In this document: in pieces, positions 1 through 64,000 of the stretch
Numbering within the stretch: the stretch's first letter is position 1
Layout of the letters: each line of letters begins with the position of its first letter
From: Acetobacter ascendens
GTDB taxonomy: Bacteria; Pseudomonadota; Alphaproteobacteria; Acetobacterales; Acetobacteraceae
DNA: 64,000 nt
Assembly (NCBI RefSeq): GCF_001766235.1
Contig: NZ_CP015164.1
Coordinates: 2,135,001-2,199,000, forward strand
Direction of reading: 5' to 3'
Translations under genes and position numbers: made by a program
The notes under the pieces: model-generated
Database searches by the model: none
Told to the model about the DNA's origin: nothing
Seen by the model: the letters and a program-made list of their open reading frames with translations, nothing else

Positions 1-182
1 TTGCACGCACACCACCGAACATGATGCCAGAATATGAAATTGGCATGCGTTATTTTGCCAACGGTGTTTCTGACAATTTAACGCTGGATTTTGGAGATTT
101 CCGCATGAAAGGCACATTGCATGCGCTTGATCTGCCCAAGCCGGAAACATGCCACGCAAAACCGCACCAGAAGAAAAATTAA
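1..182 (+). CDS. EipB/DUF1849-like envelope protein, C-terminal end (partial)
   Basis: The reading frame is open from the window edge (frame starting at base 3) to a TAA at 180-182. It encodes about 59 residues containing ANGVSDNLTLDFGDF and then a single Cys followed by a Lys-rich tail. A late 'NGV(S/T)D-L--D-GDF' motif with one C-terminal Cys is how I remember the end of EipB (DUF1849) periplasmic proteins, which support cell-envelope integrity in alphaproteobacteria. The assignment rests only on this short tail, so it is tentative. The start lies outside the window. A bidirectional terminator hairpin follows. Confidence 0.5.
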   Translation, partial: ARTPPNMMPEYEIGMRYFANGVSDNLTLDFGDFRMKGTLHALDLPKPETCHAKPHQKKN

Positions 183-196
183 AACACTACAAACAA

Positions 197-224
197 AAAA
201 TGGCAGGGAAAACCTGCCATTTTC
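197..224. terminator. bidirectional intrinsic terminator
   Basis: The perfect stem AAAATGGCAGG / CCTGCCATTTT has a GAAAA loop and is flanked by A- and T-rich tracts. It sits between two convergent genes, so it can terminate both the EipB-like gene (+) and the 247-795 gene (-). Confidence 0.75.
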
Positions 225-246
225 TTACACACCAATATGTATGAGA

Positions 247-795
247 TTAGTGTGAAAGCGCACCACCAGACTGATGGGCCGAACGCAGAACTGTAACCAG
301 ATTTTGCAAATCCTGCGGGTTGGATTTGAGAATAGCCACATTGGCGGGTTCAGGCTGTGGCATCTTGGTGTTGCCGGGGTTAGCTGGCACATTCATCAGG
401 CTGCCTGTCAGCCCCACACAGGTTAGGCTCATGACAAAATCATGTGCTGAAAAGCCATTCTTTTGCAAAATTGGGTCCAAACCGGGCACCTGCTGCACAA
501 GGGCAATCTGCTGATCCAGAGACATGCCAAAGCGTGAGGGCGGCTGAATGCCTGCTGCCTGAATTTCCTTCAGGGCTGTGGTCAAGCGTGGCAGCACGTT
601 TGGAGCCAGATGGTAATGCAGCGCGGTATCCATGTCATGCTGCAAAGTGGCCACCTGCTCTGGCGTTAAATTAGGCGCACCATTGCCCGCGGTAGAAACT
701 GTTTGCGCCTGTGCTGCTGTGCCAGCCACAACAGCCGCAGCCCCCATTACACCCAACAGAGCAGAGCGGAAGGAAAGTTTTAGAGTATTTATCAT
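247..795 (-). CDS. secreted hypothetical protein
   Basis: A 182-residue protein with an N-terminal signal peptide (basic start, hydrophobic core, then AAQAQ, likely cleaved after AQA). The mature part is predicted helical and rich in Gln and Pro. I do not recognise a domain. The ATG at 793-795 is chosen because it overlaps the TGA of the upstream aminopeptidase gene (ATGA), which implies translational coupling. A start five codons earlier is possible but lacks that arrangement. It is probably periplasmic and the last gene of a two-gene operon. Confidence 0.7.
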   Translation of the reverse strand: MINTLKLSFRSALLGVMGAAAVVAGTAAQAQTVSTAGNGAPNLTPEQVATLQHDMDTALHYHLAPNVLPRLTTALKEIQAAGIQPPSRFGMSLDQQIALVQQVPGLDPILQKNGFSAHDFVMSLTCVGLTGSLMNVPANPGNTKMPQPEPANVAILKSNPQDLQNLVTVLRSAHQSGGALSH

Positions 796-2084
796 GCTTT
801 TATCACCCATTCACCTTTGCGCATCAATGCCACGTGTTCACCTTTGGCATCCACGCCGTCTACATCAATTTCACCAGAACCAATCATCCAGTCTATATGG
901 ATCATGCTGCTATTGGCCCCGCGTGCGGCCAATGCGGCCTCATCTTGCCCAGCCGTATCACGCATGCATTTGGTGTAAGATTGCCCCAATGCGATATGGC
1001 TGGCGGCGTTTTCATCAAACAATGTGTTCTGGAACAAAATACCGCTGCGCGAAATGGGGGAAGAATTGGGCACAAGAGCCACTTCCCCCAAACGGCGCGC
1101 GCCTTCATCTGTATCCAGCACGCGGGCCAGCACATCCTCACCCTTGCTGGCGTGCATTTCCACAATGCGTCCGGCCTCAAACCTTACGCGAATATCCTCA
1201 ATCAGCGTACCTTGGTGAGAAAGCGGCTTGGTGGCTGCCACCGTACCATCCACTTTAAGGCGATGCGGTGTTGTAAACACTTCCTCGGTGGGGATGTTGG
1301 GGTTGCACACAATGCCGTTTCCGGCTTTTTCCGCCCCGGCGGCCCATTCATGCCCATCTGCCAGCCCCACCATCAGGTCTGTGCCAGGGCCTTTAAAATG
1401 CAGCGCGCTATAACGGGCATCATTCAAGAACGTGGCGCGGCGATGCAGAACCGCATTATGGGCCTCCCAATCCGCTACCGGGTTTTCCCCCGTAATGCGC
1501 GAAACAGAAAAAATAGCCTGCCACAGTTTTTCCACCGCCTGATCAACCGGCAGATCAGGGAACACCTGTGCCGCCCATGCCGGAGAAGCCGCAGCCACAA
1601 TGCACCAGTTCACATCAAAATTGGTGATAATTTCCATAGCAGGCCGGTTCACGCGGGAATTGGCCCTACTGGCGCGGGAAATATGCTCCGGGTTCTGCCC
1701 TGCCAGCAATGCCGGGTTAGACCCCGTAATGGCCATACGGGCGGCACCATTACGGAAGGCTTCTGTCATCCCACCAGCAAGCCAGCCTGCTGCGGTATCA
1801 AACGTATCTTCCGCCGCATATTTGTAACGGGCCAGCGTTGTTTCCTCATCCGAATAAAATGTGCTGACGAGCGAAGCCCCGGCCTTGTACGCGTGTTCCG
1901 TAATGCGGCGCACCAGCGGCACCGCATGAAGGGGGGCCGTAATAATAACCTGCTGCCCGTGGGCCACGTTCAGGCCCGTACGTGCTGCCACTTCACCCAG
2001 CCTGTCCAGCATGGTGGCAAATTCGGCAGATGCCAGATAACCGCCTGCGGCACCCTGCGTGTTCTGTAAGGCCATAATATGCAT
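792..2084 (-). CDS. M29-family metallo-aminopeptidase
   Basis: A cytoplasmic aminopeptidase of the thermophilic aminopeptidase family (AmpS/PepS, M29), a two-metal enzyme removing N-terminal residues from peptides. The protein is about 430 residues, the usual family length. The C-terminal half contains ENAASHIALGQSY and MIHIDWMIG, matching the family's His...Tyr and HxD metal/catalytic motifs. The ATG at 2084 follows AAGGGA at good spacing. The open frame extends 33 codons further upstream but has no ribosome-binding site there. A second ATG three codons later is also possible. Its stop overlaps the start of the next secreted-protein gene by 4 bp. Confidence 0.88.
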   Translation of the reverse strand: MHIMALQNTQGAAGGYLASAEFATMLDRLGEVAARTGLNVAHGQQVIITAPLHAVPLVRRITEHAYKAGASLVSTFYSDEETTLARYKYAAEDTFDTAAGWLAGGMTEAFRNGAARMAITGSNPALLAGQNPEHISRASRANSRVNRPAMEIITNFDVNWCIVAAASPAWAAQVFPDLPVDQAVEKLWQAIFSVSRITGENPVADWEAHNAVLHRRATFLNDARYSALHFKGPGTDLMVGLADGHEWAAGAEKAGNGIVCNPNIPTEEVFTTPHRLKVDGTVAATKPLSHQGTLIEDIRVRFEAGRIVEMHASKGEDVLARVLDTDEGARRLGEVALVPNSSPISRSGILFQNTLFDENAASHIALGQSYTKCMRDTAGQDEAALAARGANSSMIHIDWMIGSGEIDVDGVDAKGEHVALMRKGEWVIKA

Positions 2085-2234
2085 GTTTCCCTTAACTTTG
2101 CTGCATAGCACGCCTGATTTTGCAATGTGGCAGGCATGATATGCAGAACTCAAACACCTCTGTGTGTATCGGATACCGAACAAGGCCGGGCGTCAATACA
2201 CATGGGCAGAAAGCTGCTTTCCGTTATGTGCCTG

Positions 2235-2801
2235 TTAGCTTTGCACCAAATGGGTTGGCAAAGGCTCGGGCAACAAGCTTGCTGGCAAATAAAGAGGATG
2301 GCACGGGCGGCCTGTTTTACTTAGCCGCAACGCATCCACCGTAATGCCGTGTTGCTGGAGCATATGCACCACCTCCGGCCCTCGTGCCAAAAGGGCCTTG
2401 TGGTGCGGCGTGCCATAGGCGGCAATCACCTTGTTGGCTTCCTGCGCCATTTCCAACAGGGCTTTATCATTTTCCGGGCCAACCGGGTCTGGCGTTTCTA
2501 GCAGCCGAAGCTGATCCGTGCAGCGATACGCAAAGGTGTTGCCCACCAAAATACCGCCATAACCCCATGCGCGGGCATAACGCTGGCATTTGGCCACGGT
2601 GCGGTCATCCCCATATTCAGTGGCGACGGAGGGGTTCATCATCAGCCACATAACCAGCGGGCGTGTTGCGTCCCACACGCGTTTAAGCCGATAACGGTAG
2701 CATTTGTCTGGCCCGCCATAGGTGGCGGTACTGACAACATCTTCTGAAAGTTTCAGAGGGCGGGCGGTGCCGACATTATGCCCTTCAAACAGATCTTCCA
2801 T
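2235..2801 (-). CDS. DUF1643 domain protein
   Basis: A 188-residue protein containing CYRYRLKRVW followed by WLMMNPSVA, the conserved core I associate with DUF1643. These are small cytoplasmic proteins of unknown function, often found alone or near mobile DNA. The ATG at 2801 follows GGGAG at 4 nt. An upstream in-frame ATG nine codons earlier lacks a better site. The gene stands alone between the aminopeptidase and the interrupted secreted-protein gene. Confidence 0.75.
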   Translation of the reverse strand: MEDLFEGHNVGTARPLKLSEDVVSTATYGGPDKCYRYRLKRVWDATRPLVMWLMMNPSVATEYGDDRTVAKCQRYARAWGYGGILVGNTFAYRCTDQLRLLETPDPVGPENDKALLEMAQEANKVIAAYGTPHHKALLARGPEVVHMLQQHGITVDALRLSKTGRPCHPLYLPASLLPEPLPTHLVQS

Positions 2802-2897
2802 TACACTCCCGCTGGCAGAACATGGCAAAACAGACCCAAGTTTTAGGCTGTGTTCCGTTCTGGCACAAATTTCGCCGCCAGCAGGGCTGCAATGTAA

Positions 2898-4046
2898 CTA
2901 GTGTGCGGCGCGCCATGCCTTGGTGGTGGCCGCAATAACCTGCTGCTGGTTCTGCTTTATTTTGTCCACATCATAGCCAAGGGCGGCACTCTGCTGGGGC
3001 GTCATGTACCCCCACTGCACCAGAGATTGCGCCAGAGTTTGCGGAAACGGCACAGTTTTTACAAACTGCTTGGGGCAGGAAGCACCATCCTTGTTCTGGG
3101 GCCATGCGGCTTTATCCAGCGCGCACCATGTTTCTGCAAAATCAGAGTGCGTATCATACCGCGCCATCATATAGCGCCAGCCTGCGTTCAGTTCCCCAAT
3201 ATTCGCGCTGGTGGCCACATAGGCAGCCAGATAGCCGTTTACTTCCGTTACACCCGTTTTGCGCCACTGTGCAGAATCCTGCGCAAGCTGGTTGCGCAAA
3301 TAGGCTGCAAACCGAGGTTGCGCCGTAACATTCTGCAACTGGCCATCCTGATACTGATACAGCACCACCGGCATGGCTGAACCTGCGTGAGAGGCAAAGG
3401 CGTAATCAAACCGCTCATCCGTATACACAAGCTGGCGGGTGCCATCTCGCGCAATATCCTGCACGATAGGCTCCCCTCCGCCATTTTGTGCGGGTAGTGA
3501 CAGCACGCGCCATTGGCCTTGCGCGGCGGCCTCTACAATAGCGGCAGCCTGGCAACAATGCGCCCCACCTGTGTAGCCCGAAACCACAACTTGCGGCAGC
3601 GCATCCTTCTGCCCGTTTGGCGTAAGCTGATACAGGGAAATGTTTAAATCCATCAGCCCGGCGCTATCTTCCGCCATCAGGCTGCCTAAGGTTTGGATAA
3701 ATGCGGGATGATCTGGCGCATTTACCTCTAAAGTAGCCACACGGCATGTTTGCCCGGCTGTTGGGTTTTCATCCTTCCCCAAAAGCAGGCTATTGGCTGG
3801 GCATGGCTGTTTGTCTGCCACTTTTACAGCAGCTTTTACGCTTAAGGCAGACAAGGCCACCGGTTGAGCTTTTGCGTGCAGATCATCCCCCTACACCTGC
3901 CCGGTTGCTAGTGGGGGCACCGTGCGCGGTTGCGCATTGCGCGTGATAATCCGCTGTTCTGCTGGACTTGCTGCATGTGCCTGCACATATGGCAGCCCTG
4001 TGCCAGCCAACACCATACATGCGCCCAGATACCGTATAAAAGCCAA
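2898..4046 (-). pseudogene. secreted periplasmic protein with internal amber stop
   Basis: One continuous frame runs from a TTG at 4044-4046 (GGAAGG nine nt upstream) to the stop at 2898, broken only by a TAG at 3891-3893. Before the TAG lies a good signal peptide ending YVQAHA. After it the same frame continues for more than 330 codons with a Cys-containing periplasmic-type sequence (GGAHCCQAA, ETWCALDKA, GASCPKQF). A CAG-to-TAG change would explain the break. The remaining open part has only a GTG at 3860 without a ribosome-binding site and no signal peptide, so the gene is probably inactive unless the stop is read through. I do not recognise the family. It follows the MFS gene by about 40 bp. 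Confidence 0.7.
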
Positions 4047-4087
4047 ACCGTTTTTTCCTTCCTGCGCGTTGCCACCTGCCTGCTGTT

Positions 4088-5350
4088 TTATATCCGTTGT
4101 GGATACAGCCGGGCATTCAGGAGTGTAAGCACCAGCACAACCACTGCGCCACCCCCAACAGCCAACATAAGCGCAGGCGCCAACCCCATACCCAATTGGG
4201 TAGCAAACCATGTTTGAAGCAAAGCGTTACTGGCAGCAATAAGGTTCCCGCACTGATAGGCAAGGCCGGGGAAGGTGGCCCGCACAGATGGGGGCGAAAG
4301 CTCGCTTAAATAGGCAGGTACCACGCCCCACGCGCCCTGAATACAGAACTGGATACACACAGCCCCAAGCCCCAGCCAGAGCAGAGAATGCGGGAGTGTC
4401 CATAATGGCAGCAAAGGCAGTGTTAAGGCCGCGGCAAAAATAATGGCATATTGCCGCCCGATTTTTTGCGATAGAAACCCAAAAAACAACCCACCCGCAA
4501 TTGCAGCCAGATTATATAGCACCACAACGGTTGTAATGGACGTAGGCGGCACATGCCGTTCCAGCGCCAGAAACACCTTGGGGTAGAGATCCTGAGAACC
4601 GTGGCTCATGAAATTGAAAGCAGCCATCAGCACCACAGCAAAAACACATAATGCCGCATTGCCTTTTATAATGGCCAACAAACCAAGATGCGCTTCTGCT
4701 TGTCCGTGCTGTGTATCGGCCTTCTGCCGGGCCAGCCAATCTGGGCTTTCTGGCACACGCAGCCAGATATACAGGGCAGAAAAAATAGCGCCACTGCCCA
4801 GCACAAATAGCCCACGCCACCCCAGAACTGGCAATAGCAAAAATACCAAGGATGCCAGCAAATACCCCGCAGGATACCCCGCCTGCAAAATACCCGAAGC
4901 CGTGCCACGCCAGCTTTTGGGCACGCTTTCCATAATCAGGGATGTGCCCACCCCCCATTCACCCCCAAGCGCAATACCAAACAGAGTGCGCAGCGCCAAA
5001 AATATAACAAGGGTTGGCGCAAAGGCCGATGCCAATTCTATTAAGGAATAAATAATAATTGTTAAAATAAGCACGGGCTTGCGGCCATATTTATCTGCCG
5101 CGCGCCCACATAAAAAGGCGCCTAGTGGCCGCGTCATCAACGTAAGTGTGGGCGCAAGCAGCACACTTTGCAGGGAAACGTTAAAACTGCGTGCCACATC
5201 ATCAAGTGTGAACAACACAATAAAAAAATCGCACGCATCCAACATCCATGCCAAAAAGGATGCCAACACAACATGGCGCGCTGTTGCTTTATCTACCGAC
5301 TGATCAGGCAGAGTAGACGGTGTTACAGACGAAAAAGAAGGCTCGGTCAT
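4088..5350 (-). CDS. MFS transporter, carboxylate/metabolite:H+ symporter type
   Basis: A 420-residue inner-membrane protein with about twelve hydrophobic segments. Loop 2-3 carries LMTRPLGAFLCGRAADKYGRK, the MFS signature, and the central loop carries RVPESPDWLARQ, as in the SHS/NanT/Jen1-like carboxylate transporters. The ATG at 5350 is preceded by GGAG at 6 nt. It lies directly downstream of the acyl-CoA synthetase and the 2-methylcitrate operon on the same strand, so propionate, lactate or another short carboxylate is a plausible substrate. That is inference from position. A hairpin at 5504-5530 separates it from the synthetase gene. Confidence 0.82.
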   Translation of the reverse strand: MTEPSFSSVTPSTLPDQSVDKATARHVVLASFLAWMLDACDFFIVLFTLDDVARSFNVSLQSVLLAPTLTLMTRPLGAFLCGRAADKYGRKPVLILTIIIYSLIELASAFAPTLVIFLALRTLFGIALGGEWGVGTSLIMESVPKSWRGTASGILQAGYPAGYLLASLVFLLLPVLGWRGLFVLGSGAIFSALYIWLRVPESPDWLARQKADTQHGQAEAHLGLLAIIKGNAALCVFAVVLMAAFNFMSHGSQDLYPKVFLALERHVPPTSITTVVVLYNLAAIAGGLFFGFLSQKIGRQYAIIFAAALTLPLLPLWTLPHSLLWLGLGAVCIQFCIQGAWGVVPAYLSELSPPSVRATFPGLAYQCGNLIAASNALLQTWFATQLGMGLAPALMLAVGGGAVVVLVLTLLNARLYPQRI

Positions 5351-5503
5351 TCACAGCTCCGGTTCTACAACCTGTTTTTACCGTGATGGTGCCACGCAAG
5401 CCCTTGCAGCAGCCAGTGAATCTCAGATCACGACCCCGCCAGTACGCCCATTTTTGCGTGATAAGCCAACATAAACCCGTTTGTTAGGAACAGAACACAC
5501 AAC

Positions 5504-5530
5504 AGGGCCGAGGAGTTCCTCCCCGGCCCT
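5504..5530 (-). terminator. hairpin after the acyl-CoA synthetase gene
   Basis: A GC-rich inverted repeat (AGGGCC ... GGCCCT with an extended imperfect inner stem) in the 227-bp gap between the synthetase stop and the MFS start. The minus-strand side is followed by a T/G-rich stretch rather than a clean T run. It probably ends the prp transcript. Confidence 0.55.
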
Positions 5531-5577
5531 GAAGCATCTTGCCGCGCGAAGCAAATTTGTAAAATCTCGTCTTGGGA

Positions 5578-7566
5578 TCAGGCCCTTGTCTGCGTGCGAG
5601 GTGAAGAATCCTCATCAAAGGCCATGTGACTCCATACTCTGTCACACAGCATACGCACGATAGAGGGATCATTCAGGGATGAAAGATCTCCCAGATTATC
5701 CACTTCCCCGCTGGCAATTTTGCGCAGCAGACGGCGCACGATTTTGCCAGAGCGGGTGCGGGGCAAATCTGGCACCAGATAAACGGCCTCTGGCGTAGCA
5801 TAGCGCCCCAGCATACCAGAGATAAGGCGGCTTATGCCCTTTTCTGTGAGTTCTGTGGCCACGTTCTGACGTTGGATAACAAATACCGCCAGCGCCTGCC
5901 CCTTTACCGGGTGCGGGATGCCCACTGCAGCAGATTCCACAATACGATGATCTGATGCCAACGCATCTTCCACCTCTGCCGTGCCCAAACGGTGCCCTGC
6001 AATATTGATAACATCGTCCATGCGCCCCGTAATCCAGTAATAGCCATCGGCATCTCGCCGTGCGCCATCACCCGTGAAATAATGCCCCGGAACCATACTA
6101 AAATATGTCTGGCAAAAGCGAGCATGATCTTTCCAGATTGTGCGCGCCTGTCCCGGCCATGAACGGGCAATGCACAGGCTGCCTTCCGCAGGCCCCTGCA
6201 CCGGCCTGCCCTGTGTATCGGCTATCACCATTTCCAGCCCTGGCAGCGGCGTACTGGCAGAACCGGGTTTAAGCGGCTGCACACCCGGCACTGGCCCTAA
6301 CACAATGCCGGCGGTTTCTGTCTGCCACCATGTATCCACCACAGGGCAACGCTTTTTGCCCACAACATCATGATACCACAACCATGCATCCGGGCTTATG
6401 GGTTCCCCTGCAACACCCAACAGACGCAGGGACTCCAACTTGCGGGCATTCACGACATTATCGCCATCAGCCATCATGGCGCGCACGGCTGTGGGGGCCG
6501 TAAAAAGCATGGTTACCTTGTGTTCATCCACCAAATCCAGCCACCTGCCCGGAGCGGGGTATGAGGGCAGGCTATCGGAAATCATGGTGGTGCCGCCATT
6601 GGCCAATGGCCCATACACAACGGATGTATGCCCGGTTATCCATGCCACATCTGCCGTGCACCACAGCACATCACCGGGTTGATGATGATACACCATGCCC
6701 ATGGTGTAAGCTGCCCACACCATATAGCCACCAGTGGCGTGCACCACTGCTTTGGGCTTGCCCGTGCTGCCAGAAGTGTAGAGCATAAACAGTGGCGCTT
6801 CTGCCCGCATAACAACGGGCACAAAATCTGCCTCAAACGAATCTACAAAATCATGAAAATCGTAATCTCTCCCCGGTAGCATGGGAACAGGTGCATCTGA
6901 CGTGCGCACAACCAGAACAGCCCGCACGCCACTATCTGCACCTGCCTTGCACAGGGCCTCATCCATAATAGCCTTGAAAGGTACAATCTTGTTGCCACGC
7001 ATGCTCTCGCTGGCGGTAATAACCGCAACTGCACCGCTATCTATAATACGTTCTGCAATACCTTCGGCCGAAAAACCACCAAACAGCACCACATGCACAG
7101 CACCAATACGCGCACAGGCCAGCATGGCCACCACGGCTTCTGAAATCATGGGCAGGCAAATGGCAACACGGTGCCCTTCTTCCACCCCCAAATGCACCAG
7201 CGCGTTAGACAGGCGGCAAACCCGTTCATGCAGCATGGCATATGTAATTTTTTCTGCCTCGGCCTGCCCTTCACGGTGGCTGATAAGGGCAACCTGATCG
7301 GCTTTGTCTGTCAGGTGTTTATCAATACAGCACACAGATGCATTGATAAGGCCATCTTCAAACCAGCTTATGGATACATCATCCGTAAAGCTACCCGTAA
7401 AACCCCGTCTGGGTTTGCGGTGCCAGTGCACACGCTTGGCCTGTTGCAGCCAAAAACCATCCGGGTCTCGCCGTGCATAGCGCTGCATGGCGGCCAGTTC
7501 CGCAGGTGGCATTAAGGCTGGGTAATCTGCATACTGTGTATGCGGAATAGTGATGTTTTCCGACAT
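5578..7566 (-). CDS. AMP-forming acetyl/propionyl-CoA synthetase
   Basis: A 662-residue acyl-adenylate-forming enzyme that activates acetate or propionate to the CoA thioester. It shows the P-loop LYTSGSTGKPKAVVHA, the TWWQTETAG core motif and the C-terminal TRSGKIVRR, whose Lys is the catalytic residue acetylated in Acs/PrpE. The ATG at 7566 (GGAGA upstream) is chosen. The frame is open about 110 codons further but that part overlaps prpB and has no family similarity. Its place at the end of prpD-prpC-prpB suggests it supplies propionyl-CoA to the methylcitrate cycle (PrpE role), although sequence motifs are closer to Acs. Substrate preference cannot be read from sequence. Confidence 0.88.
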   Translation of the reverse strand: MSENITIPHTQYADYPALMPPAELAAMQRYARRDPDGFWLQQAKRVHWHRKPRRGFTGSFTDDVSISWFEDGLINASVCCIDKHLTDKADQVALISHREGQAEAEKITYAMLHERVCRLSNALVHLGVEEGHRVAICLPMISEAVVAMLACARIGAVHVVLFGGFSAEGIAERIIDSGAVAVITASESMRGNKIVPFKAIMDEALCKAGADSGVRAVLVVRTSDAPVPMLPGRDYDFHDFVDSFEADFVPVVMRAEAPLFMLYTSGSTGKPKAVVHATGGYMVWAAYTMGMVYHHQPGDVLWCTADVAWITGHTSVVYGPLANGGTTMISDSLPSYPAPGRWLDLVDEHKVTMLFTAPTAVRAMMADGDNVVNARKLESLRLLGVAGEPISPDAWLWYHDVVGKKRCPVVDTWWQTETAGIVLGPVPGVQPLKPGSASTPLPGLEMVIADTQGRPVQGPAEGSLCIARSWPGQARTIWKDHARFCQTYFSMVPGHYFTGDGARRDADGYYWITGRMDDVINIAGHRLGTAEVEDALASDHRIVESAAVGIPHPVKGQALAVFVIQRQNVATELTEKGISRLISGMLGRYATPEAVYLVPDLPRTRSGKIVRRLLRKIASGEVDNLGDLSSLNDPSIVRMLCDRVWSHMAFDEDSSPRTQTRA

Positions 7567-7621
7567 TGTTCCGTCTCCCTTACTTTTTTGTTTTTTGTTG
7601 CTCGGGATAGAAAGAGAATGT

Positions 7622-8554
7622 TCAGGCGGCGTTGCGATCGGCCTGACCGATGTGCGGCAGAACCGTGGCCACAATGCCTGCGTCCAATGATTCATAATCG
7701 TAATACCGGATTGTTTTGTACAGTTCCTCTCGCGTTTGCATACGGGGCAGCATTTCTTGCGTACCGCCTGTACGCGCAATGGTTTTGTACAAATCATCCT
7801 GCGCCTTATTAGCTGCCCGCAAGGAACTGACAGGCCAGATGACCATACGGTACCCCATATCTTCAAACTGAGATGCCGTGAAATAAGGGGATCGCCCAAA
7901 TTCCGTCATGTTGGCAAGCAGGGGCACATCGAGCATACGGCGCACAAACTCCCTGAACATATCTTCAGAAATCAGTGCTTCAGGGAAAATAGCATCTGCT
8001 CCGGCTTCGTAATACAAACGGGCGCGAGCTACTGCACCATCCAGCCCTTCTGAGCTGGCGGCATCTGTGCGGGCAATAATTACCATATCACGTCGGGCCT
8101 TGGCTGCGGCGGCCACCTTTTGCGCCATCTCCTGCGGGGTGGCGAGCTTTTTGTTATTCAGGTGCCCGCATTTTTTGGGCAGAATCTGGTCCTCAATATG
8201 CACGGCAGCGGCACCGGCATCTTCAAAAGCCCTGACCATGTGCATGACATTCAGAACTTCACCATATCCGGTATCACCATCCACCAAAAGCGGCAGACCA
8301 GAGGCCCGTGCAATCTGGCGGATAAAGAAACACGCATCCTCAATAGTGATAATACCCAGATCAGGCAGCCCCATGCTGGCAGACATGGCCGCACCTGAAA
8401 GATAAAGAGCCTGAAAGCCGTTATCCTTGGCCTGCAATGCCGCCTGCCCGTTATGCGCGCCGGGAATTTGCATAATGTCCGGTTTGTTCAGCAGAGCGCG
8501 AAACCGCTGCCCGGCTGGTGTTTGCGGCAGATCCTTGCCAACCAGATATGTCAT
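7622..8554 (-). CDS. prpB: 2-methylisocitrate lyase PrpB
   Basis: A 310-residue ICL/PEPM-superfamily lyase that splits 2-methylisocitrate into pyruvate and succinate, the last step of the methylcitrate cycle. The catalytic loop KKCGH is at about residues 127-131, and [10 protein letters not shown] and HIEDQ supply the Mg-binding acidic residues. Length matches the family. Its start overlaps the prpC stop in an ATGA, so translation is coupled. The synthetase start lies 56 bp downstream. Confidence 0.95.
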
Positions 8555-9717
8555 GCTGCATGCTCCAGGCCATCGCGTTCACGCAGGGGCACAAAAGGCC
8601 GATTATCCGGCCCCACATAATTGGCAGACGGGCGAATGATTTTTCCATCCTGCCGCTGTTCCATAATGTGGGCGCACCACCCTGTTACGCGGGCAATTAC
8701 AAAAATGGGTGTAAACATGGCCGTGGGAATACCCATGGCGTTGTAGGAAACCGCGCTGAACCAATCCAGATTAGGGAACATCTTTTTCTGTTCATCCATA
8801 ATCCGTTCAATCCGCTCGGCAACATGATACAGCCGCATGTTGCCATTACGGCACGAAAGGTTGCGCGCTGTTTCCTTGATAATCTCGTTGCGCGGGTCTG
8901 CTATGGTATAAACCGGGGGCCCAAAACCAATGATAACTTCACGGTTTTCCAAGCGCCTGAGAATATCCTCCTCTGCTTCCTCCGCCGTGCGATAGCGTTG
9001 CTGAATATCCAGCGCCACTTCATTCGCACCACCATGCTTGGGGCCACGCAGGGCACCTATGGCGGCTGTTACAGCGGAATACATATCCGAGCCCGTGCCA
9101 GCTACCACTCTGGCCGTAAATGTGGAGGCATTGAATTCGTGCTCGGCATACAGAATAAGGGATGTGTGCATGGCCTGCACCCAGTCCTCCGATGGCACTT
9201 TTCCATGCAGAAGATGCAAAAAGTGCCCGCCTACGCTTTCATCATCCGTATTGGTATCTATCCGCCGTCCGTGGTTGGAGAAATGATACCAATACAGCAA
9301 CATGGACCCTAGCGAGGCCACAAGCCTATCTGCAATATCTCGTGCGCCTGCGGTTGGGCAATCGCTCCGTTCTGGCAGCGCACAACCCAAAACGGAAACG
9401 GCCGTGCGCATAACATCCATAGGATGTGTGGCGGCTGGCAGACGTTCTAAAGTGGCACGCACAATGGCAGGAATATCCCGCATACTGGCCAGATGCCGCC
9501 TGTAGGCCCCCAATTCTGCACTATTGGGCAGATACCCGTGGATAAGAAGGTGTGCGACCTCCTCAAACGTGCTGGCACGTGCAAGATCTTTGATATCGTA
9601 CCCACGATAATGCAGATCATTCTCGCTCTGCCCCACAGTGCTGAGCGCCGTGTTGCCCGCAACCGTGCCTGACAGCGCAACAGATTTTTTGGGTTTTCTG
9701 TGCAAATGCGTTGTCAT
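8551..9717 (-). CDS. prpC: 2-methylcitrate synthase PrpC
   Basis: A 388-residue citrate-synthase-fold enzyme condensing propionyl-CoA and oxaloacetate into 2-methylcitrate. It contains [11 protein letters not shown] and [11 protein letters not shown], which carry active-site His residues of the family. It is near the length of short type 2-methylcitrate synthases, and its position between prpB and prpD supports PrpC over the housekeeping citrate synthase. It follows prpD by 32 bp and overlaps prpB by 4 bp. Confidence 0.94.
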
Positions 9718-9749
9718 TGTTCTATTCCTTCCTGTGTGTTATCGCCTGT

Positions 9750-11312
9750 TTAGGAAGCCAGAGCTGTAGAGGCGGCGGCCGTAACCGCAGTAGGTTTGGC
9801 CTGCCCGAAATTGAAAATGCCTTCCGCAGTGTTTTGGCGGATATCCCGCTCCGGAATGGCAATTTCCAGCATGTGCAGTTCTCCCGCTTTCAGGTTTGGT
9901 AGGTTCTGAACAACTTCCAAAAACCTGTCTGCTTCCTTATGGGGCACAATGCCTTCTGAAAGTGTCTGAAATTTACCGATATAATCAGCCCGCTGCCACG
10001 GTGTGGCCTCTAGGGTATGGGCATTGGCAACAGCTAGCTCATCCGCAATAACTGAACCATTTTTCATGCGGATGACAATGCGGCCACCAAAGGCTTTTTT
10101 ATCCGGATCTGTTTCGTGATACCGTTTTGTCCACTCGGGTTTTTCTATTGTATGAATCTTGCGCCAGAGCCGCACGGTATCTGGCCTGCGGGCGCGTTCT
10201 GGTGCATAGGAATACACATGGTGCCAGCTACCATCCTGCAAGGCCACGGCCACAATATACATAATGGAATGATCCAACGTTTCCCGCGAGGCTTGCGGAT
10301 CAAACTTTTGCGGATCATTCGAGCCCGTGCCAATAACGTAATGTGTGTGATGGCTGGTTTCTATTAACACATCATCAACATCATCCCAGTTTTTGATTTT
10401 CTGGCCCATACGAAAGGCAAGATCAATAAGCGCCTGGCTTTGATATTCTGCTGAATGTTCCTTAGTGAAGGAAGACAGAATGGCACGTTTGGGCTCGCCC
10501 ATTTCTGGCAATGGCACACGGTAATGCGCATTTTTGCCATCCAGCATCCAGGCAATAACACCATCCTCCCCTTCATAAATCGGGGTGGGGGATGTTTCGC
10601 CCATCATAGCGCGGTCAACGGCCTCTACCGCCATTTTGCTGGCATGGGCAGGCGCATAGGCTTTCCATGATGAAATTTCGCCCTTGCGGCTCTGGCGCGT
10701 GGCTGTGGTCACATGCAAAGCCTGCCCAATGGCCTGATAAATAACCGCTGGTGGCAAGCGCATAAGCGTGCCAATACCCGCAGCCACAGATGGGCCAAGA
10801 TGCGCTACATGATCTATCTTGTGTTTGTGCAAACAAATGGCACGGGCAAGATCTATCTGAATTTCATACCCTGTGGCAGCACCACGGATCAGATCCGCAC
10901 CGCTACGCTGGCACTGCTGGGCAACTGCTAGAATGCCGGGAATATTATCACCCGGATGAGAATATTCTGCTGCCAAAAATGTATCGTGAAAATCTAGCTC
11001 ACGCACGGCTGTGCCATTGGCCCATGCGGCCCATTCTGCATGCACACGCACATTTGGCCCCATGCCAAACACCGTAGCGCCACCTTCCCGCCGGTGGGCC
11101 AGAGCCTCGGCTCGTGCGCTCATCACGGAATGACGGTTCACAGAGGCCATGCCTACAGATGCGTTATCTATCAGCCGGTTGATAATCATATCCGTAACTG
11201 CGGTCTCCACCGGCACCGGGTCTGCCGCCACTTGCGCAATTTTCCACGCAAGTTGTTCGGGCCGTGGCAGACGGTCGCTTTCTGGATGAACACGCACATC
11301 ATGATACTGCAT
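9750..11312 (-). CDS. prpD: 2-methylcitrate dehydratase PrpD
   Basis: A 520-residue MmgE/PrpD-family dehydratase converting 2-methylcitrate to 2-methylaconitate without an iron-sulfur cluster. Typical stretches are [16 protein letters not shown] near residue 97 and [14 protein letters not shown] in the C-terminal half. Many bacteria need aconitase to complete isomerisation; no such gene is in the cluster. It is the first gene of the operon prpD-prpC-prpB-synthetase, read divergently from the ScfR-type regulator across a 130-bp region with likely operators. Confidence 0.94.
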
Positions 11313-11320
11313 TGTTTTAC

Positions 11321-11345
11321 CTCATGATCGGAATTTGATCGTGAG
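11321..11345. promoter_or_regulatory. imperfect palindrome upstream of prpD
   Basis: CTCATGATC / GATCGTGAG with a 7-nt spacer, one mismatch, 9 bp before the prpD start. It could be an operator or an untranslated-region hairpin. Support is the symmetry and position only. Confidence 0.35.
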
Positions 11346-11403
11346 GGGAGTGTTGCAGAGTGTTGTTTTGAGCGGCAGAGAGATAAGAGTAAAAAGAGGC
11401 GAA

Positions 11404-11434
11404 GGGAATGTTCCCGTTTGCGAAGTTTGCGAAG
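11404..11434. promoter_or_regulatory. putative ScfR/RamB-type operator in the prpD-scfR divergent region
   Basis: Two perfect tandem 9-mers TTTGCGAAG (11417-11425, 11426-11434) lie next to a palindrome GGGAA-TG-TTCCC (11404-11415), just before the regulator start at 11443. Read on the minus strand the boxes give GAACTTCGCAAA. That differs by one base from the GAACTTTGCAAA form of the RamB consensus, and TTTGCAAA is also reported for mycobacterial PrpR. Both are relatives of the protein encoded next door, so autoregulation plus control of prpD is likely. Confidence 0.6.
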
Positions 11435-11442
11435 TTCGTACC

Positions 11443-12858
11443 ATGCCACAAACCAGAACCAAGCTTTTTGCTGGCCCGCGCTTGCGGCAGTTGCGCCAAC
11501 GCGAAACCCTAACCCAAGCAAACTTGGCAGACATGCTTGACATATCACCAAGTTATCTTAACCAGTTAGAACGCAACCACCGGCCTGTTCCGCACCGCCT
11601 GCTGCAAAAGCTATGTGAACGCTTTGGCCTGACACCGGCATGGTTCAGCAACACCAAAGAAGCCCATACCGTACAGGCCATGCGCGAAACCATGGCAGAC
11701 CCTGTATTTAAAAACGCATCCTTACCTTTGGCCAAAATGGCAGATGCCGTACACACCAACCCGGATTTATGCGCTGCATTTTTAACCCTTTACCGTGCCT
11801 ACAAATTTGAACAGGAATGTGAAAGCAACACTCTTTTTCCCTCCCCTCCGCTGGAGCCGTATGAAACAGTAGGGGATTGGGTGCAGCATCACCACAACTA
11901 TTTTCATGAACTCGATTGTGCAGCCGAAAAATTTTACGAAAATCTGGATCTCAAAAACGGCTTGGCCGCAGCCTTAAAAAGCCATCTGCTTAATCAACAT
12001 GGCTTGCACACGCAGCAAGACCCGGCGCTGGAAGAAGGCGGGTTGGTGTGGCGGATAGACCGGCACCGCCGCACCATTTTTCTGCCCCCAGACCAACCAC
12101 CAGAAAGCACGCTATTCTATCTGGCACAGATTATCGGCCAACGTGACCATACCCGCCTGATAAGCAGTATTTTACGACGTGAAGGCCCCAAAGAGAAAAA
12201 CGCACAGGAGCTAGGCCGCGTTTATCTGGGTAACTACTTTGCCGGGGCCTTGCTGTTACCCTATACGCGCTTCCTGCACGCAGCACAGACCATGCGTTAT
12301 GATATTGAGCGCCTACGCCGCCATTTTAGCACCAGTTTTGAACAGATAAGTCACAGATTAAGCACGTTGCAGCGCCCCGGTATGGAGGGCATTCCTTTTT
12401 ATTTTCTTAAACTGGATATTGCGGGCAATATTCTTAAAAGTTTTTCTGCCAACCGTTTTTCTCAGGCACGGTTTGGTGGCCCCTGCCCATTGTGGAACAT
12501 CTTTCGGGCTTTTGCCACGCCCGGCCAAGTGCAGGTGCAGCTTTCTCAAACCACGGATGATTCCATTTACCTCAATGTTGCCCGCACTGTGGGGCATGAA
12601 GGTGTCACCTATACAGACCGCCCACGGCAGATTGCCATTGTGCTGGGCTGCACCATAAGCGATGCCGCAAAAACGGTTTATGCAGATGGTTTAAACCTAA
12701 GTGACCACAGATTGGTTGTGCCCATTGGCCCCGGCTGCCGCGCCTGTGTGCGGGATAATTGCAGCCACAGATCTTTGCCTGTTTCGGGCCGGATGCTGGA
12801 TACAGGAAGCGATGCCAGAGGTGTTGTACCCTATCGGGCGCTGCCTGAAAAACCCTGA
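11443..12858 (+). CDS. short-chain fatty acyl regulator, ScfR/RamB/PrpR type
   Basis: A 471-residue transcription regulator of propionate/acetate metabolism. An XRE helix-turn-helix is at about residues 10-60 (RLRQLRQRETLTQANLADML, SPSYLNQLER). It is followed by an IrrE-like middle region and a C-terminal DUF2083 part with GCRACVRDNCSHR, the conserved Cys cluster that binds iron-sulfur in mycobacterial PrpR. The ATG at 11443 is chosen. An upstream frame of 36 codons runs through the operator boxes and has no family similarity. It is divergent from prpD and probably senses acyl-CoA. Confidence 0.9.
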   Translation: MPQTRTKLFAGPRLRQLRQRETLTQANLADMLDISPSYLNQLERNHRPVPHRLLQKLCERFGLTPAWFSNTKEAHTVQAMRETMADPVFKNASLPLAKMADAVHTNPDLCAAFLTLYRAYKFEQECESNTLFPSPPLEPYETVGDWVQHHHNYFHELDCAAEKFYENLDLKNGLAAALKSHLLNQHGLHTQQDPALEEGGLVWRIDRHRRTIFLPPDQPPESTLFYLAQIIGQRDHTRLISSILRREGPKEKNAQELGRVYLGNYFAGALLLPYTRFLHAAQTMRYDIERLRRHFSTSFEQISHRLSTLQRPGMEGIPFYFLKLDIAGNILKSFSANRFSQARFGGPCPLWNIFRAFATPGQVQVQLSQTTDDSIYLNVARTVGHEGVTYTDRPRQIAIVLGCTISDAAKTVYADGLNLSDHRLVVPIGPGCRACVRDNCSHRSLPVSGRMLDTGSDARGVVPYRALPEKP

Positions 12859-12881
12859 TATTTTATGAGGAAGAAGATAGT

Positions 12882-13046
12882 CTGGTGGGGCAAGGGGAAT
12901 TTAAAAGACCTATCTGGAATGACCGGGGATGCAAAAACATTCCAGATAGGAACCGGGGATTGAACGGGATAAATCAAGACGAACCAAGAGTTGTCGCGAC
13001 GATGCCCCTTGCCCCACCAGCAGAAACGCCTTCATCGCCGCGACAA
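12882..13046. ncRNA. highly structured intergenic element, possible ncRNA
   Basis: Three perfect or near-perfect stems nest in 165 nt between convergent genes. Stem 1 is 16 bp, 12882-12897 with 13005-13020. Stem 2 is 13 bp inside it, 12909-12921 with 12938-12950. Stem 3 is 14 bp with one mismatch, 12991-13004 with 13033-13046. The 3' strand of stem 1 lies in the loop of stem 3, so the two form either a pseudoknot or alternative folds. ACCGGGGAT occurs twice (12922 and 12952), once in the loop of stem 2. No protein frame explains the structure. The strand is unknown and I could not assign an Rfam family. Confidence 0.5.
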
Positions 13047-13082
13047 GATTGATAATAAGAACCATTCTCAATAAACGCAACA

Positions 13083-13125
13083 TAAAAAAGCAGGGGTGAA
13101 GAACTTTTTTGCTCTCCCCCCCTGC
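13083..13125 (-). terminator. intrinsic terminator of the YfdX gene
   Basis: On the minus strand GCAGGGG ... CCCCTGC is followed directly by TTTTTT, 22 bp after the YfdX stop codon. Confidence 0.65.
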
Positions 13126-13146
13126 CTCACAATGCAGTGTGTTGTT

Positions 13147-13827
13147 TTAGTTCGATTTTTTAGCCGGTGTGGAAGGAGCAACTTTTTCCACCACATCGTC
13201 AGAAACAAATACAATGCCATCCAGAAGCTGGTTAAGTGCTTCTACAGCCTGCTGCGGCTGGCGGCCTTCTGTAAACACTTTTGCGCGGTACAGGGCGCCT
13301 TCGCTTTGTTCCAGCGGAGCAAGAGCCAGAATGAAATCTGCATCTTCACCCACAACCTGTAGGCTCTGCTGTGCCTGCTGGGTCTGCCCAGCTTGGAACT
13401 GCTTGTTGGCATTTGCCAACGCAGCCTGTTTTTCTGGCGCCAGTGTTTCGCTTACAATAAATTCACCACCAACAGGTACCCATGTTGTGGGGTTAGCAAC
13501 CGGCGTATGGGTTGCAGAAACCGGATGCTGCGGTGCTGGCTGAAGCTGGCTTTCTGCCGCAAAGAACTTTTTGTTATCTGCACTGGCAGCCTTGAAACAC
13601 TTTTGCGCATCGTACAGCGGCGGAATGGCGGCATCGGTTTTGCCCTGAGCCAGCAGATCACGCGCCTGAAACACGTCCATCATGGCTTTCTGGCCATCAA
13701 CAGAAAGACGGTGCATGGAGTGACCAGCCTTAAACTTTTCCCATGTGGTATGCACTGTACCTGCCTGAGCCACAGAAAAAGTGGTGAGCATTACAGCAGA
13801 CGCTGCAAAAAGAGCTTTTAAACGCAT
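13147..13827 (-). CDS. YfdX-family periplasmic protein
   Basis: A 226-residue secreted protein with signal peptide (cleavage after SVAQA). The C-terminal half contains DADFILALAPLEQSEGALYRA and a following helix pair, resembling YfdX. That is a helical periplasmic protein linked to acid and multidrug stress in enterobacteria. Function in acetic acid bacteria is not established, though acid stress fits the lifestyle. The 150 bp upstream, now ending at an IS element, should hold its promoter. A terminator follows. Confidence 0.75.
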   Translation of the reverse strand: MRLKALFAASAVMLTTFSVAQAGTVHTTWEKFKAGHSMHRLSVDGQKAMMDVFQARDLLAQGKTDAAIPPLYDAQKCFKAASADNKKFFAAESQLQPAPQHPVSATHTPVANPTTWVPVGGEFIVSETLAPEKQAALANANKQFQAGQTQQAQQSLQVVGEDADFILALAPLEQSEGALYRAKVFTEGRQPQQAVEALNQLLDGIVFVSDDVVEKVAPSTPAKKSN

Positions 13828-13979
13828 AAAAACTAATCCAAACTGATTTAAATATTCAGAAGATAACGGACGATATCCTGAAAATTAATTTAATGCGCCA
13901 AGTGGGGTGATACAATTCATCTATATTAAAAAATATATTATAATCAGACGTTTTTTATTTATTGTCTGAGAGCCCTTTT

Positions 13980-14874
13980 GGAAATTCGCTATGATAGGTT
14001 TTCAAGAGGTTTTGAGCGTGATTCAAAGGCAGGATGTGGACGCCAGCACAACGAGGCCGCATGGCCGGAATTACACGCAAGACGAAACGCTATCCGTCTG
14101 ATCTGACAGATGAGGAATGGGAGCGCATAGCGCCTCTGATGCCCCCTGCGAACCGGCGTGGTCGGAAACGGACAACCGATTTCCGTGAGATCATCAATGC
14201 TCTGCGCTATCTCGTGCGCTCAGGCTGCGGTTGGGAGATGCTTCCGGTTCATTTTGGCCCATGGCAAACGGTTTACTGGTGGTTCCGCAGGCTGATGCGC
14301 CGTTTCCTGTTCCAGACCATTCATGATGTCTGTCTGATGCTCGATCGTGAAGCGACAGGACGCGAAACCAGTCCATCGGGTGGTGTCATTGATAGCCAGA
14401 GTATCAAGGCACCCCACGCAAAGACACGTGGTTATGACGCAGGCAAGAAGATCGTCGGTCGGAAACGTCACATCGCAGTTGATACGGATGGCCGCCTTCT
14501 CCTGGTCCAGCTGACAACAGCCGATATTTCGGACAGTGCAGGAGGACAGATGATCCTTGATGCCATTCGCAAACGCTGGCCTTGGGTGAAGCACCTGTTT
14601 GCCGATGGAGCCTATGACCGCCTCCAGTTGATGGATAAGGCCACTTTTCTCGACTTCACAGTCGAGATCATCCGGCGGTCAGAGACAGCAAAAGGGTTTG
14701 AAATCCTGCCGCGTCGGTGGGTTGTGGAACGGACCTTCGGTTGGATGATCCGCTGGCGTCGCCTTGTGAAGGACTACGAACAGCGGATCGACGTCGCAGA
14801 GGCCATGATCCACATCGCCATGGGAAGCCTCATGCTACGCCGAAACGCTCATCCGTGAATTTCCAAAAGGGCTC
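13980..14874 (+). mobile_element. IS5-family element, IS1031 group (895 bp)
   Basis: Inverted ends GAGCCCTTTTGGAAATTC / GAATTTCCAAAAGGGCTC flank a single transposase gene. IS1031-group elements duplicate TNA, but here the left flank is TGA and the right TAA. The unequal flanks, with a headless gene on the right, suggest an adjacent deletion or recombination after insertion. The two 153-bp MITEs in this window share its first 15 bp. Confidence 0.9.
14034..14858 (+). CDS. IS5-family (IS1031 group) transposase
   Basis: A 274-residue DDE transposase. The N-terminal YPSDLTDEEWERIAPLMP is typical of the group. The acidic triad is visible in GVIDSQSIK, LFADGAYD and VVERTFGWMIRW. A start nine codons later (MAGITRK) is an alternative. 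The single frame is intact, so the element may be active and could mobilise the MITEs here. Confidence 0.93.
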   Translation: MWTPAQRGRMAGITRKTKRYPSDLTDEEWERIAPLMPPANRRGRKRTTDFREIINALRYLVRSGCGWEMLPVHFGPWQTVYWWFRRLMRRFLFQTIHDVCLMLDREATGRETSPSGGVIDSQSIKAPHAKTRGYDAGKKIVGRKRHIAVDTDGRLLLVQLTTADISDSAGGQMILDAIRKRWPWVKHLFADGAYDRLQLMDKATFLDFTVEIIRRSETAKGFEILPRRWVVERTFGWMIRWRRLVKDYEQRIDVAEAMIHIAMGSLMLRRNAHP

Positions 14875-14888
14875 TAAGTGCTGCAGGT

Positions 14889-15353
14889 ATGGCACAAGCA
14901 CAGAACACGCCTTCCCACCTTCCAGCAGGCACCACATTTCCGACCGCTCCTGCAGATGCCCTTCCGGTAACAGATCCGGCTCATCCGGCTTCTGCCCCTA
15001 CTTATGGCGCACAGGTTGTGGGGAATGTTTCGGGCACCTCTACCACAGCCACCCCCGGCGTTTTGGGAGAAGGCGGCCTGCCATCAATAGAAAACGCAAG
15101 CACTGGCAATGTGGCTGGTCTACTTTCCTATTGCGTGCATAAAAATTATGCCTCTGGCACAACACCACGCAGTGTAGCCCGCAATCTTTCCAAACGCCCA
15201 GATGTGCGGAACGATCAGGGATATTCTTTAGGGGGGCAAGGGTTGCTACAAAACAGCACATCCAAACCCTTTGATATTGCCACGCTTGAGCTTTCCAAGC
15301 GTGTAAAGTTGTGCAGCGACCTTACAAAAAAAGGCCAAAGCCTGACAGACTAA
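14889..15353 (+). CDS. DUF2501 (YjjA-like) secreted protein, 5' end removed by IS
   Basis: Residues such as GNVAGLLSYCVHKNYA, GLLQNS and LCSDLTKKGQSL match DUF2501/YjjA, small secreted proteins of unknown function. The frame is open back to the IS end, reading LSAAG just before the first ATG (14889). LSAAGMAQAQ looks like the end of a signal peptide. So the gene has lost its start, promoter and most of its signal peptide to the IS5 element. Starting at 14889 it would lack an export signal, making it a likely pseudogene. A hairpin with a T-rich tail follows. Confidence 0.7.
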   Translation: MAQAQNTPSHLPAGTTFPTAPADALPVTDPAHPASAPTYGAQVVGNVSGTSTTATPGVLGEGGLPSIENASTGNVAGLLSYCVHKNYASGTTPRSVARNLSKRPDVRNDQGYSLGGQGLLQNSTSKPFDIATLELSKRVKLCSDLTKKGQSLTD

Positions 15354-15405
15354 CATCCTTCCATGCTTGGGGGCAGGTATAACTGCTTGCCCCACTTTGA
15401 TGGAT

Positions 15406-15437
15406 ACGCCAGGCGTTTCCTCGCTGGCGTTACTTTT
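15406..15437 (+). terminator. intrinsic terminator after the DUF2501 gene
   Basis: ACGCCAG / CTGGCGT stem followed by TTACTTTTTGTTTT on the plus strand. A second hairpin (GGGGCA ... TGCCCC) lies just before it at about 15370-15393. Confidence 0.6.
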
Positions 15438-16245
15438 TGTTTTCTACTTTTTTGATATCCTTCCAAATACCATCAAGCATTTCCACGCTTTGGTCTGGCA
15501 TGGAAAGTCCCTGTTCCGCCAGAACGGCCTCTACCCCTTCAAACCTGCGGGTGAATTTGTCACACGCTTGGCGCAAGCAGGCTTCCGGGTCTAGCTTCAG
15601 CCGCCGTGCCAGACTGGCAATAGAAAACAGAACATCACCCAGTTCATCCTGCATGCGCTCACGGTTGCCAGCTTCCAGTTCAACAGAAAACTCTTCAATC
15701 TCTTCATGAACCTTGGCTACCACACCAGAAAGATCTGGCCAGTCAAACCCCACGCGTGCAGCGCGCGCTGCCAATTTGGAGGCACGCAATAATGCAGGCA
15801 ATGCTGGCGGCACACCCGCCAAGGCACCCGGCACTGCTGCCCCTTTGCCATTTTGCCCGACATTACGCTGCCGTTCCTTCTCCTTCAACGTTTCCCACAG
15901 GCCGGGAATGTCCTGCTTTGGTTGCTGCGCATCCGCTACGGCATGATCTTCCAGAACATCGGCACCAAACACCACATGAGGGTGGCGGCGGATCATCTTT
16001 CCCGTAATCATGCGGGCTACGGTTGCAAAATCAAACCGCCCCTCTTCCTGCGCAAGCTGGGCTTGATACACAACCTGTAGCAGCAGGTCCCCCAATTCAT
16101 CGGGAAACGCATTCCAATCCTTTTTCTGAATGGCCCTCTTGACCAGCCAATCGCTTATTCTTGGATTCCTGCACACGGGACTGTTCCGGCTGGCTGGCTG
16201 CGCGTTGATTCTTCCATGACCGGTCGTGCGGGATATTCGCCACAA
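15430..16245 (-). pseudogene. mazG: mazG nucleoside triphosphate pyrophosphohydrolase, 5' part replaced
   Basis: From about 16137 to the stop the frame is clear MazG: AIQKKDWNAFPDELGDLLLQ and, in the second domain, KVHEEIEEFSVEL followed by RMQDELGDVLFSIASLARRL. MazG hydrolyses NTPs to NMP and PPi. The upstream part of the first domain (the CPWD and IEEAYE region, about 50-60 residues) is absent. The frame instead runs into unrelated sequence up to a TTG/GTG near 16245. The second, catalytically sufficient domain is intact. The abrupt change coincides with the prophage edge, so the prophage probably integrated within mazG. Confidence 0.7.
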
Positions 16246-16607
16246 GCCGCGGCAGAGGAATTATACTTCCGGGGCCCTGCACGGTAACTGGTGGCACTCA
16301 GTTATTGCGCCACTCGCATCCAGAAACCGGCCACCCTACCAATTCGTATCATTTTGGAAATAGAACAGAATAAAAACGCAATATGACAAATTTTTGTCGC
16401 TTATCTTGTCTTCTGCTGAAACGTACGTTTACCATTACGACAGATACGAGAAAGGGACGGGATTCGGCCCCCGCCCCTTTCAATTCCGCAGCGATTGAGC
16501 CGCTCGCGGAAATGCTGCTATGTGAATAGCGCGGGCATCTAGCCCTCGCAAGCAGTATCGGTCAAGGGCGGCTTTCTTTACTTTCTTTTAATGAAAGACC
16601 GTTCATT
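16246..16607. other. prophage left-edge region without an evident gene
   Basis: No convincing coding sequence. It contains GACAAA-TT-TTTGTC (16385-16398), the 12-bp palindrome AAACGTACGTTT (16419-16430) and a hairpin with 11 pairs and one mismatch (16450-16461 with 16470-16481, loop ATTCGGCC) lacking a T run. From about 16513 to 16550 a CTGCT ... AGCAG repeat encloses GGGC-ATCTA-GCCC. These may be integrase, regulator or transcript signals. None can be assigned. Confidence 0.45.
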
Positions 16608-16763
16608 ATGGCTAAAAAAGAAACTATCAAGCCTCCTACGAAAAAAGACCTATCACCCGCCTCAAAGGATTTGAGAAACGGTGACCCAGCAGGCGGTCGC
16701 GTACTGTCTGACAAATCTGTTGCAGTCCGGCAGGGCGTGGCGAAGGGTAAGCCAAAAAAGTAA
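16608..16763 (+). CDS. small basic hypothetical protein (51 aa)
   Basis: ATG at 16608 to TAA at 16761. The product is Lys-rich (MAKKETIKPPTKKDL) with a central RNGDPAGGRVLSDKS and a KGKPKK end. A purine-rich GAAAGA lies upstream, but no strong ribosome-binding site. It overlaps the 3' end of the opposite-strand gene 16636-17007, so one of the two may be shortened or not expressed. Function unknown. Confidence 0.4.
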   Translation: MAKKETIKPPTKKDLSPASKDLRNGDPAGGRVLSDKSVAVRQGVAKGKPKK

Positions 16764-17007
16764 TATTCTGCACGCAGCTTTTTGGGAATTCCATAATCCC
16801 ATTAAACTGCTGGCGGTCTGAGTGAACATCACCAGCACTCAGAGCAACCATGTAGGCACGTTCACTTTCTTTAATCAGAAACCCACATGTCACACATGGT
16901 TGCCCTGTTGGGGCTGGAACTTCATCAGACCATTTCCAACCCGCTTCATAATGCGCGCTATCTTCCCATTCTACGAAAACTACGGGAAAAGGATGCAAAT
17001 TGGTCAT
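16636..17007 (-). CDS. prophage hypothetical protein (123 aa)
   Basis: Begins MTNLHPFPVVFVEWEDSA, then GQPCVTCGFLIKES with a CxxC pair that might bind zinc, and GDVHSDRQQFNGIMEFPK. I do not know a function. The last 40 residues overlap a plus-strand small gene and look less protein-like, so the 3' end may be disturbed. It is the leftmost clear prophage gene. Confidence 0.55.
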   Translation of the reverse strand: MTNLHPFPVVFVEWEDSAHYEAGWKWSDEVPAPTGQPCVTCGFLIKESERAYMVALSAGDVHSDRQQFNGIMEFPKSCVQNITFLAYPSPRPAGLQQICQTVRDRLLGHRFSNPLRRVIGLFS

Positions 17008-17079
17008 TCACTCCACTTAGTACGACTAGATAGGAAAGTACAGCCTTATTTTTAAATGATCTAGGAGGAAGGCAGCCCA

Positions 17080-17345
17080 CAGGCCGCCTCCCCTCAAGCC
17101 AAAGCCTTCCGCCCCACACCAGCCCGCTCTTCTTCCTCAAGATCGTGCCAGAGTTGCATGATTGCTCGCGCCGCCTTCCTTAAAGCCTGCTTACCTTTCT
17201 CTGGCTCACCCCATATCTCTTTCTGTATTCTGGGAATGCTTGAGGTACATTGATTATGGCGTTGGCAATTTGCTGTTCACTCATTCTCACACCAGCGTCG
17301 CCACCCTCGAAAGGGTGGCTGGCCTTTACGGCGCTTACGCTGGTG
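17080..17345. repeat. 266-bp duplicated segment, copy 1
   Basis: Nearly identical to 38108-38374, with one base missing near 17210 and a few substitutions. It carries a terminator-like hairpin, a small gene (frameshifted here) and the gap before an antirepressor-type gene. Sequence diverges completely on both sides. Copies are in the same orientation about 21 kb apart. Confidence 0.9.
17094..17290 (-). pseudogene. frameshifted copy of the 65-aa prophage protein
   Basis: Counterpart of the intact gene at 38122-38319. A single G is missing in CTCACCCCATAT (second copy CTCACCGCCATAT) near 17210, which breaks the frame after about 27 codons. Confidence 0.75.
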
Positions 17346-17846
17346 GATTTGCAAAAGGGCGCAAGAACTCAATAGCTGATGGCTTCCACTTGAGTTGTTG
17401 CTGAGAACCTTTGCCGCCCTTCCGGGTGCTGTCGAACATTTTCCCGAAAGCAAGGCCCTTCTCGGTCATGCTCCAGCCGCTCCCAGAAGATGATCCCGGA
17501 GTATGCACTTGCAGATGGGCTTCCTCACAAAGGATCTGGTTTACGCGCCGACCCGATAACCCGACCTGATGGCCCAGCTCCGTTGGCGTCAAATAGTTAT
17601 CCTGGGTTGCGGCGGGAATGGCTGTGTATCCCATCACCTCAAGCGGATTGATGCCGCAAAGCGCATGTGTCCCGCGGGCCGCCATAAGCAGCTTCTGGTT
17701 TTCATCAACATTCGGCAGCAGTGCCACCACGTTCATGCAGCGTGTGAAAGCTGTGTCAAATGCTGGTTTGCGGGTGCGTTTGGGTTTTGGGGAAGTATGA
17801 GCAATCTCACCGCGTTCATAAGCATCAAAGCGATGGATAATCTCGA

Positions 17847-19511
17847 CGCGGAAATCTCACAGAAGGGTTGTACATCGGGTTAGATTATGAAAAAGTCTGT
17901 TTTGCACAAAAGAAATTTTCGTAAGCTATAAGAAAACCCGATGCAGACAGAGTGTAGCGCAGGCGCGTATGAGTTTCCAGCCTCCTGTGGACGGCGTGTT
18001 GTGGCCCGTTTTGACGGGGGTCGCATGAGTTCGGATGGGGGCGTCATTCTGGTGAAGCAGGCTGATGACATTCTGGGTCTCAGCCGCCGCTTTGCTGCCT
18101 GTTTTCGCGATGAACGGCATCCCGGCTTTGTGGAATACCGGGTTGAAGACCTTGTCCGTCAGCGGATCATGGGCCTGGCACTGGGCTATGAAGATCTCAA
18201 TGATCACGATGCCCTGCGGCATGACCTGATCTTTGGTCTGGCCTCGGGCCGTCTGTCAGGAGGCCGGGCAAACTGCGCAGCATTGGCTGGCAAATCTACA
18301 CTGAACCGGTTGGAGCGCAGTGGGCACAAGGCAGATCGTTACTGTCGGATCATTGCTGATCATGAGGCCCTGGCTACCCTGTTCGTCACGCTCTACATGG
18401 ACCGGCATGATCGGGCTCCTGCCCGGATCGTTCTGGACGTGGACGCGACCGATGACCGTATCCATGGCCATCAGGAAGGCCGTGCCTTTCATGGGTATTA
18501 CGGCCATAACTGCTATCTGCCACTATACATCTTTTGCGGGGATCATCTCCTCAGCGCTACCCTGCGCACGGCAGACAGGGACCCGGGGAAGGAAGCACTG
18601 GCAGACATCCGCCGGATCGTGGAGCAGATCAGGAGCCGCTGGCCCCGGGTGCGTATCTTGGTGCGTGGGGACAGCGGTTTCGCCCGGGACAGTCTGATGA
18701 CATGGTGCGAAGACAACCACGTTGACTTCCTGTTCGGGCTTGCAGGCAACACCCGCCTGTATGACCGGATTGCCTCTTTGTCCGCTGAGGTTCGTGACGA
18801 AGCCGCCACGACAGGCAGAGCTGCGCGCGGTTTCGCCTCCTTTGACTGGATCACAAAGGACAGCTGGACGCGCCGCAGGCGGGTGGTGGCCAAGGCCGAA
18901 TGGCGCCACGGCAACCGCTATCATCGCTTTATTGTCACCACGCTACCGCAGGGAATGTCCGACCCCCGCCATCTCTACGAACAGATTTACTGCGCACGCG
19001 GGGATATGGAAAACCGCATCAAGGAATGCCAGCTGGATCTGTTCTCAGACAGGACATCCTCCCATACCATCCGCGCCAACCAGCTCCGGCTGTGGTTCTC
19101 GGCCGCAGCCTATGTCCTGCTCACCGCTCTGCAAAAGATGGCCCTTGGGCAGACCTCTCTGGAGAAGGCGACCTGTGGCACCATCCGCGCACGACTGCTC
19201 AAAATCGCGACACGTGTCACGCTCAGCGTCCGTCGGATTGTCCTGTCCATGCCGGACATGTTCCCCTGTCAGCATGAATTCGCCCTCGCTCATGCACGAT
19301 TGCGAAGGCTCCGGCAGGCCGTCTGAAGAAACAGACAGTGCACAGACCACATAGCTTCCACCAACACTGCCTTCTCAGGCCGTGACACCCTCACTGCGTT
19401 CAGAACCCGCCGCCAGAAGCAGAATATCGTCAATATTCCAGATCGGGCTCCTGTGGGATGACTGAATTCTACAAAATGACCCGAAATTGCCTCAAGTGTG
19501 AGAAATCCGCG
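17847..19511 (+). mobile_element. IS1380 copy 1 (1665 bp)
   Basis: Ends are CGCGGAAATCTCACA and TGTGAGAAATCCGCG (imperfect 15-bp inverted repeats). The target duplication TCGA is at 17843-17846 and 19512-19515. Length is exactly 1665 bp, that of IS1380 from A. pasteurianus. It lies inside an antirepressor-like gene. Confidence 0.93.
17941..19326 (+). CDS. IS1380-family transposase
   Basis: A 461-residue DDE transposase. VLDVDATDDRIHGHQEG holds the first acidic residues, ILVRGDSGFARDSL the second and RGDMENRIKECQLDL the Glu motif. The frame is intact. The other copy at 35824-37209 differs in clustered patches rather than evenly. Confidence 0.95.
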   Translation: MQTECSAGAYEFPASCGRRVVARFDGGRMSSDGGVILVKQADDILGLSRRFAACFRDERHPGFVEYRVEDLVRQRIMGLALGYEDLNDHDALRHDLIFGLASGRLSGGRANCAALAGKSTLNRLERSGHKADRYCRIIADHEALATLFVTLYMDRHDRAPARIVLDVDATDDRIHGHQEGRAFHGYYGHNCYLPLYIFCGDHLLSATLRTADRDPGKEALADIRRIVEQIRSRWPRVRILVRGDSGFARDSLMTWCEDNHVDFLFGLAGNTRLYDRIASLSAEVRDEAATTGRAARGFASFDWITKDSWTRRRRVVAKAEWRHGNRYHRFIVTTLPQGMSDPRHLYEQIYCARGDMENRIKECQLDLFSDRTSSHTIRANQLRLWFSAAAYVLLTALQKMALGQTSLEKATCGTIRARLLKIATRVTLSVRRIVLSMPDMFPCQHEFALAHARLRRLRQAV

Positions 19512-19874
19512 TCGATCGTAATATCAGTCGCTTCTGCTGTTTCAGATTTGGCCGTGATGAAGATCGCCTGCTTGCGGTTGAGGTAATATTCCGTGGCATC
19601 CTGCCCGCGCTTGACTGTCCCCACGGTGGGGACAGTGCCCATTTGCTCCAAAGAAGACAGGTGGCGCTTAATCAGTTCACGGATTTTTACCGGTTTTGCA
19701 AATCCAAGACGTTTGCCCAGATCAATGTCCAAAATACGCAGTTCGCCATTCATGGGCTGCGGATTTATTTGAGATGTGCTATTAGCCGCGATAGCTGTTG
19801 TCATGATGGTTGTGCCCATTTGATTTCAGTTAGGGCCGGTTGGAAGTTGCCCCTTCCTTCCGGCCTGTTTTTTT

Positions 19875-19913
19875 GGTAACCGATAAATATGAGCAAGTCA
19901 ATAACTGGTAACC
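19875..19913. promoter_or_regulatory. paired GGTAACC sites around the RHH gene start
   Basis: Two TGGTAACC sites (19875-19881 core and 19907-19913 core) are centred 32 bp apart, about three helical turns, one before and one just after the RHH start codon. This is the arrangement expected of an autoregulatory RHH operator. No footprint is known. Confidence 0.4.
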
Positions 19914-20104
19914 AGAAAAAGAGAGGTCGCCCGAAAACAGGGGAACGCTCTCATATCGCCGCCCGTGTTACGGATGATGAAGCGCAGGCCATTGACGCAT
20001 GGGCAGAAGCTAACGGCGTAACGCGGGCAGAGGCTATTCGCCGCCTGCTTTCCAAGGCGCTTGAGACCGAGAGGCAAGCAACCGCCAGCCCACAGCAAAA
20101 ATGA
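19889..20104 (+). CDS. ribbon-helix-helix DNA-binding protein
   Basis: A 71-residue basic protein: KKRGRPKTGER, then HIAARVTDDEAQAIDAWAE as the strand-helix and GVTRAEAIRRLLSKALE as the second helix, a CopG/Arc fold. It is probably an autoregulated repressor of the prophage left-end region, divergent from the antirepressor-like gene now split by IS1380. Confidence 0.8.
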   Translation: MSKSITGNQKKRGRPKTGERSHIAARVTDDEAQAIDAWAEANGVTRAEAIRRLLSKALETERQATASPQQK

Positions 20105-20105
20105 C

Positions 20106-20132
20106 GGTGGCGAGGAAAACTCCCCCGCCACC
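20106..20132 (-). terminator. hairpin between RHH gene and peptidase-like gene
   Basis: GGTGGCG / CGCCACC stem between convergent genes, followed on the minus strand by GTCATTTTTG. A weak T tract follows at some distance. Confidence 0.4.
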
Positions 20133-20161
20133 AACAATCATGCCGCATTCAAAATCCGGCG

Positions 20162-21103
20162 TCATAGCGCCACCATCGCGTTCTGCGCTTTCAGGTCAGC
20201 CAGATCAGAACCGCTGGGATACAAACCGTTCGCCAGCGTGAGTTGTGGCCAGATCAGACCGTGCGCCTCCATGATGCGGGATTTCATCCAGCCCCATGTA
20301 GCCTTCTGCACGGTTCCCCATGTCAGCAGGTCAACCGTATCAGCGTCGCTTAGGCCCGTGTAACTCCAGCCTAGAAGACAATGGCCTCCAGCACTTCCGG
20401 GCGTTGTATCCCCATAAGCACCATTATCAGGTGTAAGAGCCCTTTTGGAAAATCGTAATCTGACGCCAAATCAGCCTCACTGAGCGCACATATAGCATCA
20501 GGAAATAACGGATTTCCGTCATTCTCGTGTTAATGTAGAGGTCTCGTCCATACTTATTTCGGCGTCATCGGCCTTTTCCAAAAGGGCTCTAAGCACACAT
20601 GCACCGTTGGTTGCCTCAATCTGGTTCATGTCAGACACAGAAAGCTGTACGCCAAGATAGGCCGCACCAAACCCGGCCATCAGAAGTGCTAGGCTGTTTC
20701 TGTCCTGCGGATCAATGCTGCCCCAGAGCGGGAAATATGGCCCACTGCCTAGCGTGTAGCCTTCCCGGCCTGCCGTTGCCAGAACATCAACCTCAACGCC
20801 GCCTTGATCTGTGCCCTCATCTCCCGGCACGTAACCCGTGCTCTGGGCATAGAACTGCACGGCATCTGCTTCGGTCACAGCAACCTGATAACCGCCCAAT
20901 GCGGCCACAGCTCGAATGTAGTTACCAATGCCCGCAGAGGTACAATCCCCCAGCGTGTCGTTCCCCAGCATAAGAGGCTGCGGGTTGATATGATCCCGCA
21001 CCAACTTGGCTGGGGCCTGCCGCGCCATCATGCGCAACTTGTCCAGATGTGGCTGATTGGGAATCCGCCGCGCAGGCAGGCAACCTAACTTACGTGTGAT
21101 CAT
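20162..21103 (-). pseudogene. papain-like cysteine-peptidase-type phage protein split by a MITE
   Basis: Starts MITRKLGCLPARR at 21103. NDTLGDCTSAGIGNYI gives a Cys in a setting like the papain-fold nucleophile. The frame ends in a 153-bp MITE (20437-20589). Removing the MITE and one TAA restores an open frame, GACVLTPDNGAYGD then AGGHCLLGWSYTGL with the expected His, ending at 20162 (about 260 residues). In Acetobacter-type prophages such proteins sit near lysis genes; their role is not known. As it stands the His part is lost, so it is inactive. Confidence 0.7.
20437..20589. mobile_element. 153-bp IS5-derived MITE, copy 1
   Basis: Ends GAGCCCTTTTGGAAAA / TTTTCCAAAAGGGCTC and TAA duplication (20434-20436, 20590-20592). 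There is no transposase. Its sequence matches copy 2 (28325-28477) at every base I compared. The terminal 15 bp match the IS5-family element at 13980, which probably mobilises it in trans. Confidence 0.88.
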
Positions 21104-21488
21104 GTAAAATCCATTTCTCGCATGCCAGCACCAAGGGCCTGCATGCAGCATACGGGCCGCCCAGCGTGGCACTTGGCCCAGTATATTCAATCTGTGCCAC
21201 CCGGCCCTGTCGCAATCGCGCGACCATGTGGCAGGTGTCGTGTCCACCAATGTCCAGTTCAAAGCTGAATGGGGCCTTAAGAGTGAGCGGCCCCTGCACT
21301 TCCTGATCCTGCCGCCATTCCAGCACCTCGCCATCTGGTAATGGCGTGCTGTTATCTGGCACACCTGCGCAGGCAATCATGTCAGCGCGATGCACGCCGA
21401 TCAGATCATGCTTGGCCTGCATGGGGGCAACAGAGCATGCCCCCATCAGTAACAGCGGCAGGACAGCCAGCGCTTTCTTCCAGTGCAT
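21090..21488 (-). CDS. prophage-encoded lipoprotein
   Basis: A 132-residue protein with a lipoprotein signal peptide: MHWKKALAVLPLLLMGAC, lipobox LMGAC with the Cys near residue 18. The mature part has GHDTCHMVARLRQGRVAQIEY, a short beta-rich pattern seen in small outer-membrane lipoproteins. Start and preceding stop form TAATG. The 3' end overlaps the next gene by 14 bp. It may act in superinfection exclusion or lysis; this is a guess from position. Confidence 0.7.
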   Translation of the reverse strand: MHWKKALAVLPLLLMGACSVAPMQAKHDLIGVHRADMIACAGVPDNSTPLPDGEVLEWRQDQEVQGPLTLKAPFSFELDIGGHDTCHMVARLRQGRVAQIEYTGPSATLGGPYAACRPLVLACEKWILHDHT

Positions 21489-22078
21489 TACCGGGCTGCG
21501 ATAGGCCGCAGGCCATGACGTGCCAGCAGCACATTCACCCGTTCACAGCGCCACTGCACCGGCGTCTCGCCGCGGGAATTCAGTGCAACGGAATCCGCCA
21601 CCGTGCCGATTGCGCTATTCAGCACAGCAGCAACAGAGGCCACATCAGCAGAAACGGCCTGAATTTTGGCAATCAGACCCGTGCTCAGCGTTCCGGCCTC
21701 GGACTGCACCACATTGCCAACAGTTGTGGCCGTGTTCTGAATAGCCGTAATCACGCTGGTAAATTCAGCCGGCACGCTGTTCTTGTCGAACGTGATGGAG
21801 GCCTTGCCCTGGCTAAATGTGTTCCAGGCGGAAAGCGCAGCCTGAATACCCGTGATGCCAGTATCCGCCACAGCAACAACCGTGGATGGAACGCCTGTGA
21901 ACGCCAGAATAGTTTTGACGATATTCAGGGCTGCGTTCCCGTCTGCCGTCACTTCCGCAACATTCAGCGTGTAGGTGGTCACGCCATTCGCGGTTGTTTT
22001 GGTGCATGCGGCCAGACCGGCTGCCGTCAGGCCGAGCGCAGTCGTCCGCAGGAATCCACGGCGAGAGAGTGATTTCAT
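21488..22078 (-). CDS. Tat-exported lipoprotein-like prophage protein
   Basis: A 196-residue protein beginning MKSLSRRGFLRTTALGL, a twin-arginine signal, followed by AAGLAAC, a lipobox. The rest is Ala/Thr/Val-rich and probably helical (repeated TTVGNVV, ADVASVAAVLN). Function unknown. It overlaps the next lipoprotein gene by 1 bp. A 12-bp hairpin separates it from the holin-like gene. Confidence 0.7.
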   Translation of the reverse strand: MKSLSRRGFLRTTALGLTAAGLAACTKTTANGVTTYTLNVAEVTADGNAALNIVKTILAFTGVPSTVVAVADTGITGIQAALSAWNTFSQGKASITFDKNSVPAEFTSVITAIQNTATTVGNVVQSEAGTLSTGLIAKIQAVSADVASVAAVLNSAIGTVADSVALNSRGETPVQWRCERVNVLLARHGLRPIAAR

Positions 22079-22100
22079 TTTGTGATGCCTTTCGTTTTTC

Positions 22101-22132
22101 AGATCATTTTCCCGATGTCAGGAAAATGATCT
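22101..22132 (-). terminator. intercistronic hairpin
   Basis: Perfect 12-bp stem AGATCATTTTCC / GGAAAATGATCT with an 8-nt loop between the holin-like and Tat-lipoprotein genes. No T run follows, so it may attenuate or stabilise mRNA rather than terminate. Confidence 0.45.
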
Positions 22133-22479
22133 CACTTGCTGTCCTGCTGGATATGAACAACAGATCCGGGACCTGCTTGTGGTGCTACAGTTTTGGAAGA
22201 CATGCTGCCGCGCAGCATAACGGCTGCATTGGCAGCCTGCTTCCAGTTGAGAGCAAGGAAGTTGATGATCCGGTACACCAACCAGAGCTTGCCAGACTGA
22301 TTGGCCGGGAGCGGGATCAGGGTTGCCGCAAATCCTGCCGAGGCAAATACAACACAGGCATACAGAACCCATGTAGCTTCCGGCTGTGGAAGGGCTGTCA
22401 CCATGGCAGGCAGAGACAGGCCAGCAGCAACGGCCTTGGCGGTCTGGCCAATATTGGTTTTTGTAGGCGTATCAGCCAT
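22132..22479 (-). CDS. holin-like membrane protein
   Basis: A 115-residue protein with one clear membrane segment (TWVLYACVVFASAGFAATLI) and a second weaker hydrophobic stretch near LWLVYRIINFLALN, ending polar. It lies directly downstream of the endolysin gene, which favours a holin or lysis-accessory role. The ATG at 22479 is chosen, because an upstream in-frame ATG would overlap the endolysin gene by about 100 bp. Confidence 0.6.
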   Translation of the reverse strand: MADTPTKTNIGQTAKAVAAGLSLPAMVTALPQPEATWVLYACVVFASAGFAATLIPLPANQSGKLWLVYRIINFLALNWKQAANAAVMLRGSMSSKTVAPQAGPGSVVHIQQDSK

Positions 22480-22483
22480 GAGG

Positions 22484-22915
22484 TTATCCCTCTCCAAAAG
22501 GCCCCACGCGGTAAAACGCGTGATGACCAATCGTGCAGCAGTAGAATTGCGAAGAAGCCCAAGAGGGCCGCAGGGAGCGCGTGTCATAGTAATGATCCGC
22601 TCCTTTCGTCATGTCCGTGAGGTGTCCGCCCACAAGCGCCTGCGCCAAGGCCGTAGCCTCACGAAACTGCGCGTCCATGTCAGTGACGGTCAGAAGCTTG
22701 GAAAGGTTCACATCCGCCGCATTCCAGCACGAAAACTGCCATGGATGCAGGAACACGCTACACAGATCATGCCCCCACCATGCAGGGCGGATGGCACGGT
22801 TGCGGCCAACGCACAGCACTGCGGCCATGCCGTTATTGCCCTCGCCCCGCGCCTCTCCCCATGCCGTGCGCGCACCTACCTGAACGGGGTCAGACATCCA
22901 TGATGCGGGGATCAT
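22484..22915 (-). CDS. endolysin, SleB-type cell-wall hydrolase
   Basis: A 143-residue protein with RTAWGEARGEGNNGMAAV, which carries the catalytic Glu of Hydrolase_2/SleB-like enzymes, followed by FLHPWQFSCWN. This family degrades peptidoglycan. No signal peptide is evident, so release through a holin is expected. The ATG at 22915 overlaps the TGA of the upstream gene (ATGA), which decides the start over a longer in-frame form. Confidence 0.85.
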   Translation of the reverse strand: MIPASWMSDPVQVGARTAWGEARGEGNNGMAAVLCVGRNRAIRPAWWGHDLCSVFLHPWQFSCWNAADVNLSKLLTVTDMDAQFREATALAQALVGGHLTDMTKGADHYYDTRSLRPSWASSQFYCCTIGHHAFYRVGPFGEG

Positions 22916-23418
22916 ACCGCCTCCATGTCGCGCGGCGGCAGAATGAACTGCGTTGTCTGCGGCTGGGGCGCAGGCTGTGTTGGCATGTCCCACGGTTCAC
23001 GCCAGTGCAGCCATTTTACCCATATGGTGCTGGCCACTTCCTGATCGGACAGCAATGTAGAACCAACCGCAGCCCCAAGCGTGCAGAAAATACCCACAAT
23101 AACCGCCAGTTTTTTCCAACGGCGCAGTCCATCTTCTGCCAGCCTGTTCCGTTCTTCCTGTGCGCCGGTATGCGCCGCCAGTTGGCGAGTTAGATCGGAA
23201 AGCTGAATACCAATCCGGTCCATTCCAGCATTGGTGGCCTGTTGCCGTGCATTGCCCTCAGCTCGCACCGCAGCAATATCCCGGCTGATGCTATCCAGTT
23301 TGCCGTCTGTAACGTCCTGCCTTTTTTCTACAGCGGCAAGGCGTTCTTCATGATCATCCAGACGTGCGTGGACGCCATCAGCCACGCAGGGGATGCCCGC
23401 GCTCTGTTCATCTGTCAT
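22912..23418 (-). CDS. coiled-coil transmembrane lysis-region protein
   Basis: 168 residues: a helical coiled-coil region (about 15-95, heptad-like with HEERLAAVEKRQDVTDGKLD), then one membrane segment (KLAVIVGIFCTLGAAVGSTLL) and a Pro-rich cytoplasmic or periplasmic tail. Architecture resembles XhlA-like or spanin-like lysis proteins. It precedes the endolysin with ATGA coupling. Confidence 0.6.
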   Translation of the reverse strand: MTDEQSAGIPCVADGVHARLDDHEERLAAVEKRQDVTDGKLDSISRDIAAVRAEGNARQQATNAGMDRIGIQLSDLTRQLAAHTGAQEERNRLAEDGLRRWKKLAVIVGIFCTLGAAVGSTLLSDQEVASTIWVKWLHWREPWDMPTQPAPQPQTTQFILPPRDMEAV

Positions 23419-23455
23419 TTAATTTTCCAGAAATAAAAAGCCGTGCAGATCGGCA

Positions 23456-23881
23456 TCAGTTACTCAGTGCCGCCCCATACTGAACAGGGAACCAGCCGCA
23501 GGTGGTTGTGGTCGGGCAGCGGTATGTGACTTCCTCATGATCGTCAGTGTCATATACCGTCATGCCCTCAACTGGGCTTGTCGTAGCTAGAATGTCGGCC
23601 TTGGTCATCCCATACATCTGCACGATTCCCTTGAGCAGAATTCCGCCCAGAGCATCAATTTCGAGATGGCCTTGCCCCGATTCACCCGCCGTTCCGCCTG
23701 ATGCGGAGAATTGCACATCATTGTCATTAGTGGATTCAGACGAGTGCATGCTGATGAAAGACTTACTTGTCGCACCACCGCCAACGTCAACCACAGAGGC
23801 ACTCTGAGACGTGACGCGAAAACCGGACTCGGCTAATCCCGTGCCTGTTAAAAGATTGGGCCGTATCGGAATACAGCCCAA
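23456..23881 (-). CDS. tail-fibre-type distal protein
   Basis: About 141 residues rich in Gly/Ser/Thr. It ends SPVEGMTVYDTDDHEEVTYRCPTTTTCGWFPV, a short module similar in style to receptor-facing tail domains. The frame opens at a TTG (23881) without a good ribosome-binding site, next to the hairpin after the tailspike gene, so the true start is unclear. It could be a separated C-terminal fibre domain. Confidence 0.45.
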   Translation of the reverse strand: MGCIPIRPNLLTGTGLAESGFRVTSQSASVVDVGGGATSKSFISMHSSESTNDNDVQFSASGGTAGESGQGHLEIDALGGILLKGIVQMYGMTKADILATTSPVEGMTVYDTDDHEEVTYRCPTTTTCGWFPVQYGAALSN

Positions 23882-23893
23882 TCTTTTGTAGGG

Positions 23894-23912
23894 TGGGGGC
23901 TAATAGCCCCCA
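23894..23912 (-). terminator. hairpin after the tailspike gene
   Basis: Perfect 8-bp stem TGGGGGCT / AGCCCCCA with a 3-nt loop, between the tailspike stop and the next frame. No T run. Confidence 0.4.
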
Positions 23913-23981
23913 TTTGATTTCCGATAGCATTTGTTTATTCAGATTTTCTATGCGCTTCTGGCATCAGTTTTTAGAACCCGC

Positions 23982-26576
23982 TTATGTCCATGACGTATCA
24001 AACGCCACACGCCGCCATTTACCGTCCCGATAAATATAGAGATAATTATCGTCCAACCTGAACTCACCCTCAGTTCCTTCATCCGTGGAAGCCGTTGGAG
24101 CCGCAGTGGTCGGGTTGAGATAAACAGTTTTTGTCGTCCCGTTGATGGTAACGCCCAGAGAGTTGCACAGATTGGTTGTGGAGTTGAAAACGTGGGGCGT
24201 GTACCAATTAAAACTCAAAAAACTATCAGCGGTCATTGCAAAACCGTTAGAGCCTATAGAGCTATCCAGCGCACCGTTTTTATACCCCATCAGATATATA
24301 CCGGCACTTCCTGAACCCGGCTGAATTGCGATATTCAGCCCACCGTTATCATACCATGCATTTGCACCGGATGCAGTTGTTGGTTTTCCAAGAATAAAAT
24401 TGCCGTTTGTTCCTGCGACTGAAACCGTTTGTAGAACAGGGTTCTGCTCATAATTCCAGACACGCCAATCTTGGTCACGCACTGCACGCCACTGCGTATC
24501 CCGCATCCCTTGGCTATTCATATGGAACGCATTGGAACCGCCAATGAGCTGAACGTTTCCATCAACTTCGGAATACAGGTCGTAGCACGAAGTTGACGGC
24601 ACATACCGATGCACGTCAGGCCCCGACTGAGAGCGATCACCCACGCAAATGCGGTGGAACTTGATATTTTTCCCGCCAATCCCAGACGCAGTAATTGAGT
24701 ATTTCTGTGTCTGTAATGTGCGCGGGATTAGCACGTCACAGATTGTTGTCAGACCAGTCCCGTAATAGAATAGCGGGTATCCGGGCGTCCACGTTGGGTT
24801 GTTTGTGAACGGGGTAAATACGCGCATACGCACGCGTGCCCCTACAGCCTCCAAGCATAGGCGGAACGGGTTTGTCTGTGAAATATTGGTCGGAACAGGA
24901 ATAGTCGTTGTGCGTTTTGTCGTATTGGGATTGATAATCCCATCACTATACGACCACGTTACAAACCCGCTGCTGTCGTTAAACCAGACGTAGAGGCCGA
25001 TATCATAAACGGCTCCCCCAGTCAGAATAATACCGTCAGTTCCCGCAGGTTGCAGTGAAAACACCACCAAACCGGGAGCAGTATCAAAATCACAAACTAT
25101 AGATGCATCAGTGCATTCGTCTGCATACGTTCCAGTTGCAGACGGAGCATGCGGCATTTCCCACTTGGCATTACTGTAGTTATCAGAAGATAGTGTCAGC
25201 CAGCTTTCGTAAGAAGGTAAAGAAGTTCCGGCGGCAGCAGGAACCATAGCCAGCGCCACGTCCTCTGGGTCGTAGCCATCACGCGCTACTGCAACGTAAC
25301 GGTCAAAATCAATATATCCAAACCCGTTGGCCTGACAGTACGTTTTTAACCACCCAACTGACGCCTGAAACGCACGCTGCCACGCCTCGGTATAATATTG
25401 CAGTTCCGTTTCGCCTGCATCAACGTCGTTAGAATAGGACGGGCGATACGTGATGGCAAAAATAATATCAGGGACTTTTGCCTGTGATTCCCAGAAATTA
25501 ACAGCAGCATAAACTTGGAATGGGTCAAAATTGGGAACATCATTTCCCATCCAGTGCAACACCACGACATCAGGATTTGCACGAGCGCATCGTGCTTGCC
25601 AAGACTCTCCGCTTTTTGGGTCAAGCCACGCTGGTGATGCATATGATGTGTCAGCAAAGTTGCCCCATGTTGTTCCACCGATGGCAAAATCTTGGTAATC
25701 AATCTCCACGCCGGGGTTGTCACGTTGCAGCATTTCCACAATCGCGTTGGGATATACTGAGATTTCGCACGGGTCGCTGGCTACGGCACCAATACTGTCA
25801 CCAACATTAATAAATGTCAGCTTCCCGTTTTCGCGTGCAGCTTTTCCTGCCTGCTTCAGGTGTTCCGGACGCACGGTAGGCGAGAAATGATCTGGAGCAG
25901 AACCATACGCAGACCAGTGAACATAGTTTCCACGGTTATTAGTCTGCCCATTTACAACAGTTTTATCGTCCGTCACTGGGATGGAATGGTTTGCTGCACT
26001 GAGATCGTCAGATCCATCTAAAGCTAAATCAGTGCCAGCAGGAATAGTGATTTTTCCACGCCCCGCTTTATCTGCTGCGATAAACTGATCTGTAACAGTA
26101 GTGCCCGAAAAATCAGCAATGGATACAATATCAGCCTGCCGGTCAGACATTACGCGTGATGTCGTAGCACCTTTTGCGATACTGACCGTTTCTGACGCAT
26201 CACCGCCCGCAGCCTGCACAGCACCTGCGGCCTGAGAAACGGCGTCACCCAGTGTATTGCCCGCATTCCCAACCGTTGCCGTCTCATCGAGCGGCAGCAG
26301 GGGCTTGAGCTTTGCGGGGGTAGCAGGTGTTGTGCCAGAAGCGGCGGTAGCGGGGGTGACGCCAAGAGCACTTTTCCCGTGTAAGATTAACTGAGAATCT
26401 TGATCAAGTGTAGCTACACCATTTGGTTTACCAATACTTGTTACCGCATCAGCAACATCGCTAAGCGGAACGGAAGTATCCCCAGCACCAATATTGCTTT
26501 GTGGGTCAATATTATCCGCTTTTACGGACGAAAAGTACGGACTCCCGTACGGCGTTGACGGAGTTGTGTCAGCCAT
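23982..26576 (-). CDS. tailspike with SGNH hydrolase domain
   Basis: 864 residues. The N-terminal 150 are low-complexity (virion attachment), followed by a short beta-type segment. Then an SGNH esterase domain from about residue 250: block I NVGDS (Ser 261), block II IGG (about 300), block III GND (344-346) and a late HMNSQG with the likely catalytic His near 680. A lectin-like insertion (about 460-640) interrupts the domain. The C-terminal 150 residues are beta-rich. SGNH tailspikes remove acetyl groups from cell-surface polysaccharides; the substrate here is unknown. Confidence 0.8.
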   Translation of the reverse strand: MADTTPSTPYGSPYFSSVKADNIDPQSNIGAGDTSVPLSDVADAVTSIGKPNGVATLDQDSQLILHGKSALGVTPATAASGTTPATPAKLKPLLPLDETATVGNAGNTLGDAVSQAAGAVQAAGGDASETVSIAKGATTSRVMSDRQADIVSIADFSGTTVTDQFIAADKAGRGKITIPAGTDLALDGSDDLSAANHSIPVTDDKTVVNGQTNNRGNYVHWSAYGSAPDHFSPTVRPEHLKQAGKAARENGKLTFINVGDSIGAVASDPCEISVYPNAIVEMLQRDNPGVEIDYQDFAIGGTTWGNFADTSYASPAWLDPKSGESWQARCARANPDVVVLHWMGNDVPNFDPFQVYAAVNFWESQAKVPDIIFAITYRPSYSNDVDAGETELQYYTEAWQRAFQASVGWLKTYCQANGFGYIDFDRYVAVARDGYDPEDVALAMVPAAAGTSLPSYESWLTLSSDNYSNAKWEMPHAPSATGTYADECTDASIVCDFDTAPGLVVFSLQPAGTDGIILTGGAVYDIGLYVWFNDSSGFVTWSYSDGIINPNTTKRTTTIPVPTNISQTNPFRLCLEAVGARVRMRVFTPFTNNPTWTPGYPLFYYGTGLTTICDVLIPRTLQTQKYSITASGIGGKNIKFHRICVGDRSQSGPDVHRYVPSTSCYDLYSEVDGNVQLIGGSNAFHMNSQGMRDTQWRAVRDQDWRVWNYEQNPVLQTVSVAGTNGNFILGKPTTASGANAWYDNGGLNIAIQPGSGSAGIYLMGYKNGALDSSIGSNGFAMTADSFLSFNWYTPHVFNSTTNLCNSLGVTINGTTKTVYLNPTTAAPTASTDEGTEGEFRLDDNYLYIYRDGKWRRVAFDTSWT

Positions 26577-26621
26577 TTGCGTTCGAGCTTTATGCTCGCC
26601 TCTATATGAAGATTTAGAGTT

Positions 26622-26942
26622 TTACGATTGAGCGGGCATAAGAACGCCACCATTACTGACATATTCATCAGTAATTGGGCGCGTCCATTGCATAATTACG
26701 CCGCCATTGCTTAGGTAATAAAATGGGATAGTAGATGATCCCACCATTAGCACTCCGCCGTTATTTACGACATCAGCAGGCAGAACACCGTTCAGTGCTG
26801 CGGCTATTTCTTCCAGTGTCATTCCGCCCGCTATTGCCTGGCCGATATCAAGCCCTGCAAACTGACCAGAGACAATTAATGGCGCAACAAGAGCCGCGAG
26901 TTGCCGAATAGAAACCGGCGTAAAAGTATCTGCGTCAGTCAT
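26622..26942 (-). CDS. small tail-region protein with NGGV repeats
   Basis: 106 residues: an N-terminal helical part, then three copies of NGGV(L/I)M (NNGGVLM, SNGGVIM, SNGGVLM) spaced 20-25 residues apart. Start MTDADTF at 26942 follows GAGGG. It has no family that I know. An IS3 element is inserted 17 bp upstream, so its original promoter or cotranscription is broken. Confidence 0.55.
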   Translation of the reverse strand: MTDADTFTPVSIRQLAALVAPLIVSGQFAGLDIGQAIAGGMTLEEIAAALNGVLPADVVNNGGVLMVGSSTIPFYYLSNGGVIMQWTRPITDEYVSNGGVLMPAQS

Positions 26943-27018
26943 AAGCCCTCGCATAAAATGAGGTGGTCTCGTCCGTTCGGACAGTTTTGCGGGCTTGATA
27001 AGCTATACCCGGTTGTTG

Positions 27019-27897
27019 TTATGCCGCCCTTCTGACGGCGTTGCTGTTGGCCATCTGGTCCGGGGTTAACCCCGGACCAGATGGCGTCGGCACGTCATGA
27101 TACGCCTCATCGGGCGTACGTCCAGCCAGCGCCGTATGCGGACGCCTTTCGTTATAATGGGCGATCCATCTGCCAAGTCCGGCCCTCAGTTCTGATCCGG
27201 TCTCGAACGCGTGCAGGTAGACGCATTCATATTTCAGCGACCGCCACAGACGCTCGATGAACACGTTATCCAGCCATCGCCCACGCCCGTCCATACTGAT
27301 GCGGATCTGACGCTCTTCCAGTATCCCGGTGAAACGGGGTGTCGTAAATTGCGACCCCTGGTCAGTATTGAAAATGTCCGGGGCGCCATAGCGCATGAGG
27401 GCATCCTGTAGCGCCTCGATACAGAACTCCACGTCCATCGTGTTCGACAGACGCCAGGACAGGACCTTGCGCGTGAACCAGTCCATGATCGCCACGAGAT
27501 AGAGAAATCCCCGTTTCATGGGAATATATGTGATATCGGAACACCAGACCTGGTCAGGCCGATTGATGACCAGATTCCGCAGAAGATATGGATATTTCCG
27601 ATGCTCCGGATGGGGCACGGTCGTGCGCGGCTTCTGGTAGATCGCCCGCAGGCCCATGATCGCCATGAGCCGCCGGACCCGCTTGCGGCCCACTTCATGT
27701 CCCAGGCGGCGCAGATGCCATGTCATCTGCCGTGAGCCATAATAGGGCGTTTCCAAGAACTGGGCGTCGATCAGTCGCATCAGCTCCAGATTGTCCTCGC
27801 TCTGTGGCACAGGCCGATAGTAGACGCCCGACCGGTTGAGTTGCAGCAGCGTGCATTGCCGGATTATCGGCAGACGCGCTCGCTTCGGGTCAATCAT
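27019..27897 (-). CDS. IS3-family transposase OrfB
   Basis: 292 residues, rve-type DDE integrase fold: VWCSDITYIPMKRGFLYLV (first Asp), FNTDQGSQF (second Asp) and NVFIERLWRSLKYE (Glu). The start overlaps the orfA stop in ATGA. I see no A-rich slippery site, so coupling rather than frameshifting may make OrfB. Confidence 0.93.
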   Translation of the reverse strand: MIDPKRARLPIIRQCTLLQLNRSGVYYRPVPQSEDNLELMRLIDAQFLETPYYGSRQMTWHLRRLGHEVGRKRVRRLMAIMGLRAIYQKPRTTVPHPEHRKYPYLLRNLVINRPDQVWCSDITYIPMKRGFLYLVAIMDWFTRKVLSWRLSNTMDVEFCIEALQDALMRYGAPDIFNTDQGSQFTTPRFTGILEERQIRISMDGRGRWLDNVFIERLWRSLKYECVYLHAFETGSELRAGLGRWIAHYNERRPHTALAGRTPDEAYHDVPTPSGPGLTPDQMANSNAVRRAA

Positions 27898-28205
27898 CTG
27901 CCGCCTCTGATCACGCCCAACCGAGCAGAGGCATCGCGTAAAAAATCCCGTTCCACGAGAAGTTCGCCTATCTTCGCGTGCAGTTTCTCCACGTCAGCTG
28001 GGCTGACCGGGGGCTCAGCCACCGTCTTCCCGGAAAAGGTCGCCGCCATCCCCTCGATCGCCTGCCGTTTCCACTGGGCGATCATCGTCTGATGTACCCC
28101 ATGTTTCGAAGCCAGTTCCGCCAGCGTCAGTTCCCCACGGATCGCCTCCAGCGCAACCCGTGACTTGAACTCTGCCGCATACCGTTTCCGCGTAACCTTG
28201 CCCAT
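27894..28205 (-). CDS. IS3-family transposase OrfA
   Basis: 103 residues with an N-terminal helix-turn-helix (ELTLAELASKHGVHQTMIAQW) and a C-terminal leucine-zipper-like helix (ADVEKLHAKIGELLVERDFL). It binds the element ends. Confidence 0.92.
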   Translation of the reverse strand: MGKVTRKRYAAEFKSRVALEAIRGELTLAELASKHGVHQTMIAQWKRQAIEGMAATFSGKTVAEPPVSPADVEKLHAKIGELLVERDFLRDASARLGVIRGGR

Positions 28206-28271
28206 AAAACCCGTCCTCGTTCAGGCCAGATGATAGCTTATCGCCCTGTCCGAAAAATGGGGACCACCTCT

Positions 28272-28297
28272 AAAAAAGCCGCGAGAAGCGGCCTTAA
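28272..28297 (-). terminator. terminator of the tail-fibre genes
   Basis: On the minus strand GCCGC-TTCTC-GCGGC is followed by TTTTTT. The IS3 element starts right at the T run. Confidence 0.7.
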
Positions 28298-28324
28298 AAT
28301 AAAAATAGGAAAGAAAAGCTTTAA

Positions 28325-28477
28325 GAGCCCTTTTGGAAAATCGTAATCTGACGCCAAATCAGCCTCACTGAGCGCACATATAGCATCAGGAAATAACGGA
28401 TTTCCGTCATTCTCGTGTTAATGTAGAGGTCTCGTCCATACTTATTTCGGCGTCATCGGCCTTTTCCAAAAGGGCTC
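28325..28477. mobile_element. 153-bp IS5-derived MITE, copy 2
   Basis: Sequence matches copy 1 at 20437-20589 at every base I compared. TAA duplication is at 28322-28324 and 28478-28480. It lies at the very end of a small tail gene and only changes its stop codon from TAA to TAG. Confidence 0.88.
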
Positions 28478-28650
28478 TAAGAAGCTGGCGTGTAAGTATC
28501 GCCAATATTCAAAGTATTATTCTGAATGATGGCCATACCATTTGGTGGCGTCCACGCGGATTCTCCGTCCCATAGAACTGCATTCACTACATACCCTATA
28601 GGTTGCGCCCCAGCCGCTATGATGCGGTAAACTATGTACCGCTCCATCAT
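28477..28650 (-). CDS. small tail-fibre-region protein (57 aa)
   Basis: MMERYIVYRIIAAGAQPIGY ... WDGESAWTPPNGMAII, ending TYTPAS. Its start overlaps the stop of the upstream fibre gene (ATGA). The stop TAG is formed by the MITE junction; without the MITE the same codon position would be TAA. A short protein after a fibre could be an assembly chaperone or a tip piece. Confidence 0.65.
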   Translation of the reverse strand: MMERYIVYRIIAAGAQPIGYVVNAVLWDGESAWTPPNGMAIIQNNTLNIGDTYTPAS

Positions 28651-29927
28651 GCGTATTCCTCAATAATCACAACACCAGCAGAGCCAAGGCCGCCTGCATA
28701 TCCTGACGTTGTATTAGAGCCGCCGCCCGCTCCGCCCGCGCCAAACCCTGACGCAGCAGTACCCGGCCCGTTATCGGTTGTGTAGGTGCCAGCCCCCCAC
28801 CCTGACGGCGTTCCAATCCCCGGATATACTGTTCCATTAATGGCCCAACCGCCAGCGCCGCCCTGCCCCTGTTTCTGATAGACAACAGATAGAACTTTTG
28901 TGCTGTCATGAACGTATGCAGGTCCACCGCCAGCCTGCACACCAATACTAAGAGAAGTATTCCCCGTAGTTACGCCATAACCACCCTCATTCCCGCCTTG
29001 GCACTCTACTGCGGCACCAAACCATGAAGAGCCGCTTGTCGATTGAATATTCGTATTCGTGGATTCAGCGGAGGCCCCTACAGTGATTGACTGAGCAGAG
29101 CCGTCCGATACGTCGAACCAGAACTCAATTTCGCCGCCAGCACCACCTGAGCCGCCAGCCGAAACATGAGACGTGTCACTATTTGCCTGCGCATAACCGC
29201 CAGGGCCACCCGCACCGCACATCCGAACACGCGCCATACGCGCGCGATTGCTTGGGGTATACGTGCCGCTGCTCGTGAATTTCTGCGTCCCCAGATAACG
29301 GCCACGCTCTAGTTGCGGTACGGTCGGATAAAACGCTGTAAGGGCTTTAGTCGTGGCTCCAGCGGCAGTTGTTGCGCCAGCGGGAACTGTTACCGTGTAA
29401 AGAGGAACGATTGCACCGCCAGATGGTGATGCAGGCGCTTCGGCGGCCAGAACCAATTCCGCTTGCGCCAAACGGGTAACCGGTAAAGACGTGCCTGCAT
29501 TTCCGGGTCCAGCCTGCGTCTGACTTGGATTATCCGCATTATAGAATGGCAGCACAGTTTCATCTGTATCCGCCTCAGAACACACAGCATATAACGTTGC
29601 TGTCTGCCCTGCTGTGAGGGTAATGCTTCCTCCAGCGCATCCGTAAACAACAAACTGCGCGGATGTATCAGCAGAAATACCACCCCCATTCCCGCCGAAA
29701 GCTGCTTCATCAATGGCGCCAGAAGATGCCACGACACCAGAGCCTACAGCAATGGTCAGCGCAGAAGCAGATGGCGTAACAGAAAAACCGAAAGCCGCAG
29801 AAACTGTAGAAAAATCTCCATAAAGAAGATTTAACGCCTGCCCCAATGCAGTTTTCAGATTGCGTTCACCCCACAACAAATCTGCATCAAGCGGAATCTG
29901 CCCTTGATAAACAATCCTGCGCTGCAT
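28647..29927 (-). CDS. tail fibre / adhesin with glycine-rich tip
   Basis: 426 residues. The N-terminal 200 form a fibre shaft-like region (LLWGERNLKTALGQALNLLYG at the start). The C-terminal 200 are very Gly-rich with repeated motifs (CGAGGPGGYAQ, GGSGGAGGEIEFW, GQGGAGGWAING, GFGAGGAGGGSNT) and end GVVIIEEYA, a common terminal signature of myovirus fibres. Gly-rich modules of this kind form receptor-binding tips. Confidence 0.75.
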   Translation of the reverse strand: MQRRIVYQGQIPLDADLLWGERNLKTALGQALNLLYGDFSTVSAAFGFSVTPSASALTIAVGSGVVASSGAIDEAAFGGNGGGISADTSAQFVVYGCAGGSITLTAGQTATLYAVCSEADTDETVLPFYNADNPSQTQAGPGNAGTSLPVTRLAQAELVLAAEAPASPSGGAIVPLYTVTVPAGATTAAGATTKALTAFYPTVPQLERGRYLGTQKFTSSGTYTPSNRARMARVRMCGAGGPGGYAQANSDTSHVSAGGSGGAGGEIEFWFDVSDGSAQSITVGASAESTNTNIQSTSGSSWFGAAVECQGGNEGGYGVTTGNTSLSIGVQAGGGPAYVHDSTKVLSVVYQKQGQGGAGGWAINGTVYPGIGTPSGWGAGTYTTDNGPGTAASGFGAGGAGGGSNTTSGYAGGLGSAGVVIIEEYA

Positions 29928-30538
29928 CAGTTTTCAACCTTCACCCACGCCGTAACACCTTCGGCGCGCACATTATTGATTGCGGCGTAAATTGCCGCCA
30001 CGGACGCTGCATTGCCCGGCTTTGTCGTCACGAAAAACTGGCCTCCATTCAGGCCACCGTAATATAGTCCCGCCACACCATACCCGTAGCCACCGCCGGC
30101 GGCTGGCGTTGCTGTTGAACCAAGTCCCTTGCAATCGCTGGCGCTCGTGGGCTCAACCACGATAGGCGTTTGCCCCGTCAGATCCTGCAATGCTTCCGTA
30201 ATGGCTGTGCGGGTATTCTTCTGAGCAACAAGTGCTTCTTGGATGCGCTTTCTATAAGCTGCGTCTGTCTCTCCAGAGGCACGAGGCAACGCATCGCCAA
30301 AGAAATCGTAGGCAATCATATCCAGAAAAGAGCCTGTGGCCGTGGCCAGACGCATCTGAAAATTAACCTGCCCGAACAGGTCATAAACCCATGACAGAAT
30401 ATTCCCGATGCCCTGCAAAACACCATTCAGAACAGGCGCTTTTTCACTCTGGTTTGCTGCTGGAGGATCTGGGAACCAGCCGAATGGAAGGAGTTGCCGA
30501 ACACGGCGGGCAAAATCGTTCTGATCTCCCGTAGCCAT
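29927..30538 (-). CDS. baseplate/tail protein, YmfQ (P2 gpI-like) type
   Basis: 203 residues with DFARRVRQLLPFGWFPD at the N-terminus and GETDAAYRKRIQEAL in the middle, typical of DUF2313/YmfQ tail proteins linking baseplate and fibres. It ends NVRAEGVTAWVKVEN. Start and the gpJ stop share one base. Confidence 0.75.
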   Translation of the reverse strand: MATGDQNDFARRVRQLLPFGWFPDPPAANQSEKAPVLNGVLQGIGNILSWVYDLFGQVNFQMRLATATGSFLDMIAYDFFGDALPRASGETDAAYRKRIQEALVAQKNTRTAITEALQDLTGQTPIVVEPTSASDCKGLGSTATPAAGGGYGYGVAGLYYGGLNGGQFFVTTKPGNAASVAAIYAAINNVRAEGVTAWVKVEN

Positions 30539-31683
30539 TAGCTGCCTGCCTCAACAACCGTCACCGCAACGGAACCTGCCCGGATCACCTGTTTGGTAGC
30601 GGCTGCTAGATCCGATTGCGCGCCGTTCAACAGCACATTCGTGATGGAAACAATATCCACCCCGGCATTGTTGTAAGCCACCACAGGAAGGCGGCTGTAT
30701 GCGTAACCAGCCCCTACTTTCTGGGCATCAATGTCTGCCGTAATCGCGTTCTGGATATTGGTTTGAACAGTAGCTGTATCTGTTCCGGCAGCCACGGTTA
30801 CCGTCATGCTGACAGTTGCCAGAAGCTCTATCGGCCCAATAACAGCAAACCCAACACCTTCCGCTTTAACTGCATCAATCGCCGTGTACACAGATGCCAG
30901 AAGATCAGCAGATGGCGTGCCTGTGCCATCATCGACAACAACCGTAAAATATCCCGGCCGGAATGTGCCATCTGGCGCTTCGCAGTTGATGATCTCGTAA
31001 GTGAGATTGGTCTGCACGCCAGCAATAGCATTTTCGATGGCTGCATTGCTGGCTGTAGCTTTTGCCGCCAGCCAATCAGGAAAGCGAGCCTTTAATTGTG
31101 CGTCTGTCTCTCCATCGGAGCCATTCACAAGCGCTACTGCATTCGTAACGGTATCAATACCGGCAATGCTGGTTCCAAGAAGGCAGATGGCGCCAGCGGC
31201 AACATTACCAGTTGAGCCAGAAACCTGACATTCAACGGGTACAGTAATAGATCCCGTTCCCGCTGGCCGCACATAAGCACCAGTTGCGGCAGACCATGCC
31301 GGATTGCTCGTATCTTCCGTCACGGTATAATTCACGCCAGCAACAGTGCGAACAAGAACGCCAACCGCCACAGATGCCGACTGCTGATCTGGCTGGAATG
31401 AGGTGAGTGTCACCTCACCCGTAGCAGCAGTACCCGGCATGCGGGACATACCAAAATCAGCCACCCAGCTATCCGCGTCAGTGCCATTGGATGTGGCCAA
31501 CCTTGAACGCGAAAGGATAAGCAGCGCAATATATTGCAGCCATAGACCTGTGCCCGACACAGATTCCATAATTGCCCGCAGCGGCGTACCCACAGCCATA
31601 TCCAGCAATGAGGCGCACGCACCCTGCGTTGCCGCCACTGACTGAGCAACAAGCGCGGCATACGTTCTTAAAGGAAGCGACAT
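30538..31683 (-). CDS. baseplate J-like protein
   Basis: 381 residues with the Baseplate_J pattern: QYIALLILSRSRLATSNG near residue 50, SWVADFGMSRMPGTAATG, and a duplicated domain in the C-terminal half (GSDGETDAQLKARFPDWLA). A wedge component of contractile tails. Confidence 0.85.
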   Translation of the reverse strand: MSLPLRTYAALVAQSVAATQGACASLLDMAVGTPLRAIMESVSGTGLWLQYIALLILSRSRLATSNGTDADSWVADFGMSRMPGTAATGEVTLTSFQPDQQSASVAVGVLVRTVAGVNYTVTEDTSNPAWSAATGAYVRPAGTGSITVPVECQVSGSTGNVAAGAICLLGTSIAGIDTVTNAVALVNGSDGETDAQLKARFPDWLAAKATASNAAIENAIAGVQTNLTYEIINCEAPDGTFRPGYFTVVVDDGTGTPSADLLASVYTAIDAVKAEGVGFAVIGPIELLATVSMTVTVAAGTDTATVQTNIQNAITADIDAQKVGAGYAYSRLPVVAYNNAGVDIVSITNVLLNGAQSDLAAATKQVIRAGSVAVTVVEAGS

Positions 31684-31693
31684 GAATGTTCCG

Positions 31694-32053
31694 TCAGGTC
31701 AGCGTCAGGGCCTGCACGCTGTTTGTTTGAGCATCAGTATAAGAAATTAGGCAGGAGAAGCCGCTATTTCCGTTATCGGTTAGCGTCACAGCCACGGGCT
31801 GCGTTTGATCAATTCCGGCCTCTAAAGCGCATTGGGAGCGGATAAGCGCGTAAAGCTCTGCTTCCGTGATGATCTGGCCGATCTTCTGGGGCAATCCGGC
31901 ACCATAGTCAGGCTGCCAGATATACCCAGTTTGTGGTGTCATAAGCCGCCTGAGCAAGCGTTGCCGTACACCATCATGATTGCTGGCAATCCGAAGCGCT
32001 CCAGACGCATCAACCTGCAGATCACCACCCCATTCGTAGGAAAGGCAGCTCAT
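31694..32053 (-). CDS. baseplate wedge protein, gp25/gpW type
   Basis: 119 residues: GGDLQVDASGALRIASNHDGVRQRLLRRL then GYIWQPDYGAGLPQKIG, the GPW/gp25 signature found at the baseplate wedge of contractile tails. Starts 4 bp inside gene V. Confidence 0.8.
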   Translation of the reverse strand: MSCLSYEWGGDLQVDASGALRIASNHDGVRQRLLRRLMTPQTGYIWQPDYGAGLPQKIGQIITEAELYALIRSQCALEAGIDQTQPVAVTLTDNGNSGFSCLISYTDAQTNSVQALTLT

Positions 32054-32700
32054 CCAACGGGCGCTCCCGTATCCTCACCCTTATTGCCGTTGCTGTGAAC
32101 ATGACCGATGAAGCTGATGCTTCCCGCCTTCACATCCTTGTCGGTGGTGATATTCCCGCCAGTGACCTCAAAGCCAGAAGCCGAAAGCGTGGCTGTAACG
32201 CCTCCCGCTTTCCACTGGTGCTGGCCATCCTTTATGGTGGCTGTTGTATCGCCTCCCACACCCGAATAAAGCGTATCCCGCGTAACGTGCATCCATGGGG
32301 CAGCTTGTGCAACCTCACCTCTTTCGCGGCTTTTTTCGTCCACAGGAGGCGCACCACATCCAGCCATCAGCAGATATTCCCCCGGCTGGGCCACCTTTCC
32401 TGTTGCTGGCGATACTGGAGGCGGCATCACGGTGCAAAACACAGGCGCGGCCACAACAGAATGTTCAGGGTCGCCGCAAACCGGCAGCAAATGCACCTGT
32501 GTGCCTACATTCGGCGGGCAGGAAATGCACAGGTCTCCAACCTGCACAGCGGCGAATGGCAACCAGCCCGTTTCAACCCCGCCTGGCATCACCTTGACCT
32601 TTACGTCATGTGTAACCGGATCAACCGCTGAGATTAGACCGTTTTCTTGCTGCCCATAGGTGCCGCCAGCGGCGAACGCCATTGGTCTGCTATCAATCAT
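32050..32700 (-). CDS. baseplate spike / assembly protein V
   Basis: 216 residues. An OB-fold-like start (GLISAVDPVTHDVKVKVMPG, GWLPFAAVQVGDLCISCPPN) is followed by a beta-helical end (HQWKAGGVTATLSASGFEVTGGNI) and a terminal HVHSNGNKGEDTGAP with the His motif that coordinates iron in gpV-type spike tips. Confidence 0.85.
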   Translation of the reverse strand: MIDSRPMAFAAGGTYGQQENGLISAVDPVTHDVKVKVMPGGVETGWLPFAAVQVGDLCISCPPNVGTQVHLLPVCGDPEHSVVAAPVFCTVMPPPVSPATGKVAQPGEYLLMAGCGAPPVDEKSRERGEVAQAAPWMHVTRDTLYSGVGGDTTATIKDGQHQWKAGGVTATLSASGFEVTGGNITTDKDVKAGSISFIGHVHSNGNKGEDTGAPVG

Positions 32701-33888
32701 ATTCCTGCGTCTCGTCCTGCGTCACATCGCGGTTGCGCAATGTGACATTCTGCCGAAAGCCAGTGCCCTCGCCGTAAGATGTCGTCACCGCATCCACCGC
32801 GTGCGTTCCGTCCCATGTGGAATTTGTACCCGCCAGAGACATGAAATGACGCGGCTCTAGGCTGATCATTCCCGGCGCTTCGTAAGAAATTACACGCTCA
32901 TGCGCGACAATCTCATGGTAAAGCTGCTCAGCGCGCGCCTGCACTTCATCCATACGCAAACCCGGAAACTGGAAACTATGCAGGTTCCCGACTTCTGAAG
33001 CCTTGCGCGCAGAGCCACCATCGGGGCCGAAATACCATTCCACCTTAGTGCGCTGACGACTGTCCCAAGACAGCACATGCACCATCACACCTTTGGCAAT
33101 CTGATAATCGCGTCTGAGCGTAAGGCTTTCACAATCCGCCCGTATTGCTGCGCCCACTCCGCTGTCCACATACGCCATCTTATGAACAACAGCGCCATCA
33201 GACGAAGGCGAAAGCATGGGCCGACACACAAGCGTTGTGCCGTCCACATACAGATCAGCCTGTGAACTGTTGGCGATATACCGCGCCAGATCAAAGGCAC
33301 TGCGGAAGCGGTTGCCACTTACACCAGAATGGCGCTTATGTTCCGTCTGACGGAATTGTCCCTGCATGCCGCCCGTAATCGACACGTTCGCAGCCAGCCC
33401 TGCCCGCGCAGCCATATCCTTGAGAATTTCTGGCCCGGTCATGTTCATCCAAGCGGCCAGAACACGCATGTCTAAAATCCGGGCCAGATAATCCCGACAT
33501 TCAATGTCCAGCGTGGCCAAGGTCGGTTCATAGGAAACCGTTGTTACCAGACCCTGAAATATTGTTGTCCACTGCGCACCACCCAAGGCGGCATCCTGCA
33601 TTTGCAGTGTGATGTCGATTTCCGGCCCCGGTTTGCCGCTGGCTGCGTCTGCCTGGTCAAACCATCCTGCGCTACTGCAGTTCTAGCTGAAGCCAAAAGC
33701 TGTCGGTCCACGGCAAACGTCAGCGTCAAGGTATCTGCACGGGAATACCGCGTTCTCATCAGGGAGAACTGTTTTACCTGCGTTTCCTGCCTGATTTTTC
33801 CGTCAATCAGAACCCGGCAGCGTGGCGCACGACACCAATTAGCGGCGCTGGAGCCAACAACGGTAACGGCCTGTGTAATGTCGCTCAT
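32693..33888 (-). pseudogene. tail/late control protein D, frameshifted
   Basis: The N-terminal part (from 33888, MSDITQAVTVVGSSAANWCR) and the rest (FDQADAASGKPGPEIDIT ... to 32693) lie in different frames. The switch is at about 33655-33670 in AGGATGGTTTGACC; one base appears to be lost. Together they give a roughly 398-residue gpD-like hub protein with ECRDYLARILDMRV and SFQFPGLRMDEVQARAEQLY. No slippery sequence is present, so this is a mutation or assembly error. Without D the tail would not assemble. Confidence 0.75.
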
Positions 33889-34094
33889 GATGTATAATCA
33901 GGAATGCCCGCATTCTGGGTCTGATCAGGTGTAGGCAGCGTAAGCGTTACAGGCATGGTGAAAGGTGAAAGATCAGGATCCGTCAGCCCGTTCAGTTGCG
34001 CAATCCGCCACCATTGTGTGGCATCACCCAATTCACGGCAGGCCACATGGTATAAAGTTCCATCTGCCGCACTTACTTTAACAGTGTTCGCCAT
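33885..34094 (-). CDS. tail protein X (LysM-like)
   Basis: 69 residues with DGTLYHVACRELGDATQWWRIAQLNGL, the small LysM-like gpX fold, placed before gene D as in P2. Adjacent, with no gap, to the upstream tail gene. Confidence 0.8.
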   Translation of the reverse strand: MANTVKVSAADGTLYHVACRELGDATQWWRIAQLNGLTDPDLSPFTMPVTLTLPTPDQTQNAGIPDYTS

Positions 34095-35018
34095 CTATGC
34101 TGCTGCCGATACAAGTTGCCAACTCTCGCTGCTGTCTCCAGCAGTCAAAGTGTTGGCATAGCCGCGGTTAACCAAAGCGCCACTATCAACAGCGGCACTT
34201 TGCAAACCTGCATTGGCCGTAAGTGCCGAAAGGCTAGAGCCATTCTGGATAGAAATTCCCGAAATATTTGCACCAGCTTGCGAAATGGTGGTCATTAGGT
34301 TGACCCCAGAGGCTTTTAAGCCCGTCACGATTGATGCCACATTATCGGGCGCAGAGGCGAGATTGATGCCCGCGCCTGATAACCCCTGCACCATGGTCAA
34401 CTTATCACTCACAGATGCCAAGGCGCTACCCGCTCCAACCATATTCGCCAACGGGAAAACCTGCCCAATCACAGCCTGACCTTGCGCGGAAATATTGGAA
34501 AGAGCCTGAGCTCCATCACTTAATGCACTCGTAACGTCAGAAAGGGCACTGGCCGCATCATCCCCAATCAGCGATGAGAGCGCAGACGTTGATGTGCTGG
34601 TAGAAGTAACAGAAGTAGACTGGCGTTCTAACTGAATACGATATGGAATAATCGCGCCCTTAAGCGAATAATCAAAGGCGTATTCAGCAATAATAACCGT
34701 TTCATTGATGCCCGGACCCGTGAACGAAACCGGCTGCCCTGCATCGCGCATCTGGGACAGAAGTTGCGCACGCGCCAACGCATTTGGTCCAGTAAACCGC
34801 GCATTCCATGAAAACCGCGCTGGATCGTTTCCTAAGCGGTCAACAATCTTGGTGCCGCCGGGCAACCAATGCACTTCCAGCCCCTGCTGGCCACCATTGG
34901 TCAGAACATCAGGAATTTCCATGCCATACAAAGGCACGCTGCCCAGAGTAACAGGCGCAGTTGTCCCGTAACGTCCAATAGAGCCAATGACGTTTTCAAT
35001 ACTGAGCAGGCTGACCAT
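34095..35018 (-). CDS. tail/baseplate protein of unknown family
   Basis: 307 residues: an N-terminal domain (GSVPLYGMEIPDVLTNGGQQ, PARFSWNARFTGPNALARAQLL, IIPYRIQLERQ) that looks like a tail-structural fold, then an Ala/Ser/Gly-rich helical C-terminus. Position between tape measure and gene X suggests the initiator or hub. A terminator lies just before its start, so it needs its own promoter or antitermination. Confidence 0.6.
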   Translation of the reverse strand: MVSLLSIENVIGSIGRYGTTAPVTLGSVPLYGMEIPDVLTNGGQQGLEVHWLPGGTKIVDRLGNDPARFSWNARFTGPNALARAQLLSQMRDAGQPVSFTGPGINETVIIAEYAFDYSLKGAIIPYRIQLERQSTSVTSTSTSTSALSSLIGDDAASALSDVTSALSDGAQALSNISAQGQAVIGQVFPLANMVGAGSALASVSDKLTMVQGLSGAGINLASAPDNVASIVTGLKASGVNLMTTISQAGANISGISIQNGSSLSALTANAGLQSAAVDSGALVNRGYANTLTAGDSSESWQLVSAAA

Positions 35019-35026
35019 GGCGCTAA

Positions 35027-35057
35027 CAAAAAAGGCCGCTCCATGCGGAACGGCCTA
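35027..35057 (-). terminator. terminator of the lipoprotein gene
   Basis: Minus strand: AGGCCG ... CGGCCT followed by TTTTTTG, ending 9 bp before the tail gene start at 35018. Confidence 0.75.
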
Positions 35058-35115
35058 ATTACAAAACGGGCGATGATAGAGAAAGAATGGCATAAACCTC
35101 GCTAGGGTACAAGCC

Positions 35116-35484
35116 CTATTGCACGACGCCCTGATTTGAGAACACAGGCCATTTCTGCAACGGCTGCGCGGAAGTGCGCGGCACAAAGGGCCTATGCTTC
35201 ACGTTGATGTCAGGATCTTCCGCCATCTGCTGCAATTCTGGATCAGAGCGCAGATCTAGCAGTAAGGCCTTGGCCGTGAAAACGGAATGCGTAGCAAGGT
35301 TCTCAACGCGCCCACATACACTTGCCGCCATATCAAAACTGAACTGTTCGCGGGCATTGGGCGCGCTCATCACCCGGCGCATGCAGCGTGCATCCGTCTC
35401 TCCCCAATCACGCCCGTATGGGGTGCCTGGATGAGAGCAGGCTGCGAGGGCTAGTATGGGGATTATGAGAGTTAAACGGCGCAT
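35116..35484 (-). CDS. prophage lipoprotein (moron)
   Basis: 122 residues, lipobox LALAAC in MRRLTLIIPILALAACSH. The mature part holds two more Cys (DARCMRRVM and AASVCGRVE). Start at 35484 begins at the basic signal peptide; an upstream in-frame start is less likely. With its own terminator it is an independent unit inside the tail operon, like surface-modifying moron genes. Confidence 0.65.
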   Translation of the reverse strand: MRRLTLIIPILALAACSHPGTPYGRDWGETDARCMRRVMSAPNAREQFSFDMAASVCGRVENLATHSVFTAKALLLDLRSDPELQQMAEDPDINVKHRPFVPRTSAQPLQKWPVFSNQGVVQ

Positions 35485-35729
35485 GCAGCAATATACCAAA
35501 TTTCAGGCATGACGACAGGAAGCAATGGCATTGCTTTAGAATCTCATGTTTTGGGAGATTGTACAAGGGTTGTGGCGACGTGTAGGCAAGCTCATAAATG
35601 ATAGAAAAATTACCTCTCTCAAATTGTTCACTTGATAAACGCACCTTAAAAGGTACATACAAAAAAGAGGGTGGCATAAGGAGGCTCAAGGATGCATCAG
35701 AGCCAAATGAAAGCGCCCAAAAGAATCGA

Positions 35730-37394
35730 CGCGGAAATCTCACAGAAGGGTTGTACATCGAGTTAGATTATGAAAAAGTCTATTTTGTGTAAAAGAAATT
35801 TTCGTAAGCTATAAGAAAACCCGATGCAGACAGAGTGTAGCGCAGGCGCGTATGAATTTCCAGCCTCCTGTGGACGGCGTGTTGTAGCCCGTTTTGACGG
35901 GGGTCGCATGAGTTCGGATGGGGGCGTCATTCTGGTGAAGCAGGCTGATGACATTCTGGGGCTCAGCCGCCGCTTTGCTGCCTGTTTTCGCGATAAGCGG
36001 CATCCCGGCTTTGTGGAATACCGGGTTGAAGACCTTGTCCGTCAGCGGATCATGGGCCTGGCACTGGGCTATGAAGACCTTAATGACCATGACGCTTTAC
36101 GTCATGATCCTGTCATGGGTCTGGTATCGGGACGTCTGTCAGGAAGCCGGGCCAACTGTGCGGCACTGGCAGGAAAATCCACGCTGAACCGGTTGGAGCG
36201 CAGTGGGCACAAGGCAGATCGTTACTGCCGCATCATTGCTGATCATGAGGCCCTGGCTACCCTGTTCGTCACGCTCTTCCTTGACCAGCATGAGCACGCA
36301 CCCGCCCGGATCGTTCTGGATGTGGATGCCACCGATGACCGTATCCATGGCCATCAGGAAGGCCGCGCCTTTCATGGATATTACGGCCATAACTGCTATC
36401 TTCCCCTGTATGTCTTCTGCGGGGACCATCTCCTCAGCGCTACCCTGCGCACGGCAGACAGGGACCCGGGGAAGGAAGCACTGGCAGACATCCGCCGGAT
36501 CGTGGAGCAGATCAGGAGCCGCTGGCCCCGGGTGCGTATCCTGGTGCGTGGGGACAGCGGTTTCGCCCGGGACAGTCTGATGACATGGTGCGAAGACAAC
36601 CACGTTGACTTCCTGTTCGGGCTTGCAGGCAACACCCGCCTGTATGACCGGATTGCCTCTTTGTCCGCTGAGGTTCGTGACGAAGCCGCCACGACAGGCA
36701 GAGCTGCGCGCGGTTTCGCCTCCTTTGACTGGATCACAAAGGACAGCTGGACGCGCCGCAGGCGGGTCGTGGCCAAGGCCGAATGGCGCCACGGCAACCG
36801 CTATCATCGCTTTATTGTCACCACGCTACCGCAGGGAATGTCCGACCCCCGCCATCTCTACGAACAGATTTACTGCGCACGCGGGGATATGGAAAACCGC
36901 ATCAAGGAATGCCAGATGGATCTGTTCTCAGACAGGACCTCGTCCCACACCATCCGGGCCAACCAGCTCCGGCTGTGGTTCTCGGCCGCAGCCTATGTCC
37001 TGCTGACCGCTCTGCAAAGACTGGCCCTTGGCCAGACCAGCCTGGAGACGGCGACCTGTGGCACCATACGCGCACGACTGCTCAAAATCGCGACACGTGT
37101 AACGCTCAGCGTCCGTCGGATTGTCCTGTCCATGCCGGACATGTTCCCCTGTCAGCATGAATTCGCCCTCGCTCATGCACGATTGCGAAGGCTCCGGCAG
37201 GCCATCTGAAGAAACAGACAGTGCACAGACCACATAGCTTCCACCAACACTGCCTTCTCAGGCCGTGACACCCTCACTGCGTTCAGAACCCGCCGCCAGA
37301 AGCAGAATATCGTCAATATTCCAGATCGGGCTCCTGTGGGATGACTGAATTCTACAAAATGACCCGAAATTGCCTCAAGTGTGAGAAATCCGCG
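35730..37394 (+). mobile_element. IS1380 copy 2 (1665 bp)
   Basis: Same ends and exact length as copy 1. TCGA duplication at 35726-35729 and 37395-37398. Inserted near the start of the HigB-type gene. Confidence 0.93.
35824..37209 (+). CDS. IS1380-family transposase
   Basis: 461 residues, intact, same motifs as copy 1. Differences from copy 1 cluster in patches (for example 36073-36183, 36276-36310 and 37010-37070), while long stretches between are identical, which suggests recombination with another IS1380 variant. Confidence 0.95.
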   Translation: MQTECSAGAYEFPASCGRRVVARFDGGRMSSDGGVILVKQADDILGLSRRFAACFRDKRHPGFVEYRVEDLVRQRIMGLALGYEDLNDHDALRHDPVMGLVSGRLSGSRANCAALAGKSTLNRLERSGHKADRYCRIIADHEALATLFVTLFLDQHEHAPARIVLDVDATDDRIHGHQEGRAFHGYYGHNCYLPLYVFCGDHLLSATLRTADRDPGKEALADIRRIVEQIRSRWPRVRILVRGDSGFARDSLMTWCEDNHVDFLFGLAGNTRLYDRIASLSAEVRDEAATTGRAARGFASFDWITKDSWTRRRRVVAKAEWRHGNRYHRFIVTTLPQGMSDPRHLYEQIYCARGDMENRIKECQMDLFSDRTSSHTIRANQLRLWFSAAAYVLLTALQRLALGQTSLETATCGTIRARLLKIATRVTLSVRRIVLSMPDMFPCQHEFALAHARLRRLRQAI

Positions 37395-37743
37395 TCGAGG
37401 CCGTCTTCTATGCGACGGCTAATGGAAGGCAACCCGTCAGAGAATTCTTAATCTCTGTAAACCCGAAGGAGGACAGGCAGAAAATAAACGCAGACATTCG
37501 CACCGTGGAGTATGGATGGCCCATTGGAATGCCAACCTGCAGGCCACTAAAAAACGGTATTTGCGAAGTAAGAACTCACCTTACAAACCGGATAGCAAGA
37601 ATCTTATTCTACATAGATTCACGATCCAAAATGGTTTTGCTGTCTGGCTTTATAAAGAAAACGGAAGCAACGCCTGATGTCGAGCTCAAAACGGCTGAAT
37701 GCCGCCAAAAAGCTCACATAGAGGCGCTCAAAAAAGGAAAAGC

Positions 37744-38070
37744 ATGATGGAACGAGAAGTTGCAAATCTACAAAATGAGAGCAGCTTCGAGGACTTCCTG
37801 ATTGAAGACGGAAGCCTTGATGATACTGATGCCATCGCACTCAAGCGCGTCATCGCATGGCAGCTCTCTGATAAGATGAAAAGTGGCGGAGTTACCAAAA
37901 CCGCCATGGCGAAATCTATGACTACAAGCAGAACTCAAATTGACCGTCTTTTAGATCCGGAAAATCCTAAGGTTCAACTAGATACATTGCAAAAAGCAGC
38001 GCACGTTCTTGGTCTTAAGCTGAACTTAAGACTAGAGCCTGTTGATGAATGCGAATGTGCACACTCTTAG
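37744..38070 (+). CDS. HigA-type antitoxin, XRE family
   Basis: 108 residues. An XRE helix-turn-helix: GVTKTAMAKSMTTSRTQIDRLLD, followed by VQLDTLQKAAHVLGLKLNLRL, typical of HigA partners of Gp49-like toxins. The ATG at 37744 overlaps the toxin stop (ATGA). It is intact although the toxin is broken. Expression may now depend on IS1380 outward transcription. Confidence 0.85.
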   Translation: MMEREVANLQNESSFEDFLIEDGSLDDTDAIALKRVIAWQLSDKMKSGGVTKTAMAKSMTTSRTQIDRLLDPENPKVQLDTLQKAAHVLGLKLNLRLEPVDECECAHS

Positions 38071-38093
38071 TATCTAATACTTCAATTCTCCTA

Positions 38094-38117
38094 AAAAAGG
38101 CGGCCCGCAGGCCGCCT
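38094..38117 (-). terminator. terminator of the 65-aa gene
   Basis: Minus strand GGCGGCC-TGCG-GGCCGCC-TTTTTT. The stem is degraded in the duplicate near 17070. Confidence 0.75.
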
Positions 38118-38374
38118 CCCCTCAAGCCAAAGCCTTCCGCCCCACACCAGCCCGCTCTTCTTCCTCAAGATCGTGCCAGAGTTGCATGATTGCTCGCGCC
38201 GCCTTCCTTAAAGCCTGCTTACCTTTCTCTGGCTCACCGCCATATCTCTTTCTGTATTCTGGGAATGCTTGAGGTACATTGATTATGGCGTTGGCAATTT
38301 GCTGTTCACTCATTCTCACACCAGCGTTGCCACCCTCGAAAGGGTGGCTGGCCTTTATGGCGCTTACGCTGGTG
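38108..38374. repeat. 267-bp duplicated segment, copy 2
   Basis: Counterpart of 17080-17345; this copy keeps the small gene intact. Confidence 0.9.
38122..38319 (-). CDS. small helical prophage protein (65 aa)
   Basis: GTG start at 38319 (an ATG two codons later is an alternative). MSEQQIANAIINVPQAFPEY ... ARAIMQLWHDLEEEER, predicted all-helical. In both copies of the duplication it follows an antirepressor-type gene on the same strand, so it may work with that protein. Function unknown. Confidence 0.6.
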   Translation of the reverse strand: MRMSEQQIANAIINVPQAFPEYRKRYGGEPEKGKQALRKAARAIMQLWHDLEEEERAGVGRKALA

Positions 38375-39167
38375 TTTGGTGAAAAGGGGATGGCGCGGGC
38401 TCCAAACTCATTTCCTTCTGGTCTTTAACAGTCTTAGGCAAAAGGTGACGGCCCGCGCCAACGCCAAAATAGGCGTTTGCTACAACCTCATGGAAGCTGC
38501 GCTTACCTTCTTCCGCCGTGTAACTGATAACGTAACCCATCTTTATAGAAAGCCGCGTCAGAGCGTTTGACACAATTTGAGATAATCCCCTGCGCCGTTT
38601 GGTAACGCCATAATGCTGTAACCAACCCTTAGCTGTGCGATGGTTTACAACCGCCACGCCAACGGGACGAACAGCAAGAACCCCATCAACCTTCTGCATC
38701 AATTCGTCCAGCTTTGCGCTAATGGGTGTCAACGCTTTATTGACGACACCCTTTGCTATACCCCCGGCCTCTTTGGCAGTCAGATGATTACCTGCGGCAA
38801 TGGCCTTCCCGAAGAAGTGGTTGAAAGCCACATCTGCCAGTTCTGTCTGATAGATAATGACTGCCTTGCGGACGCCTTCATTCTTGATCCGATCTGGGTG
38901 TATGGTAGCCAGCCAGAAATTAAGGCGATTGAGAGCAAGGAATGTATGCTCACGCTCTTGGTTATCTCCAGCAAGCTGCGCCTCCTTAACGGTGGTGCAG
39001 GTCGAAAGCACTGGGTGCGACTGTATCTTTTTCCTTTGACCTTCCCAGCTTAACCCCATTCCCTCAACAATGGGCTTCATCGCCACCAGAGTATTCTCAG
39101 GACGATCACCAGCAATCGCGATGAGCTTCGAGCCGTGAAAGTCGATGGTCGTGAGTTGCTTGCTCAT
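38364..39167 (-). CDS. phage antirepressor, P22_AR_N type
   Basis: 267 residues. The N-terminal domain reads LTTIDFHGSKLIAIAGD ... VAMKPIVEGMGLSWEGQ ... LNRLNFWLATI, the P22 Ant N-terminal pattern. The C-terminal part (KGWLQHYGVTKRRRGLSQI) may be a DNA- or repressor-binding region. Start 39167 follows GGAGA and overlaps the upstream stop. Antirepressors inactivate prophage repressors to allow induction. Confidence 0.8.
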   Translation of the reverse strand: MSKQLTTIDFHGSKLIAIAGDRPENTLVAMKPIVEGMGLSWEGQRKKIQSHPVLSTCTTVKEAQLAGDNQEREHTFLALNRLNFWLATIHPDRIKNEGVRKAVIIYQTELADVAFNHFFGKAIAAGNHLTAKEAGGIAKGVVNKALTPISAKLDELMQKVDGVLAVRPVGVAVVNHRTAKGWLQHYGVTKRRRGLSQIVSNALTRLSIKMGYVISYTAEEGKRSFHEVVANAYFGVGAGRHLLPKTVKDQKEMSLEPAPSPFHQTPA

Positions 39168-39418
39168 GCCGCATCTCCTTCGCCAATCAGGGCGCGCAGA
39201 TGGTCTGCAATCCTTGTGCAAATATTTGATTTATGATGATGAATGACTGCCAATTCATGCTTGGAAACGTCCTTCCAATCATTTGACCGGCAAAGTCGTT
39301 CCACCTCATCAATGTAAATAAACCCATTCGCTACTGCATATTCGTCGCAGATTTCAATGGCCTTACGAATACCTGGAATCATTGCAGGAGTAATGCCCGC
39401 TGTGATAATAGAATTCAT
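39164..39418 (-). CDS. small prophage protein (84 aa)
   Basis: MNSIITAGITPAMIPGIRKA then EICDEYAVANGFIYIDEVERLC. I do not recognise it. The ATG at 39418 has AAGGA upstream. A GTG at 39439 overlapping the previous stop (GTGA) is the alternative start. It is coupled to the antirepressor gene by ATGA. Confidence 0.55.
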   Translation of the reverse strand: MNSIITAGITPAMIPGIRKAIEICDEYAVANGFIYIDEVERLCRSNDWKDVSKHELAVIHHHKSNICTRIADHLRALIGEGDAA

Positions 39419-39435
39419 ATCAGTGTTTTCCTTAT

Positions 39436-39684
39436 TCACTGTTTAGAAGCAGCAGGCGTCTGATTGGCGTTAGGGCCTGCTGCTTTCTTTTGTTCGAGCG
39501 CAAACTTAATCAAATAACGAATGGTAGCTGTTCTGCTTTCCATTCCATTTGGCACTCCCCATTCATCAATGGCCTCTACCTCTGCCGTGGGGAGAACCGT
39601 AACTAGGCGTGTCTTCGGCTCTTTCTGCCTAGCCTCTTTGTAAATATCGAAGGCCCTCTCTCGTGAGGACACGTAGTTAGACAT
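39436..39684 (-). CDS. Arc/RHH-like regulator
   Basis: 82 residues: KTRLVTVLPTAEVEAIDEWG as a strand-helix, then ESRTATIRYLIKFALEQKK, a ribbon-helix-helix layout. First gene of the minus-strand cassette RHH - small protein - antirepressor - 65-aa protein. The ATG at 39684 is preceded by AGGTG. Probably autoregulates through the palindrome upstream. Confidence 0.65.
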   Translation of the reverse strand: MSNYVSSRERAFDIYKEARQKEPKTRLVTVLPTAEVEAIDEWGVPNGMESRTATIRYLIKFALEQKKAAGPNANQTPAASKQ

Positions 39685-39707
39685 CTTTGCACCTACGTTA
39701 ATGTTCA

Positions 39708-39722
39708 TGCACATATTGTGCA
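39708..39722. promoter_or_regulatory. operator-like palindrome
   Basis: TGCACA-TAT-TGTGCA, perfect arms, between the divergent RHH genes at 39684 (-) and 39817 (+). Related half-sites (TTGCACC, GGTGCAA) lie nearby. Confidence 0.45.
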
Positions 39723-39816
39723 GTGCTTTTATTCCACGATTCTCATTATCGGTGCAAGCGTAATTTGCAATGATTTTTCAGTGCGTGTAATTTTTAATCA
39801 GTATCGGAGATTCGGA

Positions 39817-40377
39817 ATGACCACTGAGCGCAAACGTAAACGACCGCAGAAGTCGGAGAGCCTAACTATCAGGCTTGATCCCAAGATGCGCTTTGCTTTG
39901 GAATTCGTGGCGCGTCTTAAAGGACAAACCATCACAAAGGTTATTGAACGCTCTGTTATGGATGCTGCCGACCGATCCTATATTGAAGATGAAAATCACA
40001 ACATTGAAGCGAACTGGCTGTCTTATTGGGATGTCAACGAGGGGGTTCGCGCCATAAAACTTGCCTTAGACCAGAGAACTCATCCTACCTTTGAAGATGA
40101 GGAGATGCTTGATTTTGTAAAAACGCATTGGAATTTTTTCTCTGCGTCTCCTGATCTATTAAAATTGCGTCGGCAAAATATTGAGGTGCTTTGGCCCTCA
40201 ATGCCTCAACTTCTTGACTTGTGGCGTGAAACGAAAACATCAGATAGGCACGCTGTAGACCATGTGATGCTACAGTTGCTTGAGAGCGCCGGACTTCACA
40301 AAGAAGACTGGTCCATCCCATCTGAACCCGAAAAAAGAACGTATTCCTCAGAACTAGACGAAGAAATCCCCTTCTAG
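39817..40377 (+). CDS. RHH-type prophage regulator with long C-terminus
   Basis: 186 residues: KRKRPQKSESLTIRLDPKMR and ALEFVARLKGQTITKVIERS form an RHH-like N-terminus. The rest is acidic and helical, ending in LDEEIPF, a tip that resembles SSB-type C-termini. Start 39817 follows CGGAGA. Divergent from the RHH gene at 39684. Confidence 0.6.
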   Translation: MTTERKRKRPQKSESLTIRLDPKMRFALEFVARLKGQTITKVIERSVMDAADRSYIEDENHNIEANWLSYWDVNEGVRAIKLALDQRTHPTFEDEEMLDFVKTHWNFFSASPDLLKLRRQNIEVLWPSMPQLLDLWRETKTSDRHAVDHVMLQLLESAGLHKEDWSIPSEPEKRTYSSELDEEIPF

Positions 40378-40435
40378 ACCCAGACTCCCCAACCCCTCCC
40401 CCGTACGGGCAAACTCTACGGGAAGGGAGATTCGG

Positions 40436-40678
40436 ATGAGTGACCAATTAGAACAAATCGGGCTAGATTACGGAGACAATGTTCGCTCCAAAACACACCC
40501 CGAATGGGGAATATTATTCGTTCACGATTATGAAGGCGGGCTTTTAACGGGCAACTGGATCAGCACTCACGGCGTACCCGAAGACCGGCCTAAAGGCATC
40601 GCATTAGACGATATGGAATACCTGTCCAGTCCTGTTGGCCCGGTGCAGCGCTATTCTGACTTCGAGGGCCAAAAATGA
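40436..40678 (+). CDS. hypothetical protein (80 aa)
   Basis: Good ribosome-binding site (GGGAAGGGAG) before ATG 40436. HPEWGILFVHDYEGGLLTG and DRPKGIALDDMEYLSSP suggest a small beta protein. Coupled to the next gene by ATGA. Function unknown. Confidence 0.55.
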   Translation: MSDQLEQIGLDYGDNVRSKTHPEWGILFVHDYEGGLLTGNWISTHGVPEDRPKGIALDDMEYLSSPVGPVQRYSDFEGQK

Positions 40679-40998
40679 ACGTGCTGAAAAAGCTGTTACT
40701 GGCGGCTTTTGCCGCCTTCTCTTTCATTAACCCAGCTCTCGCATTTGATCCATCGACATATCAAGACCAGCAGACACAAACTGCGCCATACCAATACCAA
40801 AAGCCCGATGAAAACCAGCTAGAAGAACACCGCCACTACAGAAACGTAGACGGTCGCACGATCCATTCCCCTGCGCACACTCGCAACGAGCAAGCCCCAT
40901 CAGGAGCCACAGCAAAGTGCGGCGATGGCACGTTCAGCTTTAGCCAGCACCATCGGGGTACTTGTTCACGGCATGGGGGTGTGGTGAGTTGGTTGTAA
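40675..40998 (+). CDS. DUF3761 secreted protein
   Basis: 107 residues, signal peptide LLLAAFAAFSFINPALA, then a linker and C-terminal SGATAKCGDGTFSFSQHHRG and CSRHGGVVSWL, the DUF3761 motif with two Cys. These are small periplasmic proteins of unknown function. Confidence 0.75.
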   Translation: MNVLKKLLLAAFAAFSFINPALAFDPSTYQDQQTQTAPYQYQKPDENQLEEHRHYRNVDGRTIHSPAHTRNEQAPSGATAKCGDGTFSFSQHHRGTCSRHGGVVSWL

Positions 40999-41024
40999 GA
41001 TATTCTCTTTAGACTTGGTGTATA

Positions 41025-41582
41025 ATGCGCAAATTCTACATTTTACTCTTTTTGGGTTTATTTTCCCCTTGTGCGGCAGCTTTTGCTCAAGATGCAAACA
41101 CTCCTCTGCTTACGAGTTGGGGAGTCACATTTTCAGAAAATGCCGCGCCAAACTGCGCTGTGACGACATCTATCGACCAGCCAACTTTCGCCGCTCATGT
41201 TCAGGATATGGTTGATGCTGATATTTTTAGCAAAAAAGTCAGCCCGACATTAGGAAATGTCGCCCCTCATTACCTTATGAATATTTTTGAGGCGGAAACT
41301 GCTCCTTACATCGTGAAAGGATTCTTTGACAGAAATCCTACAATTGATCAGTGTACGTTTGTTTTTCAGTATGTAAATCCAGATGATTACGGGAATAATG
41401 CTACCTATCCAATGGTATCATTTGATTTCACCCGCGCCCTTTACCAAAAAGTGAACTGGCCGCGCTTTAATGAAGATAACTTACGGAAGATTGCGCCCAA
41501 CTTTAAAGGAGACGCGCATTTCGGAGCGCTACTTAACGATGAAACATTTCCGGCCCTGATGATGTTAAAGAGCAACGAATAA
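41025..41582 (+). CDS. secreted hypothetical protein
   Basis: 185 residues with a signal peptide (LFLGLFSPCAAAFA). The mature part has two Cys (PNCAVT, DQCTFVF), likely a disulfide. Third gene of a plus-strand cargo unit that ends at a strong hairpin. No family recognised. Confidence 0.6.
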   Translation: MRKFYILLFLGLFSPCAAAFAQDANTPLLTSWGVTFSENAAPNCAVTTSIDQPTFAAHVQDMVDADIFSKKVSPTLGNVAPHYLMNIFEAETAPYIVKGFFDRNPTIDQCTFVFQYVNPDDYGNNATYPMVSFDFTRALYQKVNWPRFNEDNLRKIAPNFKGDAHFGALLNDETFPALMMLKSNE

Positions 41583-41615
41583 ATATCATCCACATTCTAT
41601 TGATGGCACGATTAC

Positions 41616-41652
41616 CTCAATGATTTCTGCTCGTTGTGGAGAAATCATTGAG
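41616..41652 (+). terminator. hairpin ending the cargo unit
   Basis: Perfect 13-bp stem CTCAATGATTTCT / AGAAATCATTGAG with 11-nt loop, followed by ATTTGTAATT. The remaining 110 bp to the next gene show nothing. Confidence 0.55.
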
Positions 41653-41766
41653 ATTTGTAATTCGATTCACCAGCGCCGCTTGCCTGCTCTCAACGAAAGC
41701 TCATCTGCCCCGGAAAGGATTTGACCACCATAGGAGACCAAACGATCAAACTCAGGTAAAGAACGC

Positions 41767-42906
41767 CTAATCTTTAATAGACATCCCCGCTTTTTCTGCC
41801 GCTAAACGCATAGCGCTTGTTATATCTAATTTTGGGTTTGCGTGACACTGAGCAAGGAACCCTATTAAAAGGCGAGGATAATCATTTCCAATTGTGTCAG
41901 CATCTATATGCGCAGAAAACATCAATGTCCCTAAAAACACATTATTATGGCTTGTGTCGGCGGGCGATAAATTTTTGTGCATATCTATGAATTTGATAAA
42001 GCTTTCGCATGAATCCGAAGGTGAAATGTCCGATACAATCAGATTGCGTGCGTTAAAGTTAATCGGTGGCCGACGCTTTTCGTCCGGCAAAATATAAGAA
42101 AAATCTCCAGACCTAATGCATCCACGAACCAAATCTGTGCCGTTGTCGCTTTGCAAACAAGCTTCAGCATTATTTACATCGTTTTTATTCTCAATGGCAG
42201 TTATGCCAATGCGTTTCCCATCAATGGAATCCTGAGATAGCATATAAGTGCTTTTAGATTGATATTGCCATGATGAGGGCAAATGGTAGCGGTTGACCAC
42301 AAATTTTCTTGCCGCCTCTTCATGCTTTTTATTTAACCGCTCCAAAGCATCATCAGATAACCCTGTAGGGATGGCCTCAGCTAGTTCGTTAACATACTCG
42401 TCATATACCATGAGAGGCCAAGGCGCGATTTCCGTGGCAGGGAAAACATCAAATCCGCTCCCTACCCGCTCTCCTTCTGGCTGTAGATCAAAATAAGCAT
42501 CTGCAAGATTTTTATATTCTGTAGGAGACCTATCCCCCCATGGATTATTTAAGAAAATCCTTACTTTCCCAGTAACGGCACCATTTTTTGCTGCTAAACG
42601 CGCAAGGTAAGCCGCTGTAGCTGCCCAGTCCTCCATGCGCCCACCATCTTCAATCATAACCGAAATTTGGGCGTCAGGAACGCTGGGATTCGTATAGTTA
42701 CGTACTGCTTCAATAATCGTAAATGGCAAAACATTACCTGAAAAAACAAGCGGTCTCCCCTCTGTTTGCGGAGCCACTTGCTCGTTTTGGGGGCGTCCAA
42801 GCGAACTGGCGTGTTCATTTTTGTATTGATTATAAAAATAGAGACTGCCGACTGTAGTAATTGCAACTGCGGCAATTACCGTCCTCCACATAGATTTATC
42901 GTCCAT
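41767..42906 (-). CDS. membrane-anchored hypothetical protein
   Basis: 379 residues. One N-terminal membrane segment (about 8-26, TVIAAVAITTVGSLYFY), then a large periplasmic-type domain with Cys in EACLQSD, VRGCIRS, DSCESF and AQCHAN. It is an unusual size for a phage protein and has no family that I recognise. It sits just downstream of the tape-measure gene, so it is a candidate superinfection-exclusion or host-surface gene. Confidence 0.55.
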   Translation of the reverse strand: MDDKSMWRTVIAAVAITTVGSLYFYNQYKNEHASSLGRPQNEQVAPQTEGRPLVFSGNVLPFTIIEAVRNYTNPSVPDAQISVMIEDGGRMEDWAATAAYLARLAAKNGAVTGKVRIFLNNPWGDRSPTEYKNLADAYFDLQPEGERVGSGFDVFPATEIAPWPLMVYDEYVNELAEAIPTGLSDDALERLNKKHEEAARKFVVNRYHLPSSWQYQSKSTYMLSQDSIDGKRIGITAIENKNDVNNAEACLQSDNGTDLVRGCIRSGDFSYILPDEKRRPPINFNARNLIVSDISPSDSCESFIKFIDMHKNLSPADTSHNNVFLGTLMFSAHIDADTIGNDYPRLLIGFLAQCHANPKLDITSAMRLAAEKAGMSIKD

Positions 42907-42965
42907 ATTACGCTCTTTTTTTTGCGTTCAAAGGACACTAATACCAAACCCTTGGAGAACAATCA

Positions 42966-45311
42966 TCACCAGCCCGGAACACCCGGCACCCGTGGCGTTG
43001 AAAGTGGATCTGGCATAGCATTACTTGCCCGCATTTCGCGGTCATAATCCTTCCTAACCACACTTTGCACATGCCCGGCGATCTGCTTGCCATCTAGGTA
43101 AACAGATACATGCGTGTCACCTTCCTGAACCGTTGTTGGCTGGGTTCGCATCTGCACAGGGGGCGTCCATGCGCCAGTTGGGGTTACGTTTACTTTGCGG
43201 GCAATCCCATCGCTTTGAAGAAAGCCCTCATTAATCGCGTATGTAGCTGCACCTAAAAGCCCCCCGCCCAAAGCGCCGAAAGCTGCCGCTGGCACTGCCG
43301 GAACGCCCCCAAAAGGTAGCGCTACTGTTGCCCCTGTCGCAGCACCTGCGGCCGCACCGCTAACTCCAGCCTCGATAAAGCGCCGCAACCACCCCGGCAA
43401 ACTGTCCATGGCCTTCCCAATAAGGCCGCCCACACTCGTTACGACTTGCAGCAACATATAAACATCATTGGCAAACATACGGATATCGTCAGGATGTTTC
43501 TCAGCGAAGTCTGCCATGCCGTTAAAGGTTTGGGTCAGCAGATTGATGGACTTCACAAACGGCCCCTGAGTAATGCGGCCTATCGTAAACTCTAGCCGTT
43601 CGAAGGAAGTATCCATCGCCAACTGGGCGGCTTTCGGGCCTTTTGCTAGGGCATCAAGCGTTTTGGCTACATCTGTGCGCCTTGCCGCGGCAGACTGCCG
43701 AGCAATGTTACCCTCTGCGCCGGTTGTCTCATTAACCACATCTTGAACATTGTTACGCTGGAAATATCCTATCATTTCAGGGTGCGCCCTCAGCAGGGGT
43801 GAGATATGCTTCGTAATCCATCCAATCGGATCTTCAGCAAGCGTTTGCTGATCGACAAACTGACCGTTACGGCCAATTAATCCGAACTTCTTTTGGCTAA
43901 AATACGCGAAATCCTTCTTCGTCATGCGGGTATGGTTGCCGAGGAATAAATCGTCAAACGACTTAATAGCGGTTGCCGCGCGGTTCGGATTGACATCGAT
44001 GAAATGGGAAAAATTCAACAGCCCCTCATCAGACATACGCATGCCTTCTGCGCCCGCTGATTTGGCAAATGCCAAAAACTTGTGACCATTCATGAACTGC
44101 TTGTTAGCAATATACATTGCCAACGCTGTATTCGTGCTTTTTTCTGCGCGATCGAACGAAAACTGGCCCGTCTTCTTATCGTAAAACCTATTGGAAAGAT
44201 CCTGCGCCCGGATAAAGTCTATGCTTTCCTTCATGGCGGCTTCTGGGCTCTTGCCCATAAGAAGAAAAGATTTATCAACCCGGTTTAGGAGGCTGGCAAT
44301 GTGTGGCGACTCTCCCACTTCGCCCCCAGACAATTGGTACGATTCCTGTGCAATCCGGGCAGCATCATTAGGCGCAAGAAACGGGTTATCCTTCATCGAT
44401 TGCTGCGCGATTGCCTGAATGGCCCCCATATTCTGCGCGGCCACAGGGTCGCCACTCATCCCCCGGAATGTCTGGTCATACCCGGCTGCCTGATCAAACC
44501 CACTGGCGGCAAAGTGCGCTACACCATGAGCCCCCTCATAAGCTGCTAGAGGACCCACCCAATGCGGCAGACGTGCTGCGGCTGCTATGGTTGCGCCACG
44601 CTCGGCCATGTTTGCGGCAGGTGAGCCAGAAGGCGCGTTAGAAATCGGCTTCCACGGCCCGTAGGTCTGGTTCCCGCCCACCCACTTGCCATCCATGCGC
44701 AAGTTTCCCGGATACGGGATAAGGGCAGTCCCCGGGACAGGCTCACTCTGCGTCCAATTTGGCCGATAATCAGCAGGATTTTCAACGCGACGAAAGTTAG
44801 GGGTATTCCCCATACTATCGCCATGCCCCGGCAGCGGAATAAGCGCAGTTCCGGTCTGTGGAGGCGGCAATAACGGAACAGGAGCGCCCGGCACATTCAT
44901 AGCCGCAGCAGAATATGGAGAAACGTAAGAACCACCGGCATCTGTAATCGGCGTAGCTGATGGCGGAACGGGAGATGTCGCACGCGCGCGACCAGTCGGC
45001 ACAGGAGATACGAAGGGCGCAAAGCCTCCAGCACCCTCGCCAGACTGCGGAGCAACAGGCGCACGAAACTTAGTGGAAGCCGCAGCAATCGTGCGCGCTG
45101 CCCGTGCTGCACGCTCCATATCAGAGGCCATACCAGCGGTTAGTCGCCGCGCGCCGCCCAGAGACGAAACCATGTTGTTGAAGCCCATCTGCACGTCTTT
45201 CTGGGTAGACGCCAGACGTTCCAGAGCGCGGATCATTTCGCCAACAGGACCGACAACCTGTGTGGCATCAGCGACTAGCGAGACACCGATTTTATAGGCT
45301 TCAACAGTCAT
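42966..45311 (-). CDS. tail tape-measure protein
   Basis: 781 residues: an N-terminal helical region (EMIRALERLASTQKDVQMGF), a Pro/Gly-rich linker (about 85-220), then a long helical body with Ala/Gly-rich membrane-like segments (AAAGAATGATVALPFGGVP) near the C-terminus. Its length, composition and place after the tail chaperones identify it. It sets tail length. Confidence 0.85.
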   Translation of the reverse strand: MTVEAYKIGVSLVADATQVVGPVGEMIRALERLASTQKDVQMGFNNMVSSLGGARRLTAGMASDMERAARAARTIAAASTKFRAPVAPQSGEGAGGFAPFVSPVPTGRARATSPVPPSATPITDAGGSYVSPYSAAAMNVPGAPVPLLPPPQTGTALIPLPGHGDSMGNTPNFRRVENPADYRPNWTQSEPVPGTALIPYPGNLRMDGKWVGGNQTYGPWKPISNAPSGSPAANMAERGATIAAAARLPHWVGPLAAYEGAHGVAHFAASGFDQAAGYDQTFRGMSGDPVAAQNMGAIQAIAQQSMKDNPFLAPNDAARIAQESYQLSGGEVGESPHIASLLNRVDKSFLLMGKSPEAAMKESIDFIRAQDLSNRFYDKKTGQFSFDRAEKSTNTALAMYIANKQFMNGHKFLAFAKSAGAEGMRMSDEGLLNFSHFIDVNPNRAATAIKSFDDLFLGNHTRMTKKDFAYFSQKKFGLIGRNGQFVDQQTLAEDPIGWITKHISPLLRAHPEMIGYFQRNNVQDVVNETTGAEGNIARQSAAARRTDVAKTLDALAKGPKAAQLAMDTSFERLEFTIGRITQGPFVKSINLLTQTFNGMADFAEKHPDDIRMFANDVYMLLQVVTSVGGLIGKAMDSLPGWLRRFIEAGVSGAAAGAATGATVALPFGGVPAVPAAAFGALGGGLLGAATYAINEGFLQSDGIARKVNVTPTGAWTPPVQMRTQPTTVQEGDTHVSVYLDGKQIAGHVQSVVRKDYDREMRASNAMPDPLSTPRVPGVPGW

Positions 45312-45451
45312 AATTATTTCCTACTGGAGAGCATCCAGAGTCTCATGCTTGAGGAGGCAGTACAAGGGTTGTGAGGCCGCATGGTCAGGGGAATGATCTC
45401 GGTAGGATCCCAAAAGTTGCCTTCCCACGAGACTTCGCTTAAGAAGCCCCC

Positions 45452-46285
45452 GTGCTAGATAAAAATCCGACATCTGACGAAGGATCTGGCAACCCAATTT
45501 CTTCTGAGGCTTGCCTTCGTCTTCCGTGGCCAGATTGGTTTCCTCCTGTAACGATCCATTCCCCTTATGGAAGCAAGTCAGTGAGTGGATTCGTGTATTG
45601 CAAGGATCCCGACGTAAACTGCGCTAAATCCATTGGTGATGTAGATGCGGCTTTTTGTGCGGTCGATAAATTTATAGATGCTTCAGCATTAGAAAAAATT
45701 TCCCAGAATTTGTGTGGCATTACTACATACGTGGTTGCCCCTGCGAAGCCACCAGACGCGCGCCGTAATGTCCTTGCTCTTACTTTTGCCGCAATTATCG
45801 CCCAAGAATTGGGCTTAGAGCTAGCGGATAACATCTTTCAATATCCTCGTGCAAAGCGCGATAGAAATGGAAACTTTGTTTTTCGCATAGCAAATGCGCC
45901 AGAATTTTTTGGTGACATTGTCGCCAACGCCGACTATGTTGTTGTTGACGACGTATTGACATATGGCGGAACTCTTGCTGGGCTACGCGCATATATAGAA
46001 TGCAACGGTGGCAGAGTAATCTGTATGTCTACTCTCGCTGGCAATCCACCTGGAGAAGAGCAGATCGCCGTTACACCATCGTCTATAGCGAGTCTTAGTC
46101 GTATGGAGGGTGGTAAGTTAAATGAGTTTTTTTTGGAGGTATTAGGTTATGGACTTGACTGTTTCACGGAACGGGAAGCTGGCAAACTCCGATCGCTCCT
46201 CCAAAAGGAGTGGAAAAAAAATTTCTCTTTGGACTTCCTCAGAAAAAGAATCCTTCGTGAACGACACGAAGCGGCTACAGGCTGA
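45452..46285 (+). CDS. phosphoribosyltransferase-domain protein (cargo)
   Basis: 277 residues. ADYVVVDDVLTYGGTLAGLR is the PRPP-binding motif of type I phosphoribosyltransferases. Upstream, APAKPPDARRNVLALTFAAI fits the fold's beta-alpha start, and the C-terminal 80 residues are helical. GTG start at 45452 with a weak ribosome-binding site. It lies on the opposite strand between tape measure and tail genes, so it is an inserted cargo gene; nucleotide salvage or a defence/exclusion role are both possible. A second gene overlaps its 3' end in another frame. Confidence 0.7.
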   Translation: MLDKNPTSDEGSGNPISSEACLRLPWPDWFPPVTIHSPYGSKSVSGFVYCKDPDVNCAKSIGDVDAAFCAVDKFIDASALEKISQNLCGITTYVVAPAKPPDARRNVLALTFAAIIAQELGLELADNIFQYPRAKRDRNGNFVFRIANAPEFFGDIVANADYVVVDDVLTYGGTLAGLRAYIECNGGRVICMSTLAGNPPGEEQIAVTPSSIASLSRMEGGKLNEFFLEVLGYGLDCFTEREAGKLRSLLQKEWKKNFSLDFLRKRILRERHEAATG

Positions 46286-46358
46286 GATTAATGCAAAAGT
46301 CACAACCCGCACGCCTCGGTTTGGACTAACAAAGCCCAAAGTTAGGAAGTGCGCCTAG
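46149..46358 (+). CDS. small basic protein overlapping the PRTase gene
   Basis: 69 residues, highly basic (KRSGKKISLWTSSEKESF ... PRFGLTKPKVRKCA). ATG 46149 has GGAGG nine nt upstream, inside the PRTase coding region, and the frames overlap by 137 bp. A strong site and a 73-bp non-overlapping end favour a real gene, possibly a DNA- or RNA-binding partner. Confidence 0.55.
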   Translation: MDLTVSRNGKLANSDRSSKRSGKKISLWTSSEKESFVNDTKRLQAEINAKVTTRTPRFGLTKPKVRKCA

Positions 46359-46438
46359 TTTAGCCGACTGGTTTTTCTGCCAGTTAGTAAGGTGGCTCAT
46401 GGGCGGCCTCTCTCATTCTCAACCCGCATTAAACCGAC

Positions 46439-46945
46439 TCACTCATCCCCTTCCCGCTGGTTAGGAAGGGGTAGCCCACACATCGCACGAACAGCAAGCG
46501 CACCAATACGACGCACGATCTTGTGCTCATTCCTAAAGGCCGCCACAGAAAGCTCTGGGCGTGGCGGCTGATAGTTTTTCTGCTCCATGCGGCCAAGTTC
46601 AAACACTACGGCCTTGATGTCGTCAGAACCAATAGAAGCATGCACCACAGGACCGGCCTCGGATATACGTACGCCATAGCTCTCGCGCATATCGCCGGTT
46701 CGTAACCCCGGATCATCCGGCGTAAATCCCAACCTGATACGCTCGTCTATAGTGCTGTCTGCCAGTGGAGCAGTTGGCAAACCGGGTTCAGGCCCATCCA
46801 AATAATGGCCGATCTGTTCTTTCGTATCGCGCTCAATAAGGGCAGCGCCCTCTTCCACGCCACGATGAACGGCCACATCAACCGCAAGCCCCCTTGTCGT
46901 CAGATGGCCTATGAATCCCTCAATGGTCTTAAACTGCCGCACCAT
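46439..46945 (-). CDS. tail completion protein, HK97 gp10-like
   Basis: 168 residues: APLADSTIDERIRLGF, GLRTGDMRESYGVRI and a late VFELGRMEQKNYQPPRP match the head-tail/tail-completion pattern of gp10-like proteins (substrate peptide RTGDL, ELG...PPRP). ATG 46945 follows GAGGTG. It overlaps the end of the chaperone extension. Confidence 0.65.
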   Translation of the reverse strand: MVRQFKTIEGFIGHLTTRGLAVDVAVHRGVEEGAALIERDTKEQIGHYLDGPEPGLPTAPLADSTIDERIRLGFTPDDPGLRTGDMRESYGVRISEAGPVVHASIGSDDIKAVVFELGRMEQKNYQPPRPELSVAAFRNEHKIVRRIGALAVRAMCGLPLPNQREGDE

Positions 46946-47437
46946 CTGGCACCTCAATGAACATCATGGCATTCCAATCGAACGTTTCCCCACGCATTTC
47001 GCGCAGAGCTACGCAGGCGGCCAACCTGCGCTTATCGCTCCATTTCCCGCAAACTTCCCACGGCACCCCATTTTGAACGAGAAACAGCATTTCCCTAAAA
47101 ATGGGGTGCTCGCTCAGTTTTTTACTGCGGCCTTTTCATCGGCAGAACTGGCGTCTTTTTTACCGTAAAAAATCGGCATCAGCGCAGCTACGCCATCATT
47201 GCCGATATCGTTGGCCAGTTCCTTCACTTCGTCTTTCGTAATCGGCATCTGCACAGGCACACCATCAATAGCCGTCACAGAGCAGACCATCTGCGCATAC
47301 CCCAGCCACGCACCGGCAAACTGTGAACTCATGGCAGAGCCTGCGGCTTCAATCAGATCCAGCATACTGCCCGGATCAATTTCTTTCAGGGAAAGAGTTT
47401 TACCTGCTGCCGTTTTAACTTCTGCTGGAATGCTCAT
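46929..47437 (-). CDS. tail assembly chaperone GT-type fusion (-1 frameshift)
   Basis: After the A AAA AAC site (47123-47117) the -1 frame stays open to TAA at 46929 and encodes EHPIFREMLFLVQNGVPWEV ... RRLAACVALREMRGETFDW, a T-type domain normally joined to G by frameshifting. The fusion would be about 169 residues. This arrangement is conserved in long-tailed phages, where both forms coat the tape measure. Confidence 0.75.
47114..47437 (-). CDS. tail assembly chaperone G-type
   Basis: 107 residues, SIPAEVKTAAGKTLSLKEID, DLIEAAGSAM, ending AVKN then TGA. Position between tube and tape measure and the frameshift extension define it. Overlaps the tube gene by 4 bp. Confidence 0.8.
   Translation of the reverse strand: MSIPAEVKTAAGKTLSLKEIDPGSMLDLIEAAGSAMSSQFAGAWLGYAQMVCSVTAIDGVPVQMPITKDEVKELANDIGNDGVAALMPIFYGKKDASSADEKAAVKN
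47117..47123 (-). promoter_or_regulatory. -1 ribosomal frameshift site A AAA AAC
   Basis: In zero frame GTA AAA AAC TGA, so the slippery heptamer lies directly before the G stop. Slippage gives CTG AGC GAG in the T frame. Confidence 0.75.
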
Positions 47438-47865
47438 GAAATTTTAGTCCGAATTGGAGAGAAGAAGCTGAGGGTCTGGTAAACAATCCCCTCTTTTTGC
47501 CATGTGCCGCCCGCTGAAAGCGAAAGCCCTACCTGGCTGAACTGCCATTTGGACGTGCTGCTGTCTGGCTCGCTGATATACTGGTAAATGGTGCCGGAAT
47601 TGATCGTACCAGCAGACCAGAATCCTTCTTCAATGGCCGCAATCAAATCATCAACAGCGCGATTAGCACGGGCAATCGTAAAGCTTCCGCGCCAACCATT
47701 CGGTGTTGCAAATTCAATCGGCGTGCTGCTGAGCGGATCTGCACGCTGTGTTGTAGTTTCCTGATTGGCGGTAAAACCGGTCACGTCCCGCAGATCAATG
47801 CGGGTGCCTGCCCAAAGGAGGGTAAGCCGACAGTTCCGGCCAATGCTGTATGGGTTGGTAGCCAT
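47434..47865 (-). CDS. tail tube protein
   Basis: 143 residues, beta-rich: GRNCRLTLLWAGTRIDLRDV, NGWRGSFTIARANRAVDDL, a pattern seen in contractile-tail tube proteins. Follows the sheath gene directly. Confidence 0.8.
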   Translation of the reverse strand: MATNPYSIGRNCRLTLLWAGTRIDLRDVTGFTANQETTTQRADPLSSTPIEFATPNGWRGSFTIARANRAVDDLIAAIEEGFWSAGTINSGTIYQYISEPDSSTSKWQFSQVGLSLSAGGTWQKEGIVYQTLSFFSPIRTKIS

Positions 47866-47868
47866 TTC

Positions 47869-49354
47869 TTAGCCCCCAGAAGCCACAGTGACAGTCACAC
47901 CCTGACCGCCCTGCAAGTTGACGATGAAGTAGCGCAGGATGCCCATGTATTTGACCTTCACATCGGCCTGCACATAACCAAGGGCTGTACGACTATCCGG
48001 GTTGTTGCTGGTGTCGCACACGACCGAATACGGAGTGCTACCGTCCGTGCTGCCAAGAACACCTTCCGTCAGCATATTGGCTAGGAAACCCAGCAGCGTA
48101 GCTTCAATGTTGGTGAACAGATCGGCATTAATCGTCTGGCCGATATAGGAACCCATCCCTGTGGCAAATGTCTCTGCCAGATAGTTCGTCAGGCGTGTGT
48201 AATTATCGCCATTTACTGCTGCGGATGTGGAGCAATTGATGCCACCACGCACAGCCCAATAGTTCCCGCCTGGTGCTGGATAACAGATCACATCAATCCC
48301 GGCTTCAAACAAGGCTGACAACTCTGCATCAGAATACGAAAGCAGCGTGCCAGAACTTGTCAAACCTGCCTTCTGGCTACCGATGATCCCGTAAAGCTGC
48401 TTGTTCAGCGTTGACTGTTCGGGAGAAAGAGCCGCCAGCAGCCCTGCTGCAAATGCAGCGGGAGATACCAGCATATTGCCGTTGGTATCATCATCCCACC
48501 AGATCCAGTCACCATGCATCACCTTCATGGCGTAACTGTCGGCACCCGCTCCGGAAAGCGCAGAAGTGGCGGCAGAAACACTCGTGCCAGATGGTAAGGC
48601 TGCAATCATATACAGCCCCTCACCCAGCCCGAAATCAATCTGGGCAGAGAACGAGGTTGTATCGGACAACCCGCACAGCAACCCAATGGCGCAACCCTGA
48701 TTACGCAGCGCATACATGCCCGTGCGGGATGTGCCGTCTGTGCCGATGAAGGCTGTTTCTGCAGGAGTGCCGCCGTCTGCACCGCCCGCCAGCGTGACAT
48801 TGCCAGCAGCAAGGGTCGTGCCGCCTGTAACGACAACCAGAGCCGATGCATCGGCATTGACCGCAGCAACAATATCGGCCCATGTCGTGCCCTGATACGT
48901 GCCCGTTCCCAACACGCTATGCGTCACAGTCAATGTCCACATAGCCGCGTTAAGCGTGCCCTGAGACAGCGTGGCAGTAATCGCGTTCCCTGCTGTGCCG
49001 GTATAGACTGCCGTAATCGTAGCGCCTGAAATCGTGCCAGTGGCAGCTTTATCCGTGCCATCGGTCACACGCACACAACGGAAGTCAGAAGCACCCTGAT
49101 ACACGCAGATATTGACGTTTACGCCCATATCTGTCGCCAGCGCCTGCTTAGCACCAAACACGAGCAAGATAATCAGGCATGCCGCCAACCACGACTGGCG
49201 TATTAACCGGCCCCCATGAGGATGTGCCAACAACACCAATGCGGCTGGATGAAACGCCATTCAGAAGCGTTACAGGCGCTTGGATCTGCACATACACATT
49301 CGGAACGGTAAGGGACGTGGTATTCAGCGCTCCCTGTTGGTAAATTTTCGCCAT
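47869..49354 (-). pseudogene. tail sheath protein, frameshifted near its start
   Basis: The first part (from ATG 49354, GGAGG upstream) reads MAKIYQQGALNTTSLTVPNV ... VVVGGMPDYLAR and then stops. The rest starts in the +1 frame, FGAKQALATDMGVNVNICVY, and runs to 47869. The switch is at about 49157 in CGTGTTTGGTGC; one extra base explains it. Joined, the protein has about 495 residues with a polymorphic insertion domain (GTAGNAITATLSQGTL) and the conserved C-terminal sheath fold. With this break no sheath could form, unless it is an assembly error. Confidence 0.75.
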
Positions 49355-49560
49355 CACACGCCTCCAACGGGCACAGCAAAGCGCCGAATGTCTGCGCCGT
49401 GCTTCTTGATTTCATCGGGGTCTGAAATGGTCGCACCTACCGCATAGCCATATCCGGGCTGCGTCACGCGATAGAGCACGCTTCCCTGTGCCTGTGCGGT
49501 AAGCGCAACGGCAGCTTTCGCACTCGCCTGAGCGGGTGCGCTTCCCTGTGTATCCGTCAT
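49354..49560 (-). CDS. small tail-region protein
   Basis: 68 residues ending SDPDEIKKHGADIRRFAVPVGGV. Possibly related to the small DUF2635-like proteins found before sheath genes. Stop and sheath start overlap as TGATG. Confidence 0.6.
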   Translation of the reverse strand: MTDTQGSAPAQASAKAAVALTAQAQGSVLYRVTQPGYGYAVGATISDPDEIKKHGADIRRFAVPVGGV

Positions 49561-49574
49561 ATTGTCTCGCTGAT

Positions 49575-50621
49575 TTAAGCCGGTTGTCCGGCAAGATTGG
49601 TGGCCGCGTCCTGTAGGACAACATCGCCAGCCTGATTAAGCATGAGGCCCGCGTAGGGCTGCTCAACCGCAAACATGAGGTTCCCGGCGGCATCTTTGTA
49701 GAACGTTGCCATATCGTCAGTGCTGATTGCTCCGACATTACCTGGCACATCGCCAAACGTATGAAGCGCCACGCCAACATGGGTGACTGTATGGGCAAGC
49801 CCAACACCAAACATCATCTGCGCTGCTGTCTGGGTATTGAGTGTGTCGAACGTGATCTTAAAACGGAAGTCACGCCGATAAACGCCGCTGGTCTGCATGG
49901 CGTCTACATCGCTAGCCCCGGCAAACAGCATCAGGGCATTTTGCCCATCCAGTGTGGGTAACCATGACTGCGCAGAAAGCGCCGCGTCCAATGCGCTCCC
50001 TAAATTATCACGCGCATTCCCGCCATTTGTGAAAATGGAGACAGTGAAAAGCTGCTCCTGCCTGCGTGTTACGCGCGTGATCTGTCCATATCCTGCGGTA
50101 GCCGCTTCCACCAGAGCCGCATTCGGCACAATCACCGTGGCTCCGCTGGTGTAGGCTCCATCAATCAGGCCTGCCAGCGATTGCGCGATAAGCTCCGGGG
50201 TATCATCTGATTGCACCGCATATGCCACGCTTGTTTTGTCGGGTATCAGGCCGCTTCGATCTGGAATGACGCGCAACCCTACAACGCCACTGGGCGTAGC
50301 CCCGTCTGCAATACTGACAGTGGCCTGATTGCCAGAGGCTGTGAGCGTAACGGTGCAAGGGCTGATTGCACCTTCGCGCCATGACCAGCCAAGAGGCTCG
50401 GCAATCTGGCGGTAAGCCGTTGAATAAGCCGTCACCCCCACATAGTCGATGCCATTCTTGATACTGCATGCGCCTGTGTAATCAGCATTGTTCAGCCATC
50501 CACGCCGCACAATCGTACGCCTGCCAGTCAACGGCGAAACACCGGCACCAATACCGTTGGGATACAGTATCTGCGCTATGGTGTAGGCCAGAGCCTTAGA
50601 AATGGTGCCAACATCAGCCAT
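49575..50621 (-). CDS. phage structural protein (348 aa)
   Basis: Beta-rich structural protein with GWLNNADYTGACSIKNG, IYRQIAEPL-like and DGQNALMLFAGASDVDAM segments. Not recognised. Position between connector genes and the sheath suggests a neck or tail-terminator component. Confidence 0.6.
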   Translation of the reverse strand: MADVGTISKALAYTIAQILYPNGIGAGVSPLTGRRTIVRRGWLNNADYTGACSIKNGIDYVGVTAYSTAYRQIAEPLGWSWREGAISPCTVTLTASGNQATVSIADGATPSGVVGLRVIPDRSGLIPDKTSVAYAVQSDDTPELIAQSLAGLIDGAYTSGATVIVPNAALVEAATAGYGQITRVTRRQEQLFTVSIFTNGGNARDNLGSALDAALSAQSWLPTLDGQNALMLFAGASDVDAMQTSGVYRRDFRFKITFDTLNTQTAAQMMFGVGLAHTVTHVGVALHTFGDVPGNVGAISTDDMATFYKDAAGNLMFAVEQPYAGLMLNQAGDVVLQDAATNLAGQPA

Positions 50622-51307
50622 TAAATCTGGTTCACCGAAATCATGAGCCGGTTGCCATATTGCGAAGGCTCCACAGCATCAACCGTATATTCCGTGCCCA
50701 TATCATCAGTAACCGTCATGTAAGGACGCGGCGTGAAACCGGGGACAACAGGTGCGAGCATCTCAAACTGGCCGGAACGCAAATTACCAGGTAGCCCGCT
50801 GGAAACACGCTCACCCTTATTTTTCAGGATAATGCTTACTGGCCAACCCGATGCCTCAACAGAGCCAGATCCATCAGTAGATTGGCCGTTATACCCATCC
50901 TGATAACCGGCAAGATTACAGGCATCGGCAGAGTCACTATCAAGAACACCTGATCCACTCTGGCCGGTGGCTGTGAAACTGACATTACGGTTTGTCAGAA
51001 TGCACACAGCCGGACGGAATGGCTCAAACCGCGCCACGAAATACGTGCCCATCGGTGCAACAAGAATATCGCCCGCCTGCACATCGGTCGTATCGAACAA
51101 CCCGAAAACCGTAGGCTTGTCCCAAAGCGGCGGCTTCTTGAATGAAAATGCTGCATCAGAGGCAAAATCAGCAAACAGCGTTGCATGCGCTGTGCCTATG
51201 GGATCAGTCAGTCCTGTGGGCCGATATTGCGTAGTTAACGCACCAACACGCTGTGCTGTTTTGCCATACCCTTTAGCAACCTTGGCCTGTAGGCGTGCCT
51301 GATCCAT
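50621..51307 (-). CDS. phage structural protein (228 aa)
   Basis: KVAKGYGKTAQRVGALTTQYRP at the N-terminus and PYMTVTDDMGTEYTVDAVEPSQ at the C-terminus. Beta-rich, head-tail-joining region. Family not recognised. Shares a base with the next start. Confidence 0.6.
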   Translation of the reverse strand: MDQARLQAKVAKGYGKTAQRVGALTTQYRPTGLTDPIGTAHATLFADFASDAAFSFKKPPLWDKPTVFGLFDTTDVQAGDILVAPMGTYFVARFEPFRPAVCILTNRNVSFTATGQSGSGVLDSDSADACNLAGYQDGYNGQSTDGSGSVEASGWPVSIILKNKGERVSSGLPGNLRSGQFEMLAPVVPGFTPRPYMTVTDDMGTEYTVDAVEPSQYGNRLMISVNQI

Positions 51308-51495
51308 TACTTGCGTTTCGTACGCTGCTGGTTCAGCGCTACAACATCACGATCAATAGAACGCGCCTGCGGTGTTTTCTTGAAATCCCGCATTGTCATT
51401 CCCGTCAGGTTGGACATGAACCGGTCTTCTTTCCTATCCTGCATTGAGCGCAGATACGCATTCATACTGGTCGGACGTTTTGGGGCTTTTGCCAT
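51307..51495 (-). CDS. small basic phage protein (62 aa)
   Basis: MAKAPKRPTSMNAYLRSMQD ... very basic, in the head-tail region. ATG at 51495 overlaps the upstream stop as TGATG. Function unknown. Confidence 0.55.
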   Translation of the reverse strand: MAKAPKRPTSMNAYLRSMQDRKEDRFMSNLTGMTMRDFKKTPQARSIDRDVVALNQQRTKRK

Positions 51496-51704
51496 CACTT
51501 CTTCTTCCGAATAACCTTGTTGGCTGCCGCTTTAATCTTGACTGCAGTAGAGGGCGAAAGGTTGCCCTTTTTCACTTCCTGCGTAGCTCTTGCTTTGGCG
51601 TTGGCCGCACGCGCTTTCGTATCAATCGGGTAACGCCGAGAACCGGGCAAAGCGAATGCACTTTTAGGCAGCCGGTTGCGGCGTGCTGTTGTCAGCTTGG
51701 CCAT
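51495..51704 (-). CDS. small basic phage protein (69 aa)
   Basis: MAKLTTARRNRLPKSAFALP ... SRRYPIDTKARAANAKARAT ending in Lys repeats. This pattern occurs in small virion-associated or head proteins. ATG 51704 chosen over a longer frame overlapping the upstream gene; it still overlaps that gene by 41 bp. Confidence 0.65.
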   Translation of the reverse strand: MAKLTTARRNRLPKSAFALPGSRRYPIDTKARAANAKARATQEVKKGNLSPSTAVKIKAAANKVIRKKK

Positions 51705-52053
51705 TACCTGCCTCCTGCTTTGCGTGCTCAGCTTCCTGCCGTTCTGCATCCTCGGAAGGATGAACATTCGCCGCTGCTAGAGCGACAGACAGCACACCCG
51801 ATGGAGGCGCAGGAACGCCACAAGGAGCACAGTATGCCGCCTCACCCTCCATCAACTCAGGCCGCCCGTTCCGTGGAGCCACATTCCCATGATGGTCCGC
51901 AATGAATCCAATTTCACAGGGCACGCCAGCCACGCGAATGGCACGGCCTTCGCTCCAAGGCGCAGGCTGCCCCGCTTCAACAGAGCGGATGTCCACTACA
52001 ACGCCATTTTCTACCCGTGCCCATCTCTGGGGCGGAACTTTGTTGATTGTCAT
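51664..52053 (-). CDS. head-region hypothetical protein
   Basis: 129 residues; PQRWARVENGVVVDIRSVEA and EIGFIADHHGNVAPRN, then a Glu/Gln-rich tail. Not recognised. Small proteins like this are common between capsid and connector genes. Confidence 0.6.
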   Translation of the reverse strand: MTINKVPPQRWARVENGVVVDIRSVEAGQPAPWSEGRAIRVAGVPCEIGFIADHHGNVAPRNGRPELMEGEAAYCAPCGVPAPPSGVLSVALAAANVHPSEDAERQEAEHAKQEAGNGQADNSTPQPAA

Positions 52054-52059
52054 ATTCCC

Positions 52060-52449
52060 TCAGATCACCACGCGATTTGCAGAACGCAGGCCGGGGCCCG
52101 GCGGCACACCAAGAAACTGGCACAATTGCCGCCGCCACCGATTAAACAGGCCCATCCTGTCCTGCACTTCGTTCTTGTTGTGCGTCCACACAGCAGCCTG
52201 ATCCGTATCCAGATTGTCGCTGGCAGTCAGAATGGCCGTTTCCAAACTGGCAATGTCTTTCACATATTGTCGCACTTGTGCGACTTCGGCATCAGCAAGG
52301 TTACGCAGACGCCATTCATTGAAGCCATATACCCGAAAGAAGCGCCAAGACTGCTGGCTGCTGTTAATGCCGCCCATTGCGGGATAGCCCATGAAGCGGC
52401 GTACCGTTACAAGTTCATCATCCGTCAAAGGGTCGGTTGCATCTGCCAT
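52060..52449 (-). CDS. head-tail connector-region protein
   Basis: 129 residues, helical: DPLTDDELVTVRRFMGYPAM, NEWRLRNLADAEVAQVRQYV. Resembles small connector proteins by position and helicity. Family not certain. Adjacent to the upstream gene with TAATG-type junction. Confidence 0.6.
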   Translation of the reverse strand: MADATDPLTDDELVTVRRFMGYPAMGGINSSQQSWRFFRVYGFNEWRLRNLADAEVAQVRQYVKDIASLETAILTASDNLDTDQAAVWTHNKNEVQDRMGLFNRWRRQLCQFLGVPPGPGLRSANRVVI

Positions 52450-52670
52450 TATGCTGTCTCCAGCGGCGCTCCACGAGAACGCAGCAGTTCTATTTCTGCA
52501 GGGTTACTCACAACCTCCCCTGCGCTCCATTCGAACCGGCCACGATTGAATTCTTCCTCAATGAAGCCAAAAGGCCGCAGAAGCCGCACTGCCTGCACAG
52601 GAGCGGGTTTTTTCTCGTCCTGCGCAGGAGGAACGGCTGGTTTAGCCGCCCCGCGCCGCGCTTGGCTCAT
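52449..52670 (-). CDS. capsid-proximal small protein
   Basis: 73 residues: basic Pro/Ala-rich start, then VRLLRPFGFIEEEFNRGRFE, FEWSAGEVVSNPAEIELLRS. Similar short proteins lie after capsid genes. Function unknown. Confidence 0.6.
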   Translation of the reverse strand: MSQARRGAAKPAVPPAQDEKKPAPVQAVRLLRPFGFIEEEFNRGRFEWSAGEVVSNPAEIELLRSRGAPLETA

Positions 52671-54064
52671 CAGGCTGTAGCGCCCAGAGATGTTGCGCCA
52701 AGGCTTTCAATCACCACGCCACGCTTAAGGTAGCTGTTGGTCGCCGTGGGAATGATCGTTGTATTGGCCGTCAGGTCAGTTGGCAGAGCAAAGCCACCAA
52801 TCCAAGACCAAGACTGCGCAATGATCTGCCCCAGACGATCCAGCGGCGGACGGGTAACCATCAGCACATCATCAATATGCTCCACCTCACCCGGAAGATC
52901 GGCATATGCCTGCGCCATGTTGGCATAGTCGCCCTCGATCAGCGCACCCGCACCACAGATGATGGCACGATGAATCTGGCCCTGCCCCAGAGACGCCTGC
53001 TGCGGGGCTTCCGTGGTCGGGATAAACCGGATGCCCAGCAGTTCGAACACCTGACCTGTCCGGTATTCATCAGACCCATACTGACCGCGATACAGCAGCT
53101 TGAAATCAGGATCGCGGAATAGGCCGAGAAGCTGGGAGTTGTCGAGAAAGCAGTTGAAGCAACCACCAATCGTCGGAACGTTGTTGTTGCGCAACGCAGC
53201 AACTGCCCCCAGCATGGTGTCGATGGTCAGGTAATCACCTGTCACCACATTGCCATTGGCGTCTTTGGAGCCCGATGCCAGAAGTCCTGCTGTTGTGGCA
53301 CGACCATTCGGGCGCAGAACCAGAGGTGCAGTTGCAGCAACCACCGCAGCATTCAAGGCCGCATCAGTTGTCGCAACATTCTCAGAGAACGTCAGCGTGC
53401 CAGAAATACCGCCCGGTGCCTTGCTGACGTTTGTCGCATCTGCAGCAACATTAACCAGCGTATAAGAGCCGGAACCAACGGTAACAGTCATGCCACTGGT
53501 TGCAGAAACCGGGATAACCTGCCCCATGCTATTCATGACGCGCTGGAAACCACGGATATCATCAACCTGAACGGTTGTGCCTGCGGCTGCCAGCGCTGTG
53601 GTTACGCGGGTGTTCCCGCCCAGATACCCACCAACACCACCAATAGCGCCGCCAAATAGGGAATTACGCGCCAAACGGTCAAGAGACTGACGGGCGTTAA
53701 TACCCAGAACCTGTGCATTTTCGACAAACTGGTTCGCAATTCCGACACCTTCCGTGACCTGATTGAGGTCCATCGTGTTACCGAACTGCGCAATTTCCAG
53801 CGTGTACTGTTCCACAGACCATTCCGTGGGAGACATGCCGTTATCGAAATTGCTGTTGGCCGCGGGATTGAGCGGAGTTTCAACCGGTGCCAGCAAACCA
53901 CGGCGTGTATCCGTAATCGTCTGGCCAATACGGGCAGGAAAATCCATGCGGTCAGCAACGGAGCGAAAGCCAAGCTTGGATTCAAGGCTAGCTTCAAACG
54001 CACGGGCCAGAAAGCCCTGCTGGATAATGGGTTGTAGTGCTGCGGGGAAATCGGCAATTGCCAT
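52670..54064 (-). CDS. major capsid protein
   Basis: 464 residues directly downstream of the scaffold gene. PARIGQTITDTRRGLLAPVE and GNTMDLNQVTEGVGIANQF near the N-terminus, a G/T/V-rich insertion in the middle, and FELLGIRFIPTTEAPQQ in the C-terminal half. Fits an HK97-fold capsid with an inserted domain. Confidence 0.8.
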   Translation of the reverse strand: MAIADFPAALQPIIQQGFLARAFEASLESKLGFRSVADRMDFPARIGQTITDTRRGLLAPVETPLNPAANSNFDNGMSPTEWSVEQYTLEIAQFGNTMDLNQVTEGVGIANQFVENAQVLGINARQSLDRLARNSLFGGAIGGVGGYLGGNTRVTTALAAAGTTVQVDDIRGFQRVMNSMGQVIPVSATSGMTVTVGSGSYTLVNVAADATNVSKAPGGISGTLTFSENVATTDAALNAAVVAATAPLVLRPNGRATTAGLLASGSKDANGNVVTGDYLTIDTMLGAVAALRNNNVPTIGGCFNCFLDNSQLLGLFRDPDFKLLYRGQYGSDEYRTGQVFELLGIRFIPTTEAPQQASLGQGQIHRAIICGAGALIEGDYANMAQAYADLPGEVEHIDDVLMVTRPPLDRLGQIIAQSWSWIGGFALPTDLTANTTIIPTATNSYLKRGVVIESLGATSLGATA

Positions 54065-54144
54065 TTCGTTATCTCACTGTTTGCAGAGTCATTGCTACAG
54101 CGCCCGCAGCATCAGCCGCTGGGCGAGACTGCATCAGCAGTCGG

Positions 54145-54789
54145 TTAGGATGGTGTAAAAAGTTTGGGGTTAAGTCCCGCTGCCTGCGCTTTGGCCGCCA
54201 CTTCTTCTGGCGTTGCCTTGCGCGCATCAAACGGTTCAGACTTACCCGGCTTAGGGTCTGGCGCCGTTTTGGTGGTGCCGGTTTTGGTGCCGGGCTCAAC
54301 GGGTTGAGTGAACAGATAGCCACGGCTTTCTTTCGCTGCGTCCATCACAGCATCCAGCCCTTCGATCTGCCCATTCTCGCCCATCTTGACCTCAGAAAGA
54401 TCAATCAGCCGCACCACATCATCAGGAGAAACAGCGCCCAGCTTGGTTGCCAGCGCCTTGGCTTCTGCCCGAATGACGGCCTGATCCGCTTGCGCCTTGG
54501 ACTGCGCGACTGCCGTTTGCGCCTCAGTCTTCGAAGCTTCAACGGCCTGCTGTGCCTCAGCCAGCTTACCTTCAAAGTCGGACTTCTGCTGTGCAAGCTG
54601 CCCTTTGAAGCCATCACGGGCTTTAATGGCCGCATCACGCTCAGCACGCACTGCATCCACATCTTCCCGCGCAGCCTTAAGCTCGTTACGCACAGTCACA
54701 AGGTCGGCACGCGCACGCGCCAATTCACGCGGCGTGTTAGGATCAGCGCCACCGTTCCCAGCATCAGCAGGGTTTGCATTATCGGACAT
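54145..54789 (-). CDS. capsid scaffold protein
   Basis: 214 residues, long coiled coil (about 20-135: ARARADLVTVRNELKAARED, AERDAAIKARDGFKGQLAQQ) with an acidic/Gly start and a basic C-terminus, as in internal scaffolds. Between portal and capsid genes. Terminator upstream. Confidence 0.75.
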   Translation of the reverse strand: MSDNANPADAGNGGADPNTPRELARARADLVTVRNELKAAREDVDAVRAERDAAIKARDGFKGQLAQQKSDFEGKLAEAQQAVEASKTEAQTAVAQSKAQADQAVIRAEAKALATKLGAVSPDDVVRLIDLSEVKMGENGQIEGLDAVMDAAKESRGYLFTQPVEPGTKTGTTKTAPDPKPGKSEPFDARKATPEEVAAKAQAAGLNPKLFTPS

Positions 54790-54808
54790 CAGTCCCTCAC
54801 TTGTTGAT

Positions 54809-54830
54809 TAAAAAACCGGCATCAGCCGGA
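54809..54830 (-). terminator. terminator between portal and scaffold genes
   Basis: Minus strand CCGGC-TGAT-GCCGG-TTTTTT directly before the scaffold gene. It could tune portal versus capsid expression. Confidence 0.7.
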
Positions 54831-54834
54831 AGCG

Positions 54835-56352
54835 TCAGGCCGTAACCTGATGCGTCTCTGTTTTCCCAACGCCCGCTGCCGCACGCACCGCTTTGGTCGC
54901 GGCTGCGTCTGCATTCCGGGCAGCTTGTATTGTTGGGTCTTGTAGTTCTGCCTGCACCCGCTCCCACTCAGTGGCGGGGTCTGCGCAGCCAGTCTTGGCC
55001 GCGAATATCGAGCATGCGCTTTCGTTCGAAAGGATGCCGCCCTTTACCGCTGTCACAAGGGCCTGTGACAACTGCAAAATCTCACCATCAGTTGCGGAAA
55101 AATACGGCGGCCATTCCAACGCCAGACCAGCATCATCTAGCGTGACACGCTCGCCATCAACCTGAATACCACCCTCAATTGCCAGAGAGAAATCGCAGAT
55201 CATCCGATACAGCGAAAGTAAAGCACCTTCGCCATAAGACAGACGCATCCGGTCCGCGAGCCACACGAGTGACTGACACATCATCTCCATAGCCCGGCCA
55301 GATTGCGCAGCACTGATCTTATCAGCATGCGCCCTGTTGCCGTGCAGGATTTCCAGAACCAGCGCACGCAATTCGCGCCAGTATTCCATCACCGTGCCAG
55401 CAGAACTGCCGTTGATCTCCAGCATTTTCGCGCTGGCTTTCTCGGGCAGAACAATCGCCGTTGCAGAGCCACCTTCGCTGGCTGGTGCATCACCACCACC
55501 CGCAGGGTCGCCACCTACACCAGTAATCACCAGCTTAGGGTCAGAGCAGTATTTCAGACCACGTCCAACCTGCGAAAGCTGGTAATCACCCTCAATAACC
55601 GTATCAATCGCACGCTCAAAAGTGCATGGCCCATCTGGATCCTGCCCTGGCGGCGCTAGGTTTCGCACCCACACAATCGGCACAAAGCCCAAGCCGTGCG
55701 GCGGACCGCTGCGCTCGGTATCCACTTCCGGGTCAGCATCACTGGTTGCTAGCCATGGCTTGTAAACGCGGCTTTCAGTTCGCGTCCATTCACGGCGATA
55801 CCAGTAATCGACAGCGTCGCTTCCCTCTGGAATAGCATACCCCAGAGCACGCACCTGACGGCCCTTGATAAGATACTGGCTGACAACCTGCACCAGATCA
55901 CCCTTGGCGTCCAATTCAGGCTCCAGATATGGCGTATCCAGCACAGAAACCGACAAAGCCCCGTCAACCGCCTCAACCAGCAATGCGGCAGAACCGATAG
56001 AGCCTTTGAGAACGGCTTCCATTAGAACCGCAGGCAACTGGCACTCTCGTGTAATGCTGGAAAGCGCTTCTGCTGTGTCAGGGCTATCGCATTTCAGTGT
56101 TGGCCAATGCGTTTCACCGAATGTCAGGCTGGCCGCATCCTCAACCACAACTGTGCATAGATGCGAACGCACAGACGGCCTGCGCTGGGAGAGCGGGATA
56201 TACTCATCGTTATTCCACTCCTTCGAGAACGGATACGGCAGCGCGTCATACATCGTGCCGTCACGCACAGCAGACAGACGCAGCAACCGCTGGGCCCGCG
56301 CAGATACCTGCTGCGGCACCAGAATTGTTTCCTGTAATTCCTGCCAATCCAT
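54835..56352 (-). CDS. portal protein
   Basis: 505 residues downstream of TerL. PYPFSKEWNNDEYIPLSQRR at the start, GLGFVPIVWVRNLAPPGQD in the middle and a helical stem-like region with SQVGRGLKYCSDPKLVITG. Length and position fit an SPP1-type portal, the ring through which DNA is packaged. Confidence 0.82.
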   Translation of the reverse strand: MDWQELQETILVPQQVSARAQRLLRLSAVRDGTMYDALPYPFSKEWNNDEYIPLSQRRPSVRSHLCTVVVEDAASLTFGETHWPTLKCDSPDTAEALSSITRECQLPAVLMEAVLKGSIGSAALLVEAVDGALSVSVLDTPYLEPELDAKGDLVQVVSQYLIKGRQVRALGYAIPEGSDAVDYWYRREWTRTESRVYKPWLATSDADPEVDTERSGPPHGLGFVPIVWVRNLAPPGQDPDGPCTFERAIDTVIEGDYQLSQVGRGLKYCSDPKLVITGVGGDPAGGGDAPASEGGSATAIVLPEKASAKMLEINGSSAGTVMEYWRELRALVLEILHGNRAHADKISAAQSGRAMEMMCQSLVWLADRMRLSYGEGALLSLYRMICDFSLAIEGGIQVDGERVTLDDAGLALEWPPYFSATDGEILQLSQALVTAVKGGILSNESACSIFAAKTGCADPATEWERVQAELQDPTIQAARNADAAATKAVRAAAGVGKTETHQVTA

Positions 56353-57665
56353 TATCTGCTCAGTGAGAACCGTTTGTTTGTTACGAAGCGGGCTGGTGGA
56401 GGCGGATTTTTAACACCCCACATCAAATAACCTGTGGCATCAACGATATGATCATATCCGCTACGTTTGTCTGGCTCATTGGTGCCATCGCGGTAAGTCT
56501 GACGCTCATACGCTTCAATCGACTTCACGCACTTTGGATCCACAAACGCCCTTTTGGTTCCATCCGCGGCACAGAACATTCCATTTGTTACGTTAATTCG
56601 GTCACGTACCAATGGATGAGAGGGAGATGCCAAAACGTTAAACCCCTTGGCCTGCAGGATACTTATATCCGTTCGCCCTTGTGCTGATGTTTTCCGCTGG
56701 GCTCCTGCAGGGTCAGGATAAATCGTGATATGCGACACCTGACCGTCACGCCTGTAACGACGGATGATCTCGTCTGCCATTTCGTCCGTATTGGATGTTG
56801 GCATCACGATCTCGTCTACCTGCATCAAGAGGCCATCGCCTGACTTTTGCCAGACTGTGGCTGACATTGGATTGATGTTAAAATCCATGCCTATTAAAAG
56901 CGGCTGCCCTAGAATAAACGGACACGGCCGCACATTACCTGCGCGACTAAAGGCGTAAAGCACACGCCCCGCATACGTCTCGAACGATGCTTCGTATTCC
57001 TGCCGGAACTGCCGGATATCCATATCCCGCATAGCGGCCTGAACTTCATCAGACGGGATATTGCCACCAGCAAGCGATGTATAAAGGCACGACCACCAAC
57101 CACTTTCGTGCTGCGGCCCCGGCTGGCCACGCAAATACTCATCACGAAAATGATTAAAACCTTTGGGCGTGCCAATGAATAACGCGTGGCCACCAGCCGT
57201 TGAAAGCATTGGCCGGATCGTCTCTGTCCACGCCTCCAGCTTCACGTCAGCCCATTCATCACCCACAAAGAAATATAGGCCAGACCCACGCAGCGCATCG
57301 TAATTGTCTAGACCGACAATCCGAATGATATGATCCGATTTCAGGGTCATACTGCATTCAGTTTCGTTCGGTCGCTTAAGCAACCACTTCTCAGGAATGG
57401 CCCGCTTTAGACGGTTCCAGAAGTTCTTTTTTGCCTGCTTAAAAGTTGGGCTTCCGAACCAGATTTCATTTTCTGGATGCACATCATTTTTGACAGCCAT
57501 CCGAACCGCGCGCCGGATTTCCTCTTGAGCTAGAAATGTTTTGCCAAACCGGCGGCCACAAACAGCAGTCCGGAAACGACAATCAGGATGCCAGCCATGC
57601 TCGTAAATATTCCACTGCGGGTTCGTAAGCTTGGCACGCTCACCCTTCCGTAGTTTTTTCGCCAC
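56352..57665 (-). CDS. terminase large subunit
   Basis: 437 residues. ATPase: Walker A CGRRFGKT (about 36-43) and Walker B YFFVGDEW (about 131-138). Nuclease: GMDFNINPM (first Asp) and a late HIVDATGYLMWG. Packages DNA into the prohead with TerS and portal. One base shared with the portal start; overlaps TerS by 26 bp. Confidence 0.92.
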   Translation of the reverse strand: MAKKLRKGERAKLTNPQWNIYEHGWHPDCRFRTAVCGRRFGKTFLAQEEIRRAVRMAVKNDVHPENEIWFGSPTFKQAKKNFWNRLKRAIPEKWLLKRPNETECSMTLKSDHIIRIVGLDNYDALRGSGLYFFVGDEWADVKLEAWTETIRPMLSTAGGHALFIGTPKGFNHFRDEYLRGQPGPQHESGWWSCLYTSLAGGNIPSDEVQAAMRDMDIRQFRQEYEASFETYAGRVLYAFSRAGNVRPCPFILGQPLLIGMDFNINPMSATVWQKSGDGLLMQVDEIVMPTSNTDEMADEIIRRYRRDGQVSHITIYPDPAGAQRKTSAQGRTDISILQAKGFNVLASPSHPLVRDRINVTNGMFCAADGTKRAFVDPKCVKSIEAYERQTYRDGTNEPDKRSGYDHIVDATGYLMWGVKNPPPPARFVTNKRFSLSR

Positions 57666-58203
57666 GGTCTATCCGCTCTGGGTCTTGATCGTTCGCCATA
57701 TCATCAATCGCATCATCATCTTGAGGATCAGGCTTATCCAGCCCCAGATGCTTTGCCAGCGCAGTAAGAGCTGCGATCTTACTGTGTGATTTCACCTTGA
57801 TAGTGCGATCACCACTTTCATTGATGGACTCACTGATTTCAGAAATGGTCCGGCGAGCATCATCGGAAACATCATCCGTATCCTTTACAACCACCTGACC
57901 ATCTTTCACCGAAACAATGTCAGTGACGTCTGAAAAACCAATACGCGCAAACTCACGCAGCACATTTTCTTTCGTGATTGCGTAGCGTTCCATGATCTTG
58001 TCAGTACGTTTTTTGGCTCTTTGGTGGGCCTCATGAATAACCTGTGCAACTCGCGTGCTTTTCAGCATACGCGCGCCGTTGGTCCAAGCGGTCTTTTCAT
58101 TGGCCGCTTTACTATACACCGCACGATATGCCGCTACGACATTTTCCCCATTCGACAGGTATTCTTCTACGAACCGCCGCTGTTTTGGCGTAAGGTTCGC
58201 CAT
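57640..58203 (-). CDS. terminase small subunit
   Basis: 187 residues. LTPKQRRFVEEYLSNGENVV AAYRA-type N-terminal helix-turn-helix (Terminase_2), a helical middle and acidic end. Recognises the packaging site. Confidence 0.88.
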   Translation of the reverse strand: MANLTPKQRRFVEEYLSNGENVVAAYRAVYSKAANEKTAWTNGARMLKSTRVAQVIHEAHQRAKKRTDKIMERYAITKENVLREFARIGFSDVTDIVSVKDGQVVVKDTDDVSDDARRTISEISESINESGDRTIKVKSHSKIAALTALAKHLGLDKPDPQDDDAIDDMANDQDPERIDRGEKTTEG

Positions 58204-58355
58204 GCATTTTTACCGGATACCCGATCTCCTGAAATGCGCTTCCTGCCTTAACGCTGCTAATTTAAGGCGGCACGTTTTACCCATGCCGTTGACTAAAACC
58301 TACCTAACGGGAGCCAACGGTTAGAGAGAACAGGATTGCGATGTGCGCTACATCG

Positions 58356-58700
58356 TTAAGAGTGGCCGCCCCCGAAACTGTTTTCGAACTGCCGCAACAT
58401 TGCTTCACGCTGAACACGCCCATCGACTGCAATCAGCAGCGCATTGGAAGCGCGGCCTGATACATTCCCGCGCATCAAACCAAACCGTGGCCAACACCGG
58501 ATACGCACATCAGGACGAAGCCCCGCGCTCGCGCATTCCATCATAGACAGCGGCAAGTCTGCACGGTGCCATGTATTTTCTGTTGCAGGCATGATGTCGC
58601 AAAGAAGCGACAGGCCGGACACAATACCAACACACAGGGAATCACGGCGCTTGAAACGCACTATGTCGCCACGCCTGAGTATCTGCTTTTGTCCGGGCAA
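58356..58700 (-). CDS. early prophage protein, KOW-like start
   Basis: Up to 114 residues. RRGDIVRFKRRDSLCVGIVS resembles a KOW/SH3-like start, followed by an R-rich part with two Cys. The start is uncertain: the frame begins at a TTG next to a terminator, and an internal ATG (58592) would drop the KOW-like part. The 150 bp downstream hold only a 24-codon open frame (58210-58284). Confidence 0.45.
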   Translation of the reverse strand: MPGQKQILRRGDIVRFKRRDSLCVGIVSGLSLLCDIMPATENTWHRADLPLSMMECASAGLRPDVRIRCWPRFGLMRGNVSGRASNALLIAVDGRVQREAMLRQFENSFGGGHS

Positions 58701-58725
58701 AGAAAAAGCCGCACTGTGGCGGCTT
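58701..58725 (-). terminator. terminator after the 58750 gene
   Basis: Minus strand AAGCCGCCACAGTGCGGCTT followed by TTTC. A possible end of the early transcript. Confidence 0.65.
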
Positions 58726-58749
58726 GTGAACGTAGTTATTGCATTGTGG

Positions 58750-59304
58750 TTAAACGTATACAGAAACCTCGCTAGGGGTACAAGTCTTTTTATTTTTGCA
58801 CCGCAGCAACCTATAGAACTCGTTCAACTGGCCCAGCAGCATTGCGCATTGTGCCGATATTTTTCTATGAGCTGATCCAGATGATACGCGCGGAAAGAAC
58901 ATCTCCCCCAACTGCCGAAAACTCAACTCATCTACCAACATCAAGCGCAAAATCTGGTTTGCCCGCTCACCTAGCGCATCGCGCACGTCCAAAATTCGTT
59001 CTAGCGCCACGGCACGCGTCATATTCCAAGAAAGATCATCATGCTTCACAGTTGTGTCCGACACATGATTTTCTGGAAACTCGATAATGCCTTCATACGC
59101 AAAGGTATAATCCCGATACCAACGCTCCCCTGCGTTTGCATCGTCCTGCGTGATATCGCCAGCGTTAAGCAATGATTGCACGGTTGTCAGAACGCGAGGC
59201 GGCTTTCCGCGAGTGAAAACAGATTTAGCCGCCCGTTCAGGCGTAGGTCCATTATCCTGTGCATGGGGAATAATGTAGCGTGGTTTTGTTGCGACCTTCT
59301 GCAT
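58750..59304 (-). CDS. late-region regulator-like protein with sigma-type HTH
   Basis: 184 residues; a conserved middle NAGERWYRDYTFAYEGI and a C-terminal helix-turn-helix-like ILRLMLVDELSFRQLGEMFF. Located last in the early region just before the packaging genes, the place of late transcription activators. Start 59304 taken at MQKVATK, two nt after the previous stop. Confidence 0.6.
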   Translation of the reverse strand: MQKVATKPRYIIPHAQDNGPTPERAAKSVFTRGKPPRVLTTVQSLLNAGDITQDDANAGERWYRDYTFAYEGIIEFPENHVSDTTVKHDDLSWNMTRAVALERILDVRDALGERANQILRLMLVDELSFRQLGEMFFPRVSSGSAHRKISAQCAMLLGQLNEFYRLLRCKNKKTCTPSEVSVYV

Positions 59305-59305
59305 A

Positions 59306-59398
59306 TTACCCACCCAATCCTGCAATAATTTCGAAAAACGCCAACACCAGCCAGAGGCCGATCACGATGCGTGGCGGTGTGCGGTCAGTCGCGCGCAT
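59306..59398 (-). CDS. 30-aa membrane peptide
   Basis: MRATDRTPPRIVIGLWLVLA ... one membrane segment, ending IIAGLGG. Starts inside the end of the upstream small gene and stops 2 nt before the next. The tight packing supports it. Confidence 0.5.
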   Translation of the reverse strand: MRATDRTPPRIVIGLWLVLAFFEIIAGLGG

Positions 59399-59546
59399 TC
59401 TTGAGCAGCTCTTTCTGCGCCTCAGTCAACGGCACACCAGCCCGCACATTCTGCAACGCACAGGCCACATTCCAATCAACTGGCGCTGTGTATGTTTCCA
59501 CATTGCCGGGCTTTAGAAAGTCTGGGAGGTTTTCGCGCCATTTCAT
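59385..59546 (-). CDS. small prophage protein (53 aa)
   Basis: MKWRENLPDFLKPGNVETYT ... PLTEAQKELLKNARD. Predicted two helices. No clear ribosome-binding site. Overlaps the next small gene by 14 bp. Confidence 0.5.
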   Translation of the reverse strand: MKWRENLPDFLKPGNVETYTAPVDWNVACALQNVRAGVPLTEAQKELLKNARD

Positions 59547-59589
59547 ACGCAGATGGAATCACAAACCGCCCAGAAAGTACAGGGAAAAC

Positions 59590-59757
59590 TTACCCTCCCG
59601 GCCCCTTCATCCAATCATCCCGAAGCGGTAGGATTTCCTCATCCAGCAACCCCGGATCTGGCTCATGTATGGGCGGCAGATCGGTGCGTGGTTCCTGTGT
59701 GGCCTCACGCTGATTTGTCGGCCATTCGTGCCAGCCTATTAGGTCGGTGTTGGTCAT
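59590..59757 (-). CDS. small acidic prophage protein (55 aa)
   Basis: MTNTDLIGWHEWPTNQREAT ... DEEILPLRDDW. ATG 59757 overlaps the upstream stop (ATGA). Function unknown. Confidence 0.5.
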   Translation of the reverse strand: MTNTDLIGWHEWPTNQREATQEPRTDLPPIHEPDPGLLDEEILPLRDDWMKGPGG

Positions 59758-60017
59758 GAAATTTCCTTCCAATGAGTGGGCTGAACAGAAGACTTTCCAT
59801 CTTCATTTGAAGTCCAACAAACACCATCGGTCCAGCAATCTGGCGGCTCTTGATCTTCAGCAAAATTCCACGCGCCGCAAAACTCCCCGTTCTCATCCAC
59901 ATAATGATCGAACCAAGAGATGATATTATCTTCACCGTGGCCGGGAATACGCGCTTGAATAGCGGTTCCATCCATTGGCGCAGCGTGCATTGGCTTCCAT
60001 TCGTTTAATTCACACAT
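59754..60017 (-). CDS. DUF551-like prophage protein
   Basis: 87 residues beginning MCELNEWKPMHAAPMDGTAI, a motif common in small phage early proteins, and ISWFDHYVDENGEFCGAWN. Function unknown. Confidence 0.6.
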   Translation of the reverse strand: MCELNEWKPMHAAPMDGTAIQARIPGHGEDNIISWFDHYVDENGEFCGAWNFAEDQEPPDCWTDGVCWTSNEDGKSSVQPTHWKEIS

Positions 60018-60083
60018 ACCCCTAAAATCCCCATATCTTCCCGCAGAGTGTACCGTAGCCGCTCATGCGGTCATTTATCGTTC

Positions 60084-60827
60084 TCACGCTCTAACCGCTC
60101 TCTCCGCGAAACCTCGCGCCTTTTTACGGCATACCGCTGCATGTTGCGCCTCTAGGTTCGTAATCAGCGGCTCCAACCATGCCTGAGCTTCCGGGCCTGC
60201 CGTTTCGAGCTGACGGCGATACTCGGCAATGCGCTGGCGCAGGCTCGGCTGATCTGGCTGGAGCCGCTTCACGGCATCCTTGGGCTGAACTGGCTGGCGC
60301 CCCTTCCACGCGTTGACAGCACACTCAACGGCAGCGCGTTCTTCCGCCGTGCGGCGCTTGGGTGCTTCCTTGGCCGCCTCGGACAACTTCACCACCTTGC
60401 GGGCCGCGTGAACCTGCCAGCGGATTTTCTCGGCAAACGGCAATAGGTGAGCGTAAAGCTCCGCCGGTGCAGGCCAGAACTTGCCACGCTCACCAGAGCG
60501 GGCCCATGCCCTACGCGCTTCTGGGCACCACACGGCTGCTGGCAGATCGCCGCAAACTTCCACCATAGCCTCGGCCTGCTGGCGAGCCCGCACTTCATCC
60601 GGCCCATTCACCACCAACCCAGCCAGCTTTTTCAGCCACGCGGCAATTAGCACGGGGTCGGCAGGCTGGAGCGCAACGCCCGCAACGGCCCGCGCTTCGG
60701 CAACGCGCTGCGGCGTCAGGTCGCGGACCTGCAATGGCACGCTGTTGCGGACGGCATCGAGCAACACACTCAAATCCGGGCTGGGCTGGCGAATGGCTGA
60801 TGGTGCGAGTGTCGAAATTGCGTTCAT
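60084..60827 (-). CDS. prophage early protein, possible replication accessory
   Basis: 247 residues, largely helical. LIAAWLKKLAGLVVNGPDEV and SGERGKFWPAPAELYAHLLP resemble helicase-loader/replication-partner proteins that follow a DUF1376-type gene. No ATPase motif, so the role is inferred from position. A 21-codon frame lies between it and 60017. Confidence 0.55.
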   Translation of the reverse strand: MNAISTLAPSAIRQPSPDLSVLLDAVRNSVPLQVRDLTPQRVAEARAVAGVALQPADPVLIAAWLKKLAGLVVNGPDEVRARQQAEAMVEVCGDLPAAVWCPEARRAWARSGERGKFWPAPAELYAHLLPFAEKIRWQVHAARKVVKLSEAAKEAPKRRTAEERAAVECAVNAWKGRQPVQPKDAVKRLQPDQPSLRQRIAEYRRQLETAGPEAQAWLEPLITNLEAQHAAVCRKKARGFAERAVRA

Positions 60828-60830
60828 CGG

Positions 60831-61724
60831 TCAAACTCCGGGAATGTCGGGCACACCGGCCCATGCGTCAGCCACACGGTCTGCGCGAGATTTCGGGGCG
60901 CTCCCCACGATGTGGGCAGATGGGATTGTTCCACTGGCCAAGGCCTGCGTGACGGGGCTGTTGAACCACGCTGGCGGTTTGCCCTTCCCGCCAAAGCGCG
61001 ATTTCTCCCGAACGGTGCCGAGGATGATCTCGGTTGCGGTCTCGAACGAATATCCACGGGCAGACGCATCAGCCAGCCATTGGCGCACGCAGTCAGCCCG
61101 CACCATCGACCGGACCGGATTGTTGCCCGTGGCGGCGATCACGTCTTCGGCCAATTCCTGCCACCGGTCGGCAATCGGTTTTTCGATTTCGGTCGCGCGA
61201 TTACAACCTACATCCGAACGTAGTGAGGTTATACTCTCCCTCTCCCTCTCCCTTGCATTGCCGCGGGATATGCCACGGCATTCATCTGTCATTGCCGCTT
61301 CATCATCTCCGGCATTGCCAATGCTACTTTTTTCCTTATTCCAGCGCTTTGCCGCGCGAGCCTTTTGAGCAAGACGGGCCTTCCATGCATGGCGCGCTTT
61401 TTCAGAAATTACAGGATGATATAAGCGCCCATCGGAACACTTTACCCAGCCCTTCAGTGCCATGGCGCGGATCTTCTTCCAGCGCGTACCAGCCCCGGAT
61501 AGATGAGATAGAACCCTATCGTCATCTGGCAGGCTAGCCGCAGGCAGTTGAATCCACGACTTGCACCAGAGAGCAACTGCGGCCTTAAATTCGTCACCTG
61601 AGGATATAGCGAACAGATCACTATCAATCAGCCGCACTACATCAAGCGGCATAAATGGCAGACCACGCAAATCGCAATCTTCTGGCGTCAACGGCTCTTG
61701 CATGGTACAGAAACTCTCAGCCAT
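60831..61724 (-). CDS. DUF1376-type replication protein
   Basis: 297 residues. N-terminal GLPFMPLDVVRLIDSDLFAI ... AAVALWCKSWIQLPAASLPD is the DUF1376/YdaU pattern. A charged linker follows (about 145-170, RERERES) and a C-terminal winged-helix-like part with FGGKGKPPAWFNSPV. Phage replication initiator-type. Start 61724 has GGAG upstream. Confidence 0.75.
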   Translation of the reverse strand: MAESFCTMQEPLTPEDCDLRGLPFMPLDVVRLIDSDLFAISSGDEFKAAVALWCKSWIQLPAASLPDDDRVLSHLSGAGTRWKKIRAMALKGWVKCSDGRLYHPVISEKARHAWKARLAQKARAAKRWNKEKSSIGNAGDDEAAMTDECRGISRGNARERERESITSLRSDVGCNRATEIEKPIADRWQELAEDVIAATGNNPVRSMVRADCVRQWLADASARGYSFETATEIILGTVREKSRFGGKGKPPAWFNSPVTQALASGTIPSAHIVGSAPKSRADRVADAWAGVPDIPGV

Positions 61725-61751
61725 GTCTTGTTACTCCAAGATTGTGGTCAG

Positions 61752-61784
61752 AAGGCCGCCCGGTTCCCCCGAACCAGCGGCCTT
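61752..61784. terminator. hairpin between early genes
   Basis: AAGGCCGC ... GCGGCCTT enclosing GGTTC / GGAACC. Strong on both strands, no T run. In the 120-bp gap between the RusA-like and DUF1376 genes. May be an attenuator. Confidence 0.5.
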
Positions 61785-61846
61785 CGTCATATTAGCAGGG
61801 TTGCGCCCCGTTGGGTACGGGGTCGCAGGTGAAAAGTTGCTGATAA

Positions 61847-62269
61847 TCACGGCAATATCTCCGTAATCGTCACCACTGTTTTTTGGTCGCATAAACGGCT
61901 TTTGACAGCGCGAATATCAAACGTGGCATATTCCGGCCCATCGTCCACAATGAAGCCTAGGCCGCGTTTATTCCGTACACGCTGGCGTGCTCCCGGCTTC
62001 CTTACATTGAGCAACTTTGGGGTAGTCAGGCTATCAATCAGGAACTTGGCGCCACCCTGGACGCCGTCATGATCTGGGGTGCCGCAGGAATGACGCTCAA
62101 TAGATACATGCGCTTTCTGAAATGGCTCAGGAACGCGCATATTAACAGTCGCGCAAGCAACGGCGCGGGCCATCTTCTGGCGCATCCGTGTAAGTGCAAA
62201 ACGACTTTGCCCTATGCTGTGGTTTAGCAGCGGATAGGGTTCAGGAAGTTCAAAGCGAATTACCCTCAC
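61847..62269 (-). CDS. RusA-like Holliday junction resolvase
   Basis: 140 residues. VRFELPEPYPLLNHSIG-type start, then DHDGVQGGAKFLIDSL and GLGFIVDDGPEY, matching the Asp-containing D-G--K---D and G-I-DD motifs of RusA endonucleases. GTG start at 62269 overlaps the previous stop (GTGA). Confidence 0.72.
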   Translation of the reverse strand: MRVIRFELPEPYPLLNHSIGQSRFALTRMRQKMARAVACATVNMRVPEPFQKAHVSIERHSCGTPDHDGVQGGAKFLIDSLTTPKLLNVRKPGARQRVRNKRGLGFIVDDGPEYATFDIRAVKSRLCDQKTVVTITEILP

Positions 62270-62469
62270 GCGAACCGTCCCGCACCATCACGGCGGCGGC
62301 CAAGGCGTAGCGCATTATTCTGCAAACGGAGCTGCCGGTTTTCTTCACGCAATCTGATGTTTTCAGCATTCCGGCGCGTGACAGCCTCCAGAAAGCGGGC
62401 ATTTTCTGCCCGCAGTCGAGTGTTCTCACGCTGGAGTTTAGCGTCTGGGGATAGGAGCGTTTTCAGCAT
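62266..62469 (-). CDS. small coiled-coil protein (67 aa)
   Basis: A nearly continuous coiled coil (KLQRENTRLRAENARFLEAV, ENIRLREENRQLRLQNNALR) with a basic tail. Could multimerise or act as an accessory for its neighbour. Confidence 0.55.
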   Translation of the reverse strand: MLKTLLSPDAKLQRENTRLRAENARFLEAVTRRNAENIRLREENRQLRLQNNALRLGRRRDGAGRFA

Positions 62470-62472
62470 AGT

Positions 62473-62751
62473 TTACATCCCAAGGGCACGGCGATAAACG
62501 TCAAGCAAGGTTTCTTGCTCTTCCACTTCGGCAGGTTCCTGCCTACGAATGCGGATGATCTGACGCAGCACTTTCACATCGAAGCCAGCGGATTTTGCTT
62601 CGGTGAAGATGTCCTTAATGTCGCCTGAAAGAGCTTTGCGTTCTTCTTCCAAACGCTCAACACGCTCAATAATGCTTCTCAGCCGATCAGCGGCAATGCC
62701 ACCAACTGCCGGGTCATTGCTGTTGTGGCCTGCCATTTCTGTTGTGTTCAT
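62473..62751 (-). CDS. GapR-like (DUF2312) DNA-binding protein
   Basis: 92 residues. ADRLRSIIERVERLEEERKA then FTEAKSAGFDVKVLRQIIRI is the DUF2312/GapR signature, a DNA-clamp protein for overtwisted DNA in alphaproteobacteria. Start 62751 has GAGGA upstream. A phage copy may support replication. Confidence 0.85.
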   Translation of the reverse strand: MNTTEMAGHNSNDPAVGGIAADRLRSIIERVERLEEERKALSGDIKDIFTEAKSAGFDVKVLRQIIRIRRQEPAEVEEQETLLDVYRRALGM

Positions 62752-62966
62752 CGGTTCATTCCTCTTTTTGCAGGCACACACATCGGCACAACGATGTAGC
62801 CAAGGGCGTTGATAATGCTTTCTGGTATGTCGCGTTTGTGCGACAGGACTTCCGAAACAACCGAGCGGGAAACACCAGTTTTACGTGACCACGCACTTTG
62901 GCCGCCGGCCAGTTCAACCGCATCGGCTAAACGGCTACGGATTTCGGATACTGGGAATGGGGTCAT
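62748..62966 (-). CDS. HTH regulator, Cro/YdaS-like
   Basis: 72 residues. IRSRLADAVELAGGQSAWSR then KTGVSRSVVSEVLSHKRDIP, a helix-turn-helix. ATG 62966 overlaps the preceding stop (ATGA). Probable early regulator. Confidence 0.7.
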   Translation of the reverse strand: MTPFPVSEIRSRLADAVELAGGQSAWSRKTGVSRSVVSEVLSHKRDIPESIINALGYIVVPMCVPAKRGMNR

Positions 62967-63133
62967 TTCTTTAACTCTTCCCTCGCTGCCTTCAACGCGC
63001 GGTCCATTTTGTCTGCCCACGTATCCCAATCAAACCACGACACATGAACCCATGTTACGTGGACGGATGGAGGCGGTCCGCTGTGTGTTCGGAACCATGC
63101 GAAACGGCAGAGCCTGAGTTTAATCCACGGCAT
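62963..63133 (-). CDS. small prophage protein (56 aa)
   Basis: ATG 63133 with a strong AAGGAG four nt upstream. MPWIKLRLCRFAWF, then WVHVSWFDWDTWADKMDRAL, very Trp-rich. Ends ATGA with the HTH gene. It overlaps the end of the upstream gene by 79 bp in another frame. Confidence 0.6.
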   Translation of the reverse strand: MPWIKLRLCRFAWFRTHSGPPPSVHVTWVHVSWFDWDTWADKMDRALKAAREELKK

Positions 63134-63453
63134 TTCTCTCCTTCGCGCTCTTTCCGGCGCTGCTGCACGAGGGCGTTGACCTCGGCAGCGATAGAGTCAC
63201 AGGAGGCCATCAGCTCAATAAGCGCCTCAGCATCGGGCGCATTGGTTCCTGATAGCCAGTTACGCGCGGCCCGCGGCGTTTTCATCGCAGAACGAGCCAG
63301 CATTTCTGCCGCAAATCGGAAAGGCTCAAACTCGCGTTTGATCATATTCAAGAGCCTGTCACGGACAGGCGTATGTACGGCGCCCATCATTTGCGGAAAC
63401 TTTCGGTCATTTTTTGACTGTTTAAGGGCGTGAATTGCCCGATCATTCCACAT
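63055..63453 (-). CDS. early prophage regulator-like protein
   Basis: 132 residues. ARSAMKTPRAARNWLSGTNA then AEALIELMASCDSIAAEVNA resembles HTH phage proteins with a TPRAA-type helix. Start 63453 follows GGAGG at 6 nt. First gene of this minus-strand early block, divergent from 63502. Confidence 0.6.
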   Translation of the reverse strand: MWNDRAIHALKQSKNDRKFPQMMGAVHTPVRDRLLNMIKREFEPFRFAAEMLARSAMKTPRAARNWLSGTNAPDAEALIELMASCDSIAAEVNALVQQRRKEREGEKCRGLNSGSAVSHGSEHTADRLHPST

Positions 63454-63501
63454 CGTTTTCCTCCATTCTCCGTTTTGTGAGAACGGGAGATCGGAGAAAC
63501 G

Positions 63502-63741
63502 ATGAAGAAGGAGACTGAATTCGGAACTGTAGAATACGGGGGCACATACTCCCCCGATTTGCTGAACGCCTGCGATGCAGCGCCAGATATCCCGCACGGC
63601 ACGCCGTTCCTATGGAACGCTATTGTGCGCAGTGCGATCATCTGGGCGCAGCTCAACACCCACGCCACCATCAGGCAGCGCGTTCTTTTGCTACAGGACG
63701 TAGCCGACAAGCTGGGGGTTGATGCGGCATGCATTGGATAG
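63502..63741 (+). CDS. small divergent prophage protein
   Basis: 79 residues. ATG 63502 with GGAGAAACG upstream. TPFLWNAIVRSAIIWAQLNT and LLQDVADKLGVDAAC may form a small helix-turn-helix. Opposite to the early operon, so it may be a regulator. Ends 2 bp before the ssb stop. Confidence 0.5.
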   Translation: MKKETEFGTVEYGGTYSPDLLNACDAAPDIPHGTPFLWNAIVRSAIIWAQLNTHATIRQRVLLLQDVADKLGVDAACIG

Positions 63742-63743
63742 GC

Positions 63744-64000
63744 TCAGAACGGGATATCATCATCCAGATCGGGATTGCCTTGCGGGCTATCCCATCCACC
63801 GGACTGCTGATTGTTCTGGCCACGGCTTTGCTGTTGGCGCGGGGCATCTCCTGCATCTTTATTATCCAGCAGCACCAACTCGCCGCGATAAGCCGCAATC
63901 ACGACTTCCGTGGTATAGCGTTCCTGCCCACCCTGATCTGTCCATTTGCGGGTTTGCAGGGAGCCTTCCAGATAAACTTTGCGGCCTTTGCGCAGGAAAC
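63744..64000 (-). CDS. ssb: single-stranded DNA-binding protein, C-terminal part (partial)
   Basis: [20 protein letters not shown] and the following [10 protein letters not shown] end an OB fold, then a Gln/Gly-rich linker and the acidic tip DDDIPF that recruits partner proteins. The start lies beyond the window. Confidence 0.93.

What the first reader, a model, noticed from the sequence alone, without database searches (positions are those of the whole stretch)
45452..46358. Phosphoribosyltransferase cargo with a nested out-of-frame gene
Inserted on the opposite strand inside the tail operon, this two-gene unit has a clear PRPP motif and a basic 69-residue protein starting from GGAGG inside the first gene. 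Cargo at such sites often modifies host defence or exclusion, so this may be an undescribed system.
Basis: partly seen in the sequence, partly recalled or inferred. Interest (0 to 1): 0.65.

Follow-up and report, generated by a model that had tools for sequence, protein, structure and literature searches.

The report
Hidden gene inside mobile-element enzyme gene
A prophage gene for a phosphoribosyltransferase contains a second, out-of-frame gene for a small helical protein, and the same hidden gene recurs in relatives of this enzyme in phages and well-studied plasmids, where it may be the enzyme's built-in partner or antidote.

Summary
A 277-aa phosphoribosyltransferase (PRTase, 45452-46285) and a 69-aa out-of-frame gene (46149-46358, GGAGG start site) sit at a variable cargo site of a tail operon. 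ORF length alone is not significant (17% by chance). Comparison is decisive: in 46 divergent homologs the +1 frame is open in 45 (13.3 expected), the +2 frame in 4 (11.1 expected). An ATG with a Shine-Dalgarno-like site precedes it in 33 (3.8 expected). Arg264, where Arg, is CGA/AGA, giving the nested frame its conserved Glu, in 38 of 40 (9.6 expected). Synonymous change is 19% in the overlap, 50% upstream. The nested gene occurs in Moraxella-phage MuF fusions, giant polyvalent proteins and KfrC of IncP/IncU plasmids; homologs also exist as separate small plasmid genes. Function is inferred: published work links KfrC growth inhibition to its PRTase active site, and the KfrC(1-249) clone that could not be obtained would cut the nested gene (my mapping). 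Best guess: an enzyme/toxin with its own nested neutraliser (about 0.45). The main rival is an independent DNA-transfer accessory. No description was found in the open-access papers searched.

The parts
45312..45451 (+). Leader upstream of the PRTase gene, shared with another prophage (L004)
   Evidence: 84% identity over 140 alignment columns to L004; no convincing promoter match
45452..46285 (+). PRTase gene, 277 aa, GTG start
   Evidence: ORF; PF00156 below cutoff; phrog_22413 4e-24; AlphaFold2 pLDDT 90.4 and PDB matches to PRTases
45938..45985 (+). PRPP-binding motif VVVDDVLTYGGTLAGL
   Evidence: Position; D166, D167, G172, G173 invariant in the 35-sequence alignment A4
46135..46139 (+). 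GGAGG, Shine-Dalgarno-like site of the nested gene
   Evidence: Sequence; such sites before the nested ATG enriched in homologs
46149..46358 (+). Nested small gene, 69 aa, +1 frame; last 23 codons lie beyond the PRTase stop
   Evidence: ORF; conserved +1 frame in homologs; C-terminus shared with L036 and L032
46149..46285 (+). Overlap of the two genes
   Evidence: Coordinates
46241..46243 (+). AGA codon of PRTase Arg264, giving the conserved Glu of the nested frame
46236..46307 (+). Codons of the predicted helix of the nested protein (residues 30-53)
   Evidence: AlphaFold2, block means 97 and 95 for residues 31-50; coordinates
42966..45311 (-). Left flank: 781-aa tape-measure-like gene of the tail operon (named by position and size; no PHROG match)
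46439..46957 (-). Right flank: 172-aa tail-region gene, conserved in 18 related contigs
   Evidence: (only a weak neck/tail-completion match, E 0.15)

Best explanation
One stretch of DNA encodes two proteins. Frame 0 gives a PRPP-dependent phosphoribosyltransferase of the mobile-element kind. The +1 frame over its last two helices gives a small protein with a disordered N-terminus and one helix, translated from its own start site. Shown by sequence comparison: the arrangement, its conservation, and selection on both frames. Inferred: the enzyme inhibits growth when unchecked (as reported for the plasmid relative KfrC), and the nested protein is its neutralising partner. Because it is encoded inside the enzyme gene, recombination cannot easily separate the two. 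In this prophage the pair would be cargo acting on the host or on rival elements. The reality of the nested gene I hold at about 0.97; the confidence below is for the whole statement.
For: Selection on the nested frame: (with 128 for de-duplicated pairs). The nested frame stays with the PRTase domain in stand-alone, MuF-fused, KfrC and polyvalent contexts. An IncP KfrC that lacks the PRTase domain (L158) also lacks the nested motif on that strand. KfrC of RA3: the full gene slows growth, DDT-to-AAA does not, fragment 1-249 could not be cloned (PMC8124265 section 2.3); on the IncU relative pFBAOT6 the nested gene covers KfrC codons 207-259, so 1-249 would truncate it. Precedents: the RqlH PRTase domain is needed for toxicity and is restrained by RqlI; shosTA as cited in PMC9122126; small ORFs after MuF toxin genes are proposed immunity genes.
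Against: No expression or activity data for any nested gene. Removal of KfrC's C-terminal domain explains the 1-249 result equally well. Separate small copies occur beside mobilisation or recombinase genes with no PRTase in the stretch viewed. [quoted passage not shown] L129, and as far as seen L104, have the PRTase without the nested frame. In L004 the unit is broken by a transposase gene, so it is dispensable there.
Confidence: 0.45

Rival explanations
1. The small protein is an independent accessory of DNA transfer or establishment (mobilisation, entry or partition helper). It is overprinted on the PRTase because both serve incoming DNA; it is not an antidote.
For: Separate homologs lie next to a mobilization-protein gene on an IncQ1/MOBQ plasmid, near MobC-like ORFs (my reading of the ORFs), on MOBV plasmids, and between a recombinase and parA. 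The best structural match of the PRTase, ComF, handles single-stranded DNA.
Against: The nested copy is tied to the PRTase domain in very different proteins, including phage virion-type MuF fusions with no conjugation.
Confidence: 0.3
2. The small protein is an obligate subunit or activator of the PRTase rather than an inhibitor.
For: Strict co-occurrence in the same gene; a single helix suited to docking.
Against: Separate copies without a PRTase in view; PRTase without the nested frame in L129.
Confidence: 0.18
3. The +1 frame is reached by programmed frameshifting, giving an alternative C-terminus of the PRTase instead of a separate protein.
For: The frame is +1 throughout, and in some homologs it is open well upstream of the chosen ATG (29 of 44 by more than 6 codons).
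Against: Conserved ATG plus SD-like site far above expectation. In the window the +1 frame opens one codon before the ATG. Homologs exist as separate genes.
Confidence: 0.03
4. The nested ORF is a chance or shadow ORF without function.
For: In the window alone its length is not significant; direct searches with the window's small protein found no relative in the 396 other genomes of a 397-genome family sample, or in phages.
Against: The tests allow for the PRTase residues and still reject chance strongly; separate genes exist.
Confidence: 0.02

Closest known systems
KfrC of IncP-1alpha (RK2 type) and IncU (RA3) plasmids, N-terminal PRTase domain
   Same: Same PRTase family (about 30-35% identity over about 90% of the query in the listed KfrC rows), same PRPP motif, same nested +1 gene.
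   Different: KfrC carries a further C-terminal domain, absent from the window protein (NF042916 in L008, not in the window), and belongs to plasmid stability modules. The nested gene is not mentioned in the passages of the KfrC papers seen.
Solo and fused PRTase domains of polyvalent proteins (PMC5512222)
   Same: Mobile-element PRTases, solo or fused to MuF and other domains; role called enigmatic there (section read).
   Different: No hit for 'overlap' or 'coat' in that text; no nested gene in the section read.
MuF polymorphic toxins with small immunity ORFs (PMC5576092, passages)
   Same: Phage-borne toxin domain followed by a small candidate immunity ORF; Moraxella relatives are MuF-PRTases with the nested ORF at their 3' end.
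   Different: No MuF domain was reported for the window PRTase. The small gene is nested out of frame inside the PRTase domain. 'phosphoribosyl' has no hit in that paper.
ShosTA and RqlH/RqlI
   Same: PRTase-domain toxicity held in check by a partner (passages); ShosT PADLOC model matches 34 residues around the PRPP motif; ShosT structure 8zvc at Foldseek rank 46.
   Different: Partners there are larger separate genes, DprA-like in ShosTA; here the partner is a 69-aa nested protein with no PADLOC match.
ComF/ComFC competence PRTases
   Same: Best solved fold match (7p0h, Z 10.7, 157 residues, 3.1 A), APRTs within 1 Z unit.
   Different: ComFC has a zinc finger and is a chromosomal competence protein (PMC9005727, passages); 16% identity over the aligned part.

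Membership tests
Mobile-element PRTase (polyvalent/KfrC type) | Sequence homology to the group beyond generic PRTases | tested here: met
   94 plasmid records, 92 with at least 80% of the query covered; two Moraxella phage records; polyvalent proteins
Mobile-element PRTase (polyvalent/KfrC type) | DD motif of the PRPP site | tested here: met
   D166, D167 invariant in 35 aligned sequences
Mobile-element PRTase (polyvalent/KfrC type) | Carried by a mobile element | tested here: met
   Variable gap in a tail operon with sheath-like gene
Mobile-element PRTase (polyvalent/KfrC type) | The further sequence signatures listed in File S2 of PMC5512222 | not tested
   File not held
KfrC | C-terminal KfrC domain (NF042916) | tested here: not met
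   Present in L008 (4e-64), not reported for the window protein at E up to 1
MuF polymorphic toxin | MuF domain in the protein | tested here: not met
   None reported for the window protein; TIGR01641 above cutoff in Moraxella L002
ShosTA | PRTase toxin of the ShosT family | tested here: inconclusive
   PADLOC ShosT 18.8 bits over residues 163-196 only
ShosTA | DprA-like antitoxin next to it | tested here: not met
   No PADLOC match for the nested protein or for four nearby genes
Toxin with neutralising partner | Toxicity of one partner and neutralisation by the other | not testable with these tools
   Only published data on KfrC toxicity; none on the nested protein
Toxin with neutralising partner | Genetic linkage of the two genes | tested here: met
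   +1 frame open in 45 of 46 representatives
Conserved overlapping (overprinted) gene | Selection on the second frame beyond the first frame's constraint | tested here: met
Conserved overlapping (overprinted) gene | Translation of the second frame | not testable with these tools
   No expression data; SD-like sites only
Prophage cargo (moron) | Same site empty or differently filled in relatives | tested here: met
   16 loci measured; no PRTase in any frame of the 18 fetched loci; Pfam of cargo

The most novel reading that the evidence does not exclude
The enzyme is a toxin whose immunity gene is written into its own coding sequence, so that domain shuffling between phages, virion proteins and conjugative plasmids always carries toxin and antidote together. 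The separate copies on small mobilisable plasmids would be orphan antidotes that protect hitch-hikers from the PRTases of helper or rival elements.
Probability: 0.3. Interest if true: 0.92.

Novelty: new variant of a known kind. Interest (0 to 1): 0.8.

Why it matters
A conserved gene seems to have been overlooked inside a gene of RK2-type plasmids, which are laboratory standards, and inside many phage proteins. If it is translated, phenotypes assigned to KfrC or to PRTase domains may partly belong to the nested protein, and past truncation constructs need re-reading. It also offers a clean, testable case of two proteins locked together by overprinting across very distant mobile elements, and a first handle on what the enigmatic PRTase domain of mobile elements does.

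Tried and rejected
Rejected: (1) chance ORF; (2) that the small ORF is the shifted C-terminus of a once longer PRTase: homologs keep the PRTase frame to the end of the window protein; (3) simple filing as ShosTA or as KfrC.

Led nowhere: window small protein against a family sample of 397 genomes (only its own genome) and against phages (no match); PRTase single-protein scan of genome contigs (no relative); DNA search of the unit in phages (none) and in 49 genomes of the genus (own genome, plus a 56-base match in the upstream part in G025, not pursued). Pfam, PHROG and NCBIfam for the small family gave nothing convincing except phrog_33770, E 4e-11, for one of 17 members, not pursued. The promoter and terminator scan was at shuffle level. 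ShosT was not among the 50 rows of the second-look structural list, which draws only on Foldseek's own top chains. Literature searches for shosTA gave mainly irrelevant papers.

Rows dropped: I kept 72 PRTase matches (score at least 60 and profile end at least 225); L004, L015-L018, L118, L120, L130 and parts of L003 were left out, and duplicates of the same genome place were skipped. 48 representatives remained; L104 and L111 lack the anchor column, leaving 46. L129 lacks the nested frame; L104 shows no sign of it; L111 has a nested-type peptide by eye. The motif regex (41 of 46, 2.3 expected) was chosen after seeing the data. The anchor Arg was also picked after seeing the motif, but other Arg columns were tabulated as controls. 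The start chosen per gene favours good SD sites; applies one rule to real and shuffled sequences alike. In one search three Moraxella pairs are near-copies; without two of them P is 4e-22.

Full report
OBSERVATION. The window holds a GTG-started 277-aa ORF at 45452-46285 (+) and an ATG-started 69-aa ORF at 46149-46358 (+) in the +1 frame, overlapping by 137 nt, with GGAGG at 46135-46139. Both lie opposite to the flanking genes 42966-45311 and 46439-46957. By itself the small ORF is not remarkable: 16.7% of synonymous shuffles give an out-of-frame ATG ORF of 69 aa or more across the PRTase stop.

THE SITE. The 46439-46957 protein retrieved 18 viral contigs. DNA alignment shows that the gap between that gene and the tape-measure-like gene is variable. 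In the 16 loci whose gap I measured it is empty in three (L050, L055, L058; 51-99 nt) and otherwise filled. Pfam-checked examples: HicAB and a Peptidase_M78 protein (L048), P63C (L051), Mrr_cat (L056, L060, L062), SocA_Panacea (L063); a 191-aa L049 protein had no match. L052 and L054 carry HicAB-like ORFs, and L057, L059, L061, L064 nuclease-like ORFs, by eye only. For L064 I set the right edge arbitrarily; L053 and L065 were not measured. A profile search of all six frames of the 18 loci found no PRTase of this family. One other prophage, L004, has the same leader (84% over 140 columns) and the first 76 codons (83% over 232 columns), then a transposase gene (DDE_Tnp_1_4); the rest of the PRTase was not found in that 8.3-kb locus. 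So the unit is cargo, and broken in at least one relative.

THE ENZYME. Pfam PF00156 is matched below its cutoff (19.6 against 26.3 bits); phrog_22413, of unknown function, matches well. AlphaFold2 gives a confident model (pLDDT 90.4). Its best solved match is H. pylori ComF (7p0h, Z 10.7, 157 residues, 3.1 A), with APRT and other PRTases about one Z unit below. By sequence the closest described relatives are the N-terminal half of KfrC in IncP and IncU plasmids (94 plasmid records in all), MuF-PRTase proteins of Moraxella phages and giant polyvalent proteins.

THE NESTED GENE IS REAL. In relatives found by the PRTase frame alone I saw a +1-frame ORF over the PRTase C-terminus with a shared motif, LTPSEIxSLRxxK. 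I kept 72 homologs (loci and the window), reduced to 48 representatives under 70% identity. Four tests allow for the PRTase amino acids. (a) The Arg at window position 264 is CGA or AGA, which gives Glu in the +1 frame, in 38 of 40 representatives with Arg there; 9.6 expected from each gene's own other Arg codons, P about 3e-24. Twelve control Arg columns up to column 199 lie near or below expectation (largest excess 8 of 27 against 7.5, 7 of 19 against 5.7, 5 of 13 against 3.4, 4 of 14 against 2.7). Columns from 205 on, at and before the overlap, are raised, for example 26 of 35 against 7.9. Six representatives have another residue: Gly GGA in three, again giving Glu, and Gly GGC, Lys AAG and Thr ACG. 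The two Arg exceptions are L105 (CGG) and L129 (CGT). (b) The +1 frame is open over 34 codons in 45 of 46 (13.3 expected), the +2 frame in 4 of 46 (11.1 expected). (c) An upstream ATG in the open +1 frame exists in 44 of 46 (11.7 expected), with an SD-like site of 4 nt or more in 33 (3.8 expected) and of 5 nt or more in 23 (1.8 expected). (d) In 16 pairs, codons for identical residues differ in 68 of 353 cases in the overlap and in 983 of 1972 upstream; without two near-copy pairs P is 4e-22. Representatives without the nested frame are L129 and, as far as seen, L104.

SEPARATE COPIES. The RK2-type nested peptide (from pUZ8002) matches 106 plasmid records (50 rows listed). About 40 of those rows look like KfrC/PRTase genes by feature name or high identity; I did not check each. 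Others are stand-alone small genes: 45 aa and 84 aa after a recombinase on Xanthomonas plasmids, 108 aa after a recombinase on pCY-VIM, 55 aa directly after a mobilization-protein gene on an IncQ1/MOBQ plasmid, and ORFs on MOBV plasmids. A profile made only from nested proteins recovers an ORF in 12 of 12 such loci, E 2e-12 to 2e-4; these loci had been picked by similarity, so this shows consistency, not frequency. In 299 genomes of the phylum the small profile hit 25 at E up to 0.01. Of 20 loci fetched I inspected 14: L136 and L137 are stand-alone; L132, L133, L135 and L139 lie with a PRTase signal (L133 and L135 weak, 19-21 bits); the other 8 look like chance or are unclear.

WHAT IT DOES. 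AlphaFold2 sees one confident helix, residues 30-53, in an otherwise loose 69-aa protein. The most informative experiment is already published for KfrC of RA3 (PMC8124265, section 2.3 read). The full gene slows E. coli growth, the DDT-to-AAA mutant does not, the C-terminal piece is harmless, and attempts to clone fragment 1-249 gave rearrangements. The IncU plasmid pFBAOT6 encodes a KfrC of the same length (355 aa) with DDT at 141; its nested gene covers codons 207-259 and has a GGAGG 13 nt before its ATG. A 1-249 clone would therefore cut the nested gene short, while the full gene keeps it. This is my mapping on a relative, not a result of the paper, and loss of the C-terminal domain explains the data equally well. 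Toxicity of the full gene was also host-dependent (none in C. necator). [quoted passage not shown] Small ORFs after MuF toxin genes are proposed immunity genes. Against the antidote, separate copies beside mobilisation genes point to DNA transfer, and ComFC handles single-stranded DNA. I put the antidote reading first at 0.45 and a transfer accessory second at 0.3.

NOVELTY. The PRTase family and KfrC are known. Searches of the open-access library showed no description of the nested gene: (listings only), terms within PMC5512222, PMC8124265 and PMC7783346. Subscription papers and preprints were not searched. Records of Moraxella phages Mcat8 and Mcat5 carry shortened versions (39 and 49 aa) as hypothetical proteins, so the frame has been annotated mechanically. 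No nested CDS is listed in the six KfrC-type plasmid regions viewed, but the PLSDB gene table is incomplete. Overlapping genes and toxin-antidote pairs are known kinds; a conserved small gene nested in the enzyme domain across plasmids and phages is a new variant.

HOST. A genome of the same family (G771) has a 3502-base contig with the same ORF place as one of Komagataeibacter melaceti, which suggests Acetobacteraceae; that family name is recalled.

Noticed in passing
Window 45312-46438 and the same gap in L048-L064: A cargo site between two tail-region genes of related myovirus-like prophages holds HicAB, ImmA/IrrE-type, P63C, Mrr-like or SocA/Panacea genes, or nothing.
   Followed up: partly
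L002 4701-4820 and L003 4251-4400: Moraxella phage records annotate shortened nested ORFs (39 and 49 aa) as hypothetical proteins; the start chosen here lies further upstream.
   Followed up: yes
L004 3864-4231: Shared leader and 5' end of the PRTase gene beside a different tail gene, then a DDE_Tnp_1_4 transposase gene; the leader is as conserved as the coding start and could be regulatory.
   Followed up: partly
L158 2324-2977: An IncP KfrC without the PRTase domain; no nested motif found on that strand of the stretch. PMC8124265 reports the same N-terminal deletion for R751.
   Followed up: partly
Plasmid hits H104-H142: In a spread listing of 1474 plasmid records matching RK2-type KfrC, many Klebsiella rows match only residues 6-79 with no annotated gene, which looks like a widespread PRTase remnant.
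   Followed up: no
L041 266-1114: A PRTase with DG in place of the DD pair still keeps the nested frame, so the nested gene may outlast catalysis.
   Followed up: no
L161 475-642, L159 2480-2806, L160 2501-2698: An unnamed family of small plasmid proteins (LTPxEIEaLRxxM...) near mobilisation or recombinase genes, without a significant Pfam or NCBIfam model among those scanned.
   Followed up: partly
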